A DNA stretch of 64,000 nucleotides from Proales similis (taxonomy: Eukaryota; Rotifera; Eurotatoria; Ploima; Proalidae). Location of the stretch: positions 1,240,001 through 1,304,000 of the forward strand of contig JAGVRJ010000005.1 in assembly GCA_019059635.1 (NCBI GenBank), in the 5' to 3' direction. Each line of letters opens with the position of its first letter. Position 1 is the stretch's first letter. Made by a program: the position numbers and the translations under genes. The notes under the pieces were generated by a model that was not told where the DNA came from, made no database searches, and saw only the letters and a program-made list of their open reading frames with translations. Positions 1 to 64,000 of this stretch are shown here, in pieces.

Positions 1-288
1 AGTGGCATTCGGTTTAAAAACGAGCTCATCGACACCGCCGCCGCTGCCGGCATTTCTGATAACGCCGCTGGTCTTGTTGGCGTTCGATTTTGTGTCATCA
101 TTATTTCGATCTAAGTGTGAACGTGACTCTCTGACTGGTCCGTCAGACGAATTGATTTGCGGCTCGCTGACGTCAACTTGCCCGAACATAAACTCAGAGA
201 GTGGCAAGTATGCATGCGACGACTGCGGCTGATGCTCGTCCTCTGAGACTGCTGCTACCCGATTAACGTCATTAATTATCGTGGTCAT
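1..288 (-). CDS. N-terminal exon of an unidentified gene, cut by the window edge
   Basis: Reading the minus strand from an ATG at 288-286, the frame stays open for 96 codons to the left edge of the window. It begins MTTIINDVNRVAAVSEDEHQ and is rich in Ser, Asn and Asp, with a Gly run near the edge. Seen: an ATG start and no stop over 288 nt, with ordinary codon use. It is divergent from the coiled-coil gene whose CDS starts at 2524, so the 2.2 kb between them probably holds both promoters. No signal peptide, membrane segment or domain is visible, and I do not recognise the family. The rest of the gene lies outside the window, so the exon end is unknown. Confidence 0.55.
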   Translation of the reverse strand, partial: MTTIINDVNRVAAVSEDEHQPQSSHAYLPLSEFMFGQVDVSEPQINSSDGPVRESRSHLDRNNDDTKSNANKTSGVIRNAGSGGGVDELVFKPNAT

Positions 289-2450
289 TCTTACTCCGAA
301 TCGATAATTTCTTCTCGATCAACTCAAACGAAAAGAGAACTCGTTAAAAAGCTGCTGTGCTGCTCAATTCAAAGCCGATCCAGGCCGAATTTCATAAAAA
401 AAGCTGGTCGCTAAAATTTATTTGGCTTGGACTAAATGCGATCACCATCGCATGTTTCGTTCATAAATACAACAATAGCTGTTGTAAGCCACTCAATGCT
501 TATTCATTCGAGCTTGTCTTCAGTGTGCATTTTGCCGTATTGTCTGAATTTTCATTTCATCAATTTCCGCTCGGTCTTGTCTCTAAAGTTCGTTGGATCA
601 GCATTTGCTCTTTAGGGACACCCTTCACCGAACACAAGGAAACGTCGACAGCCGTGGCAGATCCGTCTGATGAAAATAGTTTTTTATTCCTCCCAACATT
701 TCATAAGGTTCTTTGTGCTAACAGAAATAGGCAAAAAGACACGACATAGAGCAAAGCGAATGGAGAGAGAGAGAGAGAGAGAGAGAAAACAGAAGCACTC
801 ACCCACATAGACAGAGCAGGCTAACGAAAAAGAGAAATGAATAGACAGAAGCCCTTCAGTTGGCGTACTTAAGGGGTTTTCTTAATTTTTGCTCATTCTC
901 TTGGAGCATTTCCCTCTGGCAATTAGATTCTAATTCAAAAAAATTTTTACTGATCATTTAGACGCTGATAACCTATTATGATTATTTTCTAGCGGAGGAC
1001 GATGATTTCGTGTGTGTGTGTGTTGTCTATATTTAAAGAGAAAAACACGAACATGAGCGAAAAAGCATTTTATTAAGCGGCATAAGAACGAGCGATTCAG
1101 TGTGAGAGAGAGAGAGAGAGGAAGCAAAAGAGAGATTCATTTAAATGAAATTCTATTCCGTTTGTTAGCTTGCTTCTAATCGATGCAATATTCACAAATG
1201 AATGAAGGTTTCGTTATAATTGGCATCTGCACAAGTGAGGCGAAATGGACAAAACGCGAAACCGCGCTCTCGCGCAAAGACGAATGCCAGATATCGATAA
1301 TGGATAAACATGCAAATTTTTACGCTTAAAAGCAAATTTAGGCCAGCGAGTGACATGAGATCGATGAAAGATCGCAGCGTTTATCGGTTAATTTGCTCAC
1401 TAAATGCTCTTTCATTGAGCTGGTTCTTTTGCTTATCTAGCCGCATCAGCAGCAGCAGCAGCAGCGACGGCACCAGCTTGTCTCGTTTGTGGCATAAATA
1501 ATCGGAGGACGGAGAAAAATATTTTAAATAATTATCTAAACATTGACAAAGCTCTTATGTGGGCTTGGAAACAATTGCCTTTAAACGCTTTTAGATCGAA
1601 TAAGGAAGTGACAGAAGAGAGTAAGACAGATAGAGACCCAGGGTTTAAGTGCTACGAGTAAAAATAAAAGAGCGTTCTGGCCAAGTCGAATAGCTGCGTA
1701 GCTGCTTTTTGGGACAGTAGCCTGGGGGGCTTGTCTAGTCTTTTTGACGTGTGAGAGTTGATCAAGACATCATGCTTGATTAAAATTCATTCAACTGAAA
1801 CAGAAGCAACTTGTTCGTTCGGCTTATTTAAGTAATGAGTTGAAAAACAGTTTGACGGCATTAGGCACGCCCACCCGCGATGATCAACAAAATCGATTCG
1901 CTTTTTTATTCTCTTAAAAGCCTCTGCTTCTCTTATTTAACATGAATGCAGTTATTTAATGCATGTGTTAGCGGACCTTTTTCGTTTTATTTTGTTTTCG
2001 CTCCTTTTTTTTTTATTTGATTTCGGCGGCCAGCTTTTCTGTTGCGCTGTGAGCATTTTAGCCGCTTAAGCATAATTCTTGTCGAGCCCAATTTACACGG
2101 CATTCAAACCAGACGACTAAATTGCGTTTCGCTTTACTCTGCATTCTCTCCGAAATCCGTTTGCGATCAAGGCGCCTTGTGATGTAGTGCAGTCTAAGAA
2201 TGGATTTGTGCGTGTCTAATAGCAACCGAATTGAAATCAACTCGCCTGCTGGAAATATTAAAAAATTAAAGAAAATGAAAATGAGAACAAGCTAAAAAAT
2301 ATGAGAGAGAGAGAGAGAGAGAGAAATAGTTTCTTATGATTGACGTCGTCGAATTTCGCTGATTTCAAGTCAAAATTATGCGATATTCCAATTCGCGACC
2401 GCTAAATTCTTCATGAGTTAACCTGTCGAAAATTGTTTCTTCTTTTTCAG
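289..2450. other. Intergenic region between divergent genes, with 5' UTR intron of the downstream gene
   Basis: About 2.2 kb with no credible coding frame; open frames here start at non-ATG codons or look random. It carries GA dinucleotide tracts near 763-786, 1105-1121 and 2305-2322, a short CAG/AGC run near 1449-1465, and AT-rich stretches. A pyrimidine-rich splice acceptor ends at 2450 just before the 5' leader of the gene starting at 2524, so the 3' part of this region is probably a 5' UTR intron. Confidence 0.5.
763..786. repeat. (GA)n microsatellite
   Basis: Uninterrupted GA dinucleotide tract of about 24 nt. Similar tracts recur in many non-coding parts of the window, near 1105, 2305, 8405, 13713, 24323, 28183, 46138, 51664, 61160 and 61377. 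Confidence 0.9.
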
Positions 2451-2523
2451 GCCACAATCAATTCGGTTGCATCAATCGACTATTTTCAGCCTGAACGTGT
2501 TCTTTTTGGCAACGTTTAGAGAG

Positions 2524-4252
2524 ATGGGAAACGGAAAGAGCCAAAACTCGCAGTCGGTCGGATTGTATCCGCATAACAACCAGAGCCATCATCAGCTAGA
2601 CAGATCGCGCAGTGAGCCGAATTTTCACCGTTCGAACGGCAACTCACTTGAGCTCGAGGACGTGGAGAACACAGTGATCGACGACAATCTGTTGTACAGA
2701 TTCATGGAGATTCAGTCTCAAATTGAGATTTATGAAAAGAAGGGCATTTTCGACGGCCTTCGGGTGGTCGAGGAAGAATTCGAAGCGTTGGGCAAAACGA
2801 AGCGAGAGGCCGAAATAAACCTCAAGGTCTTGACCGAGCAGACAAAGAAAGAGAAGCAAGACTATGACAACATGAACAAGCCGACAGTGCAGGGCTTTTT
2901 CAAGGACAAAAACGCGTACAACCAGGCGATCTCAAAAGAGCAGCAAGAGTATTTGCATTCGCTCAACTTGCAGGAAATTGCTGAGAACAGGCTCAAAACC
3001 ATCAAGGAGCAGTATGACCACGCCGAGCAGAAGCTCGAAAACTACAAGAGAGAGAACCAGAAAGCGATTGACCTGCGCAACGAACAGCTCAGCATTCTGT
3101 GTATGTTCTTGTATTTTAAATTCGCCTTGCCGGCTGTTTATTTCAGTTAAAAAAAAAATAATTAAAACAGATTCGACCTTTGAGGGAGATTACGGAAGCG
3201 ATCTGGAGAATCAACTCGAAAAGCGAGTGAACGTGCTGAGTCAGCAGAAAGAACAGCTAAGAACTGCTCTGCACAAATGGACCAGCGCCCGGTTTCTGCT
3301 TGTCTACGCCTATAATCAAATTCAAACAGCTGAGACGAAATGGGCCGAGATGATGGGACTTGATATGAAGTGAGTCGACAAATAGGACTGGCAGTGTCAA
3401 ATCTTTAATCAATTAATCAATTTATTTGTCTAAACAAGAAACCCGGAAAAGTACATATTCGCCACTGAAGTACGAAACAATTTGGTGGCTGCCAATCAGA
3501 ACTTGGCCAACACGCAGACTTATTTGAGCAACATCGACTTGCCCTACTGCACTGAGGACGATCTGAAGGCTCTTCAAGCGCTCGCTTCCAACGCTTATCA
3601 GGACATGATGAAGGCAGAAAGGCAGAGATACGCATTGGACATAATTAAGAAGCTGCGAAGTAGATGTGCCGCTCTAAATCAATGGTTCGATCAAGTGATA
3701 AAGGACTCGCTCGTGATTGACTATTCGAAAATAAAAATCGACTATGACCAAAAGTACAAGGAGCTCAAGCTCGAGCGCATCCGCCTCTTGCAAGATAAGA
3801 TAAAAGAAAAGACCGGCAAGGATGTGAAGGTGAAGCTATACGGTAAGTTGCCACTCAGTCAAATCTTGCCTGGTCGCTTCTCCTCATTTTAAATCGTCCA
3901 GACGAGCGAACCAACACTTCGGACAAGATAAATTTGAGCACATTAAACTCGCCGTTTAAAGCAGATGTAAGAGACGAACAGAATTGCATTCAGCTTTAAT
4001 TTGCTTATTTAAAACAAAAAAAAACAGGATTCAAACGCTTCAAAGGACATAAATGAAAAGCCATTGTCTGAATTGGATTTGCCACCACCGCCCAGCAAAG
4101 AGCAGATATTAGGCAATGTGGAGAAGATCAAGCAGCAGTACTTTGAGCAGGTAAACAGCTGGAATAAGCAGATGGATGCAAGCAGGCGTGAAGCGGACGA
4201 AAAGCTGAATAAAATGCTCGCTCAGTACAAGAAGGCGGACGAGGAGGCTTAA
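2524..4252 (+). CDS. Coiled-coil protein with N-terminal myristoylation motif, unidentified family
   Basis: Five exons join in frame: 2524-3100, 3171-3369, 3439-3842, 3902-3966, 4028-4252, giving 489 residues. The first ATG after the acceptor at 2450 gives MGNGKSQN, which fits the N-myristoylation consensus (Gly2, Ser6), so membrane attachment is inferred. Residues about 55-330 are highly charged heptad-like helix, including a conserved-looking YDNMNKPTVQGFF stretch. The C-terminal part has a DLPPPPSKEQ turn followed by another helix ending KKADEEA. No enzymatic domain is visible. The intron after exon 1 starts GTATGT, and phases are consistent throughout. A polyadenylation signal AATAAA lies at 4417-4422. 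It is convergent with kindlin, whose stop codon is 536 nt away. I do not recognise a named family; a cytoskeletal or membrane-scaffold role is only a guess. Confidence 0.85.
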
Positions 4253-4788
4253 GGAAACAATGCACAAGACCCGAGTAAAGCTGATAGACCACAATTTCCG
4301 TATTTTGTTCGTTCTTGTCTTGACATATATACATATAATCCATGCACGACGATGATGACTTTTATTATTTGAAATGAAACCAACCAGCATTTAAAGAATT
4401 CACCGATTGCTTCTACAATAAACCGATAAAAGAGTGTCCTTTTGAAACGTTTGCAATACTTGTTCCCTGATTAAGTGAGTCACTCGATCAGTTGGATTTA
4501 GTTGAGTTGGATTTGGTTGAGTTGGCCACCAGTCGATTAGGACGATTTTATTCAAACAATAGAATCTCTAAGATAGTTGGAAACGCGTTCAAAAAGAGAA
4601 AATACAGAATGACAATATAAATGTATAAAAATAGAATTTTCAACAATGCCATTAAAGTTCTGATCATATGGACAGCACAACGGTACGCAAGTGAGAGCAA
4701 CTCAAGAAAGCGAGCTGAGAACGCTAAAGCTTGGGCAGGCAGCACTGAACTTAGTGGACGTGGATATTGCCGCTTGAAGTCGCGTTAA
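4253..4788. other. Intergenic region between convergent 3' ends
   Basis: Holds the 3' UTRs of the coiled-coil gene (plus) and kindlin (minus). AATAAA at 4417-4422 serves the plus gene. A GTTGAGTTGGATTT-type short direct repeat lies near 4490-4520. No coding frame is credible. Confidence 0.5.
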
Positions 4789-7218
4789 CTAGCGTTTTTC
4801 GGTCAACTTGTAAAACATGTCCTCTCCATAGCCGTCGGGCTCAGTGCGCAACGAGAGGTAAATATAGCCTCCGATGAACTCGTGAAGTACGCGCGGCTCG
4901 CAGCTTAGGCAGAGAAATGTGAGCTGCTCGTTGTCGAACACAATCTCAAACTGCTTTATCTGCCAGTTGACGTTCCACGACTTCATTGCGCTGAAGCGCC
5001 AGCTCTTGATCACTTCTCCCTCAGGACCGATGCGGTAGAGTCGGCTGCTACTCACGCCCAGTGTGTCCTTCGAGTAAATGAAGTAAAATAGAGAGCAGGC
5101 CTATTTAAAGCTTTATGGGCAACTCTCACCTCTTTGAACCTTGAGCCTTTAAGTTTGATCACAAAATAGGATATGCCGTAGTTGGGCAGCGCTTGCCAAA
5201 GCTTCAAATAGCGCCATTTGCACTCGGCCATATCCAGCTCGCTTATGCCTGAGAAAGCCTCCAGGACTCGATCGTTTAGCTTTGAGATAAACCATAGGTC
5301 AGCACAAGGGAATAATTGTGTCAAGTTTTCAAGCCTCGTCTTACTTGCTTCAATTTGTACTTTTTGATCATTTTGGCCGGCAGTAGATTGGCAACCATTG
5401 ACTTGTCGAACAGTGTGAATATGGACACCGTAGAGCTGAGCATAGACGCGGATTTAAGTGCGTTGATTGACGACAACGAGGACGGCTTTTGCATTTGCAT
5501 GCGCAGCAAGTTGGTTATAGATTTGACCTCGATTGCGTAGGATGCGTCCGAGATGGACTTGTTCTTGGAGGCCAGTTTACATGCGCTCATCCATCGAGCG
5601 TAAGTTTGCTCGTCCGGACATCGAAGACAAAAGTCGGAGAAGCCGTCCGAACTTGGCACTCGCAAGCTAATGCCGAAGCGACGACTCGCCACGTTCACAT
5701 CTGGCAACACCTCACAGCCTCTGATGCTCAGCTTGTCGATTGGCCGTCCGCTTGCCTCTTGTCTACTCTTGTAATAGGCGAGCGAGTCTGGATCGCTCAG
5801 GACGAAATAGTAGCGCTTGAACTTTTTGAAAGTGTACTTGTGCGGCTTGCAGAGCAACAGCTCGTCAGACAGGCGTTCGCTGCCTCGATTGAACTCGCTG
5901 ATTACACTCTCGATGTCGTCTCGTAACGACGCCCTTCGCAGTGTGTCGTTTGATTTGTTCGTGTCCAGAACGCTTCGCTCGTTGTTCTGAATGCGGGTGC
6001 CCTGAAGAGACTGCTCCAGTTTACTCAGCGCAGTGTCAACGTCGTCATGATCCTCGATGAAATGAGCCGCGTCCACTTTGACTGGCGTTTCGTTACGATT
6101 CGACGACCAAGACGACGGCGACGGAGACGAGGAAGACGATGAAGACAAAACCGTGCTTGCGTCCATCAGTGTATTGTTCAAATTCTTGCTCAGCGTCTCG
6201 AATCCGACCGGCGCGTGGCCGCCAAGAAACGACTCTGTTTGTATTTGAATCTGAAGCTAGATTCAGTTCGGACATTAGTTTGTGCTGCGACAATCGAGCT
6301 CAGCTGCTGCTGCTGCGAACAACTCACCTGAAGAGCGGCGAAATTGATCAATTCTTGCTCTGTACAGTCAACTGACTCGCTCAGTATGTTCCATTTGGCC
6401 TGCTCATAAAGCTGATTCACTCTGACCGCATCCTCGCTGGGCTCGAGCTCCAAGAACGCGAAATATTTGAACTGAAGTTCAAGCAGATCGCTCTCAATCA
6501 CGTCCTGCTCCATCAACGACTTGCACGAGTCTAGCCATCTAGAAAAGGTGAGCATTAGTCGAGTCTGAATTGGGAGAGCACAGCTCTGACAAAATGATTA
6601 CCGTCGATTGATTCGTGCCTTGTCCACTGCGGTTCGATGTTTGCTTTGATCGTGAATGACGGCTCGCACGTCAACTATGGGACTGACTGCATACGAGTGG
6701 GGACTCGAGAGCTCGAGACTCGATGAATGGCTGCTCGACGAGATCCAACTGTCGAAGCGTAACTCCTCTTCCTGACGATGATGATCAACCTTATCGCCCG
6801 TGCGCCTTTGCTCAGTGCGCAGCAGAGAGAGCTCTTCTGGATGACGAATGCTCAGCTTTTTGCAGATGCGTTTCACTACTTCGAAGGTCGCAGTGGAAAA
6901 GTCAACGCTGGCGGCCACGATTTGCGTATCGGGCAGCCGCAGTCGAATGCATTTGTGCACACGAATAAATTGAATTTGAGCATCGGCCTGCACACCGTAC
7001 TGGTCGAGTGTCAATTTGTGTTTGGTGAGCCATTGCTTCTTCTGCGGCCACCAAAGTGCAAACTCAGACCAATCGTGACTGGGACTGAGCTGCTCGACCA
7101 GCTGAGACAGGAGCCGGCCAACGTGCATCTCTCCGTTGACTCTGAGCGATCGCTCTAGTTGACCGTGCACCTGGATGCTGATGCGCAGTTCCCAATCGAG
7201 ACATCTTACGCCGTTCAT
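4789..7218 (-). CDS. Kindlin (fermitin family), integrin co-activator
   Basis: Minus-strand exons 7218-6602, 6538-6328, 6250-5345, 5279-5130, 5067-4789 join in phase to 720 residues, the usual kindlin size. The F0/F1 region contains [14 protein letters not shown] and [11 protein letters not shown]2 starts [11 protein letters not shown] with the family-typical INQLYEQA-like stretch. A PH domain interrupts F2 at about residues 410-515 ([11 protein letters not shown] ... [12 protein letters not shown]). F3 at about 600-720 ends in [15 protein letters not shown] and [11 protein letters not shown]. Kindlins bind beta-integrin tails and phosphoinositides at adhesions. The integrin-binding Gln-Trp pair of kindlin-2 F3 appears here as Ser-Trp (KSWNVNW). 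A Ser-rich loop near residues 305-325 precedes the PH domain. The ATG at 7218 is the first in frame; a more distal 5' coding exon cannot be excluded. Confidence 0.93.
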
Positions 7219-8770
7219 TGCGTCTATCGTCAATTGGCAGAGTAAGCGTTTATTTCAGTTCTTTAGAGAAAAAAAAAGGTCTCGAGCAGACCGACCGATT
7301 AGAGGTGAGTACTCGGCCTCCCACGCACACTTTCATTCGATTAATTAATTATGATGATGATCTGACTGTCGATGAATAAAATTTAGATTAGCCAGCGGCC
7401 GGCCGATGCTCGTTTGCAGCCACATCAGCATTATCGGGCAAGCAGGCGCATGCAAGATAAGATTAATCTGTTTGACCCGTCCGCCGGGCGCATAATTTAA
7501 TTTTATGGCTTATTTATCGCTCCCATACTTGCGAATGTGTTTGGGATAAGGGCGAGCGCGACGGCCGCCCACTGACTCATGCAGCTCGCTTCTAAAACTG
7601 CACCGACTCTTGCGTGCTGATTACTAATTTGCAAATCTACCCACAATCACTTTTGCCCCAACTATTCTCTCCCGGCCCGACTGCCAAGCCCGATTGGCCG
7701 GCTCAATTTAGGAGCCGACACCGATTACCGAATGCTGACATTTGTAATCCGAACAAATCAGCTCTATTGCATGCCGCTTGCAATTTGAGCTAATTTAACG
7801 GTCCATTCTAGCCTTTTGGTGTTAACGGTTATTAAGCCGACAAATACAATCACACACGCACGCACACAAATCAATGCGCTGCTCATCATCGGTGATGGAC
7901 GCTAAATCCTTTTGGGATGAGGTCGAATGAGATGATTTCATGTAATCGGGCAACTATTTTATCGTTCAAATGATTGACTGATGGGATTCAGCCGGCAGCA
8001 GCAGGAGCAATAAAATCAAATGATTGAGATTTATTCGAGCTATTCAGTGGCAATTTCTAATACTAGCTAATGAGAGAAAATGCTTTCGCTCTAATTTGGC
8101 CACTGATTGAGCAAGTAAGCTCAAAGTGTTGCCGAAGCTGATAAATAATCGAGCTTGAGGAAGAAATTAATAAATTGGCAGAAAGAGTGAAATGAAACGA
8201 ATGAAAGGCTTTAAGACAGAGCCGAACGCATTTGCGCGCTTAATAACTATTGAGAGCTCGGAATAGGAGCAGATAAACAAAGGCGACCTGGATTCCAAGC
8301 CGATTGACTCAATTAAACAGCACTCGATCAAATCTAATGCGAACGGTGCCGGCATGTCGTCTTGAGGGCCGACCGCAAGAAATAACCGATTCGAAAAAAA
8401 AGAGGGAGAGAGAGAGAGAGCGAAGCCTCAAGTGGGATCGGTGAAGCCGTCATGTTTAATGGGCAGAGTCGACCTCCCATATTCAAAGGCCACTTAAAAT
8501 ACGCTCGTTTAGATAAGCAAACAAAATAAGAAAAAAAGAGAAAATAAATCAGGGAATAGTGAAAAAAAAAATGAAACCACATCATTGATTTATTTGCAGC
8601 GCCCTTTCATTAGGAAAAAAAGACCAGGCAGAGAATATAGAGAGCGATTTGAAGGGAATAGAGTGAAATAAAGAAACAAAAAACAAGCAGCGAGACGGAG
8701 AAGCCGGCCGTTGTTGAGTGAAAGGGCAAAATTAATTTGAGAAGGCGGTGAGCGTAAACAATTGATGCCA
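7219..8770. other. Intergenic region upstream of kindlin
   Basis: About 1.55 kb, probably the kindlin promoter and 5' UTR plus the 3' UTR of the next minus-strand gene. Contains A-rich tracts, a GA tract near 8405-8420 and purine-rich sequence near 8590-8720. No coding frame is supported. Confidence 0.45.
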
Positions 8771-10796
8771 CTAGTTGGACTCGTTGTTGTTGAGTTGAGT
8801 TTTGCGCGAGGTTTTATTAAAATTTCTTGACGATGAAGAACGACTGCGGGAGGAATGCGCCTCGGCCGCCGCTACGACCGTCGATGAGTTTGTGGTCGTT
8901 GATGCCGCTGCGCCCAACTGCCATTCAATTTGATTAGGCCCAAGTGTACTAAAAACTCAATGCAAGTCTTACCCGTCGCGATGGCTTCCCCTCCCTTGAA
9001 TGCTCTCTGACCATTCGCTCGACTAGCGACCTCATATTTGAGTAGAGTACTGTGTAATCGTCGATTATTTCGTTTGTGGTTTTCGCCTCGCTTTTTCTGC
9101 TAAATTTAAGCTTCAACTTGACTAAATCCCAGAGCGACAGTTTGTCATGTAGCAAGGCGCCAAACTGGTTCTTAAGCTCTTCAAGTCCAGAGTGTTCGTT
9201 CAACTTTTTCCACAATTTCGCTCGCGTCTCAAAATCGTCAAAGTCGATTCGGTCTAGCAGACAAGTCGACCGCTCTTTGTTGCTTTGCTTGTCAGATAGG
9301 CTCGTTCGATCGGCCTCGATTCGAAGCTTGATCATGTCTTGCAGTGCGTCCGAATCAGAACGGCTAAGAATTCCTTTTTCTTTGGCCGAACTAATCGGCG
9401 CCGACGAGTCAGACTCGTAGCCAAGCGAGTTGGACTCACTCTTGGTCCTTTTCACTTTCACTGAGCCCTTAAATGCCTCGAGCGAATATTTTGCCTTGTT
9501 GTCATTGTTGTTTACTTTTGATTGCTTGCCGTTCGAGATGAACAAGTTGTTGGTGTCGGACAATAGATCACTCTGACTGTTGGAATATTTGGCTCGTTTC
9601 GTTACTAACTTGCGAGCGTCTTTGCCCTGCTCGCTGATGGTCTCTACTTTTGAAAATGACTTTTTACGCCACGAAAGCCTCTCGTCGTCCGACGACTGGA
9701 AATCCTGCAGCGTCAGATCGTTAATATTCAAATCGACTATTTGAGAGGTCTGCGAGCTCTTGTTAAGGTCAAAATCGAGTTCGCTCCTAAAGTTATTCAG
9801 CTGTTTGGTTCCCAGTTTGCCGACTCGCTCGTTGGATTCGACATCAGAGTCGATAGCCAATTTTTTGCTCGTCGGCTCTTGGGCCACAGATTCAGCTTTG
9901 CGAATTCCGGCCTTGTTGCGAGCTTCGTTTTTCTCTTTTCGCTCATGACTGCTTTTCTTTTGGTTCACCAGCTTGCATTTCGCCTGCTTCAGTTTATCTG
10001 ACTTTGAGCTCAGCTGCTTCGAGTCGGCAGCATTTTCAAATTCGTTTCCGCTGAAAAGAAGCTTGTTTCGCTTTCGGCTCCTCTTCAGCCGATTTATTGA
10101 CTCGAACGATGCTTTCACAGACTCGGTCGCGGGCAAATAGAATCGAGCGCTTCTTGACTCTGACTCGAGCCTGTCTTTTCTTTTGGCATTTTCTCTACTC
10201 TGTCGTCTCTCGCTCTGCTCAATGCTCGAGCTGGAAAAGTCTGACTCGTTTGTCTCGTTCGGCTCTTGAACAATTTGGGCCATGGACTCATTCGAGTCGG
10301 CCGCCTCGGCTATCAAGTCTATGGTGCGATATTTGAGGAAATCGGTGGATGGCTTTTTGAAGATGAAATCGTCCCCACTAAGCGCTTGACTCTGAGACTG
10401 AAAGAGAGCGGCCGAACTGAGTGCGGTCTCATTCAGATTAGCAGGCAGACTAATGGGCGCCATGTCGTCAATATCGTTCAACAGACCAGAATTGATCATG
10501 ATGAAGCCTTCGCTCGAATCGGGCAAACTGCGTTGTTCATTTGATTGTGCGAGTTGAGAATGCGACAAGTCGATTAGACGATTAAGGTCGATATCATCGG
10601 GACTATCGTTGAGCGCCGGATTAGAATAACTGAGATGCAGATTGTCCAAGCCGAGCGAATCCGGATGATTGGAGCCATTGTTAAGATCGTCGCCTAGCCA
10701 GGTGCTTGCCAACAACGCTTGAAGAAACTCTTCTTCGCCAGCCCATTCGTTTGCCAACTTTTGACTACCATCCATTCCATTTAACATGTCAGGCAT
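8771..10796 (-). CDS. Ser/Lys-rich probable nuclear protein, unidentified
   Basis: Two exons, 10796-8973 and 8917-8771, join in phase 0 across a 55-nt GTAAGA...CAG intron, giving 656 residues. Without the splice the frame stops after RRVRLALSF; with it the protein continues into a Ser-rich tail ending NNNESN. The N-terminus (MPDMLNGMDGSQ) is acidic and Asn/Asp/Leu-rich. The middle is dominated by Ser, Lys and Glu with several basic clusters (RLKRSRKRNK) that look like nuclear localisation signals. The only part with a folded look is about residues 525-600: FETRAKLWKKL, then LWDLVKLKLKFSRK and YSNMRSLVERMV. No known domain recognised. An acidic N-terminus with basic clusters would suit a transcription or chromatin factor, but this is inference. 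Confidence 0.8.
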
Positions 10797-11310
10797 TCAT
10801 TCCTCAACGCTTGTCTGTGCCTGGATGCGTCTGTGTGCGTGTTTGTGAGTTTATGGGTGCGAGTGTCGGTAGACTTGTGAGTCGATACACGCCCTGTCTG
10901 CTGCTTTTTAGCCAGTTAGAGCCTATGTAGCTTGCCACTTGACAATTGTGCCCGATTCGTACATTTTTCTCTCTAGAGCGAGCAAGCACACACCAAAATG
11001 TATGAATCCGATTATCATAATTTGCTAACGCGGCTCAGCCTGCATCCTGCTCGACGCAGATCGATGCAGTTCCAACTCGTGAAAATTCTCACCAGTCAAG
11101 TTCCAAAAATAAACCAAACGTGAGAGTTTTTTTTTAATACGATTATCATCATCACAATCATGATGATTATTTCAAACTCGCATCGTTTCATTCTTTGTCT
11201 CTTCTATTTTTCCAAAACAATTCGAGTAATTCCACTTTAAAAAATTTTTTTTTTGTTTCCCAACTCTCTTTTGAAAACAATTGCCACCAAAGAGATGGAG
11301 ATCGGGGTTC
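10797..11310. other. Intergenic region
   Basis: About 0.5 kb between two minus-strand genes. It should contain the promoter of the Ser-rich gene and the 3' UTR of SMG8. T-rich near 11130 and 11240-11260. No coding frame. Confidence 0.45.
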
Positions 11311-14300
11311 TCATCTTATGTGAACTGTGAAAAGGCCCTTGAGAATCTTGCAGCTGTTGAGGGTCTCAAAGTCGTTCGGTCGGTAGAACGGCTTTCCGTC
11401 ATCGTCTACATAAATGTAACTGAAACAGAAAAGTTTAGCCTGTTTGAGAACAAAAGGCCCAATCAGAGGGCGTGTGAAAGTGATGCTCACGGCAAACGAA
11501 GCACCCAGATGCTGTTGTCCCGTAGGGCGATGCGATGTTGGTGCGATGGAAAGAATATGGGCGCGTTTGGAGCCGGCTTAACTTGAGCTTCGACGCAAAA
11601 CTCAAACACCAGTTCGCTTTTAGAGCTCGGCGCGCTCAGCGATGACTCAATTGACTTGTTTATTAGCGACATGGGCGGTGTGACAATCCAGGCGCGCATC
11701 ATTTGTGCCATGAACGGCGTTGAATCCTTACCGCGACAAGGGCAAGCCATGTAGAGAGGCATGTCGGTGTTTATCAGCTTGTACGCGTCGTCTCTAACCG
11801 AGCCGTTGGTGGAAAGCTTTACAAGTCTGTCAGGGCCAGAACTAATGAATCGGTGTCCACACGGACATTCGTACTCCATGCCAATGAAAGCTCTGACCGG
11901 GAAGCCTTCAATCGACTTGCGCTGTTTTTCCGTGAATATGCTCTGGATGCCCGAGGCGCCCAGATAAACATCCCACGGCACGAGGAAGTTGTGATTACTT
12001 ATGAAACCTGGCTGCAGGAGACCAACGCCAGTTTCATAGTCTTGATATCGCCCCACCGACACAAGCGACCAAGAGCTAAACTCAGGCAAGTGGCCCGGCG
12101 GACAGTTGGCATTCAACATTCCTTTGATAGGCCGCGACTCGTTTATGTCCGCCTCGTTTTGATTGCTGTTCTGATCGGAATCATTCGTATGACCACTGCT
12201 ACTCTGTGCCGAGGCCTTCTCCTCTAAAGCTTGCTCGCCCGCGATCGGCGACGGAAACGCAGTTTCGACCGCGTTTGCTCTACTTGACTGAAACTGACTG
12301 GGTGCCTCTTGACTCAGATCGTCCACTTCGTTGCTCAGCTCGTTCAGGGCAAATGATTCGCTCAATTTTGACCGGGAGCGAATCGCTGAACTGCTGAAGC
12401 TCTCGTCGTCTACTCTGCTACTCGTCGGCTTGAACACCGGAAACAGGTAGCGGTTCAGAATTCTCACTCTGTCCTCTTCTTGTTTGAAGTCCTCGTAAAA
12501 CGTGAAATTGGCACTTTTCAAGTCAAACGGGTCCTTAAATCAGGAATGAAGCGTCCATAATCCCAATCGATGCAAGATTTGAGATTCAAGTTTACTTTTC
12601 GATCTCTTTGAAGCTGACCACAATTGCTCGCCGCTCTCGTCACAATTCCGGAGCTGTGCGTCTTGACAGGAATGAACAAGTCGCGCTCTGTGTCCGATCT
12701 GCGACTGCTCGAGCTGCTCTTGCTCATTCGATCAGAGCGCAGGCCCCGCATAGAAGAACGAGCCGTGTGCAATGAGTCAGAATCGATCAAATCAACATCT
12801 TGCTCCTCAGCCCCTGCATGTCTGAGGTTGTCTTTGGTCACTCGATGAAACGAACTCACACATCGATGTCCCGTCAAGCTAACGGCCTCGCACGCCTGCC
12901 TGCCATTCTTCCAAATATTCTCGCACTGATCGACCAATTTGTTCAAATAGCTGTTGTACATTGGCCCTCTAGCCTGCATTCTATACATTTCGATTGCTCG
13001 TTTAAGCTAGAAAATAAAAATTGACTTCAACAATCGATCAGACAATAATCGGCCTTGACTCACTCGTTGCTCGTGCTGCTCTCGGTTGTAATGATTTGGA
13101 AGGTTTTCTTCATAAGAGCTGAGTGCGAGCGGGATAATCTTTCGGCAGCGATTCTCCGAGAATCGAACGTCAACGTCTATACAGTTCTTGAGCTGCGCAT
13201 GAATCGACTGTAGCTTCGAATTCTTTGTGGTCTTGAACAGTAGCCGCCAGAGGGCGAGCGCGCTCGCCTGCCAAGTATCAAATGCCGGCCGAATGAACAC
13301 CTGTGAAACATTCACACGGCTCAGATTGTCGTCGAAGCCTTCGTCAAGCGCTTTTCTGATGTGAATGCTAACGAAACGCCTAAATCTCTCTGAATCGTTT
13401 CGCTCGGTGTTGCCCATCTCCTCCAGTTTTGCCGTGTCTTGATTGCATAGCGCCATCATAAATTCAACTTGACGGTTTGAATTCGATCGCTTCAAATGAA
13501 CATAAACAAACTCTTGATTGGCCGGAATGGCGAACAACGAATTGGCACTGGAGCGAAAAGGTCAACTGATGAACACATGAGCTGTTAGCTCTCGCTCAAT
13601 TTACCTTGTGTTTGTAATTACGTGCGACTTTTTCAGAACGTCGTAAATTTGATCTTCGAGCGAATGCTGATAGTTCTTAATCTTTGAGAATTAAATTAAA
13701 GAGAGAAAACAGGAGAGAGAGAGAGAGGATGAGAGCGATTACGGTCACATCATCGTTCACGTTTATTTCTAGCGGACAAGAGTCGAACGAGAACAGAAGC
13801 CTTGGCGAGCATGGCCGTCCTGCACTGAGCCACTCTTTGGGCAGTGAGATTTCAATTGTCTTCAATGCGTCACTGATCAATGGAAGAAGCTGGCTGCGAG
13901 CAGTGTCCACCAAGCGCAGCATTTTAACCAAGTTTACGTCCAGATCACTGCTCGGATTGGAGATCTATGCAAAATTTCTAGATTATTCGTTCGTCCGATC
14001 GATCAAAGATGCTCACTATGATCAGGTGGGAAATTGAGAATATCAACAGGAGGCTTTTAATTGCTTTGATCTGTTCACTTTCCCATAGATCGAAAAAGTT
14101 CTTTTTTCAAGAAATCTAATTTAAAGAGAGACAAGTCGACACCAAGGTATAGAAGGCACTTGCGATTAACATACTTCGTCCGGTCTAGTCTGAAACAGTT
14201 CACAGAGTACGTGCGTGTCGTGAATGGACTCATGGTGAAGATAGACAACTTGCGAGCCCACATCATGGTAGATACTGATTCCCAGCTCCTTTAGAAGCAG

Positions 14301-14634
14301 ACTTGCATTCAGATCGGGATTAACAACATTTCACTAATTGCTCACATTTTCAAGGTCTTTCCACTCCGAGCCGTTTTCAGTATTTTGAATCGACGCCAAC
14401 GGCAATTGAGCTTCTGCTTTTCTTTGAGAATATCGTCGACCGCTGGTAGCCTGGGAGTATTAAAGTAGAAGCTTTGCTTTATTCAGAGATAAAAGAAAAA
14501 AAAAATTGACGTACCGAAAAAAAGTCGCCTCTGGTCAAAGTATTCAGCTTCCAGAGTTTGTTGCCTTCTTTAAACGCTTCACTTCTCCCATACAATGACA
14601 CCACACACACGCCCGTATCCTGACTCGACTGCAT
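11311..14634 (-). CDS. smg8: SMG8, nonsense-mediated decay regulator of the SMG1 kinase
   Basis: Ten minus-strand exons keep frame throughout: 14634-14515, 14450-14346, 14288-14175, 14100-14017, 13964-13743, 13681-13605, 13547-13064, 13006-12596, 12533-11491, 11419-11311, giving 922 residues. SMG8 pairs with SMG9 and restrains SMG1, which phosphorylates UPF1. Diagnostic segments include GVCVVSLYGR at the start, HSLEDQIYDVLKKS followed by LFAIPANQEFVYV, DPFDLKSANFTFYEDF, PEFSSWSLVSVG, PGFISNHNFLVPWD, a Cys/His cluster ECPCGHRF with ACPCRGK, and the C-terminal FFPSHQHRIALRDNSIWVLRLP. The intron at 12534-12595 is required: only after removing it does the SNCGQLQRDRK block join DPFDLK, as in other SMG8 proteins. 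The middle contains a Ser-rich low-complexity insert. Confidence 0.93.
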
Positions 14635-14970
14635 TTGGTATTCACTTGATTCTCTATCCTCCTCTATTTTCTTACTTTTTTTCTTTTTTGAAAATCAAGT
14701 AACAAAATAATTTCAACTCAAGCGTATGAATGACAGCTTTTGATGCGAATGACGAGTTAAATAACTTAACAAAAATATTAGAAATCGAACAGAATATTTA
14801 AAATTGTTTATTCGAAACTCAAATTTCAAGCACTTGAGCAGCCAATGATTGAAAGTAGTTTTCAAATTGGCGTTTGAGTGCGTGTCGAAATGTCTTGGAC
14901 AACTCCATGCGACGTAGAACACCGTTGTCGGCATCGACAGGCTGAATGGACCATTTTCTGGGAAAATTTT
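14635..14970. other. Short intergenic region between tandem minus-strand genes
   Basis: 336 nt between the NOXRED1-like stop and the SMG8 start. AT-rich with oligo-T tracts. It must hold the NOXRED1 3' end and the SMG8 promoter. A minus-strand AATAAA lies near 14807-14812. Confidence 0.5.
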
Positions 14971-16303
14971 TTAATCTGTAAGGTGGCCAAGGAGGAAGAG
15001 AAAGTGCGAAAATGTTTTATACGTCTCTGCGCTGTTGCTCTGGAACAGATTTGTCTCCTCCAACTTGAGACGGCGACCTCCTGAATCAAACAAGTAACTG
15101 CTGATCACAGCGAACGTTTGAGATTTGCCAAATTTTAATAACTGACAAACGGCCAGCAAGCAATCCAGAATCTGGGCACCGATTCTCATATTCTTTTCCA
15201 AAACTGACACTTTGAAGAACGGAATCCTAAAGTGGCTGCATTTTATATTTGAGAAATGCCTGAATCTTACTCTTTCCATCACTGAACGGATTTATCGAGC
15301 GAATGAGCTCGAGGTCGGCCAATGTTTTTCTGACGCTCGACGGAAGATTCGACCTTGAAAAAAAAGACAACCATACGGAAAAGAAAGTTCACATTGGAAG
15401 ATTGAAAAGCGCTCAGAGAAGAGATGAACGCACCAGATGTTGGGCGAAAATCGCTCGTTCAACTCATAGATCGGCTTGCAAATATGAAAACCTTGCAGCT
15501 TTCGTTGCAGAACCTTCTCTGTTACTCCTCGCACGAATGAGTAGATGATCTTTTTGGGCTCACTTCTCTGGCAGCGATGAATGTCGTCGAACAAGAAATC
15601 GATCTGTGACTGATTCACACACAAAAATACTAAATCTGACTGTTCGACAAGAGCACGATTGTCAAAGAGGCATTCAACTCCTTGCTCGGATAGTTGGCCT
15701 GCTCGATTGATTGCAGAATAGTTTAAAAGATCGAGCAAACCGGCGAGGCTACCTACCAAGGTTCTCGGGCTGTCGAGTGGAAATCATGAGCTCGTCGGGA
15801 TAGACACCTCCATATTCAATCAGAGTGGCGGCCAATTGAATGCCGAGGCGTCCACCGCCAATTATGCCGATTTTCAAGCCGTCTGATGCTTTGAATTCTT
15901 TCAGAATGATTTGACTCCGGGGCGGATCAAATATGCCTCGCTGAATGTTGCCTATGTTTCTCTTGATTTTGTTGCCCACTCCAACCAAATAGGCGGCGTG
16001 TGCACACGCCAGAACGACCAGCGCATGTGAACGCTCCCTGATCGTGGCATATTCGCTAGTCTCTTTCAAAAAGGCGTCAAACTCAAAACTATCGAGGCCG
16101 TCAGTGATCTCTTTCTCTTGAACGCCCAGAATACCTAGCTTCTGGGTGGTTTCACTCAAGAAAGTCTTGAAATGCTCATCGTTCGTATCGAATGTTTGCT
16201 TCGATCTAGACTCGGACGAGCTGGTCAACAAGGCGTCCGAGTTCTGATCCTTAAGCAAAGACAACCCAGTTTGATCCGCTGTCATGGTGACTACGCCATG
16301 CAT
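14971..16303 (-). CDS. NOXRED1-like NADP-dependent oxidoreductase (pyrroline-5-carboxylate reductase-like fold)
   Basis: Exons 16303-15757, 15698-15434, 15353-15271, 15209-14971 join in phase to 377 residues. After a variable N-terminus, a Rossmann fold starts at about residue 145 with KIGIIGGGRLGIQLA, which carries the GxGxxG-type dinucleotide loop. Downstream blocks are ISTRQPENLG, ECLFDNRALVEQSDLVFLCV, KKIIYSFVRGVT and PNIWSNLPSSV. This order matches vertebrate NOXRED1, a distant relative of P5C reductase whose substrate is not established. The fourth exon begins at an acceptor inside the apparent open frame (15210); using it restores the frame and gives a 61-nt intron. The ATG at 16303 was chosen because upstream frames share no family features; a second in-frame Met follows at residue 7. 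Confidence 0.88.
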
Positions 16304-16974
16304 TCAATATTTGTGGCTTTTCAACACTCGTCGACTCAGCTTGACTAATTATATGCTCAGCCAATGAAAATGGAATTTGAACACTTGGCATAAACGAGCG
16401 CAGACTCCATCCATCTGTGTTGTATGTCGCTGTCGGGTTCATTCCGCCAAAAGTCGAATCTTTTATTTTTTGCAATCGAAGAGAAGCGTCGGAGGGGGCT
16501 GAGTAATGCGGATGAACGCGGCCAGTTTTTAGATATGCCGCTGAGAAAGCAGCTTAAGCTCTTTGTGAGATCATTTAATTGCGATGATATTTGAATGATT
16601 AGCATGGACTAGTTGTCGCTGATGCACACACGACCATTGTCCAATAGCAACAATCGAAACGCAACAAATAAAAAATAAGCGGAAAGCGTCCGGTAAGTTC
16701 TAGACTGTTAATGAGCGTCGAGCGACAGGATAAAGAAAAGCTCATAATTATCTATTTGGCGTGAACAAGCCCGAGAGGGAGACAGGCAAAGAGCGGCTAA
16801 ATATTTGTAACTAGATGAGATGAAAGACGGGAGAGAGAGAATAAGCAATCAGTGCTCTAATCCAATTTAAGTTGCTTTAAATGTCTACGGTCATCATACT
16901 TGGGTGACAGATATCAAAGCGAAAGAGAATAGAGCGCTGAAATCGAACCGCATACAAACCGGACTAGGCTAAAA
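16304..16974. other. Probable bidirectional promoter region
   Basis: 671 nt between the NOXRED1-like start (minus) and the chitinase-like start (plus). The genes are head to head, so both promoters must lie here. A minus-strand ATG frame at 16605-16357 (MLIIQISSQLNDL...) is open, but it does not splice convincingly into the reductase. Short GA tract near 16830. Confidence 0.45.
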
Positions 16975-19175
16975 ATGATCACGAGCAAAGGCTGGCATAT
17001 TGCTCTCCTCTTGCTGCTTGGTGGTTCGATTGTGCTAAATAAAGCGGACAAAGCTCTTATTGAAGTGATAACTCATTCGAATCGAATCGACACAATTGAT
17101 AACCCTCGGCAAAATAGTCGATTTATAGCTGCTGACTATGAAAGTGACGACGATGACGACGGTGACCAGTCTATTCAGAACAAACTCATTCCACCGTATG
17201 CCGAGGCCCAAGTGCTCTATCGCCGTGTCTGCGTCTTTCCCAACTGGTCTGTTCTACGAAAGTCACAGCTCGCTCAAATCTACCCTGAGGATATCGATCC
17301 TTTCCTCTGTACGCATATTCACTACGCCTATGCCAACATTGATGTGCGCAATCTTCAACTCACGCCGTCCCAGTTCAAAGACTTTAACGAGGGAGAGCAC
17401 GGAATGGTCAGTATTCAGTGGGAACAAGTTCAAACTAATTCGCGCTAATCGAGCAATTTGTCTAGCCTTTGTATCGAAGAGTGATGAAACTCAAAGAGAA
17501 AAATCCCAATTTGAAAGTTCTCATCTCAATCGGTGGCTGGTTTGCCAAATCGACGCCGTTCAACAAAATACTTGAAAGTGAAACCACGCGCAACACCTTT
17601 GTGCAAAACGCGCTCAACTTCCTGCGCAACTGGGGCTTCGATGGCCTAGGTAAAGTATCAGCAATTTTGATCGTTTCAAACTAAATCCTAATGCTTCAAC
17701 TTGAGATTTACACTGGATTTATCCGGGAGCGGTTGAATTCGGAGCGAGCAGTGACAGCAAGCAAAAGTTTACTTCTCTTGTCAAAGTAGCCCAAACCAAC
17801 TTCTTTCTCGCTCAATCTACTCTAAACTCGAAAATTTGTGTGTGTGTGTGCAGGCATTGAAAAAGGCATTTAACGACGAATACGAAAGCAGCTTCAAGCA
17901 TTTTCTACTCTCGGCGTTTGTACCGTCCGACGAGGCTCTGATCGATGCCGGCTACGAGGTCGAGTCAGTCTGCCTGTGAGTTTTGAGCAATTTAATCTCG
18001 CTGCAACATCTTTTGGATCTGTGGATTTTTTAGATACGTAGATTACCTATCCGTGGCCACTTATGACTACACAGGCCCGTATGAGATGAAAACCGGATAC
18101 AACGCGCCGCTCTATTCTCGATCTAAAAGCCAGAGCAATGTGGTAAGTTCAGTCAAATCGAGTGATCGAGTGGCTCTTTAATGTGGCAATCGACGCTAGA
18201 ACTCTTCGATGCATTACTGGCTGGATAGAGGATGTCCATCAAAAAAGCTATTGATCGGCGTGCCGACTTATGCGCGCGCCTTTTGGCTCGAACGCAAGTT
18301 CAACTCGCCAAATATTGTCTACCTTGGAATTGAATCGAAGCCGTTCGTGGAGACCAGCTTGTACACGAGTGAGGAAGGCGTACTTGCCTACTACGAGATT
18401 TGCGAGATGATGACCAAAAAAGAGAGCCGGGTGTACTGGGACGAGCAAGTAAATGTGCATTTCGAACTCGAATCCTGGCACATGAATTAATATTGGCGTT
18501 TCGTCACAGGCACAAGTTCCGTTCGCCATCGTCACTGAGGCCTCTATCGACTCTCAGAAGGACTCTGGCGAGCTTTGGATTTCTTACGAGGACGCGAAAA
18601 GTGCGCGCAAGAAAGCAGAATACGTTAAAAAGTACAAGCTCGGGGGCGTGTCAGTTTGGAGCGTGGATATGGACGATTTCAAGGGAATGTTCTGCAATCT
18701 GGGACCATATCCGATAATCGAGGCGCTCAAGGAAGAACTAGAGCACACGGTCATAAGACTCGATCCTCCGCCAATCACAAAACCGGTTGTGGAGAGCGAG
18801 GAAACAACAAGAAAAGCGACGAGTCTGAGGCCGTCCACAAGCGAAAGCTTGAGTACAAAGAAATCGTCGAAACAAACTACACGAGGTAGACCAGAGCAGA
18901 CTCGTTTAACTTCAGTCCGAACGACGAGAAGAAGGAACATGGCTGAAGAGATGACCAAAACATATGAGATAAGCAATGCGAATAACACGAAGCTAAATCT
19001 CGGTCAGAAATTCAAGGGAGTGCGTAGGATCAAGCTTGTGACTTGTCTTCATGACACCGAGTGCATATTTGGTCTCAACAGCGACAATTCGTCCCAGTCC
19101 GCTCGTCTCAATTATTTGAGTGTAAATTTGATCGTAGCTAATTTTCTCAATTTGTTGTTCTTGTTGCTGTTCTGA
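16975..19175 (+). CDS. GH18 chitinase-like protein with degenerate active site
   Basis: Seven exons in phase: 16975-17406, 17466-17649, 17706-17785, 17854-17975, 18034-18142, 18200-18448, 18510-19175; 613 residues. A signal peptide (MITSKGWHIALLLLLGG) is followed by an acidic stretch (DYESDDDDDGD) and a GH18 barrel: CVFPNWSVLR, HIHYAYANI, LKVLISIGGW, GFDGL, YVDYLSVATYDYTG, LLIGVPTYARAF, GGVSVWSVDMDDF. The catalytic motif, normally DGLDLDWEYPG, is spliced here as DGLDLHWIYPG: the third Asp is His and the catalytic Glu is Ile, so chitin hydrolysis is not expected. There is no chitin-binding domain. The tail is Ser/Thr/Lys-rich and ends in a hydrophobic segment (LNLLFLLLF), which suggests a GPI or membrane anchor. 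AATAAA starts at the last base of the stop codon. Confidence 0.92.
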
Positions 19176-19475
19176 ATAAACCACGCTGATTGTGTGAAGC
19201 GAGAGCCAAAGACACATTTTCAACCGACACAGTGTCACTACTTGAGTTAAAAGTCAGCTGAACAACTCAATATTCGGCTCGTATCTTTTGCGCCTAATTT
19301 TCTCTCTGTTCATAATCAGCTTGTTTGCGAGCGAGCTGACAAGCTTGATCAGAGTCTGAAGAAATGAACTATTTTCTGAAGCGAAATCAATGGTCGCCCA
19401 AAAAACTGGAGGTAGCGTGCAATTGGTCTTTAGGCTGCATTTGGCTGTCAGCTAATTGAGCGTGAAAGCTAAACG
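19176..19475 (+). other. Region between the chitinase-like gene and the WD40 gene
   Basis: 300 nt. Contains the chitinase-like poly(A) site and the 5' leader of the WD40 gene. An ATG at 19364 opens a 16-codon frame (MNYFLKRNQWSPKKLE) ending at a GTAGCG donor. None of the acceptors near 19494 joins it in frame to the WD40 exon, so I left it out of the CDS. It may be an upstream ORF or a missed first exon. Confidence 0.4.
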
Positions 19476-21243
19476 ATGCGGACGACAATTCTAGTCCGGA
19501 GATCGGAACTCATCAGCCAGAGAACCGTTTTAAAGATCTTCTCATTCTGCCCGAGTTCAAAAAGCCAGTTCGACACATTTGTAGTTTCTCCAATCGTTCA
19601 GAGTATTGCTGACGAACCATTTCTTTCTAATGGACTAACTGCTTTAAAATTTGTCTCTAGTGCTGTGATTATCGGCTGTGACGACGGTTCAGTTCAAGTC
19701 TGGGATGTGAATGTGAGCAAAATGAAAGCATGTTGACGACGCGCTCTGTGATGCGTTTTTAAACAAAGTTTGGAATCAAATTGCACAATTTCGAGCATCA
19801 CGAGTCGAGTATTAGCAACATGTTTTGCTTTCGAGATGAACAGGCTCGCAATCTGCTTCTTGTCTGCAGCGTAGATCGAATGGTTTCGGTGAGGAGACGA
19901 GCATTTCATTCACTATTCTGAATAGAAAAGAACTCGTTATTCAGACTTGGAGCCTCGATCAAGCTCGCCTGCTCAATTCGGCTCAGTTGGACCCAGCGAC
20001 GAGCCAATTGTTTGAGCACATTTGTGTTAACGAATCCAAAAGCTATCTGATTGCGGCCGGTACTGCGTTGGCAATTTACAATCTAGAATTAAAGCAAATA
20101 GACAAGACCTGTCGACTTCGGACCGAGAATACCATCAAGCATGTCTGTTTCATGCAAGAGAAAGCGCTTCTATTGGCGGCCAGCAACATGGACATTGAAA
20201 TATACTCGATTCAGTGCCTGAACGATTCGGACAGTAATGAGCAGCAAATGCGCTCAAAAGCGATCAAATCATTTCAAATGGCGCATGAGACCACCATTCT
20301 CACTCTGGGCTGCTTTAACGGTGAGTTTCCACATTTGGATAAGCCAGCAAGCCATGTTCAATTAGAGCGCCCATCTCAAGAGAAACATTTTGTATCGGCT
20401 TCCTCCGACGGCATGTTGTCTGTATGGAACACAGAGCTGCTTGACAAGTGCTTTGAGCTCTATCCGTTCAGGGAGGAGACCGAAAACAACTACTCGCATT
20501 TCTCGTTTCCGATTTCTTGCTTTCAGAATATAGGCCAAGTGAGCATTTTCTAAAATGTGGCTCGTTTTTGCCTAAGCAATTTGGCCCACAGGATTTGCTG
20601 GTGATCTGCTGCGGTCCTCATTTGTGCGTGTACGATTTTAGGAGACGTCAGTTCAGATGCCGAGTTCTAAATGCCCATCACTTGGCCCAGATCACAAATC
20701 TGCTGATATTCAAGTGAGCCTTTCAACCAGTTTCTTCAGCAATTTCAAATGAAATAAAGATGCGGAAATATTGCCGACTGATGAAAGTTCGGCAAGTTTT
20801 GCGACCAGTGCTGAAGACGGAGTAATTCGATTGTGGACAATCAGCACATCGGTGAGCCCGGATGGCGGGTAGAATGCTTGATATCGATTTCGTAAGGAAT
20901 CGGCCTATAAAACCGGTAATTTTGAAGCAACAATCGGCTGCAAATAAGACTGACTGGTGAATGCATGGGACACTCTGGCTCCATAATCGTAGGCAATTTG
21001 CTTCAAATCATTTCGAACAAAAGAGACAAAAGAATTCATTCATCTAAGCGTCTGGCAAGTGTGAGCGGAAACGAGATTATTTCGAGTGCATACGATAATC
21101 TGTTGATTGTCTGGCGGGTAATGAATAAAAACCGATTCGAGTCAACATTGTTCTCGGGTTTTTAACAGTTTGCCAAACTCAAGGACTCGACGCACGCTCA
21201 TCTTAGTCGCGAGTCACAACTAGAACGAACACTTTTCAAGTAA
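19476..21243 (+). CDS. WD40-repeat protein of unidentified family
   Basis: Seven exons in phase: 19476-19712, 19769-19888, 19945-20538, 20592-20713, 20788-20868, 20928-21117, 21169-21243; 472 residues. WD40 signatures recur: IIGCDDGSVQVWDVN, LLLVCSVDRMVSTWSLD, FVSASSDGMLSVWNTE, LVICCGPHLCVYDFR, FATSAEDGVIRLWTI, and GHSGSI with IISSAYDNLLIVW. That suggests one seven-bladed propeller. The protein ends RESQLERTLFK. Two junctions (20714-20787 and 20869-20927) were fixed by frame: only these donor and acceptor pairs continue the propeller. A 45-nt GT...AG segment at 20321-20365 can be read through or removed in frame. I cannot place it in a named WD40 family. Start uncertain (see the preceding region). 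Confidence 0.83.
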
Positions 21244-22197
21244 CCGACAGAGAAGCATTCAGACATAAGCGGAAGCGACTAGCACTTCTCCTCCCTCAAT
21301 CTACTATTTATTAATTCAAATTCTACTTTCTGCATTTCTTTCGATAATTTTTATTGACTCTACTCTTTAATAACTACCTAGGCAAAATCTGAATGAGAAC
21401 AAACGAGCACAATAAATTTTAACGTCCTTTTGATTTTCCTTTTGATTTCTCATTTAATTGCGCTCAGGGTAATTTGACAGAGTAAATTGGACCGATTGCC
21501 GACTTGTTATTAAGCCTTTCTAATAAACGGCTGGCTAAAGAATTTCTAATACGAGGCGGCAGCAGGTAACCGTGACTTAATATATCAAGTCAAAAGATCT
21601 CGAGCCCTTAAGGGCTTCAGCAACAAATTTGCCGGCTGTATGTTAAATCAGCAATAATTAAATTAGGCAAACAATCGTGTTCTTTGATTTTTTCTTAAGT
21701 TGCTATTTAGCTCGACCTCTGACTGAGGCGATCAGTTTTCTTTTCTTTCTCCCTTTCTTTCAGTTATTAGTTTTTTTTCTCAAATGTTCTTAGCGCATTA
21801 AACTTTCATGACACGGCGTAGTAAAGACACATCAGATCGAGACATAATTTCTGATAGACTCGAGCGGCACGGCAAGCTTGGTTTTCATTTGTTCTATTCT
21901 TTCCAGTTTTACGTTCGTTTGCGAAGCATCTAATTCGAAAAAGCCTGCCGAAGAGATTTTCGAGGAAATGGAAAAAGCGAAATCTTTAATTAGCAATTCG
22001 TACGCGCTTTGTGGATTCTGCTGTCAACATGTGTCAACAAAAAATGGCAACGAACTTGAGCAGAAAAGCGCTTTTTCCTTCTTATTTCTATATAATAAGT
22101 TTGCCTTAATTGAAGCCCTTTTACTGAAAATCAAAGGGCAATTTTAGACGCAAAAACAGAGAAAAACGTACAAATAAGGCGATTTTGCCAGTTAGCC
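21244..22197. other. Intergenic region
   Basis: About 950 nt. AT-rich with T-runs near 21690 and 21770. An open frame at 21878-22147 starts at TTG, has no homology I recognise and is in a different frame from the next gene. A possible acceptor (CTTTCCAG) near 21906 could belong to a 5' UTR intron of the gene starting at 22198. Confidence 0.4.
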
Positions 22198-23118
22198 ATG
22201 TCAGTGGTTAGTCTTCGGCCGTTTTCTGAAAAGCCGCAATCAACTCGGCAGGCAGATAATTGCAGCATACAGAAGCCACCACTGCTTCATGTGGCCAAAA
22301 ATAAAGGACGAATCGGACTGAGTGTTCGCCACTATGAGCCAGTGCGCGAGGCAACTATTCTTGAGCGAATAAATCAAAGCAGAGCAATGTTGAGAAGCAA
22401 AACGAATTTATCTGAAAACTTTGCAACTGGACAAGAGTATTCAAGCGACGACAAGCACAGCCAGGAAGATGTAAAACGAGAGCAGGAAACGATGCTTCAA
22501 ATAATCGAGGACAAGCCGAGCAGCGATCCCCATCCACTTAGCAGAGGCAAGACTAATTTGAGCCGCAGGCAGTTGATTAACTCTCAATTGGGTTTACGAC
22601 GATACAAAACACAAGCTGCTGACTTTGAAACGCAGCCTGAGAGCATGTCAGAGTCGCCACGAGCCGATCGACTCGCTCGCACGTATTCAATGGCTTATTC
22701 AGCACGAGTGATTCGAAGTTCGTCCAGACTCAGACACGAGAACATTTATCAACGAGACCCGTCCAAAAGCTCGCCTTTGAAGCTAAAACAAAGCGACTAC
22801 TTGGCCATAAGCAACAATGAGATTAATTTACAGCAGCAGCAGCATCATCAACAGGAAAGCAGATTGGACAGGGACGGAGTTTTGAAGCACTATATTGAGT
22901 GCAGCGATCCCAACTGTGAGTTCAAGCAGCTAATGTGCGATTTCGCAGTTCTTGAGCCTTTGGACAGGAAATTAAACGCCAGGAAGAGGAAAAAGAAATC
23001 TGTTGCAGCCAATGACATTCCGAATTCTTTTGCTCTGTTAAAATACTTTGGGCCATTATCGAACATTGAGAAGAAGTTGAACGAGTACTTTTTAAATTGC
23101 TCAACAATGAACCGATAG
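22198..23118 (+). CDS. Uncharacterised single-exon protein
   Basis: One uninterrupted ATG frame of 306 codons. The protein is hydrophilic, rich in Ser, Arg, Lys and Gln, with a short poly-Gln/His run (QQQQHHQQ) at about residue 213. The C-terminal third looks more structured: LKHYIECSDPNCEFKQLMC, a basic cluster (ARKRKKKS), then SFALLKYFGPLSNIEKKLNEYFL. The Cys pair in ECSDPNC might bind metal, but a single pair is weak evidence. No signal peptide or membrane segment. An AATAAA lies near 23173. No family recognised. Confidence 0.7.
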   Translation: MSVVSLRPFSEKPQSTRQADNCSIQKPPLLHVAKNKGRIGLSVRHYEPVREATILERINQSRAMLRSKTNLSENFATGQEYSSDDKHSQEDVKREQETMLQIIEDKPSSDPHPLSRGKTNLSRRQLINSQLGLRRYKTQAADFETQPESMSESPRADRLARTYSMAYSARVIRSSSRLRHENIYQRDPSKSSPLKLKQSDYLAISNNEINLQQQQHHQQESRLDRDGVLKHYIECSDPNCEFKQLMCDFAVLEPLDRKLNARKRKKKSVAANDIPNSFALLKYFGPLSNIEKKLNEYFLNCSTMNR

Positions 23119-24322
23119 GAATGACTCTTGTGTTCGTCGATGTATACAAAATATGATTAAAACGCTTTAAAAATAAAATCGAACGGAAAAATTGAGGAAA
23201 TATTGAAAGGCCGAAACTCTTTTATTTTGAAGAGTTGCTCAACTGACGCCGTCGAAGTTATCTCGTGTTTAATTCGGGTGTCAATTGTAATTAGGGAAAC
23301 GAGTCGGCCAAGTGGGATCGCTTGCATGAGATTAACCGCTGATAAGTCACGCTAGATAAGAAGCAATAACTTAAAGTCGATTGCTCATGATAGATGAAAA
23401 CCCAACTCGGCACACACACACACACAAATGAGTTTTAAAAGCATGAAGCAAGAAGCTCTAATGCAATAAGTGACTCAAGCAAGTGAGACGAACCAAGACT
23501 CAATAGAATTTTATTGAATGAATGGGAAATGAAATTAGGACGTCCATGCATTTGGGGAGTTTGGATGACCGGATCGCAGTGAATGGAGCGCTCAATGGCT
23601 AATTAATAATTGAGATCGATTTCGAAAGCCAATGCCGCCGTCGCCGCCCGCCGCCCTACACGATCACATTCGCATTCAGCACTACTTTCATAGTTGCAAT
23701 CGATACTTACAAATCGCTCACGCATAGCCGGCTGAGTAGAGAATGCTCCGTGACGAGCTTATCGCTTTTGAGCATCTTTAACTACAAGTGGGCTCTAACT
23801 CTAGAATCAAGTGTGCTCTCTTTCGCTAACTTGCTCGAGTAAATAGAGAACGTGGGCAGTGTCGCTGGTCACGATCAACTTTTCGATCAGATTTTATAGG
23901 CCTACATAAACTTAGAGTGCGTCACGTACAGTCGCCGCCGCCGATAAGATGATGCCTTTCGTTCAGTTGAAACAGGTGTTTGAATTTCTGAGATTCTTCA
24001 ACGCTCTTTTTTTGTCGAAGAGGAGGACGGTAGCCCTTTAATGACCAGTTTGAACTTTGAGCTAGTCGAGCTTTTTTCATGTTTCTCCTTTTCTTCATGT
24101 GAGTGTTTGTGTATGTTTTAGAACAATAACGGCGAAATTCAAATTTCATGTTTGATTTATCACCTTCTTGAATTTCCAGTCATTTAGCAAACAAAAGTAT
24201 TTTCGGTTTCGACGTCGCTGATTTAGTTTCAGCCTTATTTTTTAACGCTTCAATGCTCAGGCAAGTGAGCACAGTCGTCCATCGAGAACGAATAATGGAA
24301 ACGAGAAAACACAAGAGCGCGC

Positions 24323-24347
24323 GAGAGAGAGAGAGAGAGAGAGAGAG
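24323..24347. repeat. (GA)n microsatellite
   Basis: GA tract of about 25 nt next to an A-run at 24360-24370 in the gene-free region. Confidence 0.9.
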
Positions 24348-25307
24348 GTGGGAAGAGAGAAAAAAAAAAAACTCAATCGAATAGGGACAACAGGTAAATG
24401 GGCAATTTGGCCAAGCAGAAGCCAATACGGCCGATCAATTATTAATTTCGGCTATGGCCAGGTCGAAGAATAGCCATGCTTGGCAGCAAGTAGTTGCTTC
24501 GCCTGAATAGGCCGAGTGTGCTGAGGCGGCAACACGATGATGACTATGAACCGTCGAGCGTATTTGTTCTAATGCCCACCAGGGCGCATTGTTTTAAGCG
24601 CTTGCGTAGCCTTTTAAACGAGCCGCTGAGAAGAGAAAAGCGCTTACAAAAGCAGGTTTGCTCCCGAGCGTGTTCTGATCGGCGTTGCCTATCCTTCGGC
24701 AAGCGCCCGTCAGCAATCATTATCGTCGGCTAATCATTCGTTCTCGCGAGCCAAGAGACACTGCCCTGCCACCGCACTCGATCTAGTAAGCGCTAATTTG
24801 CGCGACGCGCTGCCCCTTCGGCCACCACCTGCCATTAAATAAGCAGCCGTTCTTTATCGGCCTCTTTCTGTTTTCCTCTCGATTCCCATATATTCCTCTA
24901 TTTATTCAATTCCATTTAAATGACGCATGATTGCGATTTTGTTTTTTATTTTACACAAACTCAATTTCTTCGGACCGATTTTTCCCTTCTTTTCTTTTCT
25001 CTTTTTGTCTATTGACGGCTTTCGGAAACCAACTGCATAAGCGAGTGATTTCGATCAGTTTCAAGTGAAAAACGCCAGTGCACAACACAGCGGCCACTTT
25101 AAAACAATAGATCATTCATTCGCTCGTTATTGAGGAGAGATTGATGCCAACTTAAATAGACTTGAATGCATCAACTCCTTTGCTAGCACACTTAACTCTT
25201 TGTTAACACAAGCGCGCGCCCGCACGCGTTTTGAGTGCTGCTTAGTGTAAGAGAGATAGATTGATAAAATAATCAGCAACAGATAAATCAAAGTCACATC
25301 ATCTCGG

Positions 25308-25328
25308 CATCATCATCATCATCATCAT
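25308..25328. repeat. (CAT)n trinucleotide repeat
   Basis: Seven tandem CAT/ATC units in the gene-free region. Related GAT repeats occur near 25660. Confidence 0.88.
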
Positions 25329-28300
25329 TGGCTTGGTCCGAAAATAGCAGCAATGCCAGTGGTTCACTTTCTTTGCCATCAGCTGAGGCTAATGCGCCAA
25401 CAAACAACAAACGGTCATAAAGTGGCCAGCTAATGGACGCCTGAGCAAGCAGAGTCTAATTCATTTAGGTTCATACTTTAGCTTCTATCTATGCGCTGTG
25501 TGTGTGTGTGTGTGTGTGCGTATGTAATTAAATTAATTAATATTTGAAATAGTGCGGGCAGACACGGCCCAGCAAAAATATCAATTCGGCATGGAAATGA
25601 TGGAGAGGCTGCTCTACTGATGCCACTGCTCCTTCGCTATTGCCGACCAAGTCGATGAAGATGATGATGATGAGAAATTTATTTTCTTTGTGATTATATA
25701 CACTCAATCTTGTTGCCGAGTCTTCTTCAACAAGCGAAACAGAATGTGCAAGAGTTCTTTGGCCACTCTGAACAAGTTCAAATTAATTGGCTCTATTTGC
25801 GTTTCTTTTTGTTGCTGCTGCTTGATTTTGTGAGAGTGAGCCGACGATTGACGCCGATCAATTTCATGTAATGGAACATTTCTTGGCACGTTTCATTTGC
25901 AAGTGGCAAAGGTCTATGGGCCGGCCACTCGACATTTGCTGCCTTCCTCTTTGCCTGCCTACCTCATAACGACGCAGAAATCACCGCTCTTGCATGTGCG
26001 CTCGGGCGCGAATGCGTTGAGGCGCGTCGTCGTTATCGTCCTGGCCGGCCAGGTCATTGTTTTCATTGGCGTCTGACTTGAGTACAAAGCGGCATTTTGT
26101 TCTTTGTCATTAATATTGTAGCGGGCACTGCAATCATAATATTTTCACTCAAGCGCTTAACATTTAAAAAAAAAGAAGAAGAAGAAGCCTGGGGCCTCTT
26201 GAAGCCGCTTTATTATGACCTGCACGCAAAATGATCAATCAAGTGGCTCGATGCCGAATAGTTTATTTCAATTAACTCGAATGGGAATCGAGCCTTTAGT
26301 GTAAACCAAATCAAATAACCATCATCTTCGCATCATGCTGCGCACTATCGTCCGCCAATATCTGCCGCTGCTGCGGCATAGCTGCGGCCTTTGCATGCGC
26401 ACCGGCCTCCTCTCTCAACACGGCTCAATTACAATCACCAGAGCGTCTGATCTCTGTTTTCGTTCTCTTCTTGCCGGCCGCACGCATACAGCGCCGTGTA
26501 AATCATGGCGCCCATTTATTTACTCATCGATTTCAATTTATTTTATCAACTTGAGCTGGACAGGCCACTTCCCCTCGATCAGTTGAAGAGAGTTGATTTC
26601 TGTTTTGGCTCTCTGTCTAACCAACGAGAGTGGCGCATTCCGACTGGGAGCCTTGCCAATGCAGTTTCAGCTTGCCAGATACTTAAAGAGCGAGTTGTTG
26701 CCTAAAAATGCGCGTTCATGACGTTCGTGCGCGTATGTTTTGTGCCGATCAATAGCACGAAACGAAACAAGCGGCAACTGCACGTCACGTTCAGATGAAG
26801 CGTAAACAAAATGGCAAGTTTCTCGTCTGTTGGCGTTAAGCAGCAGCCACAAAGCTAATCTGCAACGGGCAGTTAGTTAACGCAACGTTGATCGCCACTC
26901 TCCAACTCAAGTATATTTGAAATTAGGCAAGATTGGATTGGGCACGGACAAGCGATGCCTTCGACTAAACGGATAGTGCCAGGATGAGCGCATTGATAGG
27001 CGACTTTGAACTCGGCAGCGAGCGTCTTATCACGATCAGAAAGAATTTAATCAAGCGTCTTGGAGCAGTTAGCAGTAGTCAGTCAGTACACGCCCAACAC
27101 CGTTCGCTTGCTCAAATCGGGCGCATATTTGAGCGCCTAATCGATAGAACAGGATAGCGAGTAGAATAGCGAGGCCAAAAGAAGCCGCCGCCAGGAATAA
27201 GAATCAGGCGGCAGCATGCAAAAAGAGATCCAAATGCCCGTAAACAAACAAGCGAGTCCGCACGAACAAACAAACAAGCGCGATGAAATTGTTTCGGGCG
27301 GGTACATTTACTACATCGGCCGGTTGTTAATTCATTAATGCCAACGACCAACATGTTGATGGCGATGATTACGAATGTGAGCCGCATTTCATCCAGTTTG
27401 AATGGAGCAGAGTAGACAAAGTCAGCACAAGCCGGCTCCGGGCTCGTCGTTGTCGGCGATAACGATGTTGATGAATGTGAACAAGGCGCAAATTTGCCTT
27501 ATTCCGTGTTGCCTTGCTCATTAGAGCCAGCTATTTGCAACAAGCTCTTATGAAACGCTTCGAGCGTCGAGAGCGACTGCCCTCAATCGTTTTCGCATAT
27601 TTTTTTCTTCTCTCTCTCTCTTAACTTTCATTTGTTTGTTAAATACAGTTCACGTTCTCGTTCCATTTGAGCTTGGTGCCCTTCTCTACAACGGCCCATT
27701 TGCCCTAGTGGCGTCAATGCCAAATGTAAACGATCAGGCCAGGCCAAGTTGTTCGGTCGTCGAGCGGACGAGCATGTGTGCGTTCTAAATTAGAATCATG
27801 TGTTGTACTCAATCAGTTTTCTTAAAGTGCCCATCAAAGAGCTGAAAGCCAATGAGAAATAGAGAGCGAATGAAATGCGCTTCGAATTGCTTTGGCTGCA
27901 ACTGCCACGGCTGCTGCTTCGGCTATTGTTGCTTAGAGTGATTATTGTTTGCCTTATGTAGCTACTCGAACGCCGCAATCAGTGACGTCATTTGCATTGT
28001 TTGGTCGCGTAAACTCAATTTGGATCTCTAGCCGCCTATCTAAGAGCTAGATAAATATTCATTTCCAAACTCGACTGGGATAGACAACGAGGGCGAGAAG
28101 AAGCGTACTTGTGTTGAGTTTTAGGATAGAGACATGGTCCAAGTGTGTATGGAAAGTGAATGCAATGGGTGAATAGAGACATAGCGAGAAAGAGAGAGAG
28201 AGAGAGAAGTAGAGAGATTGATGCAGTGGAAGGGCATTCGAACACGGCCCAATTTCGTCTCATTCGGCTACTGCTTAAATTTGGCACCAATTCTCAGTGG

Positions 28301-28806
28301 ACCGTTCGAACTGCGCTTCATAATTGCTACTTGAGATTCGAGAGGCATCAATCATCATCAACAACGATCTTTTGCAACGCTTCGACCGCCACCATTTGAT
28401 GCCTGGTGGTCAAGTGTAAGGCCAAATATTCAGCATTTATTAGATTTTTTTCCTAAAAATCGTGCCAATATTCACACAGTTCTCAGTCGGATTCGAATTC
28501 AATTGTTAATGTGCGTATGTGAGTGCGTGTGCCAGGAAAAGTTGACGAGCATCTTCTATGCGCCTATATAAATCCTTCGACTGGTTCAATTCAAACTCCA
28601 TGGCTTTAAAACAGTTTCCGTGAATCATGCAAATTCTGCTAATTGCATCATGCAAAAATTAACGCCTAATCTATATTTCCTCATTTTAATCTATATTTCC
28701 CTATTTTTAGACATGCTACACGATTATCAGATTGCATGCGTTTAGGATGAATGCATAGAACGCCGCAGAAGCGCGCCGTTTTTGCCGGATAAAATTGTTT
28801 GCCGTG

Positions 28807-31800
28807 ATGCGCTCGTATCTCATCTTGCCCTTCAAAGTGCTTGGACTCGCCTTGCTTATAGCAACGTTTCAAAGATCGGTCGAATCGCTCGAAAATGGTA
28901 AAACCGACAGACATGGCTGAGCTGTGGCGCGCATTCGCTCTATTTCACTCGTTTATGTTCAAGTTTGTGGCGAGTTCATTTCTTCAAAGCAATCAGAGCC
29001 CGCAGGCCGCTTCGAGGTCGACAACGCTCTACTCCGGTCGAACAGCTCATTTCTCTGTGTATATAAATTCGTTGCAAAAGCTGACGAAAAGGTCAAGCTT
29101 ACTTTCGACCACTTTGCACTCAACTCTCTTCCTCCCAAGTAAGCGATTGAATTTGAGGAAACATGCGATAAGTCTAATCTCGCCCAATGCCATTAAATAG
29201 CTGTATAAACGAGTTTTTAGACATTTACATTGAAGTTACGGAAGCAAATATCGAAAATTACATCGAGTCCAACTTTCTGTCTCGATGGTGCGGTTGGAAA
29301 AAGCCGCATTTACTTATCAGCTACCACAACGTTATAGTGCTTACGTTTCACAGTGATGGAAAAGCGCCGAGGGGCTCGTTTTCCGGCTCTTACGAGTTCA
29401 TAAAAGCCGGTAAGTTGAAACTGATTTTCAACTCAAGTCTCGTTCTCTTTTTACGTGTTCGCCTCGTTTTAAGATCCGTACAACTTGGGCCGACTACAAG
29501 ATCAGCATTGCTCGTATCTGTTCGATAGTCGACAAATACCCCAAGGTCAAATTCTGTCGCCAACCTATCCAGGCACTTATCCGAACGTTTTGAACTGTTC
29601 ATATCAGTTCATGGGCCAGCCGGGCGAACGTGTTTCAATTTATTTCGAGGAAATTTCCATACATTATGGAGCCGATCAGTAATTGTTTATCGTTCGACTT
29701 GAATTCTTAAACTCAAGTTCTAATCAATTTCGTTCTCTTTCCAGTTGCCCCTACGACTCGATAAAAGTGTTTGACAAGTTCGAAACTCACGGCGCTCACT
29801 CAAGCACCAAGACTCGACTCATTGAAATGTACTGCGGAGAGAAGAGAAACTTCACAATTTTCTCGAGCGCCAACATGCTCCTTCTCACCTTTGACATGTT
29901 CGATTCGCTCGGCGACGAGTTCTACGAGCAGAACGCCGAGCAAATAAAAATGAGAAAAGGCTTCAAGGCGTATTTCAAATTCAGCAAGTCTTTCGCCGAC
30001 CTCTCCTTCATAACAGGCACTCACATCAAAGGAACCAGTAAGTTTGAAACACATCGCCTTGGTCAAAACCAATTTAAACTCGCATCGCTCAAAGACTGTG
30101 ACCAAATCATATCGGACTTGAATCCAAAAGGCACCGCTTATTCGCCAAATTTCTTCACTGAGCGAGGACTGAATGCCACATGCCATTACTACTTCCAAGG
30201 GGCGGACAACAATTTCGAACGGGAAATTGTTGATTTGAACATAATACCAGAGGGCTCGGCCAATACGCTCAGGATGCTAGGCCGGTAAGTAAAGAAGGCC
30301 TGAGAGGTGTCCAACAAAAGAGATAGAATTTAAAAAAAAATGTTATTTCAGGTGTGACGATGCCATTCGGCCAGTAATTCGCTTTCAAGATGGCGCTGAT
30401 TTTGACGAACAGTACTGTGCGTACGATCTTGCTCTGGGGCCGCACGAATTCGAATCCAAGACAGCTCGGCCTGTGATTGCGTACGAGTCGATTGACCCTT
30501 TGGCTGGTTCGCAGCTTAAATTTAAGCTTCACTACCAATTCGAGCCGGTGTTCGGAATTCGTGGCACTCACGCGTCCAAGAATCGAACTTGCCACTTTAT
30601 CTACAACAGCATGAACGAGGCCGGTGGCTATATAAACTCGCCTTGGTACCCCAAGCCCTATCCACTCCGAATGGACTGTGTTTACGAGTTTGATTTAAAA
30701 CCCGAATCCGAACGAATTCTTTTCACATTCAAAGACTTTCGCTTGACTGGTTCAAGTGGCGACAGGTAATGCCTGTTCATGTTCTTTTCTATTTTGTATT
30801 TTCAATCAATTAATTTAATTAGCTGCGATCCGTACGCGGACAACTTGAGTGTAAATGAGAAACGGGTCATCCAACAAAGCACCGAGCTCAACTGGACTCC
30901 GACATACAGGTCAGTTAGTGAACTCTGTATGAGAATCGCTCTCGTTTTTCATTTTCCGAAAACCGACAGATTTTGCGGCCGCAAAACGCCAGCGCCATTC
31001 ATCACCGACGAGAGCACACATAAGCTGCGTTTGATTTTTCACTCTGATCATTCAAATCATGCCGAAGGATTTTACGCTGACTTTAACTACGTCAATGCGC
31101 CAAGTAAGTTCCACTCAACGAGCTTGCTTGTTTGTTTCTAATTTGGAGAAAAAATCGCAGAGTGCCGCCACGAGTTGAACACTGACGGCAGCAGCGAGTC
31201 AGGTCGCATTGTGATCTCTAAAAACCTCAAGGCCACATTCTATTGCGATTGGATCTTGCATGGAAAAGAAGGCAAACAAATACTTTTTTCGTTCATAAAC
31301 CAGGACTTTGGTAATCAGAGACGAACTGAGCTCATGCTAAAACTGTCTAACTGTTTACCATGTCAACAAGATGAGTTTAAACAAAACGAGTTTGTCATTC
31401 GGGTCTATGATCTCAAGAGCGGTGAAGCTCTTTGGAATCCGAACGAGTATCATGTGCAAAAGACAATCAAGTATATCCAAGTGAATTCCTCTCTTGTTCG
31501 AATCCAGTAAGTGTCTAGCAGCTGAATGCGCTCTTTGGCGGTTATTTGACCCCATTTGTGCATAGAATGGTTCATGATCGCCTGATTAGGGTGGATAGAG
31601 GCGAGCTGGTTATCAACTGGCTACTGGCCAGCAAAGGTGAATACCTTCAGCAAATTCGAGGAAGACTCTTTCAAATAATTTTTCGTCGACTTAAACAGAC
31701 AAACCGTGCTCCAGTGATGAGATCATGTGTGTTCGAAGCGGATATTGTTTGAACAAAGCTCATCTTTGCGATGGATCAGTCGACTGCCCGATGGACGGCT

Positions 31801-32106
31801 CAGACGAACCAGAGCATTGTAAGTTGATTTAATTCAATTTTAAAATTTCGGCTTGATTTCTTACGGAAATAAAAACTTTCAAAAGGCTTCGCCCATCTGC
31901 ATAAACAACCGATAGAACGATTTCCGAGCATGTTTCAAATAACCGCGTTTCTGGTCACAATCGCGGCATTGATCGTCATTCTCACCGCTTGTCTGGTCTG
32001 TCGAAAAGCCTACCAGATGAGGAAAAGATCGAAATTGACCAAACGGGAACCACCCAGGATCTACTACCGTTACTCTCCGGCTGACTCTGGCGACTTTCTC
32101 GGTTAG
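28807..32106 (+). CDS. LEV-10-like transmembrane protein: five CUB domains and one LDLa
   Basis: Thirteen exons in phase: 28807-28897, 28964-29138, 29201-29409, 29474-29678, 29745-30037, 30095-30284, 30352-30765, 30823-30909, 30970-31103, 31161-31506, 31566-31636, 31699-31818, 31886-32106; 851 residues. The first short exon supplies the signal peptide (MRSYLILPFKVLGLALLIA). Five CUB domains follow at about 32-158, 168-323, 326-460, 465-598 and 600-735. Then comes an LDL-receptor class A domain (CSSDEIMCVRSGYCLNKAHL ... DCPMDGSDEPEHC), one membrane span (FLVTIAALIVILTACLVC) and a short basic tail with YYRY. C. elegans LEV-10 has this same order and clusters acetylcholine receptors at neuromuscular junctions. 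The architecture is seen; the receptor-clustering role is by analogy. AATAAA lies at 32236. Arthropod relatives with CUB/LDLa are the alternative comparison. Confidence 0.93.
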
Positions 32107-32321
32107 TCATCTCCAGTGCTTCTTTTCTCCTTCATTCAACTAATCTCATTCGACTTATTCAAGAGGCGGCAATCACTTCTGTTTAAAACTTTTATTGAAC
32201 CGTTTGTTTCGGCCCGAATATAATCAACACTTTTGAATAAACTGAATTTATTTTTCATGGTGGCCACATTGTTTTCTACAAGTTCTCGGCTGCCGGATTT
32301 GCTATTAACTAGCAAGCGAAG

Positions 32322-33360
32322 CTAAATAAAAACGGAAGAATTTGTTGAATTATGGCTCGAGCTACTATTTACAAACGCGAGCCGATTAGACGGAGGATTT
32401 GACTTTTCGACCAACAGCTCGAGCTGCTCACCGACCAGTTCGAGCAAGAAAAAACCGAGAATTAATATGAAAATGAGCAAAACACACTCGGCTACAAGCA
32501 CATATTGGGCTTTTTTAATGCGACGCTGTTCATGGCGATTTGTTTGATTTTGCGCTAGGCGAACAAGGTTATCGATAAGCTCCTTGTCAATCAAATAGGC
32601 ACGATCGTTGTTGACCACTTCTTCAAGGACGTCGATCACTTGATTGTTCAAATCAGCCTCGACGACCCCTTTGGGTTTTTTGTTCGTATCCGAAATGTGA
32701 CTACACAACGACTGGGTAGACAGTTGTTCGATCTCATTGACGGCCGGGCAGTCATTCAACCTCGGCCCGCTATTCTGATCAGATAGCCTTGAGCCTTTTC
32801 GGAATATCTTGGAGCCCAAGCTTGACTTGGAACTGCTGGACTGGTTGGATTCTCTAAGAGTGAACAGTGACTTGAGGCTGTTCAATACTTGATATTTAGA
32901 TTCATCGGGAGTTGGCGATTCGCTCCAGGTCTTTTCACTGACGAGAGAATTTAGCGATGAAATTGGTAGCTCAGGACTCTTGGTCTCTTGGCGGCGCAAA
33001 CTGCCCGCACGAGCCAATCGAAGCTTAATTGCCATCGCTTTTCCTGACAGCGAAGTGATTGTATCTTGCCCTTCGTCCTCATGTTGGTCTGACGTGCTTT
33101 TAATCTCATTCGTATCTATCTGAGTTGGTATCACTTCGCCGGAATCATTGAATGTGAGCACCGTGTCTTGACAAAATGTACAGTTAGTGCGTATTTATCT
33201 CGCTCGAATAGGATTTTCTATTACCATATTGGCGCCTGCTAGTTTGAGGCGTTCCAACCCAGAATTTGGTCTCCTGGTTATTCGAGTCGCCAGACTCTCC
33301 TTGCCCACTTAAAAGACGAGCCGATTCGATTGATGGAGAGTCAGCGCTAGACATATTCAT
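32322..33360 (-). CDS. Single-pass membrane protein of unknown family
   Basis: Two exons, 33360-33225 and 33166-32322, join in phase (136 nt + 845 nt) to 326 residues. It starts MNMSSADSPSIE, which is Ser-rich with no signal peptide. A long hydrophilic Ser/Lys/Asp region is followed by a helical part at about 210-265 (VVEADLNNQVIDVLEEVVNN, then LIDNLVRLAQNQTNRHEQRR). One membrane segment near the C-terminus (VLVAECVLLIFILILGFFLLELV) leaves about 35 residues with three N-glycosylation sequons (NSS, NST, NSS). The topology therefore looks like N-terminus in the cytosol and a short glycosylated outer tail, which is inferred. It is convergent with the LEV-10-like gene, stops 216 nt apart. No family recognised. 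Confidence 0.78.
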
Positions 33361-34582
33361 TTGGCCTTCGTCAGCTATCTACACTTTAAACGAGAACTTA
33401 TCCAACTGAGCACCATTAAGGTTAATGCGACCCTCAACTGACATTAAGCGAACGCATTTATTTACATTTATTTCGTGTTAGCCTAGTTTAAATTGAATTA
33501 TTTTCATAAAAATGAAATGAAAACTTCTCATTCGCCCATGAAGAGCAGCCAGCACGAAATAGAAAGAAAAGCAACTTTGATGGTTAAATAATCAAGAACG
33601 AGAGACTACAAACACAAGTGAGGTCGCTTGTTTGAGCAATAATTTATTATAATATTAGGTGAGAAATGTGCCTCAACTTTCGGGAGTTTCTAGTGCTGAC
33701 GAAATGAGCGAGCTTGCCAGTTCGCTTGCTTGAAGCCTGCCTGCGTTGTAAGGCTTTGCTTGTTCATTAAGTCTTATTTTTGGCTCGTAATTTACACCCG
33801 CGCCAACCTTCAGATTGGCTTCTATTCGCGCGTTCTAGGCCTAAAAGAATCGCTCCCAACTTAACTGCGCCTTGCCCATACAAAACAAAAGCCAGTTCTA
33901 AGATTTGTTTTGATAATTGTGCGGTTTATTGTTAATGCAAAAGTGATGTCTTAAAATTTAATAATCGACGAGAAAATATGACCAAAAAAAGTCGACGTGA
34001 CTTGACAATCGCCGAATCGTAGAAACTGACTCCTCAGATCGAGCCTTTATGTCTAAGCTTTGCTGGCTGTTGTTGTCTGACGTCAGTGGAAACAAGAAAA
34101 CAAATTGAAAGTAAATCATTTTTAAATCTTGAATTTCGCACGTCCGTAGCAAATAATTTGCATCCCGCAGCCTAGCCCCAGCAAGCTAATGTCGAATTTA
34201 TTAAAATATTTGACTTTTCTTGCCCGGACCCACTGGATCAGGTTTAATTTGCGCCTATTTACCATCCGGCATCTAGCTTTTAATATCGGAATGTTTTTTT
34301 TTTCTAAAAAGCAAAGAATGTTTCCAACACACTACATCTTGGCGCTTGCCAGCTACATCATGATAAATATTTGCCAGCATATTAATCATTATACAATGCG
34401 GGCTATCCACTCGGATGAATTATTTCTACTTTCCTAATATTTATCTGCGCCTTAAATTCACCTGTCGCGTCTTGTCGAGCGAGACTTCAATCACTATCAA
34501 AGCAGATTGAAGAGCACATAAAGTCTCCTGTAATTGGAATTAAAGGATTTTTTGAGAGAAATACGAAATTTCTATTTGCGCC
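33361..34582. other. Intergenic region between divergent genes
   Basis: About 1.2 kb between a minus-strand membrane protein gene and a plus-strand secreted protein gene; it should carry both promoters. AT-rich. An 82-codon ATG frame at 34189-34437 is hydrophobic but has no support beyond length. Confidence 0.45.
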
Positions 34583-36064
34583 ATGAAGATATTTATTCCC
34601 ATCTTAATCATGGCCTTGGGCTTCTACGCCACCTGCGATTGTAAGCTCAATTTGTATTTCGAATTAATCGTTTGTAGTAAAAAACAAAATTTCGTTTAAA
34701 AGGCGCGTCGGTTGAGCGAGATGCCCGAATGGATATTCGGCCTCAGCTCGAGTATGTAGTCGATTTAATATTCGAATGCATCTTTAAAATGCCCGGCTAC
34801 GAGAAGAACGATTTGTTCAACTCAATCGATTTTGTCAAGGCCAAGCTGGATGAACTCAAACGCTTGTGTGATGATATTAAAGCCAATCCGTTCAGAATTT
34901 TCGATTTGCTCTTCATGTTCGCGCAGAACGATCGCCTGATTATGCAAGAGCTCATGAAACTAAACAACTTTAAAGATTTCAATCAGTGGATCCAGCTCCT
35001 GGTCGACTTGATTTGGGAGCGCATCAACTTTTGGAACGGATATTACTCTTCAATGCAAACTGATTACATCACATCGTCATCAACTGACTTGGAGGCAACA
35101 TCGTCTCAATCAATCAGCATTGGCACAGCTTCCACAGGCTCGGCTACAAGCAATGAATCCACTTCACAGCAAACAACTGATTCTTCTTCATTCTCTCCTT
35201 ATCCAAGTTCTGGTCCCACTAGCCAGGCTTCTACGTCCACCTTTTCCTCTCCATCAAGTTCAGACTTTTCTTCATCTTTCTCCTCACAGTCGGCCGTTAC
35301 CACAGACTCGCTTGATCCATCATCTGCTTCTTCGTCGCCTTCTGCTTCATCCGAACCAAATACCAACCCGTCCAGCGCTAGTACTTTAGTTGGCGATTTT
35401 ACATCTGAGGGCTCATCTTTACCATCTGGCAGCTCCCAAGCTTCAACTGACTCGAATGGTCAAACTACTGATCAAACCTCAGTAGTCCCACCAGTCCAAG
35501 GTTAATTTTTCTTCTGATTTCTGCACCTGTGAACTGCTAAATATCGCGAGCCTTGTTTAGAGGTGATGGTGTTCGATCCAAACTACTGTACCAGATACAC
35601 AGCTGCCGATTGCGCTGAATCGCCTCCAAACAGTCCAGTAAACACCGTAAGTTGAAAAAAAAAACAAAGGTCGTTTTTGGCCAAATTTGATCAAGAAAGC
35701 AATGACGGCTTTAGGTTCCATTCATTTGCAAATCACTGTGCAGTAAGTAAACTGCAAAAAAAGACTCAGTAGTCAAAAATTGAATGACCGATTTCTAGCC
35801 TGCCAGACTCGATTGAATTGTAACGGAAACGGACTGGCGATAATAACCAACTTGGGCCGATGCAAATGCAACTGCAACGAGGACTTTATAGGCGAGCAAT
35901 GTGAAAGTAAATCGATAAATCTTAATTCAAATCAATTGATGTCTAAATTAGGTCTAGTTGATATTTCTAAGAGGAGAGAATTCTGCCTGAATCAGTCGCT
36001 TAAGCCCTACTGTGAAGTGAATGCCAACTTGAGAATCGCTTGTCCAGATCTGTGTCAAAGCTAA
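34583..36064 (+). CDS. Secreted Ser/Thr-rich (mucin-like) protein with EGF-like and ShK-like ends
   Basis: Exons 34583-34640, 34703-35500, 35561-35646, 35715-35742, 35799-36064 join in phase to 411 residues. The first exon encodes a signal peptide (MKIFIPILIMALGFYATC). A compact acidic/aromatic helical domain follows at about 25-125 (RPQLEYVVDLIFECIFKMPG ... WIQLLVDLIWERINFW). Next is about 135 residues of Ser/Thr/Pro that should be heavily O-glycosylated. Then come short Cys-containing exons and an EGF-like motif (CNCNEDFIGEQCE). The end (FCLNQSLKPYCEVN ... CPDLCQS) resembles a partial ShK-type domain. The exon-2 donor is the weak GTTAAT, needed to avoid a premature stop. A 45-nt GT...AG segment at 35907-35951 is either exon or intron; removing it gives 396 residues. 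Function unknown; a cuticular or gut surface coat protein is possible. Confidence 0.8.
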
Positions 36065-36270
36065 ACACTGGATGCCATTTAATCCGCTTCTCTTTTAAAT
36101 TAAGTCGTGCGAATAAAACAGCTTGTTTGTGTCTGTGGCTGAATCTGATGCTTTTCAGAATCGAACATGAAATCAAGGGTTTGGCTGGGCTACAAAAAAG
36201 TTAAATTAGATTTGAAATTTTGACGGAAAAGGGGCAAAAAGCTTGAAAATAAATATTCAATTGGAAATGA

Positions 36271-37422
36271 ATGAGAAAAATGAGTTTGCTTCAGCCAGAG
36301 ATATTGCGAATCGGCAAAAAACGATATCGACGAAATCCACGCAGTTTAGACTTTAACCAGGCGTCTTCCAAAGCGAAGGAATTCATTCAGCAAGAAGATG
36401 AAGAAGATGACGAGTTTAATATACCAGACTCGGTCCGAGTGCCGTACGATGAAGATGAGCCTTGCGATTTTAAAATGCATGCAAGTGAAAGGCCAGACGA
36501 TGAAATCGACGACGAGCATGATTCGGAAATAGAAACGGCAAGCAATGGGACCTATCGACTCACAATTCAAGCGTCTGAGGAATATTTTGGTTTAATAATC
36601 GGCAAAGGTGGCGAATCTAAGCGGCGCCTTGAACGAGACACGTCTACTCGCATTCGAGTCGCTCCGAAAGGCAAAGGAGACTGGATAACAATTGAAAGCA
36701 AGCAGAAATCTGCGATTGTTTCTTGCCGCACTCGGCTCAATCTCATGATAATGAACTCTCGCCTTCAACGTCCATTCAATTACTTTCTGAGTATTCCTTT
36801 GAACGCTGAGAATATAAAGCAGAATTTTATGTCGTTCAAAGCTGGTGTGCTCGCTGAGTGCTCCCAAGAGCGTGGCCTTGATGAGCGAATATTTCAAAAT
36901 CCGAACAAGCTTCATTTGACCATCTGCACTTTGAACTTGTTCGGAAAGTTTGAGCTACAAGAGGCAGTTGAGCGTCTTATGGAAGCAGAGCAGACCAAAG
37001 TGCAAGAAATATTGGACCAAAAGCCCATCCAGATTCAGCTCAGAGGCCTCGAGTATATGAACGACGACCCGAGTGAGGTGGACGTTCTTTACGCCAAGGT
37101 CGAATCTAATCAACTGCAAAAACTGGAGGCTATTTGCAACATGCTGATGCGACTATTTGTCGACGCTGGCTTTAGTAAAAAGCAATTTGAAAGAGTCAAA
37201 ATACACGCCACCCTGTTGAACACAAAGTTCAGATCGAAACAAAACGAACAGGGCAAACCGACTGAGGCACGTCAGTCATTTGATGCGCGCAAAATTCTTC
37301 AATTATTTGAAAATTACGACTTTGGCTATTTGAATCTGAGCCACATCGAGCTGTCGGTGCGACACACCACGGCTACAAACGGTTTCTATCAGTCGGTCGC
37401 TTCAATCAATCTTTCTCCGTAG
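36271..37422 (+). CDS. ascc1: ASCC1, activating signal cointegrator 1 complex subunit 1
   Basis: Single-exon CDS of 383 codons from an ATG at 36271. The N-terminus MRKMSLLQPEILRIGKKRYRR matches the family start. An acidic linker (QEDEEDDEFN) leads into a KH domain at about 92-150 with the GxxG loop in IIGKGGESKRRLE. The rest is a 2H phosphoesterase/LigT-like domain with both HxT motifs: HLTI in NKLHLTICTL and HATL in VKIHATLLNTKF. ASCC1 partners ASCC2/ASCC3 in alkylation-damage repair and transcription co-activation; the 2H domain suggests RNA end or cyclic-phosphate chemistry. Both catalytic motifs and the KH loop are intact. Length is close to human ASCC1. No introns, unlike most neighbours. 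Confidence 0.94.
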   Translation: MRKMSLLQPEILRIGKKRYRRNPRSLDFNQASSKAKEFIQQEDEEDDEFNIPDSVRVPYDEDEPCDFKMHASERPDDEIDDEHDSEIETASNGTYRLTIQASEEYFGLIIGKGGESKRRLERDTSTRIRVAPKGKGDWITIESKQKSAIVSCRTRLNLMIMNSRLQRPFNYFLSIPLNAENIKQNFMSFKAGVLAECSQERGLDERIFQNPNKLHLTICTLNLFGKFELQEAVERLMEAEQTKVQEILDQKPIQIQLRGLEYMNDDPSEVDVLYAKVESNQLQKLEAICNMLMRLFVDAGFSKKQFERVKIHATLLNTKFRSKQNEQGKPTEARQSFDARKILQLFENYDFGYLNLSHIELSVRHTTATNGFYQSVASINLSP

Positions 37423-37646
37423 TCGTCGATTTTGTTGTTTTCTTTTGTTCATCAGAAATAAACCCGCCTCCAAAAAAGAAAGTTTTGTTTTAATTTTAAT
37501 AACTTATCGAATCAAAAGCGATTACTGATAAGCGCTGGTGAAAAAAACGTGAACTGGCACGCCTGTAAACTTGCCATCTGGAGTTTGACTATTCGACTCG
37601 GCCAAATTAAAAGGCCTTCAAATGATCTAGACGAATATATTGCGAA

Positions 37647-38925
37647 ATGAAGCTTTCTTCGTTTGTTTTTATTGCGCTCGGATTGATCTCTGTGGCGAAC
37701 GCTTGGGATCACAGTGACCTGGAAAGTGCTATCCACGAGCTGAACGCCAATCCAGAAGCCCTACTCGATTTTGAAAACAATATCAAGGAACTGCTTGAAA
37801 CCGAGCCCAACTATTTCAATTACACGCCATTTGTCTCTCATGACTACAAGTTTCAATGCAATGTGAGCAATGCTGAGGCTGAACCTGCCACTTCAGTTCA
37901 TCGTCTGAGACCAAGTGACATTAAAGTGGTAGCCGCTTTGGGTGACAGTTTGACTGCTTCGCTTGGCAGTCAGGCACGAACAGTGATTGGCCTTCTGATT
38001 GAGTATAGATCACATTCTTGGTCTATCGGTGGTCACAAGTATCTTGAAAACACAGTCACAGTGCCCAACATATTGAGAAAGTTCAACCCGAATCTGGTTG
38101 GCTTTTCGACAAGCACCGACATTATGTTTTTGACCAAGAAAGGAGTCGGTCTAAACGTGGCCGTTTCTGGTCAAGAAGCCAACCACTTGCCGGCTCAGGC
38201 CGAAATACTGCTCAAGCGAATGAAAGCCGACAAGCGGATTGATTTCGAAAACGACTGGAAACTCGTCACTTTGTTCATTGGTGGCAATGACATCTGCGAC
38301 TATTGCAAGAACAAGAATCTTCATTCACCAAATCAATACTTGAACGATATTCAAACGGCCCTTGACCTTTTATACAAAGAAATGCCTCGAACATTGGTGA
38401 ACCTTGTCACTGTTCTTAAGGCCACACAAGTGAAGCATCTAAACAAAGGCCTCATTTGCAGCTTCCTTCATCGTCGAGTGTGCGAATGCGCAGCCTATCC
38501 CAAAACAGCCGAAGACGAGGCGGAACTGGAACGCATTGAAACTGAATATCAAAATCTTTCCGAGCAATTGGTTGCCTCGGGCCGATATGAGGGTCGTAAC
38601 GATTTCACGGTGGTGGTGCAGCCGACGTTCAAAGACAAAGGACTTCAATACAAGCCGAACGGCAAAATTGATTATTCTTATTTCGCGCCCGATTGTTTCC
38701 ATTTGTCTTCGAAAGGACACGGTAAGAATCAAATTGATTAAGATAATGCACCACGATTAGCGAAACACGAATTTGTTTTCATTTTAAGCTGCGGCAGCCG
38801 TGGGTTTGTGGAACAATATGCTCCAACCGGTCGGCAAGAAAGCAACTACCTGGGGAAATGAGGAGAAGATCCTTTGCCCGACAAACGAGCGCCCATACAT
38901 ATTCACTAATCTAAATTCAAACTAG
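37647..38925 (+). CDS. Phospholipase B1-like secreted GDSL lipase/esterase
   Basis: Two exons, 37647-38721 and 38789-38925, join in phase to 403 residues. Signal peptide MKLSSFVFIALGLISVANA. All SGNH/GDSL hydrolase blocks are present: block I VAALGDSLTASLG with the nucleophile Ser at about residue 99, block II VAVSGQEANHLPAQ, block III LFIGGNDICDYC with its Asn, and block V APDCFHLSSKGH with the Asp-His pair. Further PLB1 features are LRPSDIKVVAALGDS and the C-terminal NERPYIFT. Animal PLB1-type enzymes hydrolyse dietary and membrane glycerolipids. Vertebrate PLB1 has four tandem repeats and a membrane anchor; this protein is a single repeat without an anchor, so it is probably a soluble secreted esterase. 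Confidence 0.93.
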
Positions 38926-39273
38926 CATAAGCACGGCGCTAAATAAACTGATTATTTTTTTTTTCCGAATATTTGAAATAAACACTCTGGCTGACAATGT
39001 TGTTATTATCAAGGGAGGCGGACTAATTGGCTATATTAAATCGCTCTAGCACGGACTCGTTTATCCCACGTTAGTCAACGATGCTGTAATTGCTTTTTAG
39101 TGCTTATATGTGTCAATAAGCCAAGTCCCTAGTGATCAGAACTGTAATCGTTGTTTTTGAAGCTGCAATTTCAAGAATTTCAAAGAGATGCGTCATGTCA
39201 GCCCAAAACGAAGCTCATAAATAGGAACGTGGAGTCAAGAAAAACAATCAAAAATATTCAGTAGCAAAATCCA
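38926..39273. other. Intergenic region
   Basis: 348 nt. AATAAA signals near 38941 and 38978 serve the lipase gene. The rest is probably the promoter and leader of the next small secreted protein. No coding frame. Confidence 0.45.
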
Positions 39274-39650
39274 ATGCGCTATAGCGGAGTCGTGATATTG
39301 TTGTTGGCCTTAGCCAGCCTTGCCATCTGCCAGCCATTTGATCATGCTGAGGCAATTCAAACTCCTAAATTTGGCTCCAACTGGTACAGAATTGGAAAAA
39401 GATTAGGCCTAGACGCAGGTGGTAAGTTCAACAATTTGAGAAATTTCCCATTCAAAAGCAGCAGGGAATTAAATTTTCGCAAATTCTAGTTCAGCTCGGC
39501 TCGGTGCATGAAACAACTAGCAAGTCAGTTGGTTTGCTCGACCTCGGCAGAATAAGAAACGAAAGAATACTCAAAACTAGTGAACTGCTTGATCGTTTAA
39601 ATAACCTTGGCAGAATTCTCAACTCAAAGAAGACGCCATTCAATCTCTAA
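39274..39650 (+). CDS. Candidate neuropeptide precursor with one amidated peptide
   Basis: Two exons, 39274-39421 and 39490-39650, join in phase to a 102-residue protein. A clear signal peptide (MRYSGVVILLLALASLAIC) is followed by a segment ending FGSNWYRI at residue 40, then Gly-Lys-Arg at 41-43. GKR is the classical signal for dibasic cleavage and C-terminal amidation, so a peptide of about 20 residues ending in Tyr-Arg-Ile-amide is predicted. With cleavage after Cys19 it would begin with Gln (possible pyroglutamate). The remaining 59 residues have no further GKR and no Cys; they end LNSKKTPFNL. I do not recognise the family: the C-terminus is not SIFamide, RYamide, NPF or a PRX-amide. AATAAA at about 39666. 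Alternative: an unrelated small secreted protein. Confidence 0.72.
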
Positions 39651-39972
39651 TTTGATGTGTTGTGAAAATAAACCGTTTTGTTTTGCTTTTTGGGTTTGAT
39701 ATTTTTTCGTTTGGTTGAGATGTTTTTTTTTCATCGAATTTGGCAAATAGCTTAGCCCCGGGATGTTAGATAAGAGATATCTCTCAGAGGAAAAGAAATG
39801 TAAATTGTTAGGTTGGTTTAGATGAACGAGCATGGGCTGGTCGTTGAATGAGGTTAACTTTGGAATGAAGGCAGCCGTCATTTACACGTTTGCATTGTCG
39901 AAATAATTATTCTGATCGCAAAGTGATTTATATTGAATTCAATCGGCAGACAATAATCTTGAAGACCATCTA
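39651..39972. other. Intergenic region
   Basis: 322 nt, containing the neuropeptide poly(A) signal and T-rich sequence near 39720. No coding frame recognised. Confidence 0.45.
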
Positions 39973-42900
39973 ATGCCAGATGATGGATCTAGAGGAGCAA
40001 GTAGGATGCTTGGTCTCAATTATTTTCTGTTCATTTAATTTCAAATTTAGCATTGTACGTTAAGACGAACGGTGACGCTTTGCCGACAACGAACGGTTTG
40101 AAAAATCTCAACTCGGTGCTTGATGCTGTGCTGGGCGATTACTTGCCGGTGCAAGACAAAGACGCCAGCAAACTAAAAGAGGCCTTGTTAGCTCATTTGT
40201 CAGAATATGAGCGAGGCAAGATGGAGCGGATTAGCGATGATAAAGGCTCATCCAGTCTCAAGTCGTCATATGAACATCAACTTGAGCTATTGAGAACTAA
40301 AGTGCAGCTTTTGGAGAAAACCTGCAGCAACTACAAGCAAGGAATCGTTGAGATGAACAAAAACTTTGGCCTACAGCAGCAGAGTGATGAAATAGCGTCA
40401 ATGAATATGTTCAAGGAGATAATGAATGACCTTCAGAAGACAAACGCCAGCCTTGAGACGGCCAAAATCGACCTTGAAGTCCAAGCAGTCAATCTGAAGA
40501 ACGAGTTGGATCGCGTCAAAACTGAGAAAGAAAACTTGAATAAGAAATTGGCGGCCAACGAACAGCAAATTACCAAGATTACTGCAGAACGCGCCGACGC
40601 AGAGAATCGGCTGTATCGCCAACTCAATGAAAGAGACGAGCATATCGCTCACATAAATGTGCAGCTAGCATCTAAGCAGTCAGAGAACGAGCGTCTATTT
40701 GGCGAGAACACTCAACTTGTGCAAACCAAGAGTGACTATGAACAACTGGTATCAGTTCACGAACAGCTTTCGCAGCATTATGAGCAGCTATGCAACCAAG
40801 CGAACGACATCGTCAACGGCAATCAGATGCTAAACGAGAGATGCGAGAGCCAGTCTCAGAAGATTGACGAGCTAGAGAGCGAGCTGAGCGAAGAAAGGCT
40901 CAAAATTCAGACCTTGGTTAGTGCCAACTCGGAGCTCAACACTCAGAAAATAAACTTGGAGTACCAGCTTTCTGAACTTCGCCGAACATGGTCGTCGGCC
41001 GAGAAGGATCTCACCGGCCTTACACGCTTAAGAGGCATCGAAGGCGAATACGAGAAACTTAAGAAAAGAGTGGAGGAGCTAGACGCAGAAATGAGCGAGA
41101 AAAATGAACTCATCGAGCAGCTAAACCAAGCCAAAGAGTTCTTGGCCGAGAATAATTCCAAGCTGTTGACCAACAACATCAAGATAAGACTGTTTATTGA
41201 GACTATGGGCCTTGACACCAGTCTGATCGAGACCAACAAATCGGTTCAGGAATTTGAAGAGTTGAAGGAGCTCTATGCTGAAAGTCAACGCGAGCTTGGC
41301 AAACTTCAGCAAGAAAAGCTGCAAATGGAGCGTCAAGTAATCGAACTCCAGACTGAGCGAATTCAAAGGCCAGAAAATGTTGCTCAGCCGGAAAATGGAG
41401 TGCCAAACCTTGACGAAAGCGGACAGCTCGGCTCTATTGAGACACAAAAGCCCGAAAATGAATCTCACTCTGGCGGGGTTGCAACAAGTGAACCAACGGT
41501 TGCTCAGACTAGTGTCGACGAGCTGGTCGCTCGAATTGAAGGCCTAAACAAAGAACTAGAAGCAGCACAACAGCAAGTGAGCAAGTACAAAATCAAGTTG
41601 AAAAAAATGCTGAAAAAAGGAGGCAAAGAAGAGAAAACAAACCAGCTCGAGAATGCGCTTGTTCAAACCGAGCCCGAAGAGCGAACCTCGTTCGAATGGG
41701 CACTTGAAGCTCTCTCTCAGCATACAATGGCCGAGATTTCTGGCCTCAACGACTGCCTAACTCAGCTGTTTTTGACACATAAGGCCAAAGAAGAACGATT
41801 GATCACAAAGTGCGACGAATGGAAAAACGAATACGAAAGAATAAAAATTGAAATCCAAGACCGTGAGACGCTCATAAGCACGTTGGAAAAAGAGCTTGAA
41901 AAGCTTCAAACCTCGGCCAAGCAAACCGAACCAGTGAATGAAGAATCAAACGAGAAACTGAGACAAGAGTTCGCCGAGCTCACATTGGAGCATCAGCAAA
42001 CTTTGGACAAACTCCGCAAGATCGAAGAGCAAAGCTCCAAGTACAAGTCAAAGTTGAAAAAGTTTGTCAGCATGCAGAAGCATGAAAAGTCTGAGGCTGA
42101 AAATGTGCAGAACGATTCTCTGGGTCAGAACAGCCAACAGCAGCAGAACATTCTAGACCAGTCGGAGTCTGCTAAAAGGCAATTGCAAGAGCAAATCGAA
42201 CTTCTCAGGTCCCAGCTAAATAGCGAGCTTATTCAACATCAGTCACGAATCGAAGAGTTGGAAAGGGAAAACGCAAATCTTCGAAACACAGCTGAGCAGA
42301 ACGATGACGAAATAAAAGCAAAACTGTTCGAGATCGATGCTCAGAAGCAAACGGTTGTGAATGAGAACGAGATCCTCAAGTCAGAAATGGCTCTTTCAAA
42401 GGAACAAGCTCGGCAGCAAGAGGAGGCTGCCAAATTAGAATCGGAACGTCTGATTCAAGAAAACGAATCGCTGAAAGAAAGGCTTCACGCAGTTGAGAGT
42501 CAATGTCTCAAGTACAAGGCCAAGCTCAAGCAGATGCTTGGAAAAGCTAAGAAACAAGTTCAAATGGATTCGTCGTCCGAGTCGAGTTTGCTCCTTGCCA
42601 CAGTGAACGTTGATTCGTCAAGACCAGAAACGCCACTCTCGTTGGTGGGTCATTCGCCAGCCCCCAGTTTTAGTCATTCTGCTGTGCAGACTGAAGAGTC
42701 AGGGCCATGTCAATTAGTGCAACAAGAGACAATGAAAACGCAAATGATCGAGGAAAACGAGCGGCTCCATGAATGCCTCGAACAACAAGAGGCTATTGAA
42801 GCACAACTAAGAGGCGAAAATCAAGAGCTCTTGCTTCAGATTGAAGAGCTTAGAGTTTTGAGTGACTCTGAGCTGAAGAAAACGAGTGAAGAACTAGAAC

Positions 42901-44096
42901 ATTCGCTTGCTGAAAATCGAGAAGCGCAAAAAAAAATCGAAAATCTTGAGCAGCAAAACATCAAGTACAAGTCCAAACTTAAGCAACTTTTGGCCAAATC
43001 TCGAGCCGGAGAAGGTCATCCAGTTCAAGTCAAAGATTTGGATCGAAGTGAGTCACCAAGTCTAGCTAGCGCAGCCTCAGCTGACCCGCATCAGACAGCT
43101 GAGTCGAATTCAAATTCTTCGATCAAGTCGAAAGAAGAGCTTGAAGAACTAAGAAACGAGAACAAACTGCTGCTGCAACAAGTCGCTCAGCTTCAGGATT
43201 CAGTTAAAAATTTAGAACAAGAACTTGAGGGCTTGCGAGTAGAATACGAGAGCCAACTCAAAACAAAAGAAGAGACAATTCGGCTGTTGGAAAGCCAAAT
43301 TTCGCATCTAAATGAACAGGTCGACTCAAAAATCGAACAAGCTCAAGTGAGCCTCCCATCTGACCAGGACCAAAGTGAACTCAAGGTTCTAAAGGAGCAA
43401 AACTTGAAACTGAAAGCCAAATTGAAAAAACTTGTTAATGCCCGGTCCAATCTTATTGAGTCGGCCAATCAAACGGACGAGGTTTTGACTAAAAAAGATC
43501 AAGAGACGCCCAAAGATGCTGATAAGTTTGGCATGCTTGAGCGAGAACTGAGCGCACGGCAAAACGAAGCAGAGGAATTAAAAGGTGCTCTAGCAACGCA
43601 AGCTAAAAGTCGCGAGCTTTTAGAATTGGAGCTGAGAAACAAAGAGGAAAGCTTGGAAAAGGTGAACCTTCGAATGGCCGAAACGCTAGACCGCATTGAA
43701 AAAGTTGAAAGCGACTTGAAGCACAAAACCGATGAAAATAGCGAGTTATTAAGGACGCTCGATGATCTAAGGCAATCCTTTGAGCAGCAAAAATCGCTTT
43801 ACGAGCGTGATCTTTGCGAGCTGCGCGACAAGCTGAGCACAACGGCTGTCAATTTGTCTGATAATTCCGACTCGATTCAACATGAAGAGACTGCTCCACG
43901 GATCGAACCAGTCAGCCCGAGTGTCAAATCATCTGAACAAGAAAGGCCTGTTCAGTTGCATGATCAATTAAAATATTGTCACGAAAAGTGCCAAAACGTG
44001 GTCGCCAAGCTCAGCATGCTTCGTCAGCAGAACCAGAATTTAAACGATAAAATGAAAACTCTTAAATCGCTCATTTCCTCCCAAGTTGGCAGCTAG
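39973..44096 (+). CDS. Large golgin-like coiled-coil protein with internal basic repeats
   Basis: A 28-nt first exon, 39973-40000 (MPDDGSRGA plus one base), joins in phase to a single 4-kb exon, 40051-44096; 1357 residues. Almost the whole protein is Glu/Gln/Leu/Lys-rich heptad sequence, that is, a long parallel coiled coil. A basic element (K/L)KxKLKxxL recurs five times, at about residues 520, 672, 829, 980 and 1129: SKYKIKLKKML, SKYKSKLKKFV, LKYKAKLKQML, IKYKSKLKQLL, LKLKAKLKKLV. Spacing is near 150 residues. The end contains KYCHEKCQNVVAKLSMLRQQ. Golgi tethers and centrosomal proteins look like this, and GCC2-type golgins are the nearest comparison I can offer, but I see no GRIP domain. 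The short first exon is supported only by frame and an ATG. Confidence 0.85.
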
Positions 44097-44807
44097 CCCA
44101 ATCCGACACAAAATTGTTTTAGATCGTAGTCATTCTATTTATTTCCCATCTATCCAAGATTTTATTTTCCAAGGCCACTAATCGCGGATTTGTTTTTTTT
44201 TTCGAAGCCAATAAATTATCGATATATTAATTCGAAGTGTTTTATGATCAGATCAGTTCGATTCAGATTTTCTTGTTCACGATTTCTTCTAAAAATTGCC
44301 GCTTGATGTTTTCATGGGGACGGTTGAGGCAGAAAAATTTCAAATTTTAATAAAATTTGTTTATTTGGGCCGCGAAATTTCGGTTTTAGAAAAACATCGC
44401 GTTTTGGCGAAAATTAATTTTTGCTGGTTGCGTCTGGCTCCTGTCAACTTTCTTGAAAGTAGGTCTCATTTCTTTGATACTTATACAGCAAGCCGAACGA
44501 AACACTTTTTTTGCTGATTTTGTCGATTAGCATCATTTGGTTAATTATTTCAGTTGATGCAATTTTCTCATTGGTCTCTACTTGGTTTGTTTATTTAACA
44601 AAGTTGAAATAGAAAACACTCAAAGTCGTCTTGGTTTGCTGACAAGTTGTATGGCAAGCACACACATCACTATGTGGAATGCTGGGCTTCTAATAATAAG
44701 GTTAACGGAGAAGAACTCGTTTCAAAATCTCAAACTCTTTTTGATTCTCTTTGGTTCTAGAATTGACAGCTTTCTGTTTTCCGCCGAATTTTTTAGACTT
44801 TTGAAAG
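44097..44807. other. Intergenic region
   Basis: 711 nt with AATAAA near 44210 for the upstream gene. AT-rich. Open frames here are short and hydrophobic by chance, with no splice logic. Confidence 0.45.
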
Positions 44808-45892
44808 ATGCATCGGTTGCCTCTCACTAGATTCGAGGTTTCCAGAAAGAGCCTGATAAAACTTACCAACTGCTTGTCAACAATTCTAGTCGTGCTCACT
44901 TTGCTTCTAATTTACGGACTATATTTCATTCAACCAAGAGTTCAGAGTTCAGCATCAAGCGACCAGACGCAGAACTCTCCTCAATCTGACCGAGACAGAT
45001 GCAGAGAACTTTACCTGAAAATTTTAAGCAATGAATTTGTTTATAAACCCCCGTTGAGAGAGCCACCCAAAGAGATGAAACGGTTGTTTGAACAAGACGG
45101 TAGTATGCCAATAATCAGATATGAGTATCGTGACCAATCGGATGATGATTCGGAAGAAGAAGTTATCAGCCCTGAACAACTAGCGAAACTTAACGAGAGC
45201 AATCATGATTTCGAAAGCGCGCATGACGGCCAGAAGGTCTTCATGACTCAGATGTTGGTCTATAGCCATCACCTTAACGGCAGTCATGTCGCTGTACTGG
45301 GCTCGGATGCCCCTTGGTTAGAAGCGATCGCCAAAAACATGGGCGCAAGCTTGGTGAGCACTTTGGATTACAAGAAAAAACGCTTCAACTCAGATGGCTT
45401 CGAATGGTGGCAAATAAACGAATTCATCAGGTATTCAATTGACCAGAGCAACTTCTCTTTTATCGACCTTGTCCTGTCTTATTCGACGATTCAAAATGCT
45501 GGCCTTGGTAACTGAATCGATCTGAATGCTTCTCAAATTCGAAGAATTTTGTCAACAACTGATTTAGGTAGACATGGAGAAGGACTAGCGCCTGATGGAG
45601 ACATTCTTATGATGCAACTGGCTCAATGTAAATTAAAATTAAAAAATACATTCTCAAAGCGAACTCAAACATAAACACACACAATCAACCGATTGAAGGT
45701 GTTCTCAAACCTAAAGGACTATTTTTCGTCGCTTTACCTGTTCTGCCAGAGCACAACGGCTACATCGAGTTCAATACGCAGCGTGTTTATGGAAAAAAAA
45801 GACTTAAGCAGCTTTTGAACGGTTGGAAAATAGTCGGAGGCAAGCGTTCATTTGACGACTTTCACACTCTGTATATTTTGCAAAAGAATTGA
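44808..45892 (+). CDS. DUF268-family type II membrane protein (methyltransferase-like)
   Basis: Exons 44808-45507, 45568-45627 and 45699-45892 join in phase to 317 residues. A short basic N-terminus precedes one membrane anchor (LSTILVVLTLLLIYGLYFI), so the bulk should face the Golgi/ER lumen or outside. The catalytic-looking half shows a DUF268 signature: GSHVAVLGSDAPWLEAIAKN (a Rossmann-like glycine region), IDLVLSYSTIQNAGLGRHGE, PDGDILMMQLAQCVLKPKG, LFFVALPV and the ending FNTQRVYGKKRLKQLLNGW. DUF268 was first described in Caenorhabditis and has no assigned activity; its fold resembles SAM-dependent methyltransferases. Splicing restores the GLGR and AQCVLKPKG blocks exactly, which supports the model. 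Confidence 0.9.
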
Positions 45893-46359
45893 ACATTCCT
45901 ACTTGGTCTTTAACAAAAAAATATTAAAAACCAAAGCAGCCTTCAGATCGTATTTTTAATTTGATCTGGAAAATAAAAGCTTTTGATGCGCAATTAGGTA
46001 TAATTGTTTCTATATTTGGCAACCAAGTCAAGATCGATAGGAGCAGTTTGATAAGAGCGCGTCGCCTCGCAAAAAAATACTGCGGCTCGAGGATAACGTC
46101 TTATCAATAGACGAGCGAGAGGGCCACATGTATGTTTCGAGAGAGAGAGAGAGAAAAAAAGAATGCAGAGGTGGGCACAAGCGTAAAAAGAGAACGAGTG
46201 ATAAAATCGTGCTTTAGAATCAGCTAAACCGAGACTCGTCATTTTAACATTATGGTTAAATGAGCCAGTCCCTCTTTCGATTGGTTTTGTTTTCGTGACT
46301 CATTCGAACCAACAAACAATTTTAGAATAAAAAACAGCTTGAAGGAGTCTAATTTAAAC

Positions 46360-47139
46360 ATGACAGCTTCTTCGGGCGTAAACAGCATTGAGCTTATACT
46401 CGTTGACGATCGAGTTCTCAGGCGGCGCGAAGTGAAGCATTGCCGGTCAAATCAACGTTTAAAGCTTACAATAGCCTCGAAACAATGGGCCGAGAATTCA
46501 AGCGTCAAAGTATCGACTCATCATTCCAGTGTGATTGTTAAGAACAACACTGCATCTGTAAAAGCAAGTGAGCGCGGCCTGGTAGCCTATTTCAACAACC
46601 TTCGATTAGTTGGTCGGTCCGGTCGAGGTTAGCTAATATTTCCCATCAAGACTCAAAGCTCCAGACTAATTCTGAGCTAAAGGAAACATGATTGACCTTC
46701 ACATTCAAGTTGAATATGAAGGCAGCAGAAAAATGTTCATCTATGAGAAAGCGATCAAAGTTACGGTAGACGGGCCTCGCAAGCCTCGTGGTAAACGCTC
46801 AATATGCGGTTGATATCTAAAACATAATTAAAGTCAATAAAAAAATTAACTAGGGCAAAAGGACGCAGCCATGCGAGTTGAAAGAGCCGGTTCCTTGTGT
46901 AAGTTAACTAAGATTGCTTGATTAGTTCTGGGCTTGTTGTCTAACTGTCGATTATTTCCTGGCCAGCATCAGGTGATGACGAAGCAATCAGTCAGTTTCA
47001 AGAGTCGAAGAGTAAGGCTCTTGAGTATCTTAAGGCGCTATTGGACAAGTGTCAAACTGAACAAGATCGAATGTTCATGGAGAACTACGCCGAAATGGTG
47101 GCCATTGAGTTGATGAAAAGCAGAAACAAACAAGTTTGA
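46360..47139 (+). CDS. Small Runt-domain transcription factor, copy 1
   Basis: Exons 46360-46627, 46683-46790, 46854-46898 and 46967-47139 join in phase to 197 residues. A divergent Runt domain spans about residues 25-127. The N-terminal strands are hard to align, but the signature AYFNNLRLVGRSGRGN and the C-terminal block YEKAIKVTVDGPRKPR match Runx proteins. The DNA-contacting Arg residues of LRxVGRSGRG and the Lys/Thr/Asp/Arg of KVTVDGPR are all present, so DNA binding is expected. After the domain there are only about 70 residues: a short linker and a helix (QFQESKSKALEYLKALLDKC). There is no VWRPY Groucho-binding tail and no transactivation region. It forms a tandem pair with the gene at 47970. 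Confidence 0.88.
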
Positions 47140-47751
47140 GCGAATTCAAGTCAAATTTCGCTCTGCGATCGACAATATTGTGATTTAATCTTTGAAATTT
47201 GTAGTTTTTCTAGAGATTTGCCTCCCTTTCTCTGTAGTCCCTTAAATAGCATGCGGGTAAAATGTGTGCAGTTCTAGCCGTGAAAAATTGGCGCGCATGG
47301 TGTCCTTAGTAAAAGGCGATTCAATGTTTTCAATGCAATTTGAGTAAAGTGTAAACCCCAAATTAAAAGCCTGTTTCAATTATGGAAAGGGGAAATGTTT
47401 TTAAAGAAAAGAAATTGTTGTGCTCCTAGCTCGGTCGGGCTCTGCATTACGGAGTCCAATCTGAATTGAAACTCAAACGTCAGGATTGGTGACTCCTTTT
47501 TTCAATTAAGGCCACTTGCGTCATTCGCTAGTTTGATTACTGCTGGTTTTGTGCCAACCCGTTGGTTACCACTCATATTTTTGTAGCCGTTCTGCCCACC
47601 TCCCATCTTGGTTCGCAACTGATTAGATTTCAAACCCTTAATTTGCAAACTATTTCCCTTTTTATGAAATGTTCATTCCTGAGCCTTTATTATATGCTAA
47701 ACACACGAATTCTGTGGTTGGGCCGAGCAATATCTGACATAGAGATAGAGC

Positions 47752-47784
<33 letters not shown>

Positions 47785-47969
47785 AAATTTATCAAAATTG
47801 TCAAGGTGATACTGCCCACACGTTCTCTTACATTTCTTGATGTCGCTTAGGCGTAGATAAAACTTGTCCCTACTTCACCTAATTAAGAGTCTTATAAATA
47901 TAAGTCTGTAGCTGAATATAACCAACTCTAGCTTAAATTGGCAATATTCTAGTAAACCAAGTAAACCTG
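47140..47969. other. Spacer between the two Runt-domain genes
   Basis: 830 nt containing a (TG)n tract at 47753-47783. It should hold the 3' end of copy 1 and the promoter of copy 2. Open frame 47562-47840 runs through the TG repeat and is not credible. Confidence 0.5.
47753..47783. repeat. (TG)n microsatellite
   Basis: About 31 nt of uninterrupted TG between the paired Runt genes. Confidence 0.92.
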
Positions 47970-48701
47970 ATGCGCAGCATGCAAATCACAGACCTTGTAT
48001 CACTCGGCACCGGTGATGTGAAATGCACAAAACTAGACATTCATGTGCGAAAAGGAAAGAGAGTCACTTTTCGCGTCTACGCGCCAAGTTTACGTCAGCT
48101 GGAGCTGCCTGTCACTCTTTCGGCTTTTACGCACTCAACAACCAGAGCGTCAATTCAAAATGGCCAAACTATGATGAGGAACGGAGTTGCGCACTTCTCT
48201 AATCTTCGATTTCAAAACTCGTCCGGAAGAGGTTTTCCTAAATTTCCGCCCCTTTTTACTTTTCCATAAGAAGAATGACCACACGCTAGGATCCAAATTT
48301 GACCTTCATGTCACCATTCACACATCTACACCTACCACTTATATCTATCCGCACGCCATCAAAGTAACTGTGGACGGCCCGAGGCCTCCTCGTCGATGTA
48401 AATTATTTCAGATTCATGCATTCTTTTTTTTAATTTTATAAATTTTCTTTTAGTGCAGAGAGCCAACTTTCACGAGTCAATAGAGTCAAGCTCTTCAAGT
48501 GTCGCAGAGCCGGCAAATGTCTCTAGTTCGCCGTCAACCGTCCAGTCGTCTGAGGCTAGTCTCTCTCGGCCTGATTCTCAAACAGACTTCAATCTTCCGC
48601 CTAATTTTCAAATGAGCGCTGCAGAGAATTCACCGCTGAACGTTCTTCTTTTTCTCTGTTTGCGGAGCTTGGGAAATCGCTTCTACCAGCCAAATCAATG
48701 A
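47970..48701 (+). CDS. Small Runt-domain protein, copy 2 (diverged)
   Basis: Exons 47970-48231, 48290-48397 and 48454-48701 join in phase to 205 residues. A Runt domain occupies about residues 18-124: VKCTKLDIHVRKGKRVTFRV, GVAHFSNLRFQNSSGRG, SKFDLHVTIHTSTPTTYIY, HAIKVTVDGPRPPRR. Compared with the Runx consensus LRFVGRSGRG, this copy reads LRFQNSSGRG, so one DNA-contact Arg is Ser; the second Arg and the KVTVDGPR block remain. The two introns interrupting the domain sit at the same places and phase 1 as in copy 1 (after SGRG and after the PR block), which shows common ancestry. The tail is Ser/Pro-rich, about 80 residues, with no VWRPY. The first donor is the weak GTTTTC, but no other donor keeps the domain intact. 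Confidence 0.85.
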
Positions 48702-48980
48702 GTGTAGACCAATTCTAGTTATGGTCTTGGTTCGATCGGGAAGAATCTCGATAAAGGCATCCGCATCCGCAAACTAAGCGTATGAATTAAAGAAGCTGCT
48801 TGAAATTGTGCATTTCGGCTTAAATATCTACTTGGCCGTGATTAATAAGAAAGTAATAAAAATGAAAAAAAAGAGAATGTGAAATTCTATTTGCAACGTG
48901 CGCGTATTTGAAAATCGCATCTTTCTGCACTCAAATAAATTAAGTCAGAGCAAAAATCTGATTATGCATTTAGCCGAGAA

Positions 48981-50805
48981 ATGAAGCAGGACGATTTAGT
49001 TTATCTATCGCTGTTGATCGCCTCCATTCCGATCGGGCTCTTTTTCAAGACTGTTCGACTCGGCCATCGTTTCAAAGCCGTGTCGGCAAGCATTGTCGGT
49101 CTAACCCTTGTTTACCTTGTTTGTTCCACGCAAATCTGGCATTCGTTGCTGTTAAGTCTCACCAATATTCTGATCATATCGACAGTTAATGCTCGGTAGG
49201 TTAATTGAGTCCTTCCAATTAACTTTCTTTTCAATTAACAACTTTTCAAACACAAACAATATTCCGTTGCAAGATACGTTCACATAATCTCATTCATATG
49301 GTCGTTTGGCTATTTGCTCTTTTTTCGATTGACAGACTGGTTCGGAATAGCAAGGCCGATTCCGTACGCAAACGCCGTTCAGTTGATTCTGACCCTGAAG
49401 GTGAGTCACTCTGATGATGCTATTGGCACTGATTAGTCACGAGCAAGTGTTTATTGAATCATTCGCAGACCGTTGGTGCTGCGTTTGAAGTTCACGACTC
49501 ATACAGCCGAGAAAAGCAGCTTAGATCATTAGAACGACAAGGAGACAACGAGCTTAATGAAGCTAAAGTTGAAAAACTCAAATTAGAACGCAAATACTTC
49601 TCGATCAGACCAACTGCATTTGATCTGTTTTGTTACTTTTACTGTTACGTTGGAATACTAACCGGCCCATACTTCAAATTCAGCACCTACAGAGATTGGC
49701 TCGATTTCAAGCATTCAGACTCCATCAATCCGGCCAATTTCATATTTCAAAGAGCCAAGTACTTGCCGTTGGTCGCGCTTGGCTTTTGGCTACAGTCTAA
49801 GGTCGTTTCGTTCGATGTACGTTTTAGCTCGTTTAAAAAGCAAAACTTTTTCCAATCAGTTTTAATATAAACACTTTCAAGGACGCGTTGAATGACTCAT
49901 TCTATGACCATCCGCTATGGTACCGGCTCATCTACATGGTGCTCATATTCACTTTGTTCAGATTCCGATTCTATGGCGCGTGGATTATTGCCGAGTTATC
50001 CTGCATGACAGCAGGCGAGTGCTCTTTCTTCTCAACTTAAATCTTGTGACTTGATTAACACCATTTTTTGGAGCAGCCCTTGGCGCTTATCCTTCGCGAA
50101 GTAAACCGAGACCAGGCGGTGGCCCGACTGACTTGGTCGAACTTGATAAAATGTGAGCTCATAATTGAGGACCATTTGGAGAAGAACAAATCCTAGATTA
50201 CTTTCATACAGCGAAAGTGGCATGGACAAGAGCGGCGAGGAAAAGGAAAACTACGACTTTGAAGCGGTGAACAACATCGATGAGTACGGATGCGAGACAG
50301 CGCCCACGGTCAAACTTGTGCTGCACGACTGGAATATGACCGTTCAGTACTGGATGGCCAGCTATGTCTACAAGAGGGTTCCATTCAAGTCCATCGGGTA
50401 GCTTTAAGCTTTTGTTTGTAGTGGTATTTGAAGTAATCGCATGTTTCTCTAAGCCAACCGATTACAATGGCAGTGAGCGCTTATTGGCACGGCATTCACC
50501 CGGGCTATTATCTGAGCATGTTGACAACCACGCCTGGCATGATTGCCGAAGGCCTCATGGACAAGCATTTTAAACGACGCTTCCTTAAGCCCGAGCATTA
50601 CCGATACTTCAACTTTGCCACTTGGATGTTCAGATCTCGTCTATTTGACTACATGAGTATCGGTTTCATTTTGCTAAGCTACGAGCGAACAATCAAATAC
50701 TGGAGCTCTGTGTATTTCATTGGACACGTTGCATGCGCGGTCTTTATCTTAATCGGCTTGGCTCTTAGTCTAACCTCCAAGCCGAGCCGAAGCAAAAAAG
50801 AATAG
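48981..50805 (+). CDS. MBOAT7-type lysophosphatidylinositol acyltransferase
   Basis: Seven exons in phase: 48981-49195, 49274-49400, 49469-49816, 49882-50014, 50077-50152, 50197-50397, 50454-50805; 483 residues. It is a polytopic membrane-bound O-acyltransferase. Family blocks: FFRLTDWFGI, FDLFCYFYCYVGILTGPYF, FRFYGAWIIAELSCMTA, GAYPSRSKPRPGGGP, the catalytic Asn region HDWNMTVQYWMASYVYK, and the catalytic His region AVSAYWHGIHPGYYLSM. MBOAT7/LPIAT1 moves arachidonoyl chains onto lysophosphatidylinositol, remodelling PI at ER membranes. The C-terminus ends in Lys residues (SRSKKE), consistent with an ER-retrieval type tail. The intron after exon 4 starts GCGAGT, so it is a GC-AG intron. Confidence 0.94.
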
Positions 50806-53050
50806 GCAAAAACAAATCCAGTAATAAAGTTTTGTCCAAGTCGGACTTAGAACGAGAGAGTTTTTGTTGTTTGCTTTTCTTTATTTCTGCAAGGTTGTTC
50901 AAGAAGATGACGTCTCAAGTAGTCGGGTCACTTTCTTAGACAGGTCATGTTTACAGTAATTTGATATCTGACGTCGGGCATTGGCCGAGACCATTCTGAA
51001 GCTAAATGGTGCATTATTGTCTCTTCTTCTCTCTCTCTCTTCAGTAGCCAGTTTTCTCACCTCGACTCTAAATCAAATAGTCAGCCAATAGATTATAGGC
51101 CTCTCAGACACTTCTTAGTGACTGAGTTGACTTGACTTGGCTGAGTACTGGCCAAACATGGCCTCGAATGGAAATAAAATCTGCTTCCATTCGCTCTATT
51201 TACTTTAATTATTTTCAACGAGCGGTCTACAAAAAGGGCGAATAAGTGAATGAATTTTTCCTGATTCTCTCAGTTGGCCATCGTAAGCGACTGTGGGGTC
51301 TAAATGGATCAAATTTCACTTTGCTTTATGAATATTTTTTCAATAATTGCATAAGAGTTTAAGTTGTATGAGATTTCAATTTTGGGTGCGAGGCAAAAGG
51401 AAATACGAACGAGGACACTGCTCGGCCATGCGCCAGGTGATGATGAACGAAATATTAGTTTTTTTTTAAATTGTATTTTTATTTTTCATTTCATTTCAAG
51501 TGAATTAAATGGCAGTGGTAAGAGCGATCATTGACTTTCATCTCTACTGCTCAAATTTCAACACGTCCGGCTATTCTCTGCTCTGATTGTTTAGAAAAAA
51601 TATTTACGATCCGATTGATTTGGCTAGCCGAACCGGATTACATAAAATAAAAGGCCAGCATTGAGAGAGAGAGAGAGAGATGGAGAGACAGAGTGTGTGT
51701 GTTGGTGTTGACTAGGGAAAGAGAAACAGATCAGTCAGGCGCTTATTGACTTGGTGCTTGAAAATCTCACATAACCAAAGCGTTCATAGACAAATTAGAC
51801 TTTGATCAAATATGAACAAGTCTCGCTGAACGGTGGGCCACACACACACAAGCGTATAAAATCATTTTTGGTTTTTATATTTTTTTCCATTTTTTGTTCT
51901 TGCTTGCCCTTTGTAGGCATCGCACGAGCTCGCAACTAGCCGTAATCCGTAGACAAAATTTCACTTAAATGAGCAGAGGAACTTGGCGGCCAGACGACTC
52001 TACGTGATTATTGCACTCGCCTGTAGCTTTCCATGTGGTCAGCGTGAAGTGCGAGCATATATGAACACGCCAACGGTCAGAGCGGCTGCCATTGTCTATT
52101 GAAGCGAGAGAGCGATCAATTTTCTACTAAACACCTTTTATGTCTTTTTTACACAGTACACATACGTGCGCCACTGGTCGAGGACGTGATTGAAGCAATC
52201 GAAAATCAGCAGCTCAATTATCAAGAAACAATTATTTCGAATGTCCTCATTTGGTTTGTACGTGTGCTAAACGTGCGTCAATCGAGCATTCGACTTGAAC
52301 GCTCTCTAATTGAAGAAACAAAGCAGCGCATCTCAACAACGAAAGTAGAGAACAACGGCTGTTAGCTTGACCAACTGCAAACATTTACCCGGTCTATGCG
52401 TATTCTCCACTTACCGTTCTCTTTCTAGTTCTCTCCCCTCTCTCTCCCTCCCCCTCGCTATATGCTTCTGACTGTCCTCTCTATTTCTCTCGTTCATTTG
52501 CGTGTACCATTTCTCGTTGCTTTATTTTCAATATTTCAAATATTTTCCGCTCAAACAGAGCGCGACTATTTGATTGACCATCTAACGGCAATTCGGGCAC
52601 GCTTGTCCTCTTTAAGCTGACAGCCTGTTTAAAAAGCCCAATGATCAATAGCCTTCGACAAACTCATCAACTGCCCTCAAACCCCTCTCTCTCTCTCTCT
52701 CATGGCCTATCCCTAATGAGCAAATAACTGTTCTTTTCGGTACATTTCCGTTTAAGTTTGTTGGTTGAACAATCTTAAAGCGGCTGTTCAAACATTCCGG
52801 CTTGTTTGAGCCGATTAAACCCGACTAGATGCAAGTTGCTAATTAGGGACCTATCGAGCACAGTTGCACCCTTGATATTCGCTCATTAGAGTTCATTTCG
52901 GTCATGCGCGACCACCACTTTGGGAGAATAGTTGCAACGCCTACTTCTAATCATTCTATCGATCGTCCATACAAATTGATCCGTTCACATCGAATTTATT
53001 TTAGAAACATAGAAAAGGAAAGCACAAAGCAAGCTAATCGTTCAAGCGAG
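50806..53050. other. Intergenic region, 2.2 kb
   Basis: Between the MBOAT7 gene and the EGF-repeat gene, same strand. AATAAA near 50825 for MBOAT7. GA tract near 51664-51680, CT tracts near 51030, 52440 and 52685. An acceptor-like TTTATTTTAG near 53003 may end a 5' UTR intron of the EGF gene. No credible coding frame; the 52099-52365 frame begins at TTG and has no features. Confidence 0.45.
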
Positions 53051-57048
<3,998 letters not shown>

Positions 57049-57623
57049 CCCCAGCTTCTCTGAATCGCTTCTCTCAATGCGACAGCTTCAGCATCACATC
57101 GATTCATTCCGCTTTAGGTTTTTGATAAACAAACAATCAAGCAATTAAAAACAACCATCTCAGCCAGCGCACACTTTTTTTTTCTGCCACTTGCCTCTGC
57201 CACTCTAATTCTGGTTTTGCTTTTTTCAAGCCGAGCCTGTAAAGTTAATGAAGAGCCTTGAGTTTAGAACGCTCTCGGTATTTTTTATTTTGACCGAAAT
57301 AAATCAAGTTGTATTAACCCGACCTTTTTTTCTCACCTGAGTCTTTTTTCTACGTCGCCAATTGATTTTCTCATTCTTATTATGGCGTCGCTCTTATTTT
57401 CGTATGACATTCAAAAGTGAATTGTCTGATTTAATCGTGAGGCAATCAATTCAATAATTTGATCCCACGACGCAAATCTACTGTCTTATCAGCCGCCAAT
57501 AAGCTCACCTGCAAAATGTCACAGCGCGCTCGATCGTTCGATTTTTTAATTCGTTATCGCCCCGACTATATAAAGCATCGGGCTAGGCCAATCAATCAGA
57601 CATTCAAGTTAAAAAATCAAGCC
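57049..57623. other. Intergenic region
   Basis: 575 nt. AATAAA near 57298 for the EGF gene; a TATATAAAG-like box near 57567-57575 lies about 50 nt upstream of the next ATG at 57624. No coding frame. Confidence 0.5.
57567..57575 (+). promoter_or_regulatory. Possible TATA box of the small secreted protein gene
   Basis: CTATATAAAGC about 50 nt upstream of the ATG at 57624. Position and sequence suit a core promoter for a short-leader secreted-protein gene. No transcription start data. Confidence 0.45.
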
Positions 57624-58182
57624 ATGAATAACCGAATGACTTTGGCCGCCTTGTTGGTGCTTGGCGCTCTTTTCCTCGTCGAAGGTATTGCGAGCGTCAT
57701 GGATTGGCCAATTTGATCCAAACTTAATCGAATCTCACGTTTTAAAGCCAATCCTTTGTCTCGAGAAAACTGGACTACTGTCCAAGTCACCAATCGAGGC
57801 GCTTATGTTGCTCGATTTGAAGTGAGATACAAACTAGGCAATGGCTACCAGTCGGAGAACACTGGCACTTATCCCGGTAGACATAAGCTCTTCCTCAGCG
57901 ATTAGATCAGCAACTTTTAAGTCTTGAACTCAAGTCGGTCAATCACGCTCGATTCTTGTTCCTCCGGAGGCTACTTCGGTGATCATCAAATGCGAAAACA
58001 ACATTTTCATCAACTCTTGGTCGTCAGTCTTCACCGTTAATCTGCCACGCGCCCAAACCAAATGCTACACAATCGGAGGTAATCATCAGGAGACGAAAGC
58101 TTTTGAGGGAAATTGGTTTTCTAGTCGCGCTTTCATTTAAGGCACCACTCTTCACCCCAACTGGTCTGAGACCACCTGCTAA
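57624..58182 (+). CDS. Small secreted beta-sandwich protein (thiol-cytolysin C-terminal-like fold suspected)
   Basis: Four exons, 57624-57684, 57748-57876, 57935-58078 and 58142-58182, join in phase to 124 residues. Signal peptide MNNRMTLAALLVLGALFLVEG. The mature part is about 100 residues of alternating strands: NWTTVQVTNRGAYVARFEVR, GQSRSILVPPEATSVIIKCE, SWSSVFTVNLPRAQTKCYTI. The VTNRGAYVARFEV pattern resembles the C-terminal beta-sandwich seen at the end of cholesterol-dependent cytolysins, which also occurs alone in some invertebrate secreted proteins. No pore-forming region is present, so it is not a complete cytolysin. Two internal Cys and one near the end may form a disulphide. Function unknown. 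All introns are phase 1. AATAAA near 58212. Confidence 0.83.
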
Positions 58183-58331
58183 ATTGGAAAGCTTACTTGA
58201 ACGCTTTTAAGAATAAACTCTCTTGAATTCAATTTTGTTTTTTCCCAAGTGGGCCAAACAAATGATTTACCCAATCGAAAGCAAAATTTTCACTCTGTTT
58301 CAGCATTTCATTTCAAACAAGATAAAACAAT

Positions 58332-60035
58332 TTAAAACAAGGCCGTGGATGTGTTGAGAGAAAAACTGCGCACACGCGAGTAATAGAAAGGCGGAAAGTC
58401 GACTTTGTTCAAATCGAACTGTGTAATGTTGACCACATTGGCGATTCTTATTTGAAAGCGATAAGTGGAAAAAGTTCGTCAAGTTTGAGTAAAAATCAAC
58501 ATCTAACTTACTTGTTGTTCACCTTGATTTCGTACTGAGCCCAATTCAATATGTTGTTGCGTTTTTTGCTCATTGAACCCAACTGCAGCTCCTAAATAAG
58601 TCAAACGTTTTGAATTAGTCCGGGCGAGGTGGAACCGAGTCTTGTTACCATCAAGTAGGTCAGTTCTTGTTCGATTGGCTGTTCCCTGTTTGCATTGCGT
58701 CGATTGCCGCCTCTTGCAGCCGCTTTTTTAACAACTCGCTTGGTAATGGCGATTTTGACGCGCGAGTTTTGCAGGGACCAACGGCCACGAAGGATAGTGT
58801 GCTCACTCAGAACGAAACCGGCCAGAGCTGGATGAGCTATTTGGGGAGCAGTTTGCTCTTTAATGGCGCCGAGCTTCAGCTTCGGCACTGTCAACTTGGG
58901 CTCTTCAGGCGTGGTCAGGAACAGCACCGTTCCGTCCGGATAAAAACGTAAATAGCGGTAATACTCAACTAGATGCCATGGCTTGTAAAAGTTGTCGAGC
59001 GACTGCTCGCCGGCTCGAGCATAGCTTGCTTTGCTTATGTACACACCTTTAAAGAGGTCAAATAAGAGAATGAAAACTTGAAGCTAGCGGATGTGTCTGA
59101 CCATCAAAATTTAATCGGGCCCTCTTCAGGTACATTGTTCTCCAATCACCGAACTGCTCGAGATCTGAATCATTCGCTCCCCAAATACGATTGCAAGCGA
59201 GCCGCCAGATTTCCTGGTCGCGTCCGCAAACATAAAAGCCTTTGCATGTCTTTTTTCTTTCTTCAGGGCATTCTGGCTAAGTCGGTCGCAGGTTGAGTGT
59301 GTGCTTACCGCAGCAAAGTTGTCCAACGAACGCATGTCCAAGTGATCTGACACCACCCATTTGAGAATGAACATGACTACCTCGAGTGGCAGTTGCGAGA
59401 AATGTGTCGCTTTCTGTGTTGTGTTTGGCTCGCAGAAACGATTTTTACTTTGAACGTGAGCCTGACACTTTTCTAGCAACGGCTGGTCATCTTCTTCTTT
59501 GACGCCGTCTTGACCGCTTTCCTCTTTGGCCGATTCTCTTTCAGCTTTGTCTGCCTGGACGCTCATTTGGGCCATTCGTTGGCTGGTCACTTTGAATTCA
59601 ACATTCGGATCGAGTTGCATTGCCAAACGATAGAATTTTATTGCCTCAAAGTGACGTCCCTGCTGCTCGAGGAGAACGCCTTTGTTAAATAGATACTCGG
59701 CTTTCTCTTCAATAGAATCAGGCTCATGATAGGCCAGGTCGGGGACAGTTGACTCCTCGTCACTGTCTTGAGCTTCTTGGCCTTCAGCTTTATTGCGAGG
59801 CTTAGAGTCAAAATGGGTGCTGACCACTGCCGGCTGTTGGCCTGAACCAGTAACAGCAGCATCTTGTTCGTCTTTTTTCAGCTCTTTCTTCCATTCTTCT
59901 CTGAATTTGTCCAGCTCGCTTTCTAGTTCGCGATTAGAGACGATCGCTATTCTGTTGGAATGGTGAAAGCTGTCTTCATCGCTTAGCACCTCGTTTTCCT
60001 CACCACTGCCGGACTTGGTCGATTTAGACGGTGCT
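58332..60035 (-). CDS. fbxo9: FBXO9, F-box protein with TPR motif (5' end unresolved)
   Basis: Minus-strand exons 60035-59309, 59249-59102, 59046-58649, 58591-58512 and 58446-58332 join in phase, giving about 489 residues from the first certain exon. Features in order: [17 protein letters not shown]; a TPR-like pair [20 protein letters not shown] and [17 protein letters not shown]; an F-box [28 protein letters not shown]; then [55 protein letters not shown] and the terminal [14 protein letters not shown]9 is a substrate adaptor of SCF ubiquitin ligases. The first exon opens with one base completing a split codon, so an upstream start exon exists. A minus ATG frame at 60388-60159 (MHFLMSEISDVETGS) ends at a weak GTACTC donor in matching phase and is one candidate, implying a 123-nt intron. 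Confidence 0.92.
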
Positions 60036-60465
60036 CTATTTGAGTGATTTCAACAGCCTACCATTTCACTGCTCCTTTCTTCGGTTACCTGTATTGCTGA
60101 AGACCTGCGGTTGCATGTATGCTCTAGAGCAGCCGCCGGCTTTCAACCAAATGAGTACTTAATTTTAAGTCGTTGCGAGCGCGATCGTCTTGGCCTTGAT
60201 TTGTCTTTATCAACTTTCAGTTGGCTGTTTGAAAAGCAAATACGCATAAATCGTTCGACAGATAAGCTAGAGTAGTTAAAGGGGGAAAGCTTTCTGTTCG
60301 AATAGGTCAATTGCTCGGCTCTTTGCTCGCCCTTCGTTCGTGCAGATCCAGTTTCTACATCAGATATTTCACTCATCAAAAAGTGCATTTCTATTTCAGA
60401 TGCTTTATTGAGCCTGTCTTTTTAGTACGCACGCAAATAGCCGTTTCTCGAATCGATTTCGTCTA
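60036..60465. other. Unresolved 5' region of FBXO9 and upstream region of Spinster exon 1A
   Basis: 430 nt between head-to-head genes. Contains the minus-strand frame 60388-60159 that may be an FBXO9 first exon, and the promoter for the Spinster transcript starting at 60466. A short non-coding explanation is equally possible. Confidence 0.4.
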
Positions 60466-60610
60466 ATGGAGCCTGGACTAGACTCATCAACCGTCGAGCT
60501 TGTTGCGCGCTCGGAGCCAACTGATAGCCGACCTATTCGATCTGCTCTCATTCTGGGCGTGCTCACTTGTATAAATCTAATCAACTATATGGACCGTTTT
60601 ACAATGGCCG
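60466..60610 (+). CDS. Spinster transporter, alternative first coding exon A
   Basis: ATG at 60466 opens a 145-nt exon (48 codons plus one base): MEPGLDSSTVELVARSEPTD, then ALILGVLTCINLINYMDRFTMAG, ending at a GTAAGA donor. The last part is the first membrane helix of Spinster-family MFS transporters (consensus LLNYxDRYTxAG). The exon ends in phase 1 at exactly the same residue as the exon at 62161-63061, so either can join the shared exon at 63244. It reads into stop codons if not spliced, and no other downstream Spinster exons lie before 62161. It therefore looks like an alternative promoter/first exon rather than a separate gene. A decayed tandem copy is the other explanation. Confidence 0.75.
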
Positions 60611-62160
60611 GTAAGAATTGTGCGCTTGTGATCGCCCTTAATCTGACTGCACTCCTAATGCTCTAAGCAGCATTCAAATTCGAAGCAACTGTTCTATTAT
60701 CGTTTTATAACTAGTTTGCGATCAAGCAGATTTTATGGCCGTTTGACCACACTTTGGCCCTCCTCTATGGCCCAATCGCTATGGCCCTCCTCTTTTGCTT
60801 TTCGTCTTTCCCTCGCTAGATTTTGCTCTCTTTTACATTCACGTCGTCAATTTGGTCAAATCTAGATTTTCTGTTCCGACAAGACGAAAAGCGTACGAGC
60901 ATAAAAGTTGAGAACAGTGAGATGAGAAGCGACATCGAGTGGGTGTTTTTTGAATTAAAACTGAACCAGTTCTTTTCTTTGTTATTTTTAATCATGGTCT
61001 TCGGCTAAACTACAATTCAGACCGAGCAAATATAAATGAATAAGTTGTTGTACATAGCTGAATTGTGAGTTGGAGTAATTTGAGTGCGTCATCAATTCGG
61101 TCAGTCCGCATGTGCGCGAGCAGCGTTGGAAAGTGAAGTAGATTCGAATGGAAAAAGGGAAGAGAGAGAGAGAGAGAGCGTGCGCGCGTGAGCACAGACC
61201 GGCGAGTTAAACAAGCGAGACAAATCAATAACTTAATCATAATTCAAACCCAAGGCACCCGAAAAGTTTCGCTGTCATGTTGTGCAGGCTCATAAATTAA
61301 ACATTTAATGTCAGACGCTATAAGCATTAGCCAAAAACTCGCTTGCTTGCTGAATAGCAGCTACTTTAGATGTAATAGAGAGAGAGAGAGAGAGAGAATG
61401 AGGCGAGATTCAACACAGGCAATAGCAGCAGCCGCGCCAAGCAGTTTACTGTTTATGTTGATTTCCAACATAAATCTCTTACATCAGCGCATTGTGTTCA
61501 CTCACATTTGCAACGAACGCAGTCTGCCCGAGGAAGTCAGACTCCTCTTTCCAGAATTTGCTCTCTACTACATGCGCACATGAGCGCGGCTGAGAAAGCA
61601 AGTTCTGGATAGTCGATTCATTCTACCGCAATTATTTTATGTAAAAAATGTGCTTTTATAATATCATCGTCATCATCACCATCAGCCCAATCGCAGCCTA
61701 TGAGAGGGATATACATGAATTGAGCTTATTCATTTCCACCCACTCATCCACCCTCCCCAAGGTTGAGGTTTTAAACAAGTTTGTCATATTAGCCATCAAA
61801 GAGCGAATTATTCACACTTTTCTCTCTAAGCCTCGCTGATTCAAGCCCACTGCTGAACTGGTTCAATTCATTTTCACTTTTTTTTTTCGATCTCGCTCCC
61901 TTTAATTTGCCTTGATTCGCTCTCCTCTATCTTCTCCTTATTATAATTCATGTTTCCAATAATAATGATGATGACGATAATCATTTTATTACTGCACGCC
62001 CAGTATATGATTGTATTTGTCAGCGGCACACAAATCTAGAAGATAGAACTCGATCAGCTCCCAAACCAGCTTGTAATCGAGGTCTAATAGACAAGAGCCG
62101 GTCAATAAAAGAATCTCAAACATCATCATCAGCAGCAGCAGCAGCAGATCGCAAACCACG
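60611..62160 (+). other. Intron of the exon-A Spinster transcript; upstream region of exon B
   Basis: About 1.55 kb. Contains GA tracts near 61160-61178 and 61377-61397, GATA-like and ATC/ATG repeats near 61665-61680 and 61960-61980, and a CAG run near 62127-62147 just before the exon-B ATG. Open frames such as 61308-61583 run through the repeat and are not credible. Confidence 0.5.
61377..61397. repeat. (GA)n microsatellite
   Basis: GA tract of about 21 nt between the two Spinster first exons. Confidence 0.88.
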
Positions 62161-64000
62161 ATGAGCTCATATCATCACGTGCCCTCTTCGATACGCTTAA
62201 TTGACGAAGAAGACGATGAAAACAATGGACAGAATTCAAGCATAAAAGAAATCGACGACGGAGAATACCATCGCAAGAGCAGTGGCATTCTAAACAAAAT
62301 TGAAAATATCAACGAAAATCTGGGCCAGCATTTTAGCAAGCTGATCGGCTCATCTGCAAATCAGCAAAAAGCAAATGCCCAAAAGAATTCAAGGGATGAG
62401 TTTAAGAGAAAGAGAACAGTGTCTTATATGGAAGGATCAAGTCCGACTCACATGGCTGAAGGCCGCATGAGAAGCTCCAAATCAATCTCATTCAAGCGTT
62501 TACTCAGCTCAGCAAAGTCGCCACATTCATCGCGACCCAGCGCCGTTTTCAGACGCAGCATGAGCAATTCAGACGCGCCCGACGTATGGGATGACGATGC
62601 TGACGTCGAAGAAACAAAGTTATTTCTCGAGCCGCATCCATCAGATGAATCTATCCTCAAAGAAGACGACATTCTCAAGGCCAAACAAGAAGTGGACAGC
62701 AAAACAGTCAATAAAACCAATCCGAGTATGGGCGATTCACTCGCCGACTCTTCATTCTCGTCCGGCTCAGCCAGACTCATCAAAGAGAGCCAGCGAGCAA
62801 TTTATAAAAATCAAGCAGATGAGCCGCACGTGGTCATCATGGACGGTGCCGATGCCAAAGTAAAGCGAAGCGGCTCAGTTCGAATGAGGAACCCGTCGAC
62901 CCTAAATGAACACAGCCGATCTAATTCGCTAAAAACCGGCACTGAAAAAGAGCAAAAGAGAAAAAGAGCCTTCCATGAAAAGAAAAGATACAAATCAATC
63001 GTCATATTTATATTATTTCTCGTCAATCTCTTAAATTACATCGACCGTTACACGCTAGCCGGTAAAACTATCCTTATTTGGTTTTGATTCAGAACGTCAG
63101 CTTCAGTTTCCTTCTTCGGTCTTTTGCATGAGTCTAATTGTTTGTTGCTTCGAATTTGACCCTTGTGCGCTGCATTATATTATTTTCTTTTTGTTTTCGT
63201 TTCCGTATCAAGTACCACTGCTAATCTATGACCAATTTTAAAGGTGTTCTTATCGAAGTTCAAAAGTACTTTGATATAAATGACAGCGATGGTGGTCTAT
63301 TGCAGACCGTATTTATATGCAGCTACATGCTGCTCGCTCCGCTCTTTGGCTATTTGGGCGACAGGTATCCGCGCAAATGGATCATAATGTTTGGAATCAC
63401 ATTTTGGAGTTTGATGACTTTTATCGGCTCATTTATTCCGCGCGATGTAAGTTCCGCTGTTGATTATAGACTTGGCATCTGAACTAATCTACGCCTTAAA
63501 TCAGCAATTTGGTCTTTTCGTGCTAGTCAGGAGCCTGGTCGGTATCGGAGAAGCGTCTTATTCTTGCGTGGCGCCTACTATTATCGGCGATTTATTCACA
63601 AGCGAAAAGAGAACCACTATGCTCGGTATATTTTATCTGGCTGTGCCAGTAGGCAGTGGCCTCGGCTACGTGGTCGGCTCCAAAGTAGCCACTGCATTTG
63701 AAAATTGGCAATGGGCGCTGAGAATCACGCCACCGCTTGGTTTTGCCTGTGTGCTCATTCTCGGCTTCTTGGTCAGAGAGCCCAAGCGCGGAGCAGCCGA
63801 AGGAACCGTAACCGAAGAGTCCAGTTCTTCGCTCTGGGAAGACACAGTTTATTTGCTTAAAAAGTAAAAGCCAGTTGAGCTCGATTTTAGGACACCGCTA
63901 ATCTTAACTCTATCCAGTCCAACTTTCATGTGGGCAACTTTCGGCTTCACGTTCGCTTCTTTTGTACTCGGAGGCCTATCCTGGTGGGTGCCCAACTACG
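62161..64000 (+). CDS. Spinster-family MFS lysosomal transporter, long isoform (cut by window edge)
   Basis: Exons 62161-63061, 63244-63446, 63505-63863 and 63918-64000 join in phase, then run off the right edge. The first exon gives a long hydrophilic cytosolic N-terminus of about 285 residues, rich in Ser, Asp and Lys, with many possible phosphosites ([17 protein letters not shown]). It ends in helix 1 ([22 protein letters not shown]). The shared part has [41 protein letters not shown] (the MFS loop 2-3 motif [10 protein letters not shown]), [20 protein letters not shown] and helices to WWVPNY. Spinster proteins export lysosomal lipids, lysophospholipids or sphingosine-1-phosphate depending on member. 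The very long N-terminus compared with exon A (48 residues) suggests isoform-specific regulation or sorting. Confidence 0.93.

Follow-up and report, generated by a model that had tools for sequence, protein, structure and literature searches.

The rotifer Proales similis carries two adjacent Runt-domain genes that make up the whole Runx set detectable in its genome, and three reductions coincide in this pair: the Groucho-binding motif is missing from both products although the genome has a Groucho gene, the searches detected no CBF-beta gene, and residues that matter for binding CBF-beta are changed. CBF-beta and Groucho are the standard Runx partners across animals. On balance we favour, with some reserve, the view that the pair forms a minimal Runx system, independent of both partners, that would still read Runx sites as a monomer. 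With neither a Groucho-recruiting tail nor a detectable partner gene, the two proteins are probably self-sufficient DNA binders and not blockers of a larger Runx.

Gene models of the Runt pair

The window analyzed was a stretch of 64,000 nucleotides of contig JAGVRJ010000005.1 with a GC content of 44.0%, in which the two genes lie side by side on the plus strand inside 2.4 kb (Table 1). The spliced products of our models comprise 192 (gene 1) and 205 (gene 2) amino acids. The initial annotation had the adjacency, the strand, the Runt assignment and the 205 residues of gene 2 right, while its 197 residues for gene 1 became 192 in the present model. All five modelled introns (5/5) are bounded by GT..AG, and both genes have one phase-1 intron following SGRG and another directly behind VDGPRxPR. 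A codon-use model built from 13 long open frames of the window, which are not verified genes, favored the annotated frame of each spliced gene over the two other forward frames, and over 500 of 500 base shuffles as well, which is a lenient control since shuffles also create stops. The coding signal extends over both tails. Taken exon by exon, gene 2 exon 2 failed to outscore one of the other frames, and gene 1 exon 3, with its 30 bases, was uninformative.

Table 1. Exons of the two Runt genes (positions in the window)
Feature	Position	Strand	Content
Gene 1 exon 1	46360..46627	+	N-terminal Runt part to SGRG, phase-1 end; HCRSNQRL within
Gene 1 exon 2	46683..46790	+	C-terminal Runt part to VDGPRKPR
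Gene 1 exon 3	46869..46898	+	30 bases; the least secure exon of the model
Gene 1 exon 4	46967..47139	+	Tail, predicted two-helix hairpin, stop; no VWRPY
Gene 2 exon 1	47970..48231	+	N-terminal Runt part to SGRG, phase-1 end
Gene 2 exon 2	48290..48397	+	C-terminal Runt part, VDGPRPPRR
Gene 2 exon 3	48454..48701	+	Serine-rich tail (22% S), stop; no VWRPY

Against the Pfam Runt profile (cut-off 27 bits) gene 2 scored 75.4 bits over residues 6-123 and gene 1 61.8 bits over residues 57-126 only, that is, over the second half of the profile. The first half of the gene 1 domain, left unscored by Pfam, contains HCRSNQRL, identical to the HWRSNKTL of Runx proteins in 5 of 8 residues, a likeness reached by 0.4% of 20,000 shuffles of the first 60 residues. 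Comparison with PDB sequences (E up to 1) gave 17 distinct matches to solved RUNX structures for each gene, the best of them at E 2e-11 (gene 1) and E 2e-17 (gene 2).

Intron 2 of gene 1 (46791-46868) contains ATTAAA at 46827 and AATAAA at 46836; read-through would end the protein at PRKPRGKRSICG, leaving a nearly bare Runt domain, and a short isoform of gene 1 may arise in this way. Exons of an MBOAT acyltransferase (window 48960-50805, plus strand) follow directly downstream of gene 2, and the other neighbors are an AKAP7-like/KH protein, a GDSL lipase and a Smg8/Smg9 piece (36271-37422 (+), 37626-38741 (+), 11487-12539 (-)).

The C-terminal WRPY motif for Groucho, which is usual in Runx proteins without being universal, is absent from both protein models. 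Searching all six frames of the window for [VILMFA]W[RK][PS][YFW] returned a single match, AWRSF at 57659, and none in place; under looser criteria, 45893-48960 yielded one WRAW with stops behind it and no VWRPY motif in place. No VWRPY-bearing exon extending either gene was seen in these sequence scans of the locus. The lack of VWRPY in both genes, proposed in the initial annotation, was borne out by the models and the six-frame scans, and its description of the pair as minimal VWRPY-less Runt genes in tandem agrees with the gene models, the Pfam Runt scores and the motif scans.

The two tails differ in composition. For the last exon of gene 1 the best predicted model, a two-helix hairpin obtained from single-sequence input, reached a pLDDT of 90.6 with a pTM of 0.53, and the other four models had mean pLDDT values of 79.0-83.2. 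A PDB fold search with the predicted tail gave no match, and against Pfam the tail reached 16.6 bits with EFR3_ARM, below the cut-off of 27.6. The hairpin may be a partner-binding module.

Absence of WRPY alone is not rare among database Runx proteins: [WF][RK]PY was missing from the last ten residues of 70 of the 228 Runt proteins compared, many of which are fragments or isoforms. Drosophila Runt without WRPY is reported to keep part of its ftz activity and to lose its Sxl activity (PMC7341146); so some Runx targets can be controlled without Groucho. The protein databases also contain short Runx proteins with an internal LWRP (P0045, P0107, P0121 and P0138, 218-252 AA), two cestode Runt records that do not end in WRPY (P0049, 479 AA, and P0095, 461 AA; unchecked gene models), and a 250-AA record from the shrimp Palaemon carinicauda (P0004) with most of the Runt domain twice in tandem, possibly a gene-model artefact.

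Other Runx genes and partner genes in the assembly

We searched the whole assembly, 32,716,893 bases in 15 contigs, with four Runx queries. The Pfam Runt profile gave 4 matches, all within genes 1 and 2; with a canonical Runx from abalone (P0071) there were 3, all in the pair; gene 1 and gene 2 gave 4 matches each, all of them exons of the pair. No full-length Runx was detected with any of these queries. RunxI, a profile of the C-terminal part of Runx, had a single match, below its cut-off, on C6 (E 0.087). Genes 1 and 2 account for all above-cut-off or mutual matches. Any canonical Runx copy should score far above the divergent genes 1 and 2. The published completeness figure of the assembly is 95.7 (PMC11954553), so a further Runx in the missing part is possible. 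The initial annotation had counted it against its reading if these were the only Runx genes, of ordinary length; they do appear to be the only ones, and their length is not ordinary. Linkage of Runx to Supt3h was also looked for and not seen: TFIID-18kDa matches lie on C3, and two further, sub-cut-off ones on C5 are ~0.7 Mb from the Runx pair.

The Pfam CBF_beta profile gave 0 candidates in the genome at thresholds of E 0.001 and E 10, in a search run without a positive control. Human CBF-beta as query produced a single weak match of 47 residues (E 0.168, C10:1340579-1340716), covering about 40 residues inside a 232-residue frame. Against Pfam this frame matched ATPgrasp_N at E 0.029, below the cut-off, and CBF_beta at 12.9 bits, where the cut-off is 25; its best matches in the PDB were 12 sequences, all CBF-beta and all over the same segment (E 0.033-0.087). 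Only the first 36-43 residues of CBF-beta are represented, and the remainder is absent from the frame. We judged the match to be due to chance, given its ATP-grasp-like character, its sub-cut-off scores and the missing rest of CBF-beta; it is the one search result that stands against CBF-beta absence. The CBF-beta gene of C. elegans has introns, and therefore a split, diverged CBF-beta could be missed here. Taken together, CBF-beta is likely absent from P. similis. Among the matches listed in open-licence literature we found no study of natural CBF-beta gene loss.

Groucho, in turn, is present in the genome: TLE_N matched on C2 at E 6e-40, and the frame runs on into what by eye is an apparent WD40 start.

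Contact residues, introns and relatives

The Runt domains of genes 1 and 2 were aligned with 24 canonical Runx proteins and with 12 of the 14 proteins of a metagenome clade, here called CTKL (P0132 and P0134 were left out). For the 11 DNA-contact residues taken from PMC11345852, gene 1 keeps 11/11 and gene 2 10/11, with R139 replaced by S. Other positions conserved in at least 90% of the 24 canonical proteins are kept at 19/42 in gene 1 and 23/42 in gene 2, a lower retention than that of the DNA contacts (Fisher p 0.00057 and 0.022, respectively). At 80% conservation the corresponding figures were 23/51 and 26/51, with Fisher p 0.00046 and 0.012.

Three residues important for CBF-beta binding are changed in both genes. 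G108, found in 23/24 canonical proteins, is replaced by H (gene 1) and F (gene 2); N109, present in 24/24 canonical and 12/12 CTKL-clade proteins, by H and T, respectively; T149, present in 17/24 canonical proteins, by H in both genes. N109 and T149 have been tied to CBF-beta binding (PMC11345852). The alignment through positions 108-113 is ungapped for gene 2 and gapped for gene 1. Of nine CBF-beta positions taken from papers N109 alone is near-invariant, so the putative loss of the interface is argued mainly from G108, N109 and T149. The sea urchin Runt mutant G115R is reported to keep DNA binding, to lose CBF-beta binding and still to rescue cell survival (PMC1395345), and its G115 is aligned here, from the sequence printed in that paper, to G108. 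Full-length sea urchin SpRunt-1 alone binds DNA poorly.

The primordial Runx gene has been inferred to possess three introns, one inside the Runt domain and the next at its end (PMC2674455), and according to PMC2527000 the first intron is conserved and the second Runt exon measures 105 bp in every deuterostome Runx gene described. In both genes of P. similis this exon is 108 bp, in gene 1 by one extra residue and in gene 2 by a donor one codon further. As both positions are ancestral Runx introns, they may be common to any two Runx genes, and sharing them says nothing about the date of the pair. The initial annotation had read the shared phase-1 introns as a sign of tandem duplication; they are indeed shared, and we dismissed them as evidence of duplication, which is left unsupported. 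The two Runt domains are 34% identical over 110 positions. The Runt-domain phylogeny proposed at that stage was built, and sisterhood of genes 1 and 2 was neither shown nor rejected in it (AU p 0.492). Their end branches were 4.66 and 3.84, respectively, about 20 times the median of 0.19, and gene 2 joined the CTKL clade at 81/67, a placement flagged as a long-branch meeting.

The CTKL set (P0016, P0046 and P0124-P0135) has CT[KR]LP[DE]F in place of the CSxLPxHW / HWRSNK region and a PRPPR end. CTKL and PRPPR also occur in gene 2, and the two long members, P0016 (328 AA) and P0046 (408 AA), do not end in WRPY, as in the pair. In contrast to the pair, the clade keeps N109 throughout, and its placement with gene 2 is weak. 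The clade may be related to the P. similis genes. Position 149 is Y or F in 12/12 aligned members, and the CBF-beta contact of the clade may be altered too. The short members are mostly open frames in which the Runt domain runs uninterrupted across SGRG and a stop follows soon after PRPPR, and from this layout they may be without intron 1. Pattern searches for CTKL-clade DNA in viral and genome contigs returned 16 and 87 matching stretches, none of which was confirmed, and no rotifer Runt protein was found among the matches listed in protein searches (3; 120 of 1920; 120 of 404). By eye the gene 2 tail seemed to end in a motif common to P0016 and P0046, but shuffles of the last 50 residues gave it no support (p 0.631 and 0.169); P0016 and P0046 compared with each other over the last 50 residues gave p 0.867. 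Shuffles of whole tails, gene 2 vs. P0016 and P0046, gave p 0.037 and 0.056, with serine-rich aligned stretches.

Alternative readings and known Runx systems

In the reading that we favor, the DNA-reading surface of the Runt domain has been retained, and the CBF-beta surface, the long regulatory tail and VWRPY have been lost. Both proteins would bind Runx-type sites as monomers. Full-length SpRunt-1 binds poorly by itself, and DNA binding survives mutation of the Runt domain at the glycine that contacts CBF-beta, so CBF-beta could have become dispensable once a self-inhibiting tail was lost. Transcriptional output would be produced by site occupancy, by partners at the same enhancer or through the short tails, and not through Groucho. 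Besides the limits of the CBF-beta search and the gaps in the gene 1 alignment, two features speak against this reading: gene 2 has lost the DNA contact R139, and the long end branches could equally fit decaying genes. Decay itself, in which the pair would be Runx remnants under relaxed selection and heading to loss, would account for these branches, for the loss of R139 and for the disappearance of half of the near-invariant positions; yet the frames are open, all five splice pairs are canonical, codon use is coding-like including the tails and the DNA contacts are preferentially retained, and we regard it as quite improbable.

The pair might instead work as an ordinary heterodimer with a strongly diverged CBF-beta that escaped detection and evolved in step with the altered Runt surface. 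Reciprocal changes in Runt and CBF-beta have been reported from Nematostella (PMC2527000), and the weak C10 match and the uncontrolled CBF-beta search would fit such a partner. We give this only a small chance, as the CBF_beta profile found no candidate even at the most permissive threshold while very divergent Runt exons were detected, and the C10 frame, with its weak ATP-grasp N-terminal match, holds no more than the beginning of CBF-beta. A division of labor, with both proteins at the same sites and different or opposite outputs via their differing tails, one limiting the other, agrees with the DNA contacts kept for the most part in both and with the contrast between a predicted hairpin (best pLDDT 90.6) and a serine-rich tail. 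It seems unlikely all the same, for the hairpin was predicted from one sequence, the other four models scored lower, and the tail has neither a PDB fold match nor a Pfam similarity above cut-off. The initial annotation had proposed that the pair could compete with a full-length Runx for DNA or CBF-beta. Short VWRPY-less proteins that retain DNA contacts would indeed occupy sites without recruiting Groucho; nevertheless, neither a full-length Runx nor CBF-beta was detected and the CBF-beta-contact residues are changed, so both forms of the proposal are unsupported and competition is highly improbable.

Minimal, partner-independent Runx genes of the kind we favor can be set beside several known systems. 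RUNX1-3 and Drosophila runt and lozenge share with the pair the Runt domain, the DNA contacts and both conserved intron positions, whereas the P. similis proteins are far shorter, have no WRPY, a changed CBF-beta surface, no detected CBF-beta and extreme branches. AmqRunx of the sponge Amphimedon queenslandica likewise lacks WRPY despite a genomic Groucho and has the four-exon layout of gene 1, but it carries a long Ser/Pro/Thr-rich C-terminal domain (PMC2674455). In sponges, CBF-beta and the Runt surface for it are described as conserved, unlike in P. similis, and for the Runx of the sponge Oscarella, with a changed surface, it has been proposed that it possibly does not bind CBF-beta (both in PMC2527000). 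Leech and planarian paralogues are also spiralian Runx proteins without terminal WRPY; in these species the other paralogue is described as keeping it (PMC2674455), whereas in P. similis neither does. Runt genes stand side by side in arthropod clusters too, which span about 70-330 kb in the insects covered by PMC2631020 vs. 2.4 kb here. Among the matches listed in open-licence literature we found no study of rotifer Runx genes. Tandem Runt genes, Runx proteins without WRPY and Runx proteins suspected not to bind CBF-beta were each known before; the coincidence of the three reductions is the unusual part.

As a tentative extension, which we consider possible, a bilaterian lineage including the rotifer and perhaps part of the CTKL clade would have lost both CBF-beta and the Groucho link in every Runx, with the bare Runt domain binding DNA alone as the loss of the tail allowed. 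An animal that keeps the Runx DNA contacts and has neither the Groucho motif nor a detectable CBF-beta would separate the ancient Runx core from its added controls, and would make it testable whether CBF-beta mainly relieves inhibition by the Runx tail. If true, such a bare-Runt lineage would amount to a natural experiment in the capacities of a lone Runt domain.
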